Below are positions 1 through 64,000 of a stretch of 64,000 nt of DNA, piece after piece (position 1 is the stretch's first letter; each line of letters begins with the position of its first letter). The notes beneath the pieces are model-generated. The model made no database searches, was not told the origin of the DNA, and saw only the letters and a program-made list of their open reading frames with translations. The position numbers and the translations under genes were made by a program. The DNA is taken from assembly GCF_020541225.1 (NCBI RefSeq), contig NZ_CP045889.1:992001-1056000 (forward strand), read 5' to 3'. This DNA comes from Candidatus Steffania adelgidicola (lineage in GTDB: Bacteria > Pseudomonadota > Gammaproteobacteria > Enterobacterales > Enterobacteriaceae).

Positions 1-1757
1 ACTAAAATCTTAATGATTGGTAGAGGATATAAATCTTTAGCTCACAGAGTCCTCCGAAAGCTAGAAAATATCGTTCTTTTAGAAAACAGGGGGAAATTCT
101 ATTAAGAAAATTCCAAAGCTATTTCTAAAACAATCCTCGAAACGTTCTGCTAAGAACGTTACCTATTATTATCAACGTCAATTCTTATATACTGAGAAGT
201 ATAAAATACATATCGAAGCTTACTCAACATCTGCATCACTTCTACTTAACCAGAGATGGTTATAATTTCAATATAAGCAATGTTTTGTCGCAAGACCCCT
301 CTTATCCTCTAAGATGATCTTGCGTTTGATTATACGTGCACTCAATGCAAGCAATGAAGTACAATAATTTATTGATATTTTTTAAAAATTATCATGAAGG
401 TGTTTATCTTTTGGTTCTATAAAAATAGGATTCCATAATCCTTAGAAGTTAAATAGGCGATAAGACACATCAAGCTATACAAGTAGAATTACTACATATA
501 TGAAAATATTCAAACAGAAAAGCTTATTTTTCAGAACATGTAGAGAGAGAAATAGCCTAGTTATCTAAAACTGTGCATCCCACTTGAACTCATAACTAGT
601 TGGTATCATAAACTGTGAATTAACACTCACAGCCTAAGATTCCTTAAATCCTGGCGGCCTAATTTAGGAATGGACAAAGCAGAGAAATCAACGAAGCGTT
701 ATCATCATCAAACATAGTATTCCTGATACCATTGACTAACAATGTATGTACAACGGTGATTTTTAGGTGATCTCATTCTGAGCTGGTGCTAAGGAAGAAG
801 ATTATTACACCTAGCGGTGTTATCTATTATTTAGCGATATTAGCGAAAATTAAAGCGTTACTCACAGTAGCGACTTACAGTCGTATACGTCTTTCACTTT
901 TTCAGTTCCTCATAGCAACTCTAAGTAAGATGCTTAGATAAATAAAACCACTTCATACAATCGTATCTATTCACCTATTTGTATAATATTTTTCCTATAT
1001 TGAGTACAAAATTCAGATTGATTGATGGAATGTTGAGTGTATACGATTATATCCTCTTCCTTTCTTAATCTTTTGATACACTAATTCTCACTGCGAGCGT
1101 ATTAATAACAACAGCACACTAATGAATTTCTATTACCCTGATAACAGCACTGATACAAGAAACCTAATATTGAGGATAAGATTTATATCATCTATTACTT
1201 ATATATACCCCCACCAACACTACCGCATCTCGATTCAGACATGCATCTCTCGTGATGTTAAAAAGGAGCAAGGATCTGACTGGAGTTCTTCATGAATCAT
1301 GAAGATAAAAAGATAAAGTATTCCCAAAAAAGAAGCGAAAATATCTTACAAAATACCATATAAAATCTCACACAGCCATATCTCCCTTTGATATCAGAAG
1401 ATATCAATCTAACCGTTATCTATAGAATTTGATATAGGATAAAATATTCGCTTTCTAAAATAGAAAAAAGAAGGACTCATAATGAAACATAAGTCTTGCC
1501 ATGCAAATGTAAAGTTTTATATGAAATTACAGTGATATCTTTCTTTAAAATCAAAAATTATCCTTAAAATATCTTTATAGTTTAATTAATATACTAAAAG
1601 ATATATTTTCTTTAGAAAGAACCGCTGCATTTATGCTATAGCATCAAAATTCGAAATTCAGCTTAACTGTAGTTAAAAATCCTAATGTAATTAACATACT
1701 GAGGTCAAATAAATAACTAGTATTTATACATCATATTATCATAATTGTATTCGGTTT
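1..1757. other. gene desert left of mreD
   Basis: AT-rich, stop-filled sequence with no frame I can assign. In E. coli the genes after mreD are yhdE (maf) and rng; I could not recognise remnants of either. A short imperfect inverted repeat (TTCCTTAAAT ... ATTTAGGAA, about 639-670) is the only local structure I noted. Confidence 0.6.
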
Positions 1758-2246
1758 TTACTGTACGGAAAATTGACGATATATTTTTTGCATTAGTAGG
1801 GATAACCAAGGCCATAATATGCTATCCATCACGCTACTAAAGAATATTTCCGGGCGGAATGTAATATCAATAACTAAAAACTCTGTCCAAAATATGATAA
1901 TCTGGGTAGTTAATGACAGCAGCATTACAATTAGGGATTGTTGCCAAAGAACCTTATTACGCAAAAATGGAAATTTAAACACCACCAGATAGACGAGAAT
2001 ACTGAACGAGAGCGCATGTACACCAAGGGTGGAGCCAAGTATCAGATCCATAATTAATCCGAGGGAAAATCCAGTACCAATATTAACCCGGTGCGGCAAC
2101 GCCATTACCCAGTAAATCAGCATAAGGTTAATCCAAGATGGTCGAAAAGGGTCAAACTGACGCGGGCATGGCATGATTTGCAAGACAATTGCAATAAGAA
2201 ATGAAAGACAAATCACCCAACTAACATGGCGCTGATACCCGCTCAT
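1758..2246 (-). CDS. mreD: rod-shape-determining membrane protein MreD
   Basis: Inner-membrane member of the elongasome that works with MreB, MreC, RodA and PBP2 in sidewall peptidoglycan synthesis. The protein is 162 residues, the usual enterobacterial length, when started at MSGYQRHVSW. An ATG 36 bases further upstream exists but lies inside mreC and adds residues not found in the family. Several hydrophobic segments fit a multi-pass membrane protein. Conserved stretches include LPHRVNIGTGF, GSTLGVHAL and the C-terminal FRPEIFFSSV...LWPW. The start lies two bases after the mreC stop, so the gene is very probably co-transcribed and translationally coupled with mreC. No gene follows it. Identification rests on clear resemblance to E. 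coli MreD. Confidence 0.96.
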   Translation of the reverse strand: MSGYQRHVSWVICLSFLIAIVLQIMPCPRQFDPFRPSWINLMLIYWVMALPHRVNIGTGFSLGLIMDLILGSTLGVHALSFSILVYLVVFKFPFLRNKVLWQQSLIVMLLSLTTQIIIFWTEFLVIDITFRPEIFFSSVMDSILWPWLSLLMQKIYRQFSVQ

Positions 2247-2248
2247 CC

Positions 2249-3322
2249 TCACTCCCCTGCAACTCCATATGATAATAACCATCGCTGAATACGCGCATTT
2301 CCTATTTCTTGATCCGAAGCTGCTGGTGTATCCTGAATATTATACCCCCTAGCCGCTAGACTGCATTTGAATCCGCAAGCTGGAGGTACATCAAGAATCA
2401 CCGGCTGAGGCATATCTTGAGGTAACGGTAGTATCATCTTTATTAATCGCTCATCAGCTACCTTACGGACCTCTTCGAATGAGAGTGGAATTTTCCTTCC
2501 TCGATTGGGTACCCGGAGTAATAGCAGATAGTGTAATCGTTGTAGGTATGCTGCGGGATGTGCCTGAATAACGCTATAGGCCCGATGGGTATCAATTTTT
2601 ATCGAAGACACGACTGCTACCGGATAGCCTTCCGGAAAGCGCCCACCCAAGCCAGACGTCACCAACACATCCCCAATGCGAATATCGGTATTACTTGGCA
2701 CATGCTCTAACTGTAAATCGTTGATGCAACCATTACCAGAAACGATTACGCGAATGTTATTACGTAGTACCTGTATCGGTAATGCGTGAGCAGCATCGCA
2801 TATCAGCAGTACCTGGCTGTTAAGTTTGCTGGTACCTATAACCTGACCCACAACGCCTGTATCACTAATAACAGGTTGCCCGATATACACACCATTATCC
2901 AACCCTTTATCGATTAGCACTTGTTCTCGATAAGGATCGGTACTAATAGCGATGACCTGGGTAAATATTTTTTCTTCATCTTGGCGTAATGGTGCCCCTA
3001 ACAGTTTTCGTAGTAAATTATTTTCTTGCTTGTACTCTCCTAACAGTAACTGCTCGCTGTTCTTTAACAACAAACTCTTTCGCAGAAGCCGATTTTCCAA
3101 CATAAGCTCAGTATGACTCGCGAGTATCCGCGATATGTTATCTAGTATCTGGCTTGGAGCATGGGCTAGAAAATAAAAAGGACTAACAACCATATTAAGA
3201 TCGGTGCGGATCTTCAGAAATATCCCCAATTTGCTATCACCAATGATAGCGGCAATAGCCACAATGACCGCTAGAAGAAGTCGTAATTGCAGAGCAGAAC
3301 CTCTACCAAACTGAATCCTCAT
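2249..3322 (-). CDS. mreC: rod-shape-determining protein MreC
   Basis: Periplasmic scaffold of the elongasome, anchored by one N-terminal membrane segment (about residues 13-28) and followed by a coiled coil around residues 60-115 (LENRLLRKSLLLKNSEQ). The beta-rich core then carries family hallmarks: GQPVISDTGVVGQV, LLICDAAHALPIQVLRN, DVLVTSGLGGRFPEGYPVAVV and YLQRLHYLLLL. The protein has 357 residues against 367 in E. coli. The core is well conserved, but the last 60 or so residues do not follow the Pro/Gln-rich E. coli tail, which is variable in the family. It sits 97 bases after mreB and 2 bases before mreD in one operon. A GGGG Shine-Dalgarno-like run lies upstream of the ATG. Confidence 0.97.
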   Translation of the reverse strand: MRIQFGRGSALQLRLLLAVIVAIAAIIGDSKLGIFLKIRTDLNMVVSPFYFLAHAPSQILDNISRILASHTELMLENRLLRKSLLLKNSEQLLLGEYKQENNLLRKLLGAPLRQDEEKIFTQVIAISTDPYREQVLIDKGLDNGVYIGQPVISDTGVVGQVIGTSKLNSQVLLICDAAHALPIQVLRNNIRVIVSGNGCINDLQLEHVPSNTDIRIGDVLVTSGLGGRFPEGYPVAVVSSIKIDTHRAYSVIQAHPAAYLQRLHYLLLLRVPNRGRKIPLSFEEVRKVADERLIKMILPLPQDMPQPVILDVPPACGFKCSLAARGYNIQDTPAASDQEIGNARIQRWLLSYGVAGE

Positions 3323-3376
3323 AAGCTATTTATTTCCCCTAATAAAAGAGGGTATCATCCAACATGGATCATTCAA

Positions 3377-3396
3377 GCATTACCCCGGACTAATGC
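3377..3396 (-). promoter_or_regulatory. hairpin in the mreB-mreC spacer
   Basis: A 6-bp stem (GCATTA/TAATGC) encloses a GC-rich 8-base loop in the 97-base spacer between mreB and mreC. It has no T-run, so it is not a classical terminator. It could act in RNA processing or partial attenuation that would let mreB be expressed above mreC and mreD. The role is inferred; only the structure is seen. Confidence 0.35.
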
Positions 3397-3419
3397 CCTC
3401 CTCCCTTTTACGAGAAGAT

Positions 3420-5299
<1,880 letters not shown>

Positions 5300-5905
5300 C
5301 TTATTCGCGACGATAACCATGAAAAACCCCTTAAAAATCATACGTAGCTGGCAGTACTAATGCTCTTCTAATGTAGCGGCGCTGTTCCACAGCAATCTCA
5401 AAAACCCCTGGATCGGTATTAAAAACAATGATCAGCATAGCTTCTTCCTACACTTCGATGAAGCTACGAGGCATATAGTTTAAAATTTCTAAATAATCGG
5501 GAGGCTCCATAATAAATTTCTGAATTTCGCGCACTACTACTGCTTGAAAGGCGCGAGAGGTGCCGGAGCATTTATGAAGAAAGAAACGAACAGCATTGGG
5601 GTTGTTATCAAGAAATTCCATAAATGTCACCATTGAGGTGCAAATCACATTCCCACCATTACCGATCCACTGATATGGTTGACACATTAACTAATGCAAC
5701 ATGAGACCGCTTTCATCTACCATAGTGAGACCTAACTAATTTACATCTCGTAAATGGCGATAAAACGAGGTGGGTGCAATACCGACTTCTCGCGAAACTT
5801 AGCGTAAGCTCAAACTGGTGAGGCTGCGTTCTGCGCTTAACTGACTACATCCTGCGCAATAAGCGAACGCCGGGTCCGTTCTTTTTGTTTCACTCTAACG
5901 CCCAT
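5300..5905 (-). pseudogene. fabR: decayed fabR, fatty-acid regulator of the TetR family
   Basis: FabR represses unsaturated fatty-acid genes (fabA, fabB). The fossil opens with a readable start (MGVRVKQK) at 5905, degenerates through the helix-turn-helix region, and then shows a clear 79-codon open stretch at 5448-5687. That stretch contains STFMEFIGNNPNA-like [20 protein letters not shown], then [21 protein letters not shown] and [12 protein letters not shown], all close to E. coli FabR. After a stop at about 5445 the remaining C-terminal third can still be followed (EAMLIIVF, VEQRR, GYRRE) with more stops and frameshifts. Several independent lesions make it certainly non-functional. Its E. 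coli neighbours sthA and yijD could not be found. Confidence 0.87.
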
Positions 5906-7331
5906 ATAAACGATCTTTCCCTCCTAATCAACGTAAATCGACCACTATATTAAAATATATTTCCATAACCTGACACAGCTTCGGTGTATTAAGTTGAAGT
6001 GTTATAAAATATTGACTTTTTAAATATCGATTTGTATCAATACCTACGTTTTAAGTATTCGGATTTAAACCCACGACCTGCATGGAAGGCGCGTCGGAAA
6101 ATCATATGACGGTATATAAACGATATTGCGTCTCCAAAATAGTATAGCTTCTTCTGAAGTGATTTTTTATAATACTATATATTGATGTTTTTACAAAACA
6201 TAGTGATATATTTCTTTATGATGTTAATTAAGGTGATTCCTAAATTCCAGTGCGCAAAATTCGTTTAATGCGATTCATACCTCTTTTATATGAATTGAGA
6301 AGTCGCTTTATAAAACATCTTCCACGTACTCATTACATTTCTGGATGATGCCATGCTTTTAAAAATAGAGTCATTAGACGAATGAAGTGTTCTTGTTTAA
6401 TCTCTGAATATCAGCGACCAAATTTATATTTCTTTATAGCAAAATCATTACTCAGATTAACAAAATACTTTATCGATTCCTTGTTATTCTCCGTTAGTAC
6501 CTGAGTACCCCGATGAAGAGATAAGGCAAGTGGGCTGGTCAAGAATGCAAAGTTGAAAAATTTATAGATACAATATGATGGCTAAATGAGATGTCATTAA
6601 ACATTTTTGAAAACACTTGTATCTACCGGATGGAGATAATTGAATTTCTAGTTTTTAGTATGCCCTTAATAACATGGTCTTACCATCTATCTCATGTAAT
6701 AAAATCGTTTTCTTTCATAAGAAAGCATCCACTAATATAAAATCAATCGATATAGAAGATACTCTGCTGTTTCATTATCAATAAGCGGTCAGCTTATATC
6801 TTTAATCGTACTTATAAAGTATACACAAGTCTTCTAACTTTCCTGAAGTTTCGCCCTATTTTAGAAAAAGTGATTACTTAACCATCAAGGCGCATTATCA
6901 TGATTTTTACCCTTAAGTATATTACCCAATAACTGTATACATAAAAAAGACTAGCTGATAAGTATTTATATCATTATTTGAAATGAATGTAGCAGTTTAA
7001 CGCATTTGAGATGCAAGGTTGATATAAAACGGATTTACTGCTATTAGCAGACTGGAATCTATATCTGCGTAGATAAAAACATTATTTGACGTATGTGACT
7101 AATTCAATCAAACGCTATATAGCATTTCTTGAGAACTCACTCGTTTCACTCTATAACATAGAAATATTTTTAATTAGATACTCTCATAACCAGCACAGAC
7201 ACCATTCCAACACTAATCGTCAGAACAAACGATTCAGCACTATAATGCCATACCACAGATCTATCTATAACAACACTGGGGATATTGCATCCCGGTAATT
7301 TATGCAGCTTATAGGATCTCATATGGAGATC
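5906..7331. other. gene desert between fabR remnant and engB
   Basis: About 1.4 kb of AT-rich DNA without a supportable gene. polA and spf, which converge on engB in E. coli, are not recognisable. A 70-codon open frame at 7086-7298 (plus) has no family features and I treat it as chance. Confidence 0.5.
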
Positions 7332-7334
7332 CTA
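7312..7334 (-). terminator. hairpin overlapping the engB stop codon
   Basis: A perfect 9-bp stem TAGGATCTC/GAGATCCTA with a 5-base loop covers the last codon of engB and the sequence after it. There is no good T-run on either side, so it may be a 3'-end stabilising hairpin rather than an intrinsic terminator. A second small hairpin, GGGAT/ATCCC, lies at 7279-7293. Confidence 0.4.
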
Positions 7335-7949
7335 ATAGGGATTATTACCAAACCAGACATCAAGTTTCTGCCACAATGTATCTACTCCCTGTTTTTTTAC
7401 GGCTGAAAACGTTGCAATCTGAACGTCTCCTATAAACTCTAATACTACTTTACGTACCAGCTTTAACTGTGCTTTACATTTTTCAGGAGATAATTTATCA
7501 GCCTTTGTAAGTAAAACTAGAATCGGGATATTCACGTTTGCAGCCCAGGCAACTATTTTCCGATCAAGTTCTTTCATTGGGTGACGGATATCCATGAATA
7601 TCACTAGTCCCTTTAGACTATCTCGCTTTTGTAGATATTCGCTTATAGCTTGCTGCCAATTACGTTTTACGTTTTCCGGTACTGCCGCATATCCATAACC
7701 AGGTAGATCTACCAGACGAATACCTTGTTCTACCTCGAATAGATTAATAAGCTGCGTGCGTCCCGGAATTTTACTAGTCCTTGCTAAGTTTTTCTGATTT
7801 GTCAGGATGTTAATCGCACTAGATTTTCCGGAATTAGAACGTCCTACGAAGGCAATTTCAATCCCGTTATCCACTGATAAATCTTGAATTGTCGCCGCGC
7901 TTTTCATAAAATGAGTTATGTGATAATTATAAGATTTTGTCAACGACAT
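7332..7949 (-). CDS. engB: ribosome biogenesis GTP-binding protein EngB (YihA)
   Basis: Essential TRAFAC-class GTPase acting in late assembly of the large ribosomal subunit, cytoplasmic. The protein is 205 residues against 210 in E. coli. G motifs are intact: G1 GRSNSGKS near residue 36, G2 within [13 protein letters not shown]3 [10 protein letters not shown]4 LTKADKL and a G5-like [10 protein letters not shown] purine-rich AGAGAGAAG precedes the ATG. It stands alone, with deserts on both sides, and its E. coli neighbour polA is not in the window. Strong retention while everything around it decayed fits an essential role. Confidence 0.96.
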
Positions 7950-8952
7950 CTTCTCTCTTTGTAAAAGAACATATTAGTATGTTGCTATATATTATTAATG
8001 ATAATGATATATTTTGTGATTAATGAAAATTGCTTATGATTGTCTATTGTTGTATATAGTGTCGCGATTTTATCGCACATCATATTTATCTTTAACAATA
8101 GAGAATTTTACAAGCATGCCATTAAAGATACCCATATTCATTTAAATTCTAGCTCACCGCTTTGATGTAAATCACAGGTTATCAAGTAAGCAGCGAGCAT
8201 CGGTATCGTATCGCACGTTTCTTTTTATAACTTTTCCTTCCGTCCGACTGAGTTCACACTAGAAAATAATTAAACAAGAGGGATTTCAGATATCTGAAAT
8301 CGATCACTATATGTTAAGCAATAGTGCACCGATGTAACTAGAATCGGATTCTAGAATATGTTTCACTTCATTTAGTTACCATGACAAAATTAGATCATGA
8401 ACACTTGAATTGTTGAGTATTTTGCTTAAAAAGCCATAAACTAATTAATCGAAATTCGAATGATTCCGAGGATCAAAAGACGACACAGATAGTAAATATT
8501 AACTCGCAGACTGCTTAAATTCATTTCAAATATTATATGACAACCTCTTAGTAAGAGTCACTCTCTGCACTGAAATCTTGTATCATTCTATATAAAAAAT
8601 GCATAATGTATTCAGATACAATACAAAATGATTTTAATTCACTATTTTATACACAACATTATATCAGAAAATAAGTATTTTACTTATATTAGTGAATTGA
8701 GAAATCCATAGATATAGTGGAAAATTGTCAATATGATAAAGGACAGTCTTTATATATTTTTACATCATAGATGTATATATTTTTTGTATATTCGATTTCA
8801 TCGAATTCAAGCAGATTTCTATTATCACTGGTGAATAAAATTCGATCATTTACACTCAAACCGTTGTCAATAACCTCTATCTTATCTAACTATTTCTCTT
8901 CAAAATTTTATATATGCATGAACAGATCATGATATAATATATTAATTACTAT
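7950..8952. other. gene desert between engB and tehB
   Basis: AT-rich, no supportable gene. csrC and yihI, which lie here in E. coli, are not recognisable. Confidence 0.55.
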
Positions 8953-9822
8953 CTACTGTATTGTTTTGCAGGCCAATAACGTTGCGAATCGTAGATTTAT
9001 CCGTTCACCGTTAACTTTTGTTTTATGTAATTGCCCCACATCCTCATTATATTTCATAATTTTCCAGTCTTGATAATAATCCTTAAGCTCACCGGCTTGA
9101 AACCTGAACGGAAAAGGCAGAACACAAGGATAATCATCACTATCCATCGCCGTAACGATAAGATTATATCCACCAACTGCGGTACATGCCTTAATATTAG
9201 TAATCAATAACGGGATACGAGCCGGGTTTAAAAACATCCATACCACGGTAGAAAGAATAAAATCGTAGATACCCTCAATAATTACGCTGTTTAAATCCCG
9301 CACGTCAGCGCTCACTACCAAAGACAGCGCCTCTCTGCGTATTACAGTCTGTAACCATTCTATGCTCGCTTGGTTTTTATCCCATGCAGTTACATTAAAA
9401 CCCTTTAAAGCCAGATAAAGTGCATTACGCCCTAATCCGCAACCCAAATCTAGTGCTTGGCCAGGTGCGACAACTCGGACAGCATCAACGACATCGGAAT
9501 GCGTTGTGATTAACTGATATTTTTTATAGAAATAATGTTCAGCAGAACTGTATAAACTTAATTGAAACTGCACATCTTCAGAGAAGGATAGTATCCGATA
9601 GTATTGATGAGGCTCAATAAAATCTGCTTTACTGTGAACCTTGGAGATAAAGGTTTTGGTGAAATCACCAGATTCCGTTACAAAAACGCAGGTTAAGGCC
9701 CCACGAAAAATAGTGAACTTTATCCACGTATCTTGTTCTGTTTTATATCTGAGATTACAGCGTTGCCGTAGATCTCTGCTGTTCCATATCGGCATAATTT
9801 GATAGGGAAATAGATCTTTCAT
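8953..9822 (-). CDS. tehB: TehB-type SAM-dependent methyltransferase, long form
   Basis: Tellurite-resistance methyltransferase family; uses S-adenosylmethionine. At 289 residues this is the two-domain form seen in Haemophilus (286), not the 197-residue E. coli protein. Residues 1-90 form the N-terminal TehB domain (QMPVW-like YQIMPIWN near the start, IEPHQYYRI near 68). The methyltransferase core follows: LDLGCGLGRNALYLALKGF (motif I), VTAWDKN, FILSTVVWMFLNPARIP, GGYNLIVTAMD, and the conserved C-terminal KYNEDVGQLHKT...RFATLLA. The frame is clean and long, with no tehA beside it. The physiological substrate in a host-restricted bacterium is unknown; thiopurine- or oxidant-type detoxification is only a guess. 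Confidence 0.9.
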   Translation of the reverse strand: MKDLFPYQIMPIWNSRDLRQRCNLRYKTEQDTWIKFTIFRGALTCVFVTESGDFTKTFISKVHSKADFIEPHQYYRILSFSEDVQFQLSLYSSAEHYFYKKYQLITTHSDVVDAVRVVAPGQALDLGCGLGRNALYLALKGFNVTAWDKNQASIEWLQTVIRREALSLVVSADVRDLNSVIIEGIYDFILSTVVWMFLNPARIPLLITNIKACTAVGGYNLIVTAMDSDDYPCVLPFPFRFQAGELKDYYQDWKIMKYNEDVGQLHKTKVNGERINLRFATLLACKTIQ

Positions 9823-12574
9823 AGATTTTGTTTTGCCGCCTAACTGACTAGGACCGTCCTCATTTGTTGGTGATAAGCATATCTCTAGAAAAATATAATG
9901 TGATTGTTCTTTTATAATATAAGTATCTAGCTGTAATTGAGCCTGGTTTTTTTCACCAGAATTTCTCGGTATATTTTACCTAATCTAACAATCATGGTTA
10001 TATTAGAGGTATAATACCGCCAAATAGTGCCTGAAAAATTTCACGAGTATAAGAACTGAATATTAATTTAGTATATATCTAATATGAACATATTTCGTGC
10101 TGAGTTCGATATCTTTTTGCTTTGTCTCGCGATCAATTATGTTTTATGTCTAGAAAACATATACTCTGTCATTTATCCGAATATTTCACTCTGCTATATA
10201 ACGCATTAATTCCATTAGTAAAATCTACTAATATATAACTTTTAAATCACAGATAAACTTGAGACTCTGCCTAACAAATTTATTATTGACGTCAAACCAG
10301 CTATCTTGATAGCTTTAGCATCGTTTTTAGATTTCGTGGGTGTAACACCCTATGTCAAAAGGATGGGATCCTAGCTTAGCTCCCTTCCCACTTTCTACAA
10401 GTAAGGGGGAAAAATTCATTATCGTGATTAGTCATCTGGAAAATAACAAGCTATATATCTTGCGGATCTAAACTTAAAAAAGTTTAGCAAAAGTAAACGC
10501 ATTCTTTACCATACATAGCCTCCCTAGACAGCCTATATATCTTGATTAAAATTAACTCCTGTTAGTCAGAATATAAATTCTTTCTTTAAGAGCTACGTCT
10601 GTAACATCTTTAATTATCGTTAATCTGGTAATAAATGACCCAAAATGAAGTGATGGGGCATACATTTTAGATACTGCTTTAAATATTGTAGTAATTTATT
10701 CAAAAAGTTAAACTACAGCAGCTTACCCATGGAAATGGGTAACGCTTATAAGTTGCCAGCTATAATAGCACCGGCCAAAAAATAATCTTTGATAAAAGAT
10801 AAAGGCAATCTTAGCTCGCTGTATGACCAACCTTTATAAGTACACATATAAAAAGAGCGGTAGCTCATATATGCACAGACACTACAATAGTTAATCATGC
10901 TATTTAAATGTATTCAGAAATATTTTTCCAGCTATGAAATCCAATATTCTCTGTAGGAGATGTTTAAATTCAGCAACTAATCTAATAATAAAAATACACC
11001 TACCAGGTGTATGCCCTTAATACAATGTATGCTCCATCTTCAATCATTTCCTTACTATACGCCTTTTACAAAAAAAACCATGTAGAACAGTATGTTCTAA
11101 TACTATTTAAGTATATATGAATCTTAATGAAGATCAATATCTTTCTAGTAAAGGCACTTTATGATAGAAATAAACCCAGAACATTCTTTAACGTGGCTAT
11201 TCGAGCGGTTATTTCTTAATGACGAATCAAAGGCTACCTAAAGAATGGAAATGCGATTTCTTTATAAAGATATCACATCCACTTAATTTTAATTATTGTG
11301 TTTATATAGTAAATTCACTTGCTCTTTGAGATGACATGTTCTAGTCTTGATAGACTATAGTGTTGATGAAAAAAGACGTATTTTTTTCTATCATAGATAG
11401 ATAGCACAGACCTGTTAGCTATATCTCTATATTTTTTCTATTTCCGAAGCCAATTTAGCATAACAAACAAGCAAGGAAAATATCTATTACGCTCTGGATG
11501 CGCTGTTCTCAGTCTAGATAAGCTTACTGCAATTTAGTCGCTTGGTATCATTCAAAACAAGCTCTATACTTTTTTCTAAATATACCAATTCAGCGTATTC
11601 TCAACCTTTTTTCTAGAGTAGAAAACATGGTTTTCAAATCCATTGTTACGTAACTTATTCCATTACTCAATTGTGCTTCTTTTTATACAAACGCGAAAAT
11701 AGCATAATGCAGTAATCTGTATTCAGCAATAAACAATCAAATTGTTATCACTTTATGGCGATAGATTGTTCCGGGTCTGAAAAGCATTGTATAGATACCT
11801 TCTCGTACTCTGTTATTGCCTGATACTACAAGAGTAACTAATTGAGATTAGTTATGTAAAATTGTATATGCACCATCTATCGTTAGACGCAATTTGCAGT
11901 TTAAAACTTTGATCACACGTTATTAAAAATGATAAATCGCATTATTCGCAATAAAAAGATAACGATGTAAATTTTTGGTTAATATTTTCAAATTATGTTC
12001 ATATTGATATTTAGATGATTATGGTTAGCGCTTTTGGAAGCGTGATGCTGTATCTTCAATGTATTTGACTTTATGATTTCAAATAATGCTCTCACTCCGT
12101 ATCTTGTAAAATATCGAGCAAATCACATTCAAAATACGGGTCAAAAGTTTTTTAAAATTCATACAAACCCAATAATCCATGGTTGATAACGTAGGAAAAC
12201 CATTATGCCTTGCATACAGAAAACAGTGTCATCTCTAAAGAATCAGAAATGCAGTCATCCTTCTCAACACCATCACATTATTACTTTTCATAAACGATCA
12301 GTTTTAAACTGCTATCTCGCTTAGTTAAAGTGGATAATAGACTTTAAGCTTACCTTAAATTCAGCTCTGATTTTTGGCGCTATTCGTTACTTCGCGATAG
12401 AAATACATCATGAGGATGTTCTCTAAAGTAGATTATTTAGCATGCTTCTTAGAAGATGGTAAATGACCCTGATATAGATCTTGATCTAGGACTAAATCGA
12501 GCGTCCTAAAAAAAACGTTACAAAGGCTGGGCGAGTCGATGTTTACTTGCTTTTAGATAGGTGCCAAAAGTACC
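9823..12574. other. 2.7-kb gene desert before dapA
   Basis: AT-rich, densely stop-interrupted DNA. gcvR, divergent from dapA in E. coli, would be expected near the right end on the minus strand, but I could not read it. A GC-richer patch at about 10335-10415 contains the small hairpin GGGTGTAACACCC; I could not assign it. Confidence 0.5.
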
Positions 12575-12604
12575 ATGAATAACCTGTTTTTGGAGGAATG
12601 GTCA

Positions 12605-13483
12605 ATGTTTACAGGAAGCATAGTTGCACTAGTTACTCCGATGGACGAAAAGGGTGCCATCGACCGGGTCAGTCTGAGAAAATTAATCGATTATCATGTC
12701 GCCAGCGGCACCAAAGCGATTGTGTCTGTGGGAACGACCGGAGAAACATCTACCCTGACCCATGAAGAGCATGGTGATATGGTAATGTGGACCCTGGAGC
12801 TGAGCGATGGACGCGTTCCTGTCATCGCGGGCACTGGTGCAAACTCTACCGCCGAAGCTGTATCTCTGACCCGACGCTTTAACGACAGCGGCGTAGTTGG
12901 GTGCCTCAGCGTTACGCCATACTATAACCGGCCCAGCCAAGAAGGCTTATATCAGCACTTTAAAGCTATCGCTGAAAGCAGTAATTTACCGCAGATCTTG
13001 TACAATGTACCAACACGTACTGGTTGCGATATGTTGCCACCGACTGTCGCTCGGCTAGCGGAAATCAACAATATTATTGGTCTTAAGGAAGCAACCGGAA
13101 ACTTAAGCCGTGTTAGTCAGATTCAAGATTTACTCAATACTGATTTCCTACTCCTAAGTGGAGACGATGCTAGTGCCTTAGATTTTATGCAACTTGGTGG
13201 TCAAGGAGTAATTTCCGTAACAGCAAACATTGCCGCAAAGGAAATGGCGCACCTTTGTGCACTGGCAGCCGAAGGTAATTATACTGATGCGCGGCGTCTA
13301 AATCAGCGCCTAATGCCACTACATAAGACACTATTCTTCGAACCCAGCCCCATACCGGTTAAATGGGCGTGTAAAGTATTAGAATTAATAAAAACAGATA
13401 CCCTAAGACTCCCGATGATGCCCCTGACAGAGACGGGTATTTGCGTAGTGAAGCAGGCGTTAATAGATGCCGGTTTACTCTAA
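12605..13483 (+). CDS. dapA: 4-hydroxy-tetrahydrodipicolinate synthase
   Basis: First committed step of the diaminopimelate/lysine pathway: condenses pyruvate with aspartate semialdehyde in the cytoplasm, forming a homotetramer. The protein is 292 residues from MFTGSIVA, the family start. It is preceded by a strong Shine-Dalgarno GGAGG about 10 bases upstream, so the ATG at 12575 is rejected. It aligns without gaps to E. coli DapA. Catalytic residues are present: Thr44/Thr45 in VGTTGE, Tyr107, Tyr133 in ILYNVP, Arg138 and Schiff-base Lys161 in GLKEATGN. bamC follows 16 bases later, the standard enterobacterial dapA-bamC arrangement. Works with DapF (51354-52169) for wall DAP and lysine. Confidence 0.98.
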
Positions 13484-13499
13484 CTTTTAGGAAAATTTC

Positions 13500-14546
13500 A
13501 TGACTTATGCAATAAAAAAGTCAATGTTAATGAAAATACTGGGTATCTCACTTACCATACTGCTTCCAGCTTGTAGCAGCAATCCACACCATAAACGTGA
13601 ACTAAACGGAAATGAAGACTATCTAAAATCACCTGCGCTCCATGCGCTAATCAGTCCTATAGATATTCTTCTCCCTCTACAAAATGGTGATTATGCAATT
13701 CCCCCCAGTCCCGATACCGGTGAAATAGGTAAAAAATTAGATATTCGCCCTCCTCAGCAGCCACTAGCGCTGCTAGAAGGCTCTCAAGCTCAATATAGTT
13801 CCAACAGAGCCATTCTCCAGCTCGAGAACAACACTAAACGTCATGCTGCTCTATGGTCACAGATAGTGATGGCTTTAAAACACAAAAACTTTCCAATCGC
13901 ATCATGTCAGGATACTCAGAAAAAATTGAGTACTAATTGGATTTTTTGGACAAACGATGATGATAAAGATAAACAGTATAGTGGCCGTTATCAGATAAAT
14001 CTCTCTACTCATGGCCATCAAATCTCCTTGCAGATCAAGTGCCTTGAGTTACAAGAACATGATTACCCTGTAACTAACCCCGCGTTAATACAACACTACA
14101 CCATCGAAATGCTTAATAGCATTGAGAACGGATTACCGTCATTTGATCACAATAAAGACCAACGCATTACTCAGGAAGGAATAAGAGACCTACACCTTAA
14201 TAGCCGAACCGATGAAAACGGATTCCCAATTTTAGTTGCGAGTATACCTTATAACACTATATGGAACCATCTCCCAATGTCATTAACATGTATTGGTATG
14301 AAAATAAGAACTAGTAGCCGGCTTCTTGGTGTACTCTCACTCACCTATAAAGCTCCAGATCATAGCACCTGGAAAAATTTAGGCATCAATGATCCATCTT
14401 TGCGAAACGGTGAGTATACACTGCAAGTTGGTGATCTAGGCTCACATAGTACATTACAATTTATCAACTCAAAAGGACGCGCTCTAACAAAAGCACAAAA
14501 TCACACACTTTTAACGATACTCCAGAAGACATTGAAACAAACATGA
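13500..14546 (+). CDS. bamC: outer-membrane assembly lipoprotein BamC
   Basis: Accessory lipoprotein of the BAM complex that inserts beta-barrel proteins into the outer membrane. The protein is 348 residues against 344 in E. coli. A signal peptide ends in the lipobox LLPACSS (about residues 21-27), so the cysteine is lipid-modified. The unstructured N-terminal lasso that binds BamD is clearly conserved (NGNEDYLKSP, NGDYAIPP, LDIRPPQQPLAL). Two helix-grip domains follow, each partly recognisable (RYQINLS..., and near the end GEYTLQVGDLGSHSTLQFI). The middle linker region is diverged. It is co-transcribed with dapA and ends just before a terminator hairpin. BamC is dispensable in E. coli, so its retention here is mildly surprising. 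Confidence 0.95.
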   Translation: MTYAIKKSMLMKILGISLTILLPACSSNPHHKRELNGNEDYLKSPALHALISPIDILLPLQNGDYAIPPSPDTGEIGKKLDIRPPQQPLALLEGSQAQYSSNRAILQLENNTKRHAALWSQIVMALKHKNFPIASCQDTQKKLSTNWIFWTNDDDKDKQYSGRYQINLSTHGHQISLQIKCLELQEHDYPVTNPALIQHYTIEMLNSIENGLPSFDHNKDQRITQEGIRDLHLNSRTDENGFPILVASIPYNTIWNHLPMSLTCIGMKIRTSSRLLGVLSLTYKAPDHSTWKNLGINDPSLRNGEYTLQVGDLGSHSTLQFINSKGRALTKAQNHTLLTILQKTLKQT

Positions 14547-14548
14547 TT

Positions 14549-14575
14549 CCCCCCTTAAAACCATAAAGGGGGCCT
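14549..14575 (+). terminator. terminator-like hairpin after bamC
   Basis: A 7-bp GC-rich stem, CCCCCTT (14550-14556) / AAGGGGG (14566-14572), has a 9-base loop and starts three bases after the bamC stop. The T-run after it is poor (CCTGTTTCC), so termination may be weak or factor-dependent. Confidence 0.6.
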
Positions 14576-17039
14576 GTTTCCAGCAGCTTGTTCCCTATGT
14601 AAGGGAATTTACTTCGCACATTCATACTTAAAAATAAATAATAATTGATGTTATCAACAAATATCACCCTAACACGTTTCTATAATAGCAAATATATATT
14701 TTGGTATGATAGAGCTTTTATAGGAACATGCACCCGCTAAGAACAGATTTATAACTTAGAACGTCTGCATCCTTTTCTTATAAAGGAGTGTGTATAATAC
14801 ACTTATGGTTAGTAAGCAAGTGCTCTATTAATTAATCGATGAAAGTTTAAAAACATACGCAGAGCTGATTGTTAATCTCGCTAATATCTAATATTTTTTT
14901 CTAAAAATGATGTAAATATCAATGATAAGATTTATAAGTCTATTGCGTCACCCTTGATGACTTCAGTAAGTTATCCTGATATGAAAGAATACCAAATCGC
15001 TTAGTTTGCCCATTCATTCTATACCTAGGTAAACATTAATATAAACCTGCACGAGAGGAAGCGGATTTCGGAAATCTAAGATTGATCACTCAAAACTATC
15101 AAAAAAAGACTTTTTATAAAAAATTACATTATTCAGCATAAACAATAAGCTCCGTTTGAAATAAACAGAAAATATCGTACGGGATTCTAGGATCTTTTTT
15201 CTTATTTTAACTTATATTATATTGATTGTGGTTATAGAAAAAATAAACAAGTGCTTAACCAGATACCCAATATTTACGATCACTGTTTAAACGGTATACT
15301 AATTAGTAAATCATATTTCCCCACGCTATTATAGCGTTATAAACGTTTTTTAAAAAACAAACATGAGACTTAGTAAATTACCAAAAAATATTTTTTTACT
15401 TTACTCATTATTTTAATAGTTGAATAAGATTCACCGTTTATCGATAATATATAAGTCCATATGCTTTATATAAAAAGGATTTTCTTGAAAAGAAATGCAC
15501 TTTGCTAATTTTTATTCTGTTTCTATGACCATATCTTCATATTTTTTAATATCTGATGTATATTTGGATTTATTACTATTAAAGCAATAGTATTATCTAA
15601 TGATGTATTTCATTGCTTTTGTATAAATCAATATTGACTTACAGTTAAAATAAGACCACAATATTTCACCATAAATACTCAAGCACTTGCTCTTCTCGTG
15701 CGGATGTTGCTTTGCAAGCAGAACGAATTTATTAGTAAATATAATCCAATATATACACTCTATTTATCATAAAACAAATACGTTAATTTATATTAACATC
15801 TTCCAGTCAGAGATGTAATTCATTTTTATATCAACTCTGGTTTCGTCAATTAAAGACAATCTGCAAATCTTTGGCTAACTATTGCCAACCAATACTTGAT
15901 AGATAGCTATCCCAAATACCCATGAGAAACATTCAAGAAGTATTGGGGATAATCACTAGGTTACATATGGGGGCAATGCATACGAAAAAACTATTGTATT
16001 GCTCGATTAATACTAGTAAAAAATGACAATGTGGGGGTTTCATGCGATGTTTATGGAAAAGAGACGTTATATCCAGATGTACATTCACAATGCTACTTTA
16101 CTTTTAAAATAGCATTTTAAGATTAAAGTCTGGTCTAGCACAGACCCCATACTATACCTGATTAAAATAGTATAGGATTCAAAAAAATTACATATAACTT
16201 CTCATTTCTTCTCAAAAAAGAGAAAATATTTTCGAAGAAAGTTAACAAAGCGTCATAAACAGGAGAATATCCTTCTTTATACAAGAAAGAAGAAAATTCT
16301 TGTAATCCTTGACCTCATTATTTTATACGATTCATAAAAAGTTTGTTCAATTTTTTATAACGCCGTAATAAAATGTATATATATTTATCACTATTCTAAA
16401 ACACATTCTTAATCTTTAGAATTCTAGTTATAAACCCACGAAAAGAAGGGGTTTAAACTTTCTCTTAAAACTATATGCATTACAAAGTGCGTTATTATGC
16501 ATAAAACTAAAAAAGATCTTATATGAAGATTCAGGACTGAAGATCTAGGTATCTTCGAATCTCAATCCAACTGATGGAAACGAAAAACAAAAAAATTCTT
16601 GCATGAAAGAAGAATTTTTTTTTCCAGTCTACACACCATAATAACAATGAAATCAGTGAGTTACAATGGTACGATTATTCTGCTACAGGTATTAGTAAAC
16701 ATTTGTGAGGAATTATCTCTTTGATTACCGGAAAAGAACGATAATTTTTTAGGCAACTTCAGATATACACGTTAGTTGTAACAATGATGCAATGTAGGCA
16801 TTTAAAGCTTCAGAGTTAAGGATCGCATCTTTATATTCTATATAATAGAAACGCACATTCAGGTTATCAACCATATGTACTGATAATTTTGAGATACAAA
16901 TGATTATTTATCATTATGTTATGAAAAAAATCCTGGCTATTGTTAATAGATAGCTTATCGAGATAATAACAATAAAAAAAGAAGTTGGTATAAAAGACTC
17001 ATAGAAAAATAATGACTTTTTCCCAACATTACTTTTGTT
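14573..17039. other. 2.5-kb gene desert after bamC
   Basis: Very AT-rich with no supportable gene. It contains one terminator-like hairpin at 16589-16623, listed separately. purC, which follows bamC in E. coli, is not recognisable. Confidence 0.5.
16589..16623 (+). terminator. orphan A/T hairpin with T9 run
   Basis: A 12-bp stem AAAAAAATTCTT/AAGAATTTTTTT with a 9-base loop, followed by more T residues. The symmetrical A- and T-runs make it usable in either direction. No gene adjoins it, so it may be left over from a lost transcription unit, or may simply arise from AT bias. Confidence 0.3.
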
Positions 17040-17160
17040 TATTATAGCTATCATTACAGGGTGAAAGACTGTATCGTATCGTTTATAGCAGAATATCGCT
17101 TTTCCGCTAACACCCCTATCCACCTTAAGGGATACAACATCAAACAAGGATTCTTATCCA
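17040..17160 (+). pseudogene. possible C-terminal remnant of rob
   Basis: On the plus strand, facing the gpmB fossil as rob faces gpmB in E. coli, a short frame reads IAEYRFSANTPIHLKGY. This loosely resembles the YPAEDAKAGDRPINLRCELL region near the Rob C terminus. Position and orientation are as expected, but the similarity is thin and could be chance. Confidence 0.25.
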
Positions 17161-17229
17161 ACAAAAAAATAAGTGACTGTGTAGCCACAAAGTCCTGAAC
17201 GGGAATTTGATTTAGGTACACTACTAACG

Positions 17230-17877
17230 TAGTATTCATCCCGATTGGGTATGTTCAGATGAGCGATATCACCGGTAGTTTCCACTACCCGACCTGACGC
17301 TAGCCGCGGACTTTGTTGATAATCTATACGGGAGAGAGAACAGTTACCTAACCATAGCCGATCCCCGGCATAAACAAAAAACAGCCTTAAAACCATACTA
17401 ATTACATAGCTTAACGGGATACCATGAATCACTAAAATCGGCTTACTTCCGACAGGCAACCTTAAGCGTGCCTGTCGGGCAGCACACATACGCAACGCCA
17501 TTTCTGTCATCGACTAACCACCCAGCGGTGAAACTACCTTCAGTACCGTGAATCCATTTCTGACGTTGATGCTGTGCTTCGTTTGTTACGGTATGGATAT
17601 CACGGGTTTCTAATATACCCATATTTAACGCTATTTCATCCTAATATCTACCATAATGGGATACTTTAATATATCGGAAAACATCTCTTCGGTACGACGT
17701 GTCCAGCCTAGTTCACTGCTAATAATATTACTAATGCCTAATAATAGAACGCATTTAGCGACCTGTTCTGCTTGACGTTTACCTTTAGGGGCTAATTCAC
17801 TATAAGATTTCCCTTGAATACGGCGTAACGCATTCCATTCATTTTTCTACATGACAAATAAGATAAACTTGTAATAT
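17230..17877 (-). pseudogene. gpmB: decayed gpmB, histidine-phosphatase-family protein
   Basis: GpmB (YtjC) is a phosphoglycerate-mutase-like member of the histidine phosphatase superfamily. Read from 17877 the start codon is ATA, then LQVYLICHVEK, where E. coli has LQVYLVRHGET: the catalytic RHG signature is already broken. After a frame change the sequence reads WNALRRIQGKSYSELAPKGK, then RQAEQVAKCVLLLGISNIIS and ELGWTRRTEEMF, then stops. The C-terminal third is open again at 17154-17510: GSKPILVIHGIPLSYVIS, LWLGNCSLSRIDYQQS, LASGRVVETTGDIAHL. With a lost start, broken active site, frameshifts and stops, it is dead beyond doubt. Its identity is certain from the length of matching sequence. 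Confidence 0.92.
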
Positions 17878-20426
17878 AATTTTCTTTCATCCTAAATAAA
17901 AAAACGGGGATTCATGAGACATTATGTAAGATATGATCATGATTTCCTAGTACCTAGTTCAAATTGGCTCAATTTTCCGCGTTTTGAAAATACAGTTCGA
18001 TCCATGAGCACATACTAGCATAGGTATTTATAGAAACTTGTTACCTCAACCTATTCCTAATCCTTAAAAAAATTAGACACACATGAAATTTAGATATCTA
18101 TTTCATCCAGGGTTAATTTAGTACGTGAGTCTTGACTTTATGTCTCGATCAGCATGAAAAAAATACTCTTTGTCTGAATATTAAGGGAGTCTACATATCT
18201 GTAAAGTGAGTTAGCGTTGCATAAATTTAATATTAAGTAACAGTCTATTACAAAAAAATCTAGAAGAATAAAAATTTAGTCATAACATATCGAATTAACT
18301 AATTAATCAACTAAACTAAACCATTTGTCTTTTTATTAAAAACGGTCTAATGTGGAGCGTCATATAGAACAAAGCAATATTATCAGACCCAATACTTTCT
18401 ATCACACAATCTTTAGAATACTGTTTATTCATAGCTACGATATTTATTAACTTCGATATCTATTAGAATTTCAATACTGATAGTTTAGATCACAGAGTAT
18501 TGTATCAGCCTGCCGATAGTCTGAACATCTGGTCTAATTAAACAACAATCTTCCGCACACGACAGACTATCGATTTACCGTTTAATATCAATTAAATCGG
18601 ATTTTTATTATAGATATATGAAGAGGATAATTTTAAATTTTTAATCAGAATATAAAATGAATTTCGGTAGATTTTTATCCGATAATCGATAAATGTTAAT
18701 ATGGTGGTTACCTCTGTTAACTTATAAAGTTAAAGAGTGTGATTTTGAATTTAGCAATGCGGATTTCGTTCTGTTTTTATTTCTTATCTGATCTATCCAA
18801 GAACTTGAATGACTACAGGGAGGCTCAAAAAAAGATACCTATTTCTCTAGAAATTTCTGTTTTTAATCGAAAGATAACTACTCTAACATCATCTCATGTA
18901 AAATACCATTTTAAGACTATTTTTTGTTGCATTCTAGGCTATATTTCTTTCTATCGATGCACTGCTTCATCTAAATCAAACAGTTGGTGGCTTGGATAGC
19001 GTTATCTAAAACATCTGAGATGTTATCGCTACTCTATAAGTCATAAACAAAACTTTATCAATATCCAGCGTGCAATGATGTTGAGTTTAAGTACGCAGAG
19101 AATTATTCCTATTATTTTAATAAAGAAATAATGCATTATAACCTACGATTTTTCAGTTGAATTAACATTTCCTTGTTTAGATAAAATGCAATAATTTCAT
19201 TTTTATAGACTCTCTTGACTAAAAATAAAATGTCTATTTTAGATACCTGTTTTCTTTTTACTAAGTAAAACACCCCACGGTCGAATATGGCATATTGAAT
19301 ATCGTATATTTTATAATATATACTGTAACGCCACCACAAAAACCACTGTCAATATTAGACATGTTTAAATCAGTATCGTTATCATCAGCACATCTAAACG
19401 ATATAGTTTTAATTACATTACCCCTGTTACTTCAGTAACAATGATTTCCAAGATTAGGAATGATATTTAAGGTAAATAAGAAAGCTAGATACCTGTTCCT
19501 AAACGTAATCCACCCGCTCCTCTGAAAGAGGATTCATAGTAAATATATAATAATATCTATTTAAAATCACAATATGTTTCTTGATACTACTAAGATAACG
19601 CTGTCGTCTCTATACTAAAATCGTGCTAATAGTTCTGTGAAAAACGTTTTATCTCTATGTAAGATTTTTTCGTAGTCCTACGCAACCTCCTAACCCCCCC
19701 GCATTTAAATACAACCGACATCACTGGATGATTGAGGAAGTAAAGTATGAAACCCATATGAAACATATCAGCAAGAAAAAGATTTCAAATAGAGAAATGG
19801 TGAGATATCTATAATCAACATGAAAAATACTATCTCACTCTATTGTTTATTCTTAAAATAGATCAATGATCTAGATGATTTTTATACACCTCCACAACCT
19901 AAACCACTTCTAATAGATAATTCTTTCTTCATGTTTTATACTGCGGGTTTTCTATAACCATCTATTAAATGCAGATCAATAACAGTAGGGAATGTATACA
20001 TTGGTATTTAGCAAGTTACAAGAATACCTCTACGAGGCAACAGAAACTGACCCTAATACTTATAAGAGTAAGTATAGAATAAAAACTTGATTTACTACGT
20101 TATCTGAAAACGAAATCTATCTTTACACAATTAAACACATGAATAAAATATGCTAAAAATCACCATTTCCATGCTAATAAAGAGAAAAACTAATAGAGTA
20201 TTCAAAAGTTACACTTCTACGCTTAAACAGCTCTTCAATGAAGATTGGTAAATACAATAGCATTTCCGATTATTCAAGATTAGCACATAGGCTATTCTAA
20301 ATCATTTAAAAGAACTTTCTTTTCGGAAGGAAAGTATCTCATTTATAGTCATTGGACTAGGTATTATCTCACTTCGCTTTATGACATAATATATGGAAAA
20401 TTATATTTAATTAAAGAGTCTCTCCT
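17878..20426. other. 2.5-kb gene desert before ybiT
   Basis: AT-rich DNA with no supportable gene. Open frames at 18739-18999 and 19136-19339 have AT-driven composition (many Ile, Lys, Phe, Tyr) and no family features. A 10-bp inverted repeat at 18514-18572 is listed separately. Confidence 0.5.
18514..18572. repeat. inverted repeat, 10-bp arms
   Basis: CGATAGTCTG at 18514-18523 and CAGACTATCG at 18563-18572 form perfect arms around a 39-base spacer. The arms are GC-balanced in otherwise AT-rich DNA. The function is unknown. Confidence 0.5.
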
Positions 20427-22040
20427 TTGCTAATAAGTCATAACATCACCATGCAATTTGGAAACAAGTCCCTATTTGAGAATCTTTCAGTTAAGTTTGG
20501 TAGAGGAAACCGCTATGGGCTCATCGGCGCTAATGGGTGCGGAAAATCTACTTTGATGAAAATTCTAGGCGGCGATCTAGCACCAACCGCTGGTAATATT
20601 AATAGAGATCCTACTGATCGTCTTGGCAAATTATGCCAGGATCAATTTGCCTTTGAAAAAAATAGCGTGCTTGATACCGTGATGATGGGGCACACAGAGC
20701 TATGGGCGGTAAAACAAGAACGTGACAGAATTTACGCTTTACCTAAGATAAACGAAGCACAAGGGTATCGCGCAGCAAATTTAGAAGTTCTATACGGTGA
20801 TATGGATGGGTATAGCGCGGAAGCGCGCGCAGGTGAGCTTCTACTTGGCGTCGGTATTCTACTAGAACAACATAAAGGCCCTATGAGTAAGATCCCACCT
20901 GGCTGGAAACTACGTGTGCTTCTCGCACAAGTGCTCTTCGGTAATCCAGACATTCTATTGCTTGACGAACCAACTAACAACCTAGATATAAATACCATAC
21001 ACTGGTTAGAACAGGTGCTGAAAGAACGCAACAGCACCATGATCATTATCTCCCATGACCGACATTTTTTAAATATGATCTGTACCCATATAGCGGACCT
21101 AGATTATGGCGACTTGCATATCTATCCGGGGAACTATGACGAGTATATGACAGCGTCAGCTCAAGTACGTGAACGATTGATAGCCAATAACGTCAAGAAA
21201 AAAACGCAAATTACTGAGTTACAATTATTCGTTAATCGTTTTAGCGCTAATGCTTCTAAATCTCGTCAGGCAACATCCCGCTCTCGACAAATCGAAAAGA
21301 TCAAGCTTGATGAAATCAAGTTATCCAATCGAAAAAATCCGTTTATTCGTTTTGAACAGGATAGAAAACTATTTCGCAATGCATTAGAAGTTAAGCAATT
21401 AACTCAAGGCTTTGAAATACCAGGAACGCTGTTTCGTGACTTGAATATGATAGTGGAAGTAGGTGAGAAGGTTGCAATTATCGGCGCTAACGGTATTGGT
21501 AAAACCGCGTTACTAAAAACATTTATAGGCGAGTTGTCAGCGAAAACAGGTGAGCTTAAATGGTCTGAAAACGCTGATATCGGCTACTATCCCCAGGATC
21601 GCAGTCGCGAATTCATCGAGAATATCTCCGTATTCCACTGGATGAACCAGTGGAAGAAAGCGAGCCATGATGAACAGGCGGTACGTAATCTCCTAGGACG
21701 TCTTTTATTTAGCCAGGATGATATGAAAAAGCTAGTCGACGTACTCTCCGGTGGAGAAAAAGCCCGACTACTATGTGGAAAATTAATGCTGAAAAAGCCC
21801 AATATTCTCCTGATGGATGAGCCGACTAATCATCTTGATATGGAATCTATCGAAGCGCTCAATACCGCCCTTGAGCTTTATCAAGGAACACTATTATTTA
21901 TCTCTCATGATCGCACATTCGTTACTTCATTAGCAACCCGGATTATAGAAATACTTCCGAACCAGGTGATCGATTTCATCGGAAACTATGAAGATTATGT
22001 ACGTAGCTATAGTTTCATTACATCCCGGAAGGGGATGTAG
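20427..22040 (+). CDS. ybiT: ABC-F family ATPase YbiT
   Basis: Soluble tandem ATP-binding-cassette protein of the ABC-F class, which acts on the ribosome and has no membrane domains. The protein is 537 residues against 530 in E. coli. The start is a TTG giving [12 protein letters not shown], matching the family N terminus; no ATG fits. Domain 1 has Walker [10 protein letters not shown] near residue 35, the family-typical degenerate signature [11 protein letters not shown], and Walker [13 protein letters not shown]. An interdomain arm follows (residues about 230-330). Domain 2 has Walker [10 protein letters not shown], signature [10 protein letters not shown], Walker [13 protein letters not shown] and switch His ISHDRTF. 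The C terminus runs past the E. coli end into a hairpin. It probably modulates translation of particular nascent chains; its exact role is not established. Confidence 0.95.
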
Positions 22041-22050
22041 CTTCTTTTAA
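22019..22050 (+). terminator. hairpin across the ybiT stop codon
   Basis: An 8-bp stem TACATCCC (22019-22026) / GGGATGTA (22032-22039) has a 5-base loop and includes the TAG stop, followed by the moderately T-rich GCTTCTTTTAAAA. It is a likely intrinsic terminator overlapping the coding end. Confidence 0.6.
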
Positions 22051-23366
22051 AATATTTAACGTTTATTAAATACGGCTATTTCTAACCGTTAGAGACGTTT
22101 TATGCTTAACTACTAATTGAGATAATTTCTTATTATAGAGGTCAATATATCGGTATGGTGTGATCTCAATCATCTTTATCGTAAGATGAAATGCCGATTT
22201 TTTAACATATCTTCTATCTGATCTCAGTACATTATCAGTAATCCATGTTTTTCGGATATAGTGCGCTATAAAACCGTTATTTACCAATACTCAACAAATA
22301 TAGTGATGGAAGAAATGTAATCTGGAACGCACAAACAGCATGAAATATTGACTAACCATCTTGGTGTTATCAAGACCAATAAAAACCCATATAATAGAAA
22401 TAATCACACGATATAAACAGGGGACGCCATGTAATTATGTGTGCTATCTTTAAAAGATACTTGAAATATAAACGCGGATAACCTAATTCATCAATTTTAA
22501 ACACTGGATGGTAAGACCATAGTGCTTTCTATTTTTCTTTCAAGAATATCCTCAATTCTTTATATATGTAAAAAAATCTTTCAAGATTAACCAATCTTTT
22601 TATATTACACAAATTCATCTACGATGATTAGTAGTTTTTAAAAATGAAGGAACTGTCTTTCTTTAAAAGAAAGACAATCGTTTATTGCAGTTGCGAACTG
22701 CTCCTCTGAAAATCATGACAATATACAACTGACCTCAATGCTATCACGTTTTTAGCCTAGACAATCTCTCTAAGTAATCATCTAAGTATTAACTTGCAAA
22801 AACGATAAAAATAATATAGTAATCATGTTTACCATGCTGATGGTACTAAGAGTATAGTAAATACCGAAAATTTCTTCTTTCACTCTTAAGCAAGTATTTT
22901 CCATATAAATTAATCGGATGTTAACAGTGAACTACACTACTAAGGAATGTATAGCCTATAGATTGGATTTCTAAAAAACATTACCATAAGAAAAAACATG
23001 AATGTACCCGATAAAGTGACTAGCTTCATATAAAACATGCAGGTAATCTGCTGATTATCTATGTACAAAGAGCATGATGAAGTGATTTGGTTATTATATA
23101 TAGCAAATCCAACATTGTCATACTCTCAATCACTTCAAATTGTAGGGAGTAAAATCCCATATCAGTCTATAAAAAACAGACATATACTTTAATTCCAATG
23201 ATTTAAAGAATTATTGTGTCTATGTTGGATAGAATCATGATTACTAAAATACATGACAGATTATTTATCTAAGATAATTAGCATAAAAATCACTCCAATA
23301 CATTATTATTCACCTTGAAGGTGATAGTGTTTTATACCTTTTTTCTATGCATGGCGAACTGAATAG
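22051..23366. other. gene desert between ybiT and queC
   Basis: AT-rich with no supportable gene. It contains two adjacent hairpins at 22654-22701, listed separately. The queC promoter must lie at the right end but was not identified. Confidence 0.5.
22654..22701. repeat. two adjacent hairpins in a desert
   Basis: TGTCTTTCTTT (22654-22664) and AAAGAAAGACA (22666-22676) form a nearly perfect palindrome around one base. Ten bases later GCAGTT/AACTGC (22687-22701) forms a second hairpin around GCG. No gene is adjacent. The arrangement could be the 3' end of a lost transcript or of an unrecognised small RNA. Confidence 0.45.
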
Positions 23367-24062
23367 ATGAAACGAGCGATAGTTGTATTGAGTGGGGGAC
23401 AAGATTCAACAACCTGCCTAATCCAAGCACTAAGTCAGTATAATAAGGTTTATTGCATTATCTTTGACTACGGTCAGCGTCATCGAGCAGAAATTAGTAT
23501 CGCCAAAGATCTCTCAGTCCAATTAGGCGCCTACGAAATTAAGGTAATTGACGTGTCTCTACTCAATACGCTGGCAGTCAGCAGTCTTACGCACGACGAT
23601 ATTCCAATTCCTGATTACCAGCCTCTCTCTGAGAGTCTTTCCAGCACCTTTGTACCCGGTCGGAATATCCTGTTTTTAACGCTAGCCGCTATTTATGCCT
23701 ATCAAGTCCAGGCAAAAACCATTATTACTGGCGTTTGTGAAACAGATTTTTCCGGTTATCCAGATTGTCGTAATGACTTTATAAAAGCCCTAAACACCGC
23801 AGTCAATCTAGGTATGGCACGTGAACTACAATTCACTACACCATTGATGTGGTTAGATAAAGCGGAAATCTGGGCGCTCGCGGATTATTATCATCAGTTT
23901 AATCGAGTGCGTCAGGATACTCTGACCTGCTATAACGGAATTAAAGGTGACGGATGCGGACAATGCTCAGCCTGCCATTTACGTGCACGTGGATTGGCCA
24001 CATATCTCGAGAAACCGGAGATGGTAATGACCTCGTTAAAATCCAAAATCGGCCTACTTTAA
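23367..24062 (+). CDS. queC: 7-cyano-7-deazaguanine (preQ0) synthase QueC
   Basis: ATP-dependent conversion of 7-carboxy-7-deazaguanine to preQ0 in the queuosine tRNA-modification pathway; cytoplasmic, zinc-binding. The protein is 231 residues, the same as E. coli. The N-terminal PP-loop reads [11 protein letters not shown] (residues 8-18). Further hallmarks are [30 protein letters not shown], and the substrate region [15 protein letters not shown]. The C-terminal zinc-binding cysteines are all present in [18 protein letters not shown]. There is no obvious Shine-Dalgarno sequence, but the [11 protein letters not shown] start matches the family. Other que genes are not in this window, so whether the pathway is complete cannot be judged here. 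Confidence 0.97.
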
Positions 24063-25692
24063 AATCTTAAAATAGTTACGCTAAAAGAGGGGATAGAGGA
24101 TCTTCTGAAAACCGAAACTTACGATAAGTAGCAATAAATGCTGAATACAACACCAACTAAAATATATATAGCATACCCATACATCACTACTATATAATTG
24201 ATTTTTAATATAAATCATATAAGATATTTAAGCGAATACCTAATATCAATTATAGAAAAACAGATTTTATGAATTCTATAAAACAAAATGTTTTCATCAC
24301 TATAAAATGCTTTACTAAACAGATAATATCCAACTGATTCAAATATTGATAACATTCTCTCCACCTCTGATCTTTCGAGTTTTTAGGCTAAAAAATCACG
24401 AACTTATAAGATATTTTTTCTAAAATAATTTTAGAAAAAATAATAATGTTCTTTATTTTGGTCCTGTGGTCTATTGCAAAACCATCAATACCTTTCCCTT
24501 ATCTTTTGTATAATATGAGGATGTGTGAAGTCTTATATTTTTATGAAAAAATACCATTAAAAAACTTATTTATTATAATGAGTAAAATATTCATATTGTT
24601 GCACATTTTAAATTTTGAATTGACTTGTTTTATAGTACTCAGTAATAATTTTAACCATGTTTTATAAAACTACTTGATGTCAATTCAGTAAAATCCAGTA
24701 CTTCTTCGATATCTTCTATGTGGATATTGCGTCACCTCTAAAATCAATTTCATCACTTACATTAAATATCTCATTAAAATAAAAAATTCAAGGTATCATG
24801 CTTATAGTCAAGCTATAATGCTTCATATGAAAATACAGACGTATATCTATTATATCTTTCTATTTTATTCTAATAAACCATAGTTATATTATAAAAATCC
24901 AGAAAAAAAAGAAACATAAACACGACTGTTTTTTAAGAAAACACCAGGTATTTTCTTAATGTACCTCTACATTTATCTTCATAAATAAGCAAGCTCATAA
25001 CATGATTATATTTCATGAGATACTCTACAATTTATCTTTTTCTATTCTTCTAAAAAACGTAAGATACACATCGCATCCTATATTTATAACTTCACAATTA
25101 AAAAATACCTGCATTAGTATCAGACAAGCAAGACAATTGAGATTTATAAAATTTCTTCACGTAGTGAAATATGAATTACTTACCAGACCATGACACCTTA
25201 CAAGATGTCAAAAAAGATAAATTAGCCCAATGCTTCTCTAGCATGTTCGATTTGAATCTCTTCGAAAATATTCATCTAGATCGAACTATGCTGATAGATA
25301 ACTAAATTCAGTATAAATAGAGATAATCAAACAATTTAAAAGATATTTTTTTAATACAAAGAATGGATCACTGTCTACATACTATGATCAAAAATAAATT
25401 GCTTCGGTATACCTATCCAAAATACAGATCTAATCGTTTAAACAGAAGTAGTCTGAACTAATAATTATAATGTATTTATATTAACTATATCTTTCTAATC
25501 ATCTACTTATAAGAAAGTGATAATCATTGATATAATGATATCAAATTTTATTACTAATCAGATAAACACCTCCCTGATAATGAGAGATCATGACTTATCT
25601 GCTAGCATGTTTTCGATTGTATGATGTTTACATTATCCAGTTAAAAACTCACTTATGATATGAATTGCTCTGTTTTATAACACCTACCTATC
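24063..25692. other. 1.6-kb gene desert between queC and waaA
   Basis: Very AT-rich. Open frames at 24446-24667 and 25002-25193 are short, AT-driven and without family features. Nothing supportable was seen. Confidence 0.5.
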
Positions 25693-26949
25693 ATGATTTA
25701 TAATATTATTATATACCTAATTCAGCCAATAATATGGATACAGTTATTATGGCGCAGCAGAAAATCTCCTGCTTACCGACATCGATGGGCTGAACGTTAC
25801 GGATTTTGCCGGGGGAAAGTAAAACCTGGTGGCATCATGCTGCATTCTGTTTCAGTTGGTGAAACACTGGCAGCCATACCACTAGTGCGCACCCTTCGTC
25901 AGCGCTATCCACTGATTCCGATCACGGTCACCACGATGACGCCAACGGGTTCTGAACGGGTACAGTCTATATTCGGCAATGATGTACATCATGTCTACTT
26001 ACCCTATGATTTGCCGGGGGCAACCAGCCGTTTTCTCGATCGCGTTAATCCGAAACTAGTTATAATTATGGAAACTGAGTTGTGGCCGGACCTGATTAAA
26101 AGCTTACATCGCCGAGGTATACCGTTGATTATCGCTAATGCTCGCCTCTCGGCTCGCTCTGCTGCCGGCTATAAAATATTTAGCAGTTTTGTTGCCGATA
26201 TCATGCGTCGTATCACACTCATAGCTGCACAAAACGAAGAAGACGGTGCTAGATTTCTTGCACTCGGACTAAAGAAGAATCAGTTAGTAGTTACCGGCAG
26301 TCTAAAATTCGACATTTCCGTTACTCCAGAAATAGCGGAAAAGGCGCTTACCCTGCGACGTCAATGGGCACCTTGCCGCTCAGTATGGATCGCCAGTAGT
26401 ACTCATGAAGGAGAAGAGATACTTTTATTACAAGCACATCGTAAACTTCTTGCGAATATTCCCGATTTACTCCTGATCCTGGTACCTCGCCATCCAGAGC
26501 GTTTCCTAGCAGCACGGGAAATGACGATGAAGGCAGGATTTAATTACATTATGCGGAGTAGCGGAGCAATTCCATCCAAAAACACGCAGGTGGTGGTTGG
26601 TGACACAATGGGTGAACTCATGATGCTATACGGTATTGCTGATCTAGCATTTGTTGGTGGTAGTTTAGTCGCATGCGGCGGCCATAACCCTCTCGAAGCA
26701 GCAGCACACGCGATTCCAGTCCTGATGGGACCACATACTTTGAATTTTCAAGATATATGTAGCAAACTGTGGAAAGCTGGTGGGTTAATTACCGTAACCG
26801 ACGTACCATCTCTAGTAAATGCAGCCTCTACTCTACTAAAAGATGAAGATTATCGCCTTTATTACGGTCGTCATGCCGTTGAAGTTCTTCAACAAAACCA
26901 AGGAGCGCTACAACATCTACTGCATTTACTCGAGCCTTATCTACCCTAA
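25693..26949 (+). CDS. waaA: Kdo transferase WaaA (KdtA)
   Basis: Adds Kdo sugars to the lipid A precursor on the cytoplasmic face of the inner membrane, a necessary step of LPS synthesis. The protein is 418 residues against 425 in E. coli. An N-terminal membrane anchor (YLIQPIIWIQLLW) is followed by a GT-B fold: HSVSVGETLAAIPLVR with the catalytic Glu region, VTTMTPTGSERVQ, VYLPYDLPGA, METELWPDL, IANARLSARSAAGY, AQNEEDGARFLALG, TGSLKFDISV, LVPRHPERF, GDTMGELM and GGSLVACGGHNPLEAAAH. It is the first gene of waaA-waaE-coaD, with waaE starting 12 bases later. Upstream is a desert, so the unit probably has its own promoter just before 25693. Confidence 0.97.
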   Translation: MIYNIIIYLIQPIIWIQLLWRSRKSPAYRHRWAERYGFCRGKVKPGGIMLHSVSVGETLAAIPLVRTLRQRYPLIPITVTTMTPTGSERVQSIFGNDVHHVYLPYDLPGATSRFLDRVNPKLVIIMETELWPDLIKSLHRRGIPLIIANARLSARSAAGYKIFSSFVADIMRRITLIAAQNEEDGARFLALGLKKNQLVVTGSLKFDISVTPEIAEKALTLRRQWAPCRSVWIASSTHEGEEILLLQAHRKLLANIPDLLLILVPRHPERFLAAREMTMKAGFNYIMRSSGAIPSKNTQVVVGDTMGELMMLYGIADLAFVGGSLVACGGHNPLEAAAHAIPVLMGPHTLNFQDICSKLWKAGGLITVTDVPSLVNAASTLLKDEDYRLYYGRHAVEVLQQNQGALQHLLHLLEPYLP

Positions 26950-26961
26950 TGGAGTTAGTAA

Positions 26962-28219
<1,258 letters not shown>

Positions 28220-28310
28220 TACCAAAAACCGCTATGCCACGTTGAGAATATATACCCATCACTACAAATAGTGGATCCAGTTCTCCGGTCGGAGCACCGA
28301 ACATATACTA
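28220..28310 (-). pseudogene. possible C-terminal scrap of mutM
   Basis: In the expected place and orientation for mutM (convergent with coaD), the minus strand reads FGAPT, then after a small gap VVMGIYSQRGIAVF. This loosely fits the zinc-finger end of MutM (CGTPIVATKHAQRATFYC). The finger cysteines are gone, and only about 25 codons can be compared. Confidence 0.25.
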
Positions 28311-28875
28311 AAGTATATTTTTAAAAAATTTGTCAGAGTTTACTAAGTAAATAATTTATATAAAATATAGCAGTATATACACATCAATTCATATTGAGAC
28401 TCATTGTAGAATACAAAATACATTAATTATGATAATATGAGAAATACCTCGATTACATATTTTTATACATGTAAAGTTAGGGAGGAGGAAAATCGAATCT
28501 AGTGAGATGTTTTTTCTGAAATCAAAAGATAGTCTAAAAATTTATGGCTTTATTGGTAACGATTTAATAAATAAGCAGAGGGAATTTTTCATTAAAAGTG
28601 GCTCAGCCGTATTCAAACTTGAGAATATTCTTATTATGTTAAACTGTGATATACACTCATCTTTATATATTGATGCCATGATGATTATGGCATCATAGAT
28701 TAATCTTAAGTTAGCAAGATTATTAGTGAGAGAAAGAATTGCATAATAATTTCTTTTAAGAAATCCAGAAAATACCACTCCAAAGATTTGAATTATACAG
28801 TATAAATAAATCACTAGTTTTTTATCACTTGAGCTAAAATTCATTGACTCTCTGAATTTATTAAAACGTTCTTGA

Positions 28876-28900
28876 CCATTTTAGATGGTTTATAGACACC
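28876..28900. repeat. motif shared with 62548-62573
   Basis: The sequence from CCATTTTAGATGG to TAGACACC recurs almost unchanged 34 kb away (CCATCTTAGATGG to TAGACATC), with one indel and a few substitutions. Both copies contain the small hairpin CCAT..TTAGATGG. They faintly resemble tandem MetJ operators (AGACGTCT-type 8-mers), but I cannot score that. Confidence 0.35.
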
Positions 28901-28916
28901 GCGGCGCTTTTTCTCT

Positions 28917-28943
28917 GGAGAGAATGTATTCTCTCCTTTTTTT
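28917..28943 (+). terminator. orphan intrinsic terminator
   Basis: A perfect 8-bp stem GGAGAGAA (28917-28920 and 28921-28924) / TTCTCTCC (28929-28936) has a TGTA tetraloop and is followed directly by seven T residues. It is as good as a Rho-independent terminator can look on the plus strand. No protein gene ends nearby. The preceding GC-richer segment (ACACCGCGGCGC, 28895-28906) could belong to a small RNA or the last part of a lost gene. Confidence 0.8.
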
Positions 28944-29685
28944 GATATTTTAAATATTCTTACGACACTCGGTATATTTTATATCCTTTTTAAGGATTTA
29001 TAGACAATATTTCTCTAGCAACTCTATTGTAAAAATCTCTATTCTTTTTCCTTTTTTACTATTTTCTAATCACTTGTATCTACCTAAGATACGATAAATA
29101 AAAACTATATAAAATTACTCCAATAGAGGATATTGCATTGAACATCCTCTCTCTTCATGTATCTACCACGTGATAATGTTTTGATAAATATTTCGTAAAA
29201 ATATACAATATGAAAATAGATTTTTCAACACAGAAGAAAATTAAAACAAGGAAATATTACAAATTAAAAACTGATAATCCTGGTATTCTAGAGATGAATA
29301 TAAACTGTTTTCTACAAATTCTAAATGAAATTTAAAACAGTATCTTTTAAGACATAAAGATTTCTAACATTGATCGCCATTGATATAAATAAAAACAAAA
29401 AATTTAAGGACCATATTTTTAACTTAGTTATATTTGTCTAATAGAGAGAAAATATAAAGCCGTAGCATAGTCGAAAAACTTGAAAAATACTTAATATCAT
29501 ATTTCAGCAATATTTTTCATATTATGCTTAGAGTATAAGTTTTATCAGGATTCAGTAGTAATATGCTATTTCGGACGACAAATCATTGTTAGATACTGAA
29601 ATCAGTATTGCCTTACTAAAATAAGACAGATAACACAGCGGCAATGTCAAAAAAATCTAAGGGATTATTATATAATAACTAACAG

Positions 29686-30663
29686 TTAGGCACGCTCCAT
29701 AGGAAAAGACATTACTTCACTCAATCGATCTGCTTTTAGAGCTAGCATTACTAGCCGATCTACCCCTAACGCCACGCCAGAACATTCCGGGATTCCTTGT
29801 AAGAGAGCCGACAGTAAATTCTCATCTATAGACTGCTGTTTCAAATTCATCGCCGCTCGCTTGATATTATCCTTTTGAAATCGCGCTCGTTGCTCACCTG
29901 CATCAGTTAGCTCACGGAAACCATTCGCCAGTTCAATACCTTTAAAATACACTTCAAATCTATCTGCAACTCTATGATCCTCAGTGCTGATTGCGGCTAG
30001 CGCAGCCTGAGAAGCAGGAAAATGATATATAAAAACCAACTTATTCCACCCGATATTTGGCTCAACCACCATAGAGAATAATAATTGCAGGAGGGTATCT
30101 CGATCGTCGTCTATCGATGCTGCTTCAGTCAGATTCCATTTAATTACTGCATCATACAACTCACTCTTATCTGACGATAAAGGGTCTATCCTAAGATAAT
30201 GTGTAAAAGCCTGCTTGTAAGAAAGTGTTTCTACACTATCGCAATTTAGCACTGGGAGTAATAAATCCTCAACCTCATTCATCAAGCGATACATATCATA
30301 ATGTGGACGATACCACTCAAGCATAGTGAATTCTGGATTATGGTAACGACCAATTTCTCCATTGCGAAAACTGTGGCAAAGCTGAAATATAGGACCACTA
30401 CCAGCTGCCAATAGCCGTTTCATATGGTATTCGGGGCTGGTCATTAAATATAGTGGTGTTGCACTCCTTTCTCCCGGTTTAATAAAACCTGTCTGAAAAG
30501 GAAAAAGATGAACATCCGTTACTGTTGTTTGACCTAGGGTGGGTGTTTCTACTTCAAGTAATCCGCGATCGATAAAAAATTGTCGGATATGATGCACAAT
30601 TTTAGCACGCTTTAGCAAAACAGAAATAGGCGCACTTGGTTGCCAATCAGCTAAATCACTCAT
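29686..30663 (-). CDS. epmA: EF-P lysine ligase EpmA (PoxA, GenX)
   Basis: Class II lysyl-tRNA-synthetase paralogue that attaches (R)-beta-lysine to a conserved lysine of elongation factor P. The protein is 325 residues from [10 protein letters not shown], identical to E. coli. The ATG at 30675 adds four residues and its codon overlaps the GGAG ribosome-binding site, so 30663 is preferred. Visible motifs are substrate loop TSPEYHMKR (76-78 SPE), motif 2 region [20 protein letters not shown], Tyr118 in [19 protein letters not shown] and motif 3 [14 protein letters not shown]. Oddity: motif 2 reads FRNG where E. coli has FRNE, so the conserved Glu102 of the class II fRxE motif is Gly. Whether activity survives is uncertain. 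EF-P and EpmB are not in the window. Confidence 0.95.
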
Positions 30664-31098
30664 ATTTTTCTCCATTATAAAAGAGTCACGCTCTCTTGGT
30701 ATCTATGGGTACAAATAAAAATCACCATTTCCTTTTTCAAAGGAAGCCACGATTGTAAAAAAATACGTTGATATTATTTATCATAAATCAAATGATATAT
30801 TTTAATTAATATCTGCTAATCCCATTATCTTGTATTAACATTATAGGGGAGATTGTAACCGTTTACTCATACTGACTTAAATTCAGATCTAGAGAATCTG
30901 TAAAAAGTTACTTAACTAGATACCGGATATTAATAATAGGCAGTCATATGAACATTAATTACACACCCATGGAAAAATTAAAAATTTTAAGTTTAGAGAA
31001 TAATTCTAGCACAGTATTACATCTCTCCATCAAGTAGTACCGTCTCGCGTTTTTTCAATATAAAATGACACTACACTATATGTATAAATTCATACGTA
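30664..31098. other. intergenic between epmA and the tcdA remnant
   Basis: AT-rich; the frdABCD genes that adjoin epmA in E. coli are not recognisable. Confidence 0.5.
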
Positions 31099-31545
31099 AA
31101 TGTAAGATCCATTATCGCAGGTATGGCTGCTACAGCACTTCAGGGGTGTTTCGGCCAGACTATACAAACGGGGATACTCTATCAGTTCTCGCAGTTTCTC
31201 CAGTATGCATAATCGGCATGGACGGGGTAGGATCCTGGGAGATAGAAGCATCAACTAGAATTGGTATCAGCGTTACATCTCTATCTGACATGCATCGCCA
31301 ATAATACTTGATAGAGTCTCGATTTTCGAGACTGCATGGGAAAATTAAAAATTCGGTGATCGCCAACCATGTCGCGGGTATCAATCCAGAATTCCGCATA
31401 AATACTATCGATACCTGTATCACTACCAATAAAGGTAGGTCAGAGACTAGACAACGCTGTCAACCATCGTATTACACGCTACCGAGAGCACATCTAGCCT
31501 CAAGCAGCTTTGCTCTATTTACTAGTGTACTGCTAACGTTATAAC
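31099..31545 (+). pseudogene. tcdA: decayed tcdA (csdL), tRNA t6A dehydratase
   Basis: TcdA cyclises N6-threonylcarbamoyladenosine in tRNA; it is an E1-like ATP-dependent enzyme. The fossil reads WLLQHFRGVSARLYK (E. coli WRQRFGGTARLYG). After a frame change comes the Rossmann segment VCIIGMDGVGSWEIEAST, then RIGISVTSLSDMHRQ and a stop. Further on it gives RLHGKIKNSVIANHVAGINP and EFRINTIDTCITT (E. coli AKAEVMAERIRQINPECRVTVVDDFVT). The end has LASSSFALFTSVLLTL where E. coli has CASGFGAATMVTATFGF, implying loss of most of the middle. At least one frameshift, one stop and a large internal deletion make it non-functional. Identity is secure. Confidence 0.87.
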
Positions 31546-33647
31546 ATTTTCTTAGTCTTTGATTCGAATAGGTTATAGACAAGATTCACCCTACAATCAT
31601 TCAGGTAATCAATCAACAAAAAACCATTGCTAATCCGCTATTAATTCAAACACGTGATTACTTTAAAAATAAGTTTACAGTATTGTACGAATTAGGAAGG
31701 GAAAACCAGGGATCAAGTGAATTTTTTCAACGAACAATTCATCTCGCTCCTATTTAACCATTCGTTTTTTAGATTTCCCTCTACGAGGAAAGAATTAAAA
31801 GAAATGGACTACTTGTTAGGTTTTAGTACCATAAATATGGTAACAGCAACTTTTTGTTTTATTCCTGTACCACACGCACTAAAAACACTTTCTTAAACTT
31901 AGCGGTAGAAAGCAAAACACCTGACTTCTAAATAATTTTCTATCTTAAATCGCGCTGTTTTATTAGATTTCCAGACAATACAACATGATGTCTATCCGTA
32001 AGATTAAAAACAGAAAATATTCGCATGACAATAACTAAAACTCTTTCGATCCTTATATCAAGTAGTACTTACTGTATCCTTACAAATATTGATTCGTAAC
32101 TATCGATGCTAATTTCTAGGACACATCATGAAAAATTTAATTTACTTAAGTAAATATTTTAACTTGTAATAACATTAGTTTGATTTTTGAACTCTAATCA
32201 AAATGATGATTTAATCATAAAATTAAAACACATTAATGCAGTCATATTCTAATATGATTGATAAAATTAATATAGTGAATACATAGTAGAGTTCATATAT
32301 ACCTAATGAATCACTTAATAAAATATTTATTTCTTATTTAAATAAACGAGTTGAAACAGTGCGTTATATTATGCACGACACACGAATCAATGGATATAGA
32401 TTTCCCTGCATCAGCTATTTCATAATAAAACAGCTGTGTTAATTCCTAATTATTATATATAACTATGCAATAGATTTTCACAGGAAAAATTGATTAAGAT
32501 CAGTCAGTAACTATCTTACATTCACTGTACTCTTGGTGATATTAAGACCGTTTAAAATCGATTAACGCTTCCTTATATTTTCCATGCCTGATTATTATAT
32601 AAGTTTTAGTCACTTAGTTATTTGTGGGGAGGAAGGGAAGTAAGGCATATAGTGCAGAGTAAAGTATTATGATAATCTACTGATATTGTTCGGTAACGAT
32701 AAATATACACCACCAAGCTTCACTTTTAGTAATTAATGAATCTCAGTCTAGTTTCAGTTATCATTATGAGTTTTCAGCGCTCATCGTGGTTAAATAGAAT
32801 AGACATTCTATTTTTTTGATCCTAAAGGTCATTTTTTTGATTGTGTATAAATAAGTAGATTATCTATGATAATTTACCTGAATAAGATGTTTCTTCTCCC
32901 CAAACTATTTTCCGGTAGTCTTATGTATATTCCTAAACCGCGCCTTAAACAAGCTTAAAGCGCATTTCACATAAACCTAGAGTGCAAAATTTATACCAGA
33001 TCATGCTCTCTACATATCTAGTATTTCAGATACAACTTAAACAAAGCTTACCAACTATCTTTTACACGTGCAATATGTAGCTATCCCTTATCGCGATAGC
33101 CTCTAGTGCATCTTTCATAATATTCAATCCTGAGACTCAATACTAAAAAATTAATAGTTTTTCTTGTGAACCCATAATGCACTTCTATAAGTCAGAAAGA
33201 CATGTCTTCATCGGGTTACCTTAAGAGGGGGTATGGGAAGTTTTTGTCCTATCCAAAAGAGAAAGGAAAGGTATAGTCAAATCGATTTATAATCGTATAT
33301 AACGTGTTTTAAAAAACCATATTGATATTTCTAATAAATCGCTTGCTATTAAGAATCAATATTCAGATGTATCATCATGTATTACATAAAAATGTAGGGG
33401 GGTGAAATTCCACATTAGCCTATAAAACATAAGAATATAACTGCAAGTTATTTTAATATGAAACTAATAATTTAACGGGAATATGATTCCTTCTCGATAA
33501 ATCCGCCATATATAAGTTTCTTTAAAGTTCTTTCCACAGATTCGTTATACTCGATTTAAGAGAATACCTCTAGAAAATAGGATATTCTGTTACCCATTAA
33601 ATCTTTTTTAGTTAAAATAAAATATTAAGTTTTTATTTAAAAACTAA
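31546..33647. other. 2.1-kb gene desert after the tcdA remnant
   Basis: AT-rich with nothing supportable. ftsE and ftsX, which follow ftsY in E. coli, would be expected at the right end on the minus strand and are not recognisable. Confidence 0.5.
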
Positions 33648-35144
33648 TTATCCCTTGTAATCCTCATGGACAAAAAGCGCCTCTATAAAATCGTCAGCTT
33701 TAAAGGATCGCAAATCCTCAATTCGTTCCCCGATACCAATATAGCGAATCGGGATACCAAAACGGTCAGCCACAGCGAAAATGACACCACCTTTAGCGGT
33801 GCCGTCTAGCTTACTAAGCGCTATACCAGTTAGTTTCACCGCATCATTGAATAAATTAACTTGACTTATAGCATGCTGACCGGTATTGGCATCAAGGATT
33901 AACATAACCTCATGCGGGGCTTCAGGATCAAGCTTTTTTATCACCCGAACGATTTTTTTCAGCTCATTCATCAGGGGTAATTTATTCTGAAAACGACCTG
34001 CGGTATCCACTATCAGCACATCCATGGCACGCGCTTTAGCCGATTGGATAGCGTCAAAGATAACCGACGCGGAATCAGCGCCGGTGTGTTGCCCTATTAC
34101 CGGGATACAGTTGCGATCACCCCAGACCTGAAGCTGTTCTCTCGCCGCCGCACGAAAAGTATCCCCTGCTGCCAACATAACCTTTTTACCTTCAATCTGA
34201 TACTGATGTGCCAATTTACTGATGGTAGTGGTTTTCCCCACACCGTTAACGCCAATCATTAAAATAATAAATGGAGTTTTACCCCCCACCTTTAATGGCT
34301 CCTCAACTTTAGCGAGGATATCTCCCATCTCCTCTCGTAATTGACTATATAGCGCCTTAGTATCTTTTAGAGATCGGCGATTAACATGATCGATTAAGTT
34401 GTTAATGATTTTACGAGTAGTTTCGACTCCTACATCGGCGATCAGCAGTTTCTCTTCTAATGCCTCGAATAGAGCATTATCAATGCTCTTTCCACGAAAT
34501 AATTGAATGAACCCAAATCCCAAATTATTTCGGGTCTTTGCAAGACTGTTTTTTAATCGGCTAAAGAACCTCACCCCCCCTGCCGTTAGGCGGGGAACAA
34601 TACCTTCATTTGAGCTGAAGGCCGACACCATCTTTCGCTCTTCAGAAACAGACTGAAAATTTTTCGAAGGCGTCTCATTTGTAAGAGGCGCACTCAACCT
34701 CGCAGTAGCGCTGGAGAAACGGGTAGAGAGACTCTTATCGTCAATAGAGGTTTTTTTATGGAAAACATCTATTCGGGAACTATAACTCGGCTCTTCTTTC
34801 ATGAGCGTGGTCGAACCGACAGTATTAGTCTTCTTCTTTAGTACCGGTTCGGTACGAGTAACTATTTCTGATTCGCAGCACGTGGTGGTGTAGTTCTGCA
34901 AGCTAGATTCAGTTACAGCTGTACACGGTAGAGATGGTGGAATAACAGAAAAAGGAAGTTCCTCTTCTGCATGTGGCAACGACGATCTTGAGACATCTAC
35001 TAATGTGTCTTGCATGCTAGTAAGGGTAACTGCCTTATCAAAGACATCAGTCTCTTGTTGAGTTTCTAGTTTGCTATCCGTTATATTGCTATGACGATTT
35101 AAACCTAGCCATGAAAATAAAGCAGTTTTTTTCCCTTTTTCCAT
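33648..35144 (-). CDS. ftsY: signal recognition particle receptor FtsY
   Basis: SRP receptor GTPase that docks ribosome-SRP complexes at the inner membrane for co-translational insertion. The protein is 498 residues, as in E. coli (497). Residues 1-190 form the low-complexity acidic A domain, poorly conserved as usual. The NG domain follows: GVNGVGKTTTISKLA (G1), AAGDTFRAAAREQL (G2), VDTAGRFQN (G3), LSKLDGTAKGG (G4, Ser in place of the usual Thr) and GIPIRYIGIGERIEDLRSF near the end. The C terminus adds three residues (YKG) over E. coli. Divergent from rsmD as in E. coli, but 980 bases now separate them; ftsE and ftsX are missing. Its partner 4.5S RNA is encoded at 58179-58290. Confidence 0.97.
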   Translation of the reverse strand: MEKGKKTALFSWLGLNRHSNITDSKLETQQETDVFDKAVTLTSMQDTLVDVSRSSLPHAEEELPFSVIPPSLPCTAVTESSLQNYTTTCCESEIVTRTEPVLKKKTNTVGSTTLMKEEPSYSSRIDVFHKKTSIDDKSLSTRFSSATARLSAPLTNETPSKNFQSVSEERKMVSAFSSNEGIVPRLTAGGVRFFSRLKNSLAKTRNNLGFGFIQLFRGKSIDNALFEALEEKLLIADVGVETTRKIINNLIDHVNRRSLKDTKALYSQLREEMGDILAKVEEPLKVGGKTPFIILMIGVNGVGKTTTISKLAHQYQIEGKKVMLAAGDTFRAAAREQLQVWGDRNCIPVIGQHTGADSASVIFDAIQSAKARAMDVLIVDTAGRFQNKLPLMNELKKIVRVIKKLDPEAPHEVMLILDANTGQHAISQVNLFNDAVKLTGIALSKLDGTAKGGVIFAVADRFGIPIRYIGIGERIEDLRSFKADDFIEALFVHEDYKG

Positions 35145-36125
35145 TTGTTATTACAATCCTCATTCAAAACAGACAATGGATAAAAATTAGAGTTTACTTA
35201 AACTTAGATTTAGATTTAAATTTAGATTTAGATTTAGATTTAGAGCTATCATGATAGAAAATGGTAAGATAATAGAATTATCTTCTGATATGTTTTTTAC
35301 ATAGATGATTTTATGTACCAGATACTTGATGTGAACACCTAATTTTTATTAGGGCGGCCTATCGGTTAGGAACCGTTATTACTTACCGAATAATCTTACT
35401 CAAGTTAAGATGATAATTACAAAATAAATATATCTACGCTGTATAAAACCATCTTGATTAATTTGGAAACGTTAATAATTACTATGGCAACTACGATTAT
35501 ATCGGTCTAAAAACAAAAGCCAAATACTTTTTATAAGTATAGCACCAATGCGGATAAAATAGCCAATAAGAATTATTTATTACAGTTTATAATCTACTCA
35601 TCTGTTTTTAATAGAAAGTTACACTTCATTATATTAGGTTTTATAGTATCACGACACTATTTGGACACATTTTATGAATTAGAATATCATTTAGGATAAT
35701 ACCTCACACTAAAATCGGTTTTATTCATATATATTATACTCTGATATATCCTAGGCTGCACTTATCCACAAGAGAAATATAGCTACAATATATTGAAAAT
35801 TATTTATAAATATAACGTGAAGAATACAATATTAATTCACTTTACATATAACTGTATTACTTTCATTAAAACAAGACAAAATATCATGGATCACTACCAT
35901 ATTTTTTTTTAAAAAATAGATTTTACTTCATACGTTCATCTACGCTAGACTCTAATAATCTATCATTCTCCCTAGAGAATAACATGTAATTTAAGAAAAT
36001 TTGATCTTAAAGAAAGATGAAATGAAGCTTACAATCCCCCTCGATTCCTATTTTTAGAAAATTTGCTTTCTTGGAGATTGATTGCATTTTTCTCCTAATC
36101 CACGATAACTGTCAACAAGCGATTT
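35145..36125. other. expanded ftsY-rsmD intergenic region
   Basis: The divergent promoters of ftsY and rsmD must lie here. I identified no convincing boxes. A hexamer repeat sits 60 bases upstream of ftsY (listed separately); the rest is AT-rich without a gene. Confidence 0.5.
35204..35244. repeat. TTTAGA hexamer tandem repeat upstream of ftsY
   Basis: About seven units of TTTAGA, one altered to TTTAAA, run from 35204 to 35244, about 60 bases before the ftsY start. The hexamer period means copy-number slippage could change promoter spacing. Confidence 0.8.
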
Positions 36126-36734
36126 ATGGTAAATATTAAGCCTACACTTTTGCTTAGTCAAATCCGTATCATTGGAGGGCACTGGCGCAGTCGTAAACTA
36201 TCAGTGCTTAATAGTCCCGGTCTTCGACCGACCATGGAGCACGTACGTGAAACACTATTTAACTGGTTAGCACCAGTTATTAAAGATGCGTTCTGCCTAG
36301 ATTGCTTTGCTGGCAGCGGGGCTTTGGGTCTGGAGGCACGTTCGCGCGGTGCTGCCAGTGTAACGCTACTAGAAAAAAATAGGACAATTAGCGATCTACT
36401 TCTTCGAAATATAGTAATATTAGAGGCTCAGCAGGTTGAGATAATAACCACTGATAGTCTGGCCTGGCTTGCAAAGCCAGGCGACACATTCGATATCGTC
36501 TTTATCGATCCTCCCTTCTATCAGGCTATGGTAGCTAATACAATAGAAGCGCTAGAGCACTACCGGCGTCTGAAGGACCATGCCTGGATTTATATTGAAA
36601 CTGAAATAACATTTCCCGCCCCCGATGTTCCTATCTATTGGAAGTTATATCGAGAAAAGATTGCCGGGCAAGTAGTCTACAGACTTTATATGCGTCACCG
36701 CATAAGCGAAAAGTCATATGCTGCTAATAATTAA
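36126..36734 (+). CDS. rsmD: 16S rRNA (guanine-966-N2)-methyltransferase RsmD
   Basis: SAM-dependent methyltransferase modifying G966 of 16S rRNA in the assembled small subunit. The protein is 202 residues (E. coli 198). Recognisable: IRIIGGHWRSRKL near the start, SPGLRPTMEHVRETLFNWL, SAM-binding CLDCFAGSGALGLEARSRG (motif I, about residue 58) and catalytic DPPF in FDIVFIDPPFYQ. The C-terminal LYREKIAGQVVYRLYMR is also conserved. It is divergent from ftsY as in E. coli. The following yhhL and yhhM have decayed, leaving yhhN 2.6 kb away. Confidence 0.96.
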   Translation: MVNIKPTLLLSQIRIIGGHWRSRKLSVLNSPGLRPTMEHVRETLFNWLAPVIKDAFCLDCFAGSGALGLEARSRGAASVTLLEKNRTISDLLLRNIVILEAQQVEIITTDSLAWLAKPGDTFDIVFIDPPFYQAMVANTIEALEHYRRLKDHAWIYIETEITFPAPDVPIYWKLYREKIAGQVVYRLYMRHRISEKSYAANN

Positions 36735-38849
36735 TTTAGCGTATCCAGTAATGTTGATAATCTGAGAATTTTTATTGTTTAACTTGACTGCACCATTATA
36801 TAAACCGATAAACTATTTCGTTGGTATTAGCTTATCATTTATTCCATTATAGTTCATACTGTGACTTATACATGAGTAAAAGATACACTCCAGCTACTAG
36901 CGTAGCTAGGCTGAAAAGAATGTTCAAGCATGGATTTTGGGTATATTACAGCAGACACGGCGGACATCGCAAGCATTAACTATCTATGAATACTAAGCAT
37001 AAACGACACAAAATCAAAAAGGATTTTCTATACCGCTTGGGTAGCGGGGTAATGCACCCTAAACAATCTCTGAGCTTTACCAACCACTTATCCCACGAAA
37101 TAATCACTTAGAAGATTAGCAAGAGCACTTTTCAAATCCAAATTCTTATATACATGCTCCTTCGTCAGTCTCATTCATGGCATATACAGTGATTCTGATT
37201 AGTCTAAATAAAAAGACTAGAACAACTTGCAAGATTATACTCACACCTCAAAAAAAATTGACACCCCCCCTACCTACTTACATAAGTATCCTGAAGTATG
37301 TTACTTCAGGATACATTAATATAAAATATATGATAACATTAAGAATGTTAATCATTCCTCTACGACATCTTCTTTACATAAGCGCTTTTCTCCCCCCTAG
37401 GTAATGTTCTAGAGAAAATACCTATGTATCCATCTGCTATTATATTTCTATTTAGATTACATTTCTGCATATACCGATATAGAATAAAAATATTTATATT
37501 ATACCGCACTAAATACTTCAACCTCAGCATGAATCTTTCACCCTCAATGCATCTTCTCATACAGCTTTCGATGTGCACTCTTATTTGAAGGTTCTCAATA
37601 AAATCTCATACGTCTACCTTTATCATCGATGTAACTTATATAACGCGATCGTAATATATCTATCTTTAAACAAATGGATATAAAAGTAACTACATGATTT
37701 TTCTTACATAATCTTTACTATATGTTCCTCTACTATATCTATAGTAGCATATAGATAATCAGAACAAATTTATGGAAAGTTTTACACAGCCTAAAAATAC
37801 CCTGGCACAGGAAAATATGAGTTGAAGTGCTTGTATGAAAGCGTAACATAAAACACTCTTTTAAACTTACTGCCATAGTTGAACAGGAAAAATATAGTTA
37901 AATGATTTGATTTTTATTGTTTATAGAGACGGAGAATAGAGTACCTAACTCCTAGAGTTATATCTTTTTTTCTTATATTTTATTAAGTTCAGATATACTA
38001 CATATCTAAAAAAGTAGCACTCCGGAGATATTGTGTACTATGATAGTATGTTAAATGTAATGAATATCGTAAAAATGACTCTTCATCATTTTGTAAATAA
38101 TCTGTTTTTGATAATAAAATGGAAAAAACACACTTACTTCTTTAATAGAGAAACGGAGCAATATGCTCCTGTCAGTCCTAGTTAAACTCCATGTATTAAT
38201 AATATCAACAACATTGATTAGTTTGATATCCAGTAGACTATTTACTGACATCTTTATTGAATTTTAAGCTGATTAAGTGAAAAGAAACAATATAAATTAA
38301 TAACAGTTATGGAGTCGTAATATGAATCTTTTGAAATCATTCTACCTGAAATATAATGCTATCTTAGCATACAATTGATAATTGCTATAAAATTTAGAAA
38401 GAATGAGATTGGTTATCTTGAAATGACGATATTTAATCACAATCATTGATTTTTAAAACATAATTATGATTACATGTGTGTTTTAACGATTTTTATCTTT
38501 CATAGCTGCTTTTAAAGAAATAATTTAAGGTTTATTTTTCACTGTACTGCTAGTACATAAAATTATTCACGTGGGATACACTTTAATGTGATAGTCTATA
38601 CATACTAGAATCCTTCAAAAACAGTATATCCTTGCCATGATTTATAAAAAGAATGAATGCGATAAGAGCTCGCTTCCATTAAAGCGGATTAAATTTTAAA
38701 ATAATAAGTCAATTAAATATCATGTTTTACCTCAACAAAAAATCTCTGTATTTACTTATTACATGCACTGCATTTGCATTCTGAGCTGTTACAGAAGATT
38801 AAATATCCCGTTCTTGTAGCAGAGGAAATTAAAGATTTCAAGAGGAAAG
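36735..38849. other. 2.1-kb gene desert after rsmD
   Basis: AT-rich; yhhL would be expected and is not readable. Frames at 37177-37404, 37360-37578 and 38051-38251 carry no family features. Confidence 0.5.
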
Positions 38850-39055
38850 TCACGACCATCAACAAGAAAAATTGTTAATACAATAGCAGCAATACAGCTA
38901 ACTCGGCGTCGATAACATAACCCCGCTGAGCTTATAATGAATCCATTTTTAGTTAGCAAGAAGCAATCAGGCCTACCTCTCAATTGGCCAACAAACCAAG
39001 ATATTAGTATACTACTATATAACTTGCTTACAACATTGGGCATGTATGCAAGAAT
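38850..39055 (+). pseudogene. probable remnant of yhhM (DUF2500)
   Basis: In the expected place and strand, just before yhhN, one frame reads NPAELIMNPFLVSKKQSG. Its P-A, M, K and Q-S-G positions match E. coli YhhM TPAGTSMRYEASFKPQSG with identical spacing. It is preceded by TRRR and a stop, and followed by about 22 more codons that keep N/D, L and Y positions. Similarity is short and hits stops upstream, so the call leans on synteny. Confidence 0.42.
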
Positions 39056-39352
39056 ATTATTAAGGTGAAGGCTGCAATCAATTACGCAGCAGAAAAAATA
39101 AAATTAGCTTGTTATCATAAAAATATTGCTAATCAGTCCATGATTCACTATATATTTTATCCTGTATAGATTTAAATTCTCTAGAGAAAAGCGGTACTAA
39201 TAATAGCATTATGATACTTAGAAACATGCTAAGTACAGCACTTTGACATGTAAACACGCCAAAGTAAAAAATATTTCTCCATGTGCCAGAGACCATCGAA
39301 CATACGGAGTAAAATGCCACAACCAATTCACCACGCACTAAAAGGAACGCCA

Positions 39353-39979
39353 ATGCTTTGGTCTTTTATGGCAGTAGTTTTCTCGGGATGGCTATATGTG
39401 GACGCTTCTTACCGGGGGCCGGTCTGGCAGAAATGGCTATTTCAACCCATAACTTTGCTATTGCTACCAACTCTAGCCTGGGAAGCACCGAACCTCACTG
39501 CAAGTGGGTATCTGATTATCCTCGGCTTACTTTCCACACTCATTGGAAACACGATTTTGATGGTGTCCAGTAAACGAACACTGCACGCTATAAGCGCGTT
39601 TTTTTTCTCTCATCTTCTGTATACCATTGCTTTTGCTAAGCATATTACGCTATCAGCGTACTGGCCACTTCCGCTCGCGCTTCTTATCGTCGGCATCGCC
39701 ATAAGTATGATGCTTTGGCCTCGACTTCAGAAATCACGCTGGCCTATTGTCACCTATATTGGTATTACACTGTTGATGATATGGGTCGCAGGCGAAGAAT
39801 ATATCCGCCTCGGTGATGACTACAGTATCTCACTGCTTCTGGGTACCATGTTGCTGGGAACAGCCGCGGGGGTATGGTTGATTAACCATTATCGCTATCC
39901 ATTTAATGCTGCCCGGGGGATAACTGCCGCGTGCTACTTCGCCGGACATTTTCTTATAGTGCGCTCGCTCTATCTGTAA
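39353..39979 (+). CDS. yhhN: YhhN/TMEM86 family inner-membrane protein
   Basis: Multi-pass inner-membrane protein of the YhhN/TMEM86 family, whose eukaryotic members include lysoplasmalogenase; the bacterial role is not established. The protein is 208 residues from MLWSFMAVV, the same length as E. coli YhhN. AGGA eight bases upstream supports this start over the ATG at 39281. Around seven or eight hydrophobic segments are visible. Conserved stretches include VDASYRGPVWQKW, FFFSHLLYTIAFAKH, WPLPLALLIVG and the C-terminal AACYFAGHFLIVRSLYL. It converges on tusA with a shared terminator between them; zntA, which lies here in E. coli, is cleanly gone. Retention of this obscure protein in so reduced a genome is interesting. 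Confidence 0.93.
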   Translation: MLWSFMAVVFSGWLYVDASYRGPVWQKWLFQPITLLLLPTLAWEAPNLTASGYLIILGLLSTLIGNTILMVSSKRTLHAISAFFFSHLLYTIAFAKHITLSAYWPLPLALLIVGIAISMMLWPRLQKSRWPIVTYIGITLLMIWVAGEEYIRLGDDYSISLLLGTMLLGTAAGVWLINHYRYPFNAARGITAACYFAGHFLIVRSLYL

Positions 39980-39994
39980 TCCCCTATTGCGAAG

Positions 39995-40031
39995 GGAGTA
40001 AAGACGTCAAGACATCGTCGTTACTCCTTTT
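39995..40031 (+). terminator. yhhN terminator inside the 3' end of tusA
   Basis: The stem is GGAGTAA (39995-40001) / TTACTCC (40021-40027), extended by GACG (40003-40006) / CGTC (40016-40019). The loop is 9 bases and TTTT follows. The downstream arm lies within the last codons of tusA on the opposite strand, so the yhhN transcript ends antisense to tusA. Confidence 0.75.
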
Positions 40032-40264
40032 CGTAATAAATAGCGATAAGGTGGGTGGGCTGTAATCTGTAGTAGTAGAGTATGTTCCATGAACCTGCAA
40101 AAAGCCGGAATATCACGAGTGGTTGCCGGATCATCGGTGATGATCAGTAATGTCTGGCCATCCACCATCTTTCGTACAGCTTGACGTATCCTCACGATAG
40201 TATCCGGACAGCGCAATCCACTTACATCTAAGGTTTGATCTGCAGCGGTAAGAATATCAAACAT
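40007..40264 (-). CDS. tusA: sulfur-carrier protein TusA
   Basis: Persulfide carrier that passes sulfur from IscS toward the TusBCD-TusE-MnmA relay for 2-thiouridine in tRNA. The protein is 85 residues from [10 protein letters not shown] (E. coli 81). The ATG at 40315 is rejected because its extra 17 residues are not in the family. AGGA upstream fits the chosen start. Active Cys19 is in [11 protein letters not shown], and [23 protein letters not shown] and PYRYLLRKG follow. Convergent with yhhN. The rest of the relay is not in the window. Confidence 0.95.
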
Positions 40265-40315
40265 GCCGAATTTCCTGTTACTTTTTATGCGAAAACATAA
40301 TTCATTATTAAGCAT

Positions 40316-41490
40316 GTAGATTCAAAATATCCATAAATCCTTCACGGCGTACCATGATATTTTATGAAGGCATACTGGTTAAAGACGCTGTTAATTATAG
40401 AGTAGATTAGTAGAATCTCAATGTTTTACTAAAATCCATCTGGCTCTTTCAGATGTTTTAATAAACAAATGTAATACCTGATCACCACCTGCCTTTCAGA
40501 TAGGTCATAGGTTGAAATAATGATAATCGAATTTATATTTCGGTTGATGAATTACGGGTAGACATCCTAAAAAATTTTATCTATTTCTTATCATGATCTT
40601 TTGTAGTTTTAACAAATATAAATAGGAAGTTGCTGCCTGAGCTTAAACAAAAAACTCTAATATATTCACTACAATTGATTTTTAAAGGAAAATAAAAAAC
40701 TCAATATAACAGTGAACAATCTTTATCTAGATAAAGATTGTTCACTGTCACTTTTTTAGAAAAAATTACTAGCAGATGGATTAGCAAAGTAATTTTAAAT
40801 ACTGTACAATCACTTGGAGTTAAATACTCCTATAAAATCCATGATTCATTCTAAATCTAGCAACATTTACCTAAAGTAAATCTAAGATTATTCCTTACCT
40901 AAAATGATTGATTTTAGAATGTATCGTTACCTGGCTACAACACGCCTCTTGCATGACGTTAATGTCTTTAAGACATATCGTTCGCATTAATTTTTTACCA
41001 TGAATCAACCTAAGCAAGGAGAGTTAATATAACCACTCAGATTTTAAAAATCAAAAAAAACTATTTATATAGTAACAGATACTCTTGTTATGTCTTTAAT
41101 CTGTTTTTTCCTCCTGTCCTCTTCCTACCCCTCTTAGCTATCTAAATTGATTAAAAATCATAATTTTTATTATGCACGTATTCAAACCAATAGAAAAGAT
41201 GCAATTAGTAATTACTATGTAAGTCAATCCTTTAAAATCACAACTTAGAAAAATCCCCTGTTACTTTTCCACGCAGTTAAGTACTCAATAAATTTCAACA
41301 AAACCCTCCGCATATCACGGTATAAATAGCATCTCTAGACTCCAACATAATATCATTCTCAATAAAGTTCCAGAAAATAATTTGGGTGGAATTATTTTTT
41401 AAATTCACTTAACATAGGAATTTAAGAGTATCATGCCAATATTCCCCTTTATTCAATCCAAAAAATTACAGTAATTTCTCCACCAATCTA
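40316..41490. other. gene desert after tusA
   Basis: AT-rich, holding the 40-bp palindrome at 40709-40748 and no supportable gene. yhhQ and dcrB (E. coli neighbours) are not recognisable. Confidence 0.5.
40709..40755 (+). terminator. perfect 40-bp palindrome followed by a T-run
   Basis: Left arm ACAGTGAACAATCTTTATCT (40709-40728) and right arm (40729-40748) are exact reverse complements, 20 bp each, with no spacer. CACTTTTTT follows on the plus side; the minus side also runs into T-rich sequence. As RNA it folds into a long hairpin with T-run, typical of an intrinsic terminator, possibly bidirectional. No gene ends nearby on the plus strand; tusA starts 445 bases away on the other strand, pointing left. 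Confidence 0.75.
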
Positions 41491-41493
41491 GAG

Positions 41494-41590
41494 CACCTCC
41501 CTTTAAGTTCTCTCTCAGGCATAGCACCCCTCTTCGCCAGAACCATTACCCCACCTTAGATCTCTACTGCTCAGGAGCGAGAGGGAGGTG
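41494..41590. repeat. GC-rich inverted repeat, 9-bp arms
   Basis: CACCTCCCT (41494-41502) and AGGGAGGTG (41582-41590) are perfect arms around a 79-base GC-richer segment. The right arm looks like a Shine-Dalgarno site for the ATG at 41591. It could be a structured leader in which the ribosome-binding site pairs with an upstream arm, but the downstream frame is broken. Confidence 0.5.
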
Positions 41591-41878
41591 ATGGACATCG
41601 GCACTATTCGGCGAGAAAGAAATCTTTCAAATCTAAAATTTTACGATCTACATAGGAACATTGGCTTACCCAACTCGTAAAACTCGATTTTAGGGATTGC
41701 GTTCGCTAATATTAGTGGCCACCATCCTGCACCAGCTCCATTTAAGACTAGAGTATCTTGGACTATAAGAATTACCATCACTTATGATCCAGGAAACTAT
41801 TGGAATAAAATTCCATCTCAACGTGCTATAGACGCACATACCACGATAACCCTACGTCGTAATGAAGACACACGCTAA
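41525..41878 (+). pseudogene. unidentified decayed coding frame
   Basis: A plus-strand frame of 117 codons contains only one internal stop (TAA at 41678-41680), in DNA where chance frames are much shorter. Local GC content is visibly higher than around it. Readable pieces are EREVMDIGTIRRERNLSNLK, FYDLHRNIGLPNS, ILGIAFANISGHHPAPAPFK and YDPGNYWNKIPSQRAIDAHT. An ATG at 41591 directly follows GGGAGGTG. I do not recognise the family. The composition looks like a former protein gene rather than random DNA. Confidence 0.4.
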
Positions 41879-44610
<2,732 letters not shown>

Positions 44611-45561
44611 CTATAGCCAATTTTTTCGTTTAAAATACAAATACGGCGCTAGCCCAGCTAAGATCATTAATATGATCGCACTGGGATACCCAAAAGGCCA
44701 TTTAAGCTCCGGCATGAACTCGAAGTTCATGCCGTAACTTGATGCCACCAGTGTTGGTGGCAAAAAAACCACAGACACCACTGAGAAGATCTTGATAATA
44801 CGATTCTGTTCAATATTAATAAATCCCATTGCCGCCTGCATCAGGAAGTTTACTTTCTGAAATAGAGATTCATTATGGGGGAGTAGCGATTCGATATCAC
44901 GTAGAATCTCTCTTGCCTGCTCTAGCTGTCCTGCCGGAAGGCGAGCTTTTCGCACAAGAAAATTCAAGGCTCGCTGGCTATCCATCAGACACAGCCTTAC
45001 CTTCCAGCCTACATCCTCCAGCGCAGCAAGCGTAGAAAGGGCATTGTCATACTCATCGCCTTGGTGCCCCTCCATAATAACCAAACTTAACGCCTCCAGA
45101 TCACTATAGATATTCTCAATAGCATCTGCTAACTGCTCGATTTTTGTCTCGAATAAATCCAGCAGCAATTCATAAGCATTAGCATCAATGAGCGTCTGAC
45201 TTCGAGTACGCATTCGGTACAGGCGAAATGCTGGTAGTTCTCGCTCACGCAAGGTATAAAGTCGACCATCACGGATGGTAAATGCTACGGTAGCATTACC
45301 AACATGGTCTTCCGCATCAGCGTAAAAAAAGAAGGAATGTATATGGAGCCCATCCTCATCTTCAAAAAATCGGGCCGATGCCTCAATATCCTCCAACTCA
45401 AGACGTGTCGCCAAGCTCTGCCCTAGCTCGTGATGCACCCGCTCACGTTCATCATCAGCAGGATCAATTAAATCCACCCATACTGCTTCAGGTAAAGTTC
45501 CCAGCTCATCGATGTCAAGACGCGATAACTGATGGTTTTCTAGTTGAAATGCCTTAAGCAT
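44611..45561 (-). CDS. corA: magnesium/cobalt transporter CorA
   Basis: Homopentameric inner-membrane Mg2+ channel. The protein is 316 residues, identical in length to E. coli. The large acidic cytoplasmic domain (residues 1-250) is intact. Two C-terminal membrane helices follow, the first ending in the diagnostic selectivity motif [11 protein letters not shown] (about residues 277-287), and the short tail YFKRKNWL is conserved. It lies downstream of uvrD as in E. coli (yigE missing), with a hairpin-rich 400-base spacer between. GC content and codon use look less eroded than those of the neighbours, suggesting strong purifying selection. Confidence 0.97.
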
Positions 45562-45962
45562 AAACCCTCGTTTCCTTTACGGTAACTAAATGGGAAACGC
45601 ACTAGATCGTAGAAAGACGGGGTGAGCAATAATCACCGTTAAGTTTCAGATCGTTCAAGATCAGACTCTGCGCGCCGCTAACTGTAGGTCGCTGACAACC
45701 ACGGAGGTAGCTTTATTAGTTGCATCTGATAAATTAGTTATTAAGCTAACATATACTAAGGGTCTCCAAGAGACCCACTACTACGAGTAGTGCGCGCATG
45801 TGACGCTGATAAGAAAAAGACTGTCAATATATGAAAAAACGTTTGACTATTTTCAAGTTAAATATACGACATACGGAAGTATTAAAGATACTTCAAATAG
45901 ACATTAATACCTCACTTTTTTAACAAAATCTATCAGCGGGTATATTGCTACTACTTTCCATC
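45562..45962. other. hairpin-rich uvrD-corA spacer
   Basis: The spacer contains two adjacent perfect hairpins at 45760-45791, listed separately, and GC-richer patches (45660-45710). On the minus strand one patch reads SDATNKATSVVVSDLQLAAR, which I could not assign. The corA promoter probably lies here. Confidence 0.45.
45760..45791 (-). promoter_or_regulatory. tandem hairpins upstream of corA
   Basis: GGGTCTC/GAGACCC around CAA (45760-45776) is followed at once by ACTACT/AGTAGT around ACG (45777-45791). Neither has a T-run. They lie about 200 bases upstream of corA and 170 bases downstream of uvrD. They may be a uvrD 3' structure or part of a corA leader. Confidence 0.4.
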
Positions 45963-48029
45963 TTAACCACTGTATTCACCTAAAATGTTAGGTGATGTAC
46001 TTTTCTCAGTAAGGGGGCACTCACTATCGTTCTCCTTGAGAAAAATCCCCATCGGATAATAAGTGCTTGGATAACTCACATTAGCGCGCATATGTACTTC
46101 TTCTATACATGATAACGGAAGTTCGGCGATAAAACGCGATGCCTGATGGCATACTTCTTTCCCGTATACTCGGCGAGTCTCCGCATAAGTGATAGTTAGT
46201 TTTTTCATCGCGCGTGTAAGGCCAACATATGCAAGACGACGCTCCTCTTCTAATCGAGATCGTTCATTTAATGACATATGACTGGGAAATATTCCTTCTT
46301 CCATACCGACAATAAAAACATGTTTAAACTCAAGCCCTTTGGCAGCATGCAATGTCATTAATTGCACAGCATCTTGATAGGTATCAAGTGGGTCTTCCTT
46401 GGCCTCCAAGGAAATGTGAGAGAGAAAAGCGTGCAGTGGTAACTGCTTCCGATCTGCATTGATATAATGGAACTGGCAGCTAGCAGTGACTAACTCTTCA
46501 AGATTTTCAATACGAACCTGACTTTTTTCACTTCTTTCCCGCCTGTACATATTCCAAAGACCAGAGTTCTTGATCACTTGATCAGTTTGCATACCTAATG
46601 ATAAAGCTGCCGTTTCTTTCTCCATTTTATTAAGCAATTCTAAAAATTGCTGCAAAGCAGAGGCAGCGCGACCAGATAACAGATTCTCTGAAAGTAACGC
46701 CCAACTGGATTGCCACAGCGTTAACTTTCGATTACGGGCAGTGTTCCGTACTACGTCAAGAGTACGATTACCAAGTCCGCGAGGTGGCATATTTACGACC
46801 CGTTCATATGCTGTATCATCATTACGGTTAGCAATAAGACGCAAATAGGCAATTACATCCTTGATTTCCTGGGATTCAAAAAAGTGTGTACCGCCATAAA
46901 TACGATAAGGTAGACCTATCTGCACTAATATCTCTTCAAAAATACGCGACTGAGCATTACTCCGATATAGGATAGCGCAGTCTTTAAGCGCTCCGCCTTT
47001 CTGTTGATTCATCTTAATCTGATGAATCACAAAACGAGCCTCATCTAATTCGTTACAAGCACAGTACAAGGTAATTGGGTCACCTTCTGCATCTTTTGTC
47101 CATAATTTTTTACCTAGCCGGAATCCGTTGTTAGCAATAAGGGTATTGGCCGCTTGGAGAATATTACTAGTAGAACGGTAATTTTGCTCTAGACGTATAG
47201 TCTGTGCTTTAGGAAAATCTTCTAAGAATCGTTGAATATTTTCTACCCGTGCCCCACGCCAGCCGTAAATCGACTGATCATCGTCGCCGATGATCATCAT
47301 ATTACTATTATTACTAGCTAAAAGACGGAGCCAGGCATACTGAATTTGGTTAGTATCCTGGAATTCATCCACCAGGATATTAGTGAAACGTGCGCGATAA
47401 TGGCATAAAACATATGACTTATTTTTTAGTAATAACTCATAACCCCGTAGCAGCAATTCAGAAAAATCTACCAATCCAGCTCGATCACACGCTTCTTGAT
47501 AGGTTTGATAGATACGTTGCCAGGTAGAATCGAGCAAATTACTGGAACCTGTTAATCCCTGAGGGCGTAACCCCTTATCTTTTTTACTACCGATATACCA
47601 CATCGCCTGGCGCGATGACCACTGTTTGTCATCTAAATTCATCGCGCGTATAAGTCGTTTTAACAAACGCAACTGATCCTCATTGTCAATAATTAAGAAA
47701 TCCGGCGGCAAGTTGACATCCTGATAGTGGGCGCGTAACAAGCGATACGCGAGTCCATGAAAAGTACCAATCCATATTCCGCTCTGCTTAGACCCTATAA
47801 GCTGTTGAATACGCTTTCGTATTTCCGCTGATGCTTTATTAGTAAACGTCACGGCCAGCACCGAATCAGGAGAGTGGTTTTCAACTGATAAAAGCCAGGC
47901 AATACGATGTACCAGAACTCGAGTTTTACCACTACCAGCACCGGCTAATACTAGTAACTTACCACACGGCGCTGCCACAGCTGCTTGTTGCTTGTCATTC
48001 AATCTGTTAAGTAAATCAGAAGCATCCAT
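45963..48029 (-). CDS. uvrD: DNA helicase II UvrD, C-terminally truncated
   Basis: Superfamily 1A 3'-5' helicase of mismatch and nucleotide-excision repair. It starts at MDASDLLNRLNDKQQAAVAA; the ATG at 48074 adds 15 non-family residues. All helicase motifs are present: AGAGSGKTRVLVHRIAWL (I), VDEFQDTN (II), GDDDQSIYGWRGA (III), EQNYRS (IV), LMTLHAAKGLEF (V) and EEERRLAYVGLTRA (VI). It has 688 residues against 720. After ENDS the normal C-terminal domain (GYKLGQRVRHAKFGEGTIVN...) is replaced by a short unrelated tail. Beyond the stop, another frame still reads RWKVVAIYPLIDFV, resembling the true end IKWLVAAYARLESV, so a deletion plus frameshift removed the domain. Helicase activity is probably kept; contacts with RNA polymerase and UvrB are probably lost. 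Confidence 0.95.
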   Translation of the reverse strand: MDASDLLNRLNDKQQAAVAAPCGKLLVLAGAGSGKTRVLVHRIAWLLSVENHSPDSVLAVTFTNKASAEIRKRIQQLIGSKQSGIWIGTFHGLAYRLLRAHYQDVNLPPDFLIIDNEDQLRLLKRLIRAMNLDDKQWSSRQAMWYIGSKKDKGLRPQGLTGSSNLLDSTWQRIYQTYQEACDRAGLVDFSELLLRGYELLLKNKSYVLCHYRARFTNILVDEFQDTNQIQYAWLRLLASNNSNMMIIGDDDQSIYGWRGARVENIQRFLEDFPKAQTIRLEQNYRSTSNILQAANTLIANNGFRLGKKLWTKDAEGDPITLYCACNELDEARFVIHQIKMNQQKGGALKDCAILYRSNAQSRIFEEILVQIGLPYRIYGGTHFFESQEIKDVIAYLRLIANRNDDTAYERVVNMPPRGLGNRTLDVVRNTARNRKLTLWQSSWALLSENLLSGRAASALQQFLELLNKMEKETAALSLGMQTDQVIKNSGLWNMYRRERSEKSQVRIENLEELVTASCQFHYINADRKQLPLHAFLSHISLEAKEDPLDTYQDAVQLMTLHAAKGLEFKHVFIVGMEEGIFPSHMSLNERSRLEEERRLAYVGLTRAMKKLTITYAETRRVYGKEVCHQASRFIAELPLSCIEEVHMRANVSYPSTYYPMGIFLKENDSECPLTEKSTSPNILGEYSG

Positions 48030-49439
48030 AGATAAGCCTTTAACATTTAAAATGATAAGGAATGGCATATACAATCGAAAAAACGATCAATTAAACTCTG
48101 GAAAGAGAGTGTTGATATATTTAATATTCGACTAATTTTCTTTTATTTTTTTTATAGCTTGAGAGCTAACTAAGCTAGAATGCTGTTACTGACGCTATTT
48201 AAATTAACAACAACGTCTCTATATCAAAAGAAGAACTTTTATATACTATCCTAAGTTTATTTTACTACCTCAGCTTCTTAATACTGGCCATTTTCCCCAG
48301 CGTGGTCTATAGTGGTAAACTCATAGTCATATGCATTTTATATTAAAAGAGAACCATTTTTTATGAAACAATCTGCCTTTCCCACTTAGCACCGCTGTTG
48401 ATGCCCGCGTAACCGTCTTTCAGTGAGTTTATAAACGCTAGCTATGTGATCGATTTCTCGGTTAACGCAAGTAACGTGATATTCGAAACCCCATAATTAA
48501 TATGATATGTTTCTAAAACTCGTTGTCTGAATATTCACCCATTCCAAAGTTACGTTATGCATATGTAGGCATTATAGAAAGCAAAAAGCTTTTCTTTTGA
48601 TATAAAAGCTGCATTTTTGCCTTTAAAGCTGTACCCAAGATTCAATCACGCAGAATATTATCTTTATATTCTTTACTGACTCGGATTTGTCAATTCCATG
48701 TAAGTATGTAGTTAATTATACTAATTCTCTATTATGTCTTGGACAGCAGTCTAGTTGTTTGAAAAAAGCGAAAAATGTTTCATAAACTGCAATAGATTTT
48801 AAGCTCTCATTGTAATCTTCAACTCTATTATTTCTCTAGAAGTTTGACAGATGTTGTAATAGAGCTAAAATACTGCGCTATACAGTTCTGCGCACTAGAG
48901 ATATTATCGAATATCATATGGATAAAACTTGATTACATATACACGCGTAGGCGATACATTTTAATTTGTATTAAAATTGAGAATGGCATAATTCATGCTA
49001 ATAAAAATTATTTCATTTCGTTTTAAATTTTTAAACGATATAATATATTCATACATTAATTATATCATACTTTCATACTCTATCCTCTCAATTTTTTACT
49101 ATCTGCTTAGTTTTATTTTAATTACCTACCGTATATCGAAGTGAATGAAAATCTAAGTCTGATTAAGAGCAGCGCGGTTTTAGAATAAAATTGATACTTA
49201 TCTCCTACACTTTAAGAGTAAGCAAAACATTTTACAGAAACCATTATGGCTTTCTGTAAAGCGATAGCTTAATTTATAAAATTAGGGAACATAGTAGTAA
49301 TGAATCTCATTATTTTTTTCTATTTAAAATCATCACTATTAAAATGCTATACCGCTAACTTATAATAGATGTAGGTTTTACTCTACACCTAAATTTTAAG
49401 GCGGATTACATAGATAAATATCTCTATCAGTAACTACTA
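48030..49439. other. 1.4-kb gene desert between yigB and uvrD
   Basis: AT-rich. E. coli has almost no spacer here, so this is either expansion or a decayed insertion. A small GC-richer patch at 48364-48480 begins with ATGAAACAATCTGCC and, with one frameshift, reads PLSTAVDARVTVFQ; I could not assign it. Confidence 0.45.
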
Positions 49440-49484
49440 ACTCACGAAAGAAAGATAAGCGCTAAAATCATTTAGCGCTTATCT
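49440..49484 (-). terminator. yigB terminator, 14-bp perfect stem
   Basis: AGATAAGCGCTAAA (49453-49466) and TTTAGCGCTTATCT (49471-49484) form a perfect 14-bp stem with a 4-base loop. On the minus strand TTCTTTC follows. It sits about 120 bases after the yigB stop. Confidence 0.7.
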
Positions 49485-49602
49485 AGGATAAGATGCCTCA
49501 CACACTAATTTAAATTACCAGTATTTTTTTAATACAGCCACAGATATTGTTCTCATAATGATCGCTGAAGCCAGATAATTTATCTATTACAGTTAATCTT
49601 TG

Positions 49603-50319
49603 TTATAAGAAATCCATCAGGGATGCTAATCGCGAAATTTCCAAATGCGGTAACAGACGTGTATTTGCGACTAGTGCGATATTAGCACCTCGATCGTTAA
49701 TCCAGCAGGCTTGCATACTACAACAGATAGCTCCGATGATATCCGTCTCTAAATTATCACCTACATGTAAAATGCTTTGTAGGGGTACATTTAGAAGTTC
49801 TGATGCCGTATAGAACATGTCTGGGTAAGGTTTAGCGCGACCAGCCTGACCAGCATATAAAATATAACGGAAATAACCAGCTAATCCACAGGCTGAAAGA
49901 GAAGCATTACCATTACTAATCGCTACCAGCGGCCAGCGCGCACTGAGTGCTGATAACGTATAGTGGGTTTCTGCTGGTACGTCAATCTGACTTCGCCAGC
50001 ACAGAACTACCTCCATAGCAACATTTGCACCGATGCGCGCCTCTTTCTGACTCAGCCCAGCATTACACATCGCCAGCTCCATCGAACACCGGCGCCATTT
50101 TCCTACATCGTGACAAATCTCCGGCTCGCGCTGTCTTAGCTCATATCGAAAACGCTTGTAGTCTTCCTGTTCTAAATTTCGTAGTGCAGGATGATATCGC
50201 TTTAAAAACTGCAGAGACTCGTACTCGGTACGAGTAATGACCGGTCGATTATCATAAAGGGTATCATCAAGGTCGAAAGTGAATGCGCGAATCTGGCGAA
50301 GAGGACGATAAAAATACAT
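49603..50319 (-). CDS. yigB: HAD-family phosphatase YigB (riboflavin pathway)
   Basis: Haloacid-dehalogenase-fold phosphatase; in E. coli it removes phosphate from the riboflavin precursor 5-amino-6-(5-phosphoribitylamino)uracil and can also act on FMN. The protein is 238 residues, the same as E. coli. Motif I FTFDLDDTLYD carries the nucleophile Asp. Motif II is VAISNGNAS, and the Lys of motif III is in GRAKPYPDMFY. Motif IV is LHVGDNLETDIIGA, and the C-terminal LLPHLEISRLASL is strongly conserved. It lies between dapF and uvrD in the E. coli order, but xerC and yigA between dapF and yigB have gone. Confidence 0.95.
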   Translation of the reverse strand: MYFYRPLRQIRAFTFDLDDTLYDNRPVITRTEYESLQFLKRYHPALRNLEQEDYKRFRYELRQREPEICHDVGKWRRCSMELAMCNAGLSQKEARIGANVAMEVVLCWRSQIDVPAETHYTLSALSARWPLVAISNGNASLSACGLAGYFRYILYAGQAGRAKPYPDMFYTASELLNVPLQSILHVGDNLETDIIGAICCSMQACWINDRGANIALVANTRLLPHLEISRLASLMDFL

Positions 50320-51353
50320 CAGATTTTTTCTTGTTGAGGCCTAAATTCTCTGGCATCATATACATACTACACCAGATGAAGTAGTAGGGGCTCGGTGCTC
50401 CTGTTATAGTCAAGCCTAACCAACATCTATCACTGAGTGATAGATGTTATACATATGGTGTATCACATCGATAGCTATCGCTTGATTTTAATGGAAAAGT
50501 TTAAATTTTCTCTCTACTTATACACTAACACTTCGATAGTGGATAGTCAAACTCCATAAACAGATTTTGATTATCCACTATATTAACATTTTATATCTTC
50601 GGTAGTCACAAACCGTAAAAGGGGAAAAAATACTATGAACACTGGGCTATTACCTCAACTTTTAGCAATTTTCGCCTCCTCTAAACCAACAATGGAATGT
50701 GACTCCACTCCAGTTGCTACACTTCCATCACCCCCCATCCTCCTCGTATCAAGATCCCCGTGATCAGATTATATTGATCATGGATTTTTCATATCTTCCG
50801 GAGCACCATAGTATTACTGTATAGCTGGGGATAATGGCGTGATTAATTACCATAATAATAGTGTAGTGATCTTGAAAGGACTATTTATAAAAATGACACA
50901 TCTTGGTAGGCTATAATAAGTGTGATCTGAGAGAAATAAAGATAGTCAGGAAGCTCTCCGACTTACCCATACAATTCGAGTATTATTCACCTAGTGGATA
51001 AAATAATGATAGCCTTAATTATAACACTTAATTTGAAACGGTGTATGTAACCTTCTGAATTATATGTCACTCCTAATGCGCAAGCCAATAAGATTTCTGT
51101 AACGTGCTTTAATTCGTTATTATGGAGAAGAGACTTCTCTACATAGGAGCAAAATAACATTATTCATTCATATTTATTATCTATCTATTACATTAAAACG
51201 TAGTAGCAATGCTCTACTCCTTGAAGTAAGCATAAAAACAATGAATTGGACATAAGATTATGATCTGCTTTATAATATACATAAAACAATCCGAGTAAAG
51301 CAGCAAAGATGACAGAATTCATTTCAATCTTTACTCAATCTCCACTCCTTATA
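50320..51353. other. region where yigA and xerC are expected
   Basis: About 1 kb of mostly AT-rich DNA. I could not read any XerC catalytic motif on the minus strand. A possible M23-peptidase fossil on the plus strand (50635-51000) is listed separately. If xerC is truly gone from the genome, chromosome-dimer resolution would depend on something else. Confidence 0.45.
50635..51000 (+). pseudogene. possible M23-type peptidase remnant
   Basis: A 42-codon frame starts after AAGGGG with MNTGLLPQLLAIFASSKP and ends at TGA (50761). Continuing through stops, the same frame reads IDHGFFISSGAP, then YYCIAGDNGVINYHNN and VVILKGLFIKMTHLGRL. The spacing resembles the HxGxD..GTPV...GDGxVV...IxHG...YMHL core of M23 metallopeptidases such as MepM. 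Matches are scattered, several stops intervene, and the first catalytic His is not secure. Confidence 0.25.
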
Positions 51354-52169
51354 TCATAGATGAATCACTCCATCATAGATATGAGTAGCTGGTCCGCTCA
51401 TATACAGCGGATGACCAGGTCCGCGCCAACTGACAGCTAGTCGACCACCAGGAAGATCAACCCGAACCTGCTCCGCTAGCTTCCCCTGTGAGATCCCTAC
51501 TGCGACTGCAGCACAAGCACCGCTACCACAGGCCTTTGTTTCACCGGCACCCCGTTCATAGACGCGAAGAGTAATATGACCGCGGTTTAACACTTGCATG
51601 AAACCGATATTAGCCCGTTCAGGAAAACGCTCATGATGCGCTAATACCGGACCAAGTTTCTCAACCGGAGCGCTATCCGCACCAATCACACAGTGTGGGT
51701 TTCCCATAGACACTACGCCACATAAAACGGTCTGTTCTCCCGTATTTATCATATAGCTTTTCTCAATTCTGGGTGCAAGAAATGGAATGTTCTTCGGATC
51801 AAAATTCGGCTCGCCCATATTCACACGGACCATATCGTCTTCGGTAATGGTTAATACCATACGTCCTGCCTGGGTACTAACGTAGATATCACGTTTATTA
51901 ATTAGATTTTTCATCTGTACAAAACGGGCAAAACAGCGAGCCCCATTACCACATTGCGCAACCTCGCTGCCATCAGAATTAAAAATCCGATAATGAAAAT
52001 CCAATTCCGGATCATAGGGCGGTTCTACTAGCAACAATTGATCAAATCCCACGCCGTAATGACGGTCTGATAGACGGCGAATTATTTCAGACGAAAAAAA
52101 GACATTTTGCGTAACGGCATCCACGACCATAAAATCATTACCAAGACCGTGCATTTTAGAGAATTTCAT
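51354..52169 (-). CDS. dapF: diaminopimelate epimerase
   Basis: Cofactor-free racemase converting LL- to meso-diaminopimelate, the cross-linking amino acid of peptidoglycan and the last precursor of lysine. The protein is 271 residues (E. coli 274). The two catalytic cysteines lie in [12 protein letters not shown] (about Cys73) and [14 protein letters not shown] (about Cys214). [13 protein letters not shown] near the start, [10 protein letters not shown] and NMGEPNFDP are also conserved. It lies 67 bases after lptM, keeping the E. coli order. With dapA in this window, two of the pathway enzymes are accounted for. Confidence 0.98.
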
Positions 52170-52236
52170 GTTTCACTCCCTTGAGTAGCCGATAACGCAC
52201 CTACTAGATAGATAGGGATCTGTATTACAATTGCGG

Positions 52237-52455
52237 TTATTCAATCCCAACAATAGAATCTCTTCTAATGTTACTGCTAGGTAAGACTCGCTGTATTAGA
52301 GAGTCAATTAAGAACGGCGTGCTTGTTAGATGACGCTGTTGTTCACGTTTATCCGTTTTTTCTATCACAGGAAAATCAATAGGGCCTTTTAGGCCGCATC
52401 CATAGAGTCCCAGAATTATCAACCTCACTATTATATAACGCAATGTGTTTTTCAT
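52237..52455 (-). CDS. lptM: LPS-assembly lipoprotein LptM (YifL)
   Basis: Small outer-membrane lipoprotein that helps oxidative maturation of LptD in the LPS translocon. The protein is 72 residues (E. coli 67). The signal peptide ends in the lipobox LGLYGC with the lipidated Cys at residue 20. It is followed directly by the family hallmark GLKGPIDFPVIEK (E. coli GLKGPLYFPPADK). The remaining tail is variable, as usual. It sits immediately upstream of dapF exactly as in E. coli. The hydrophobic core is shorter and more polar than in E. coli, but the conserved block makes the identification firm. Confidence 0.85.
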   Translation of the reverse strand: MKNTLRYIIVRLIILGLYGCGLKGPIDFPVIEKTDKREQQRHLTSTPFLIDSLIQRVLPSSNIRRDSIVGIE

Positions 52456-53872
52456 TTTTCTGATTACCTATCTCGTATTTATCCCCGCTCTCTGTGAGGA
52501 GACTTAGGATATAAAAAGTATCCATCAACCTCATCTGAAAATAAGGCGGCACAGAATATCTAGTAATCAGGCCATCACCAGTAGTGTATTTTTTAAAACA
52601 TTCACTTTTAACGGTGATCTTCATGTTTTTTAAAATATAATATCGGGGTTACTATCTAATACTGCTTAAGGCGGTGCTTGTTTTTATTAGTATCGATGTA
52701 AGATGTTCTCAACCACTAAACTAGAACAAAAAGAGTTTTCTTACAAAAACGCCAAAACTCTCCTTTCCTTGTGCTGAGAGGAGGCTTACTAACAAAACAA
52801 TCTTTTATGTTCCTTTTTATTTATTCATTAGTACCAAAGAGTCTCCCAATCGGAGATGCGCTGGCTTAAAATTACGATGAAGTATTGTAATATCGACGAG
52901 TATCTTTACCTTCATTGAAAGGGATAACAATACATTAAATCACACTATTCCCTCCCAAAAAAAAGATAGCATGACAATATTTCATTTCGAATTCATCAAG
53001 ATACTATATGTTTATATGTAAACATTTGGCTGATATATTTTAACAAATTGAGATTTTTCTATCTCCTTCACTTTATGAATATACTGCACTCCGCGTTATA
53101 TCTTACTAACAGTAATCAAGCTCACTAAGATACCGTACAATACAGAAAACCATCGTGATCGCTAAAAGATTCTCAATCGGTAGAAAAATTTTCTCGCAAA
53201 GGACCCATATAAGGTTTTCTAAAAACATAATGGGATCGTCTGTAGAAAAATAGGAAATTTATCCATAATACTTAACAACATTATATATTGTACTTGTAAG
53301 GAATAATCGCAGGGTGCTTGCCAATAATATTTATATAAAGTGTATGCATATTAACGTGGCAGTTTCCTCAAATGAAGTTCTAATCTCGAGAATAATCACT
53401 ACTAGTCATGAAGAACAACCATCATGATTTTTTCTCTTCGCCAATATGTTTTCTGATCTATCTATTTAAAAATTCAGTTAAGCCTAATCAACGCTATATC
53501 ATGCAGTACCAAATTACTATTCCTCATATATACATCTAAATAACAACTAACAATACCAAAAAACAGCACCCTCACTCTAAGTTATAAAATTCACTGATTC
53601 CAAAAATATAACTTAGTTATACTCATGTATAAAATTTACATAAAATAACCCGGCAGATTACATCTAAAACATGAGTAGCTGAATAAACTAAAGAAGCTGT
53701 CCCTGTAAATCACGTATTCGCTTCTGGTAAAGCGCTAAAGATCACATTATAGTGCTAGATGCTATTGAAAAAGAAATATTTATTTAATCAATCTTAGGGA
53801 CTAAGATTTCATATATTCATGAAAACCCAACAAAAAAATTTAAAATAAAACTATTTAAAACTATTGAAAAAA
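52456..53872. other. gene desert between lptM and the comEC remnant
   Basis: AT-rich. cyaY and cyaA, next to lptM in E. coli, are not recognisable. An 82-codon frame at 52376-52624 (minus) overlaps lptM and has no family features. The upstream two thirds of comEC would be expected at the right end and could not be read. Confidence 0.45.
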
Positions 53873-54250
53873 CCGCACGGGTTTCTCTAGTTCATTACTA
53901 CAGCCACTTTCAAGTTCTACAGGCGTTCGGATTAAAACATTAATAACATCTACTCTGAAGTTTTACTTTAATCAACCGGTCTTACGCGATAAAATAAGGC
54001 AGATAAAAATATAGTATCACTACAATAGAATATCCTTCAGAAACATCCTCTACAAATCACGGGGATAAAAAGGCTAACTGTAGCCTCGACACCCCATACG
54101 GTCGAGGGGTACTGCTCTATCAGCTTTCCATGAAAATAAAACGGAATCATGATACTCTGATAATGTTATGGGTAGCAGGGAGAAGAAAGTTTTATCAACG
54201 AGCGCTTGAAGCACCAACCAACCGGGGTCAAATTTTTTATTCATGACACA
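53873..54250 (+). pseudogene. C-terminal remnant of comEC/ycaI
   Basis: Immediately before msbA, where ycaI (comEC/rec2 family, DNA-uptake channel) lies in E. coli. The fossil shows PHG followed by FSSSLLQPLSSSTG, then FYFNQPVLRDKIRQ (E. coli HHGSSTSSSLPLLQ ... RLPSVKVKDRYQ). After a gap and frame change come LDTPYGRGVLLYQLS (E. coli RDTPYHGQLSVNFS) and RRKFYQRA near the expected end (LPRWYHQW). Order and spacing agree with the C-terminal metallo-beta-lactamase-like domain, and stops interrupt it. Only the last part is legible. Confidence 0.6.
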
Positions 54251-54320
54251 TGTGGTAGTTTGGCGTCACTTCACAAACAAGTAGAATAAACAGTTATTTA
54301 ATCTCGGCAACGGTGAATGA

Positions 54321-56069
54321 ATGCAAAACGATAAAGATCTTTCCACTTGGGGGACCTTCCAGCGCCTCTGGCCAATGATTTCACCTTTCAAAATAGGTCT
54401 GATCTTCGCGGTGATTGCCCTGATTCTCAATGCCGCTAGCGATACCTTTATGCTATCGCTACTTAAACCATTGCTAGATGAAGGGTTTGGAAAAACTAAC
54501 AGCAACATTCTGGTCTGGATGCCTCTTATAGTTATCGGTCTAATGGTTCTTCGCGGTATCAGCAGTTTTTTTTCCAGCTATTGCGTATCCTGGGTGTCTG
54601 GCAAAGTAGTCATGAACATGCGATGCCGACTATTTAATCACATGATGGACATGTCAGTATCTTTTTTCGATCAGCAGTCTATTGGCACTCTGCTTTCACG
54701 CATTACCCATGATTCCGAACAGGTGGCTTCTTCATCATCCGGCGCATTAATTACTGTAATACGTGAAGGAGCCTCGATTGTTGCTCTTTTTGCGATGATG
54801 TTTTATTACAGCTGGCAGCTATCGCTGATTTTAGTAGTCATTGCGCCCCTCGTCTCCTGTGTTATTCGGGTAGTATCGAAACGATTTCGCCAAATTAGTC
54901 AAAGAATGCAAAACACCATGGGGCAAGTTACCACTAGCGCTGAGCAAATGTTAAAAGGGCATAAAGAAGTGCTAATTTTTGGTGGTCAAACAGTAGAAAA
55001 CGAACGTTTTAACAACGTTAGCAACCACATGCGCCAACAGAGCATGAAAATGGTAGCCACCTCTTCTCTCTCAGATCCGATAATTCAGTTTATCGCGTCC
55101 CTTGCACTGGCTTTTGTTTTATATGCTGCTAGTTTCCCTTCCGTAATGGAAACTTTAAGTGCAGGTAGCATTACTGTCGTATTTTCATCAATGATTGCTC
55201 TAATGCGACCACTCAAATCTCTCACCAACGTTAATGCGCAGTTTCAACGGGGGATGGGTGCCTGCCAACCTCTATTTGCTATTCTTGATATGGAAACTGA
55301 AAAGGATGAAGGTACACTAAACGTTGAGCGCGTCAAAGGTGAAATTATTTTCCAGAACGTTACTTTCGCCTATCCAGGAAAACAGACACCTTCTCTATAT
55401 AACATTAACTTGACTATTCCTGCAGGTCATACGATGGCCTTAGTCGGACGTTCCGGTTCTGGTAAATCAACTATAGCCAACCTATTCACACGTTTTTATG
55501 ATATCCAACAAGGAAAAATCTTGCTAGATGGTACTGATTTGCGCGCCTATAAGCTCACTTCACTGCGTAATCAGATGGCATTAGTTTCCCAAAACGTGCA
55601 TTTATTTAACGATACTATCGCTAATAACATCGCTTACGCCTGTAAGACAACCTACTCAAGAGAGCAGGTTGAAAATGCAGCAAGAATGGCTCATGCAATT
55701 GATTTTATTAAGAAAATGGAAAATGGATTAGATACGGTAATAGGTGAAAATGGCATCTCGCTCTCCGGAGGTCAACGTCAACGCATTGCAATTGCACGCG
55801 CTTTATTACGTGATTGTCCGATCTTGATCCTCGATGAAGCTACCTCTTCACTTGATAGTGAGTCCGAACGAGAAATTCAAAAAGCTCTGGATACTCTTCA
55901 GAAAAATCGCACCTCCCTAGTGATTGCGCATCGCCTGTCTACCGTTGAAAAAGCTGATGAAATTCTGGTAGTGGAAGAGGGGAGAATCGTTGAGCGCGGC
56001 AATCATGAAGAACTACTATCTCGCCAAGGAGGTTATGCCCAGCTCCATAGATTACAGTTTGGTCAATGA
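54321..56069 (+). CDS. msbA: lipid A flippase MsbA
   Basis: Homodimeric ABC exporter flipping core-lipid A across the inner membrane. The protein is 582 residues, the same as E. coli. The N-terminal half holds six membrane helices (to about residue 330). The nucleotide-binding domain has Walker [17 protein letters not shown] near 376, the Q-loop [13 protein letters not shown], signature [17 protein letters not shown], Walker [13 protein letters not shown] and switch His [14 protein letters not shown]. The conserved [13 protein letters not shown] and [20 protein letters not shown] segments are intact. Its last four bases (ATGA) overlap lpxK, so the two are translationally coupled. It is preceded by the comEC remnant. 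Confidence 0.98.
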
Positions 56070-57067
56070 TTACTCGAATCTGGTCTGGAGCCTCAGCGAT
56101 CTATTTACTATTACTACCCCTTTCTTGGCTATATGGTTTAATTACAGGGTTGATCCGATATAGCTACCGTCATGGCTGGCGAAAAGTTTTTTGCTTTCCA
56201 TTACCTATTGTAGTGATAGGTAATCTAACCAGCGGGGGTAACGGTAAAACACCAGTGGTGATATGGTTAGTAACGCAACTTCAGAAACGCGGGTGGCGAG
56301 TCGGAGTGGTTTCACGAGGCTATGGCGAACGTGCAGAACACTATCCCTTAATACTAAACGCTACAACAACCAGCCAGCAGTGCGGCGATGAACCACTCCT
56401 AATCTGGCAGCGTACCGGTGCGCCAGTGGCAGTGTCACCACGACGCCCCGAGGCGGTAGAGGCGCTACTGCGAGCACAGCCTCTAGACGTGGTAGTAAGC
56501 GATGACGGTTTGCAACATTATGCGCTAGGACGAGATATAGAGTGGGTTGTCATCGACGGTGAGAGTCGATTCGGTAACGGTTGGTGGTTACCCGCCGGCC
56601 CTATGCGAGAACGGGCCAACCGCCTACATAAAGTGCAAGCCATCATTATTAACGGCGGAAACGCCCGTTCTGGTGAGGTACAGATGTCACTTGACGCCGG
56701 CGAGGTAGTAAATTTACTGAGCGGCGAACGACGCGATATAACTAGTCTAACTCCAGTAGTGGCAATGGCTGGCATTGCTCATCCAATGCGATTTTTTTCC
56801 ACGATACGAAGAGCTGGAGCATCACCATTGCGAGAAGTGATATTCAGTGATCACAAGACCTACCGACAGGAGATGCTCCGCACACTAGTCAATTCAGATG
56901 AACACTTATTAATGACAGAAAAAGACGCAGTTAAATGCCGCCCTTTTGCTCTTACTAATTGGTGGTATTTACCTGTAGACGTACGACTGCCCAGTAACTC
57001 AGCAGATATCTTACTAAGATCTATTGAGGAAGTCATTCGGTATACAGCAGCACAGAGCGAAGAATAG
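56066..57067 (+). CDS. lpxK: tetraacyldisaccharide 4'-kinase LpxK
   Basis: Phosphorylates the 4' position of the lipid A disaccharide at the inner-membrane face, producing lipid IVA, the substrate of WaaA. The protein is 333 residues (E. coli 328). An N-terminal membrane anchor ([21 protein letters not shown]) is followed by P-loop [55 protein letters not shown] and [34 protein letters not shown] and [14 protein letters not shown] are also conserved. It overlaps msbA by ATGA. ycaR and kdsB, next in E. coli, are missing. With WaaA, WaaE and MsbA it shows that LPS synthesis is an active function under selection. Confidence 0.97.
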
Positions 57068-58178
57068 GAGTAGAAATATAAACGTATACCTCAGTATACC
57101 ATCCGCCAAAAAAGAATATCCGCGGAAGCAGATGTTCTAAACCATATCATGGTAGTCATGCGCAGAGGTTCATGGTCTCCGAAAGACTGTATAGAGAGAG
57201 ATATTTTCATCCCTCCGATTTTTTATTACTCACCATACCATTTTTCTACAGGTAAAACTTTATTTAAGCATTTTTTACTAAAAATGCTTACAATTTAGAA
57301 TATTATTCCACTCTCTTCTTCATTGAGAAATAACTCAAAAAATATCATCAGAGTTAATACAACTATCATGATGACTTTAGCTCCATGAGATAGATACTCA
57401 TCATTAAAATCAAAGCCAAATTTAAACAAGTAAACGACCAATAGTACACACAGATATACTTCTCGTTATTCACAGATAACGAGGTCCCCTATTCTACACG
57501 CTATACTATATCATTTAGGATAAATAATATATGCTTCTGCATAGAATATGGTTTCTATTGAAAAATTCGTAGAAAAGATTGAAGTTGCATTATAAGATTT
57601 GCACGTCAAGATAGCTTCACTACTACCTTTAGTAGTACAGTATTATAAGACGGAATGCGTGCAAGGAATAATTCTTTTCTTTATTTTTACCTTACGTTGG
57701 AGTTGCGTTACTTGTAGTAAGTAGTATGCAGCAAGATAACCAACCTGTAACAGGTTAATTACCGTTAGAATATATGTATATTGAGTACATTAATATATGT
57801 CGTATTAACCAGATTCTAAAACAGTATAATAAAAAAATTATTCACGTCTCAATTTTATTTAACAGTGTTTTTTGATTTATATAAAGATATACATTTTTAA
57901 AAAAACGTATAACACCGATAAAAAATTCTTTTTTTTCAATGCTTCAATAATATACAATCAACCATCATTAATACTGAGTATTGAGTAGACTGACCCTCTT
58001 ATGTTAATCAGATCTGAATCTGATTCAACATAAGTAAACAATAAAAGGTTTTATTGCGAAATAAGCAGTGTTTACTGAGTCCGGATACTCTCCTCTTGAT
58101 TTATTTCTAGCGACGATGCTGAAAATCAACGAGAATACCACGTCTTAGCATAAAATGAATATCGAGTAAAATATAATA
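57068..58178. other. gene desert between lpxK and ffs
   Basis: AT-rich with nothing supportable; ycaQ, ycaR and kdsB are not recognisable. Confidence 0.5.
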
Positions 58179-58290
58179 GGTGGAGGCTGTGCCAGCGCTA
58201 TCCCTACACACACATCCCTTGCTATGGCTGCTTCCTTCCGGACCTGACCAAGTTTACAAGATAGTGCTGTAAGAGCCTAACAGAGCCTCC
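58179..58290 (-). ncRNA. ffs: 4.5S RNA of the signal recognition particle
   Basis: About 112 bases (E. coli 114). Read on the minus strand it begins GGAGGCTCTGTTAGG and contains the universal apical-loop and symmetric-loop sequence GGTCAGGTCCGGAAGGAAGC in full, ending with GCACAGCCTCCACC. The two ends pair (GGAGGCT/AGCCTCC), giving the long rod typical of SRP RNA. The stem between has drifted relative to E. coli while the Ffh-binding core is unchanged. It works with Ffh (not in the window) and FtsY (33648-35144). Confidence 0.97.
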
Positions 58291-58941
58291 ATTGGAGGAT
58301 TGTTCTAATAAATCTTGTTTCATTATTTATGAAAGTTTAGGTAATTACAAGTCAGATCAAAAAAAAATATTTTTTTCGACTGATAACCGTGATTGAGTTA
58401 CCATGATACTAATGTAGTAGTAACTCTATGATGATCTAATCATATCTCGTTTTAGTTTTTTTTTAAAAATGAATTTATAAGAAAAATTCTCCATCTCCGA
58501 TAGAGAATTTTTTACATAGCAAATTCCCTAATAGTTTCTTTGGGGGCTTGTTACTTTTTAAAAATCACAGGTAAGATTTTTTAATATGTTATCGATCATA
58601 ATGGTATTTCTCAATTGTAACTGAATTTTGTTTAAGCGGTATGACCTCCTTACAGGAGGGACCTTATTTAAGGTAGTTATTACAAGATAGCTTGCGCGCT
58701 ATATATTCGAAAAAAGTCAAAAAGTTTACTTTTTATCACCAAGCATCATAAACCCAAAAATCAGAGTCACTTTGATGCCTATAAATCACCAGCATTATAT
58801 AAGAAAGACTTGCTCTACTTTTTTATGAGCTTCTTTCTGGTCATATATTCATTCCCATATCCCTAAAAATCTTGAGTCGTCTCAGATTACTATCTATATC
58901 AATCAGTCACAGATTCCCGTAAAGAATTATCATTCTTTATT
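58291..58941. other. intergenic between ffs and the rpiA terminator
   Basis: AT-rich. serA, downstream of rpiA in E. coli, is not recognisable. The ffs promoter should lie at the left end; no box was confidently identified. Confidence 0.5.
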
Positions 58942-58993
58942 TAAAATAAAAAACACCACACAAAATCACCTATAAACATGGACGATTTTGTGT
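58942..58993 (-). terminator. likely rpiA terminator
   Basis: ACACAAAATC (58958-58967) / GATTTTGTGT (58984-58993) form a 10-bp stem with a 16-base loop. On the minus strand it is followed by GGTGTTTTTTATTTTAA. It lies about 170 bases after the rpiA stop. Confidence 0.65.
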
Positions 58994-59165
58994 AGTAATG
59001 AATATTAATGTACACTCATGATCTGTAACTAAAAGTTAGTTTACCGATTTTATCACCCTTGATGCTCTAACTTTGGTATACTTATTAGACACTTATCTAT
59101 CTTATTAGAAGATTATTAAGAGTAAATATCCAAGACATTTATCTTTTGTCTATTTATATAGAATC

Positions 59166-59822
59166 TTACCGCATAATTTTAATGCCTTGCTCGCTGCCAA
59201 TAAGCGCCATATCAGCGGTTCGGCACGCGAATAAACCGACGGTAACACATCCAGGAATGTTATTTATTTTCTCTTCCAGAAACACCGCATCTAAGATTGC
59301 AAGATTATGCACATCTAAAATGATATTACCATTATCGGTCACGACACCTTGGCGATAGACGGGAGTCCCCCCCAAACGCACCAATTCACGGGCTACCCAG
59401 GCACGAGCCATAGGAATTACTTCAACCGGAAGAGGAAACGTGCCAAGCATATCTACCAGCTTACTAGCATCGGCAATACAGATGAACTCGCGCGCTACAG
59501 CCGCGATAATTTTTTCTCGAGTCAAGGCAGCACCCCCGCCTTTAATCATCTGCATTTTCCTGTTAATCTCATCAGCACTATCCACGTAAACATCCACTAT
59601 ACCTATATCATTAAGGTCGAATAATGGAATCCCAAGACTTTTTACTTTCTCAGATGAAGCCTCTGAACTGGAAACTACACCTTCAATTTTCTGCCTAATA
59701 GATCCCAGTGCCTCAATAAAGCACGAAGTGGTCGAGCCAGTCCCGACTCCCACAATACTTCCGGGTTGTATATATTGGAGTGCCGCCCAACCCACCGATT
59801 TTTTCAATTTACCCTGTATCAT
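59166..59822 (-). CDS. rpiA: ribose-5-phosphate isomerase A
   Basis: Interconverts ribose-5-phosphate and ribulose-5-phosphate in the non-oxidative pentose phosphate pathway. The protein is 218 residues (E. coli 219). [15 protein letters not shown] (phosphate site) lies near residue 25. The catalytic region is [10 protein letters not shown] with Asp81 and Asp84, then [16 protein letters not shown] with Lys94 and Glu103. Residue 82, Gly in the E. coli DGADEIN motif, is Ser here, probably tolerated. [11 protein letters not shown] and the C-terminal [16 protein letters not shown] are conserved. It stands alone; argP and serA of the E. coli neighbourhood are missing. A probable terminator follows it. 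Confidence 0.97.
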
Positions 59823-60394
59823 GGTCTCTTTTATCCGTGTATAACTCTATGTGGTTAACAGTATAAATTATATCTTTTTAGTAAAAGCTAAAAGATTTCC
59901 ATAACTACAGATTCAGATAGTTATCTGATAAGATTCATCATTCTATGATGCTTAAACTCGAAGGATCTTTTAAAATCTTAAATCGCCACCCTTATACGAT
60001 GATAATCAATCATCATTGCATACTTTATAATAATCTTTTCATGTAAGCTGAAGATGGATATGTAAATATAACTTGTAAAAAAGACAAGACATCCTAATAG
60101 GATTAGCTAGTCAAAAAATAGACTAGTATTTGTTTTAAAATTAATATTTTTTCTTAATTTTCGATCATGGTTAATTGGATGCAGATCTAGCGAATATCTG
60201 AGCGATCTCAGAAGGAGATAACAGAAATTCATGATGAATTTCGAATGTATGTCTCTTATAGAGACAGAAACCTTATATACAATATAAATTCATTAGCCTA
60301 TATAAAATATATAAAATATATAATATATATAATATATAATCAAAAGCAAATAGCTTAGCTATATCTAAATGCTCACCTATTTTAAAATAGGAAA
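59823..60394. other. intergenic between lpp terminator and rpiA
   Basis: AT-rich; argP not recognisable. An (AT)-rich simple-sequence tract lies at about 60299-60340. Confidence 0.5.
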
Positions 60395-60421
60395 GAAATA
60401 GCGCACAAAGTGCGCTATTTC
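60381..60421 (-). terminator. lpp terminator
   Basis: GAAATAGCGCAC (60395-60406) / GTGCGCTATTTC (60410-60421) form a perfect 12-bp stem with an AAA loop, about 20 bases after the lpp stop. On the minus strand it runs into TTTCCTATTTT. The GCGCAC core recalls the E. coli lpp terminator. Confidence 0.85.
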
Positions 60422-60439
60422 TGATACATATCAGCACCC

Positions 60440-60676
60440 TTATTTACGGTAAGGGGTAACTTGGTTATCTAAATGTGAATTAGCACGAACAGAGTCGTCT
60501 TTAGCCCCCTCTATGTCTGAGCGCAACACGTTGACATCGCTACTGATCTGATCCGCTTTGGCGTTTAGTGTCTCAACGTCAGAAGATAATTGATCAATTT
60601 TAGCGTTGCGAGAGCAACCAGCCAGAAGAGTGGGAATTAAAATTCCCGCTGCTAGTACCAGTTTGGTATGATTCAT
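60440..60676 (-). CDS. lpp: major outer-membrane lipoprotein Lpp (Braun lipoprotein)
   Basis: Trimeric helical lipoprotein that links the outer membrane covalently to peptidoglycan. The protein is 78 residues, the same as E. coli. The signal peptide ends in lipobox LLAGC, with lipidated Cys21. The mature part keeps the heptad-rich [19 protein letters not shown] and [13 protein letters not shown]. The last residues YRK provide the C-terminal lysine joined to diaminopimelate. GAGGGTATTAATA-like leader AGGGTATTAATA precedes the ATG, as in E. coli. With promoter and terminator also conserved, the whole unit has been held under strong selection amid deserts. It implies a DAP-type wall and LD-transpeptidase activity encoded elsewhere. 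Confidence 0.98.
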
Positions 60677-60716
60677 TATTAATACCCTTGAAATTACGTT
60701 ACGTGTTATATCGGAT

Positions 60717-60770
60717 CACAAGTATTACACAAACGATTTTTAAATGAGAAAAAATTTTCACGTCGTAATT
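60717..60770 (-). promoter_or_regulatory. lpp promoter
   Basis: On the minus strand the sequence TTTGTGTAATACTTGTG (-10 TAATACT at 60721-60727) is nearly identical to the E. coli lpp promoter. It is followed by a short AT-rich leader ending in AGGGTATTAATA before the ATG. The -35 region is AT-rich and less clear. Confidence comes from direct resemblance, not from scoring. Confidence 0.82.
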
Positions 60771-62710
60771 CAGATTGATTAATTGGACGCTATTCCACTG
60801 CAACAGAATACTTTATACTCGTTCAATAAAGCCAATAAGATTATCTCATAATCTTTCATGAATTACAATAGTATTTAATCCGTCTATATTGATAGACCCA
60901 CTTAGTTATCACATTGAAAATATAGGTATTATTATACTTCCATTTTAAACAGAGCAGTGCTAGCACCCTTATAAAAAATCTTGATACCCCAACTAAATCA
61001 GTCGCTTTATACTATGCGTTTGTAGATACAAGGTTGCTCTATAAAAGAGCAGTAACTCACTTCTGCCCATATGAAGTGACTTATCAATAATAGAGCGTTT
61101 ATGTCCTAACAAACATCTCTGGTGATATTTTTGCTTATCCTTAAGTTACTTTATCATAAAAAACATATCGGGAAGCACTTCATCAGATATTAAACAACAG
61201 TCATAAATAGTGGATTCTTATAATTCTCACAAAAAATCACATTTTATGTAATAATAATTTATTTATACATTGTATAATAAATTATACACCTTTGAAAATC
61301 TAGATAATTAAAATTAAGTTAACAATCATGATTAATTACTGTACATTAGTAATAATGTTTGTTTCTATTGCCACCCCTCTATCCGAGCGGTAAATGTCCA
61401 GATAAAGCTTATTAAAGATCGTAAAGAATATTGTTTTTTTCTTAACACTTTTATATACATCCTCATGTATTAGCATTTTATAGCTAATAAGAAATACTTC
61501 GAGTATATCACTCTAGATCTAATATCAGGATATTATCACGCTCATGGTAAAAATATTAGCGCCCACTTTTAAAATTATACTGCAGGTAAATACTGCGCTT
61601 CTCTATAATTTTTATAAATATTATAACATCGCTGTAACTAGTTATTTATCCATGGAAAAACAGATGACATAAAGGAAAAGATCCATCGTCTTTTAAAAAA
61701 AACGACACTGTCATAGTTTTTATAATATACTAATATTCTCCACAATTCTTTTGGCCTTAAATGTTCTATTAAAAATAGAAAATAAATTTATTTATCTAAT
61801 TATAATGTCTCTGATCTTAGAGAGACTATACTCCTCGCGATAATAATAAAAAAAACCAAATTGTAATAGACGATTACACGGATTATCTGATATATGCAAT
61901 GGTCAAAAACCAATACTCAATTCATCAGAATCTCCATATAAAATTTCTTCTATAAACACGACAAGGAATCTCGTGAAGTTACTTTCTCGTGGACATAAAT
62001 TATTTCATTGTGTCAGATACAGAATACAATACCCAGAAATCAATAGATTGTTTTAGAGTCTAGAAAGACTCATACCAGAGGTAAATATAAATATTTTTAT
62101 AAGATTATTTAAATAATGCATTTAAATGCATCTTCATAGATTTCCGAAAAACATTAGATGAGTATATAAGAAATACGAAAAAAAAACACCTCATTTTCTA
62201 GTGAATAAATCTCTTTAAATCTCCTTAAGTGTCTTAATTTGGATGATTTAATTAATATTAAATATTCCAAAGTAAGCTCTTCCATGAAGTTATTAATAAC
62301 AATCAATATTTATGAAACATGCTACCATACACAATTGCTTATCATTCATTTTATACTTACTACAGAACGACCTTAGTCGAATACCACCTGATAAAATAAA
62401 TCTTTATTAATTGGAAGAAAAGTGCTGAATATCAATAAATATGATCTGAAACTAGAAGTATAACTTCAAAGAATCTAATTCTATAGAAAACTACTCAGTT
62501 TATAACTAATAAATCTAGAGCAATATTAGCAATGCTAGTTTTTTTAGCCATCTTAGATGGTTATCTAGACATCACTGATCTAGCCTACCTGCATATTTAC
62601 ATTCTAAGTTCACGCATATTACTGAATATGAAATTACATTGCTTGAATTTTTATCTTTAGTAACTTCAGATTTAAATCGTCATAGTTTGTTGGCTATTAA
62701 TTTTATGGCA
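60771..62710. other. 1.9-kb gene desert between lpp and the uvrB remnant
   Basis: Very AT-rich, with nothing supportable apart from the repeat motif at 62548-62573. pykF and ldtE, neighbours of lpp in E. coli, are not recognisable. Confidence 0.5.
62548..62573. repeat. second copy of the 28876-28900 motif
   Basis: CCATCTTAGATGG followed by TTATCTAGACATC. It lies beyond the 3' end of the uvrB remnant, in DNA with no other structure. See the first copy for comparison. Confidence 0.35.
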
Positions 62711-64000
62711 TTATGATTTATAATTGAGATATCTTGACAATTTATATTGTGGCACAATATCAGGAATTTCTTTATTTATCGCAGAGACGATGTATGTGAT
62801 TCCTATATCTAAATTATAAGTATTCTGTTTCTTCCGACGACACTCGGTCTCCCCAATGGCTAACACCGTTAACTGTGTAATTTTATCACTGTATAAAATA
62901 GCTATAAGCAACGCTTTAGGTACATCCAGCCTTTTGCGCAACAGGTTAACACCAACCAAAAGATAACAGTCGCCGCGAGGGTAAATCTCAGAGAATCTCT
63001 TCACCCTCGCTATAATTCTCTATATCCGAGTGCGACTAATGCACCTATTCACCATATTATCCAAGATGCTTCGGTAAATTACCCTCCGACATCTATTTAG
63101 TTAGTAGATTAACTAAAACACCCTTTTAATCTTTACGAGGAAGCGCATTTCTAAAAAAAATTATCTACTTGTTAAATAACCGATTTTGCCTTATTTTCAG
63201 ATTTATAAGACCTGATCGGCTATACGAACTGATCAATAACTGTATTATCCAGACATAAGTATCTCATCAAGACCCGCCATGGCAAACATATAAATAGTCG
63301 GTAATGATAGCTCTACAAAACATTTTAACTTAATTAGCCTATTCTCTAGTACTAGAGTAAAAAAACCGTTTTCTACCCGAATCGCTTTACATGTCCGGTT
63401 GCTATGATACACCCCGTAAATTTCTGGAATGGTGAAATGATATTTATCCAGCACCAACAAACTATCTACGGGGAGGTAATCACATACAGTCGACGGTGAA
63501 TTGTCTAGCTTACTGCTCGATTGATAAATAGCAGGGAATAGTTCTCGATACCTGAACGATTACTTAACTCATGCATCATTTCCAGGTTAACAGTAATATA
63601 CTACTGTAATAATCAGAGTATTCTTCTAGAAACTTAATATTGGCTAGAAGTCTTTATCGCTCTTTGGCTAGCTTTATTCTTCGGGCCTATATCCCCTTTA
63701 ATAATATTCATACGGAGTGAAATAGTTTATTTTAGATAAATAGCATAATGCAAGACGTGCTAGTAGCAATGAGCATCGAGTAAATCAAATACAATAGGAC
63801 TTTCTGTTTAATTGTCGAATAAATTAATACGAAATACCATTTCGTCGCACGCGGACGGAAGAATATCAATTCTTTCGCCACGCATACAGAAGATTTTTTA
63901 CTGAAGACCCTAAGCGTATACGCGTATACTGCATCTCCGAGACACCAGTGAAGAATACTACATCTGGCAATAACCATACCATATTATTTTAAGAGAATGA
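62711..64000 (-). pseudogene. uvrB: decayed uvrB, running off the right edge
   Basis: UvrB is the damage-verifying helicase-like subunit of the UvrABC excinuclease. Reading leftward from 64000 across several frames: EMQYTRIRL, then RGERIDILPSACDEMVFRI and INLFDN (E. coli [25 protein letters not shown]). A stop-rich stretch matches the [23 protein letters not shown] region. Next come SGIENYS, DYLPVDSLLVLDKYHFTIPE and IYGVYHSNRT, followed by SHSDIENYSEGEEIL. At 62711-63004 it reads YLLVGVNLLRKRLDVPKALL, then AIGETECRRKKQNTYN, DIGIT. The frame jumps from LIAIL straight to YSDKI, so about 28 residues including helicase motif VI (QTIGRAAR) are deleted. It has many stops and frameshifts and is definitely non-functional. 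The N-terminal part lies beyond the window. Confidence 0.93.

Follow-up and report, generated by a model that had tools for sequence, protein, structure and literature searches.

Symmetry as complete as that of the 40-bp palindrome considered here, which stands in DNA devoid of genes, raises the question of whether it has been kept by selection or instead reflects the way in which this DNA mutates. The palindrome was identified in a window of 64,000 nucleotides, the whole stretch of DNA analysed, which belongs to a genome comprised of a single contig of 1,369,541 bases. All coordinates without a locus label refer to this window (Table 1).

The palindrome and its gene desert

The segment at 40709-40748 is a perfect 40-bp palindrome. 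Its arms, described as exact and unspaced in a sequence-only reading of this DNA, are indeed complementary at 20 of 20 positions with 0 nt between them, and the palindrome exceeds in length every other perfect inverted repeat (loop of 0-8) of the 64-kb window. Beyond the arms the symmetry ends abruptly, with 10 of the next 40 positions pairing compared to about 11 expected, and gapped symmetry in the flanks stays at background (a score of 18, equally high in 167 of 200 shuffles), which speaks against a remnant of a decayed longer inverted repeat. A chance origin is likewise excluded: the number of 20-bp perfect inverted repeats (loop of 0-8) expected from the base composition of the desert is 3e-7 in the desert and 1e-4 genome-wide. 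The palindrome thus has the form of a quasipalindrome-correction product, namely a closely spaced and perfect inverted repeat beyond chance. The whole-genome search that the earlier reading had proposed returned the sequence a single time.

Table 1. Features at and around the palindrome (window coordinates)
Feature	Position	Strand	Basis or remark
Left arm, 20 bp	40709..40728	.	Arm comparison
Right arm, 20 bp, without spacer	40729..40748	.	Arm comparison
Six-T run	40752..40757	+	Three bases past the right arm
Gene desert around the palindrome	40316..44610	.	ORF list: no closed ORF >65 aa
TusA sulfurtransferase ORF	40007..40315	-	Pfam PF01206; start faces the palindrome
YhhN-family ORF	39281..39979	+	Pfam PF07947; nearest + strand gene end on the left
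CorA ORF	44611..45561	-	Pfam PF01544; right desert border

The trinucleotide CAC (40749-40751) directly follows the right arm. A T-run had been noted after the arms, and six T are present following this CAC, but the run extends to 40757, two bases farther than had been described. The surrounding DNA had been taken as 1.2 kb without genes and with no gene ending at the palindrome; no gene ends there, but the desert is considerably longer, at about 4.3 kb (40316-44610), and the next ORF of 100 aa to the right of the palindrome is that of CorA, which lies on the minus strand and ends at 44611. The TusA and CorA ORFs adjoin across the desert (40007-45561). In E. coli, tusA and corA are located far from each other, so the desert between them may hold a rearrangement junction.

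Searches for related DNA at the site returned little. The segment 40600-44500 is without a match in E. coli genomes, and no alignment was obtained at the palindrome among 59 relatives, 20 of which matched elsewhere (at tusA, and at one AT-rich stretch of relative G058). The match to G058, 29 bp of AT-rich sequence at 40679-40707 just left of the palindrome, looks like a product of chance. A tblastn comparison with the ORFs of 31 named tusA loci (L023-L053) found nothing within 40250-44600, and the tusA regions of the named relatives contain nothing that aligns at the palindrome. Because no relative aligns at 40709-40748, we infer the history of the palindrome itself.

Perfect inverted repeats across the genome

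A sample of 464 kb, composed of 20 stretches of 20 kb (L103-L122) together with the window, has a G+C content of 37% and includes 242 kb outside ORFs of 100 aa, a composition and a large non-coding share that appear to resemble those of a symbiont undergoing reduction. The sample contains 41 perfect inverted repeats with arms of at least 12 bp and a loop of 0-8, compared to 0.6 in a global Markov control (mean of 5) and 0.8 in one that follows local composition (mean of 10). Arms of at least 16 bp are found in 14, compared to 0 in the control, and three repeats have longer arms than the palindrome at 40709 (28, 23 and 21 bp). The excess is limited to close spacing, with inverted 12-mers numbering 41 vs 0.3 at 0-8 bp and 11 vs 2 at 9-20 bp, and lying at about background when farther apart. 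The 41 repeats have no common motif, as the matches that blastn finds among them involve 5 repeats, span no more than 11-14 nt and are for the most part AT-rich.

The same sample also contains imperfect repeats. With 0, 1, 2 and 3 mismatches, repeats with an arm of 16 number 14, 11, 26 and 72 (0, 0, 3 and 18 in one control run) and those with an arm of 18 number 10, 4, 13 and 23 (0, 0, 0 and 3 in the control). A steady birth of perfect repeats followed by neutral decay would predict similar counts in the first mismatch classes, which is an argument and not a fitted model; taken together with the counts, it indicates that perfection alone does not require maintenance.

Individual repeats and their surroundings vary. 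The 18-bp-arm hairpin at L107:2261-2300, located about 230 bp upstream of ffh, has arms of 72% G+C, and the rest of the class is AT-rich. A perfect repeat with 23-bp arms (L115:15689-15735) lies some 1 kb past rpmG, roughly at the place where the end of E. coli mutM would fall, and tblastn gave no match to mutM. Part of the palindrome at L121:13521-13565 shares a 23-nt match (96%) with the distant segment L110:12471-12493. A blastn comparison with E. coli matched the neighbouring genes around the repeats of L115, L122 and L107, gave a short match at tRNA-Thr around that of L121, and gave no match around that of L109. The 464-kb sample shows an excess of direct 12-mer repeats at 0-8 bp as well, though a weaker one (14 vs 0.3), which may point to slippage.

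Two of the 41 repeats lie within 60 bp of the 3' end of an ORF, compared to 4% of random non-coding positions, and 28 lie more than 400 bp from an ORF end or face none, compared to 78% of random positions. T-runs accompany 14 of the 41, compared to 30% of random non-coding positions; a stricter overlap rule leaves 1 of 41 near an ORF end and a random T-run rate of 29%. Since ORF ends and T-runs occur at the background rate, a role in termination is rejected for the class, although single members such as L110:2130-2158 look, from their sequence, like real terminators.

The position of repeats is different in a contrast set of 75 named loci, mostly from free-living relatives, which amounts to 885 kb of one syntenic region (the tusA neighbourhood) and whose loci are thus not independent. 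There, an ORF end is found no more than 60 bp from 35 of 40 repeats, and T-runs accompany 10 of the 40, compared to 15% of random positions. The set leaves out three symbiont loci (L028, L044 and L091) and two outside the range used (L023 and L024), each of which contains 0 repeats with arms of at least 12 bp in its 8.7-12.3 kb. The density per non-coding base is higher in the relatives (40 in 130 kb vs 41 in 242 kb here), and arms of at least 16 bp are found in 2 of 40 repeats there vs 14 of 41 here. What distinguishes this genome from the named relatives is repeat position and arm length, not a higher density.

The palindrome in the carA leader

The longest perfect inverted repeat of the sample, with 28-bp arms at L122:6901-6957 (G000:C1:1346901-1346957), is located 28 bp before the start of carA, which was placed at L122:6986 with the aid of E. 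coli CarA. All 28 of its 28 pairs are formed, with no mismatch and no gap. A search over 60 genomes, including the one studied here, matched 51 of the 59 relatives, some only by short, chance-like stretches; loci were returned from 29 relatives and 15 were aligned, two of which (L175 and L176) are nearly identical. The leader is imperfect in all 15 aligned relatives, with mismatches or gaps in the best inverted alignment. Ten of them align in a common register that has a 2-bp gap and at least one mismatch, and in three of the other five (L177, L181 and L183) the best alignment is a different one. Two stretches of the leader here, of 5 bases and 2 bases, are missing in all 15 relatives.

An imperfect ancestor with changes templated by the other arm is indicated at the carA leader, and its history appears to fit what is expected of quasipalindrome correction by replication template-switching, a process with which van Noort et al. 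2003 is reportedly associated. Presumably, carA leaders carry paired arginine-repressor boxes, and the 28-bp-arm repeat could affect the expression of carAB. The case is a single example, drawn from a leader where selection could act.

Function, mutation and repair

An intrinsic terminator or small-RNA 3' end in use at 40709 would end a rightward transcript from the TusA side, its perfection being selected. As RNA, the palindrome is predicted to form a hairpin with CUAG as its loop and a stem of 18 bp (-23.8 kcal/mol, z -7.1), a stability reached by 0 of 200 shuffles, and this hairpin is followed by a T-run; yet only 5 of the 18 stem pairs are G-C, a gap of three bases separates the stem from the T-run, and T-runs flank 29-30% of random non-coding positions in the genome. 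Terminator-like sites in 39900-44700 exceed those of shuffles (9 vs 2.0), three of the nine being the palindrome itself, and promoter-like sites occur to its left, though not above shuffles (24 vs 24.3). A terminator would stand just after a transcribed gene, and the palindrome does not: the nearest ORF end that points at it, that of YhhN at 39979, is 730 bp away with the convergent TusA ORF in between. The best covariance-model match to Rfam over the palindrome, at 29.4 bits, is far below the gathering score of 83, which speaks against a known structured RNA of Rfam. The terminator or small-RNA end is thus an unlikely explanation.

Selection on symmetry could also act through a dimeric protein, either a repressor or a nucleoid protein, for which the palindrome would be a candidate binding site upstream of tusA. 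The perfect dyad with its sharp stop at 20 bp, placed about 390 bp ahead of the start of the TusA ORF, is of a suitable form, but it exceeds usual operators, which are shorter than 40 bp of perfect symmetry; its one genomic occurrence leaves no regulon of close copies, and in 80 related loci the 1.2 kb upstream of tusA matches the arm at no more than 13 of 20 positions, making such a site quite improbable. The same sharp ends would fit the insertion of a small mobile or repeat element. The genome holds no second copy, however, and the few short and mostly AT-rich matches shared among 5 of the 41 repeats do not describe a family, so that a repeat family or mobile element is disfavoured by single copy and lack of shared sequence alike, and a copy of such an element is very improbable.

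The palindrome is probably one outcome of a general mutational process that works in unselected DNA irrespective of sequence, and not an element that has been kept. During replication, the nascent strand would fold back on a nearby inverted match, copy its own opposite arm and return, and one or a few such events would suffice to make a short or imperfect inverted repeat (a quasipalindrome) perfect. In E. coli, quasipalindrome mutations "universally perfect the palindromic sequence" (PMC6357072), and the same study confirmed a template switch at one hotspot. Much of the non-coding DNA of this reduced, symbiont-like genome is probably free of selection, and with hairpin-processing proteins partly undetected or broken, palindromes would continually form and afterwards be eroded by point mutations. 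We infer that the palindrome at 40709 arose in the manner of the carA leader, that the missing genes raise the rate of such events, and that it has no present function. The sequence-only reading had offered a choice between a recent and a maintained palindrome. A recent origin, by template-switching, is favoured by the many such palindromes in the genome, whereas maintenance as a terminator, small-RNA end, protein site or nucleoid element is unsupported, given that the class ignores ORF ends and T-runs and has no common motif, and that no Rfam match comes near threshold. Findings that weigh against the mutational reading include the lack of an aligned relative at the site, the six-T run that follows the palindrome in one orientation and the non-coding density of repeats in relatives, which is not lower than that found here.

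The state of the repair genes bears on the rate of template-switching. Profile searches of the genome gave no match for SbcD, SbcC or RecA and recovered XseA only as two pieces that contain stops and score below the cut-off; the exonuclease I domain (ExoI) and RecB are intact. SbcD is matched in 43 of the 59 relatives, and over the cut-off in 37. Where relatives lack an SbcD match, the counts of perfect repeats whose arms reach at least 16 bp are 3 in 80 kb (G013), 2 in 111 kb (G029), 2 in 80 kb of the very AT-rich G015 (control 0.1), 4 in 240 kb, one being a simple AT repeat (G008), and 0 in 120 kb (G034); G004, which has SbcD, contains 0 in 80 kb. RecA is kept in G013, G029, G034 and G004 and was not found in G008 and G015. 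A perfect repeat with 28-bp arms is present at L133:15282-15342 of G008, a reduced genome in which SbcD and RecA are undetected. The absence of long arms in G034 without SbcD, and their presence in G013 and G029 despite RecA, count against a part for repair loss. In E. coli, as the excerpted report has it, template-switching is raised in recB and lexA3 strains and not in recA (PMC6357072). Because ExoI and RecB are intact, the relatives give mixed results and template-switching is not raised in the recA strains of that study, any connection of the palindromes with repair loss is only suggestive. It is conceivable, if doubtful, that in decaying symbiont-like genomes without SbcCD and other hairpin-processing functions template-switching becomes a dominant local mutational force, which continually makes and perfects palindromes and, with no selection involved, turns regulatory leaders like the carAB one into long hairpins.

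A striking symmetry tends to be taken as a sign of function, but the genome-wide control indicates that long perfect palindromes, some with T-runs, are to be expected in the non-coding DNA of this genome. Hairpins in such deserts should therefore not be annotated as terminators or small-RNA ends on form alone. The class could also offer a naturally formed record of mutation by template-switching in genomes that miss hairpin-processing genes.

Among known systems, the intrinsic (Rho-independent) terminator shares with the palindrome a stable hairpin followed by a T-run, but differs in that here no gene end is near, the stem is poor in G-C and the T-run is three bases off. In the open-licence literature, no paper on template-switch palindromes in symbionts was found. 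Bacteria with a higher frequency of inverted repeats are more often endosymbiotic (28/200; PMC10434271), in a survey that, in its excerpted text, counts inverted repeats generally and does not deal with the origin of long perfect ones or with these as such. The mitochondrial genes of Nematomorpha also hold many perfect inverted repeats within a single reduced genome; as far as the excerpt describes them, these are located within protein-coding genes and reach 284 bp (PMC6649704), whereas those found here have arms of 12-28 bp and sit almost all outside ORFs. Quasipalindrome correction in E. coli, as excerpted from work on the thyA hotspot and lacZ QP reporters (PMC6357072), differs in that the process is deduced here by comparing a single genome with its relatives, without an observed rate or event; the likeness lies in close inverted repeats that are perfected whatever their sequence, as with the carA leader, which is perfect in this genome and imperfect in the relatives.
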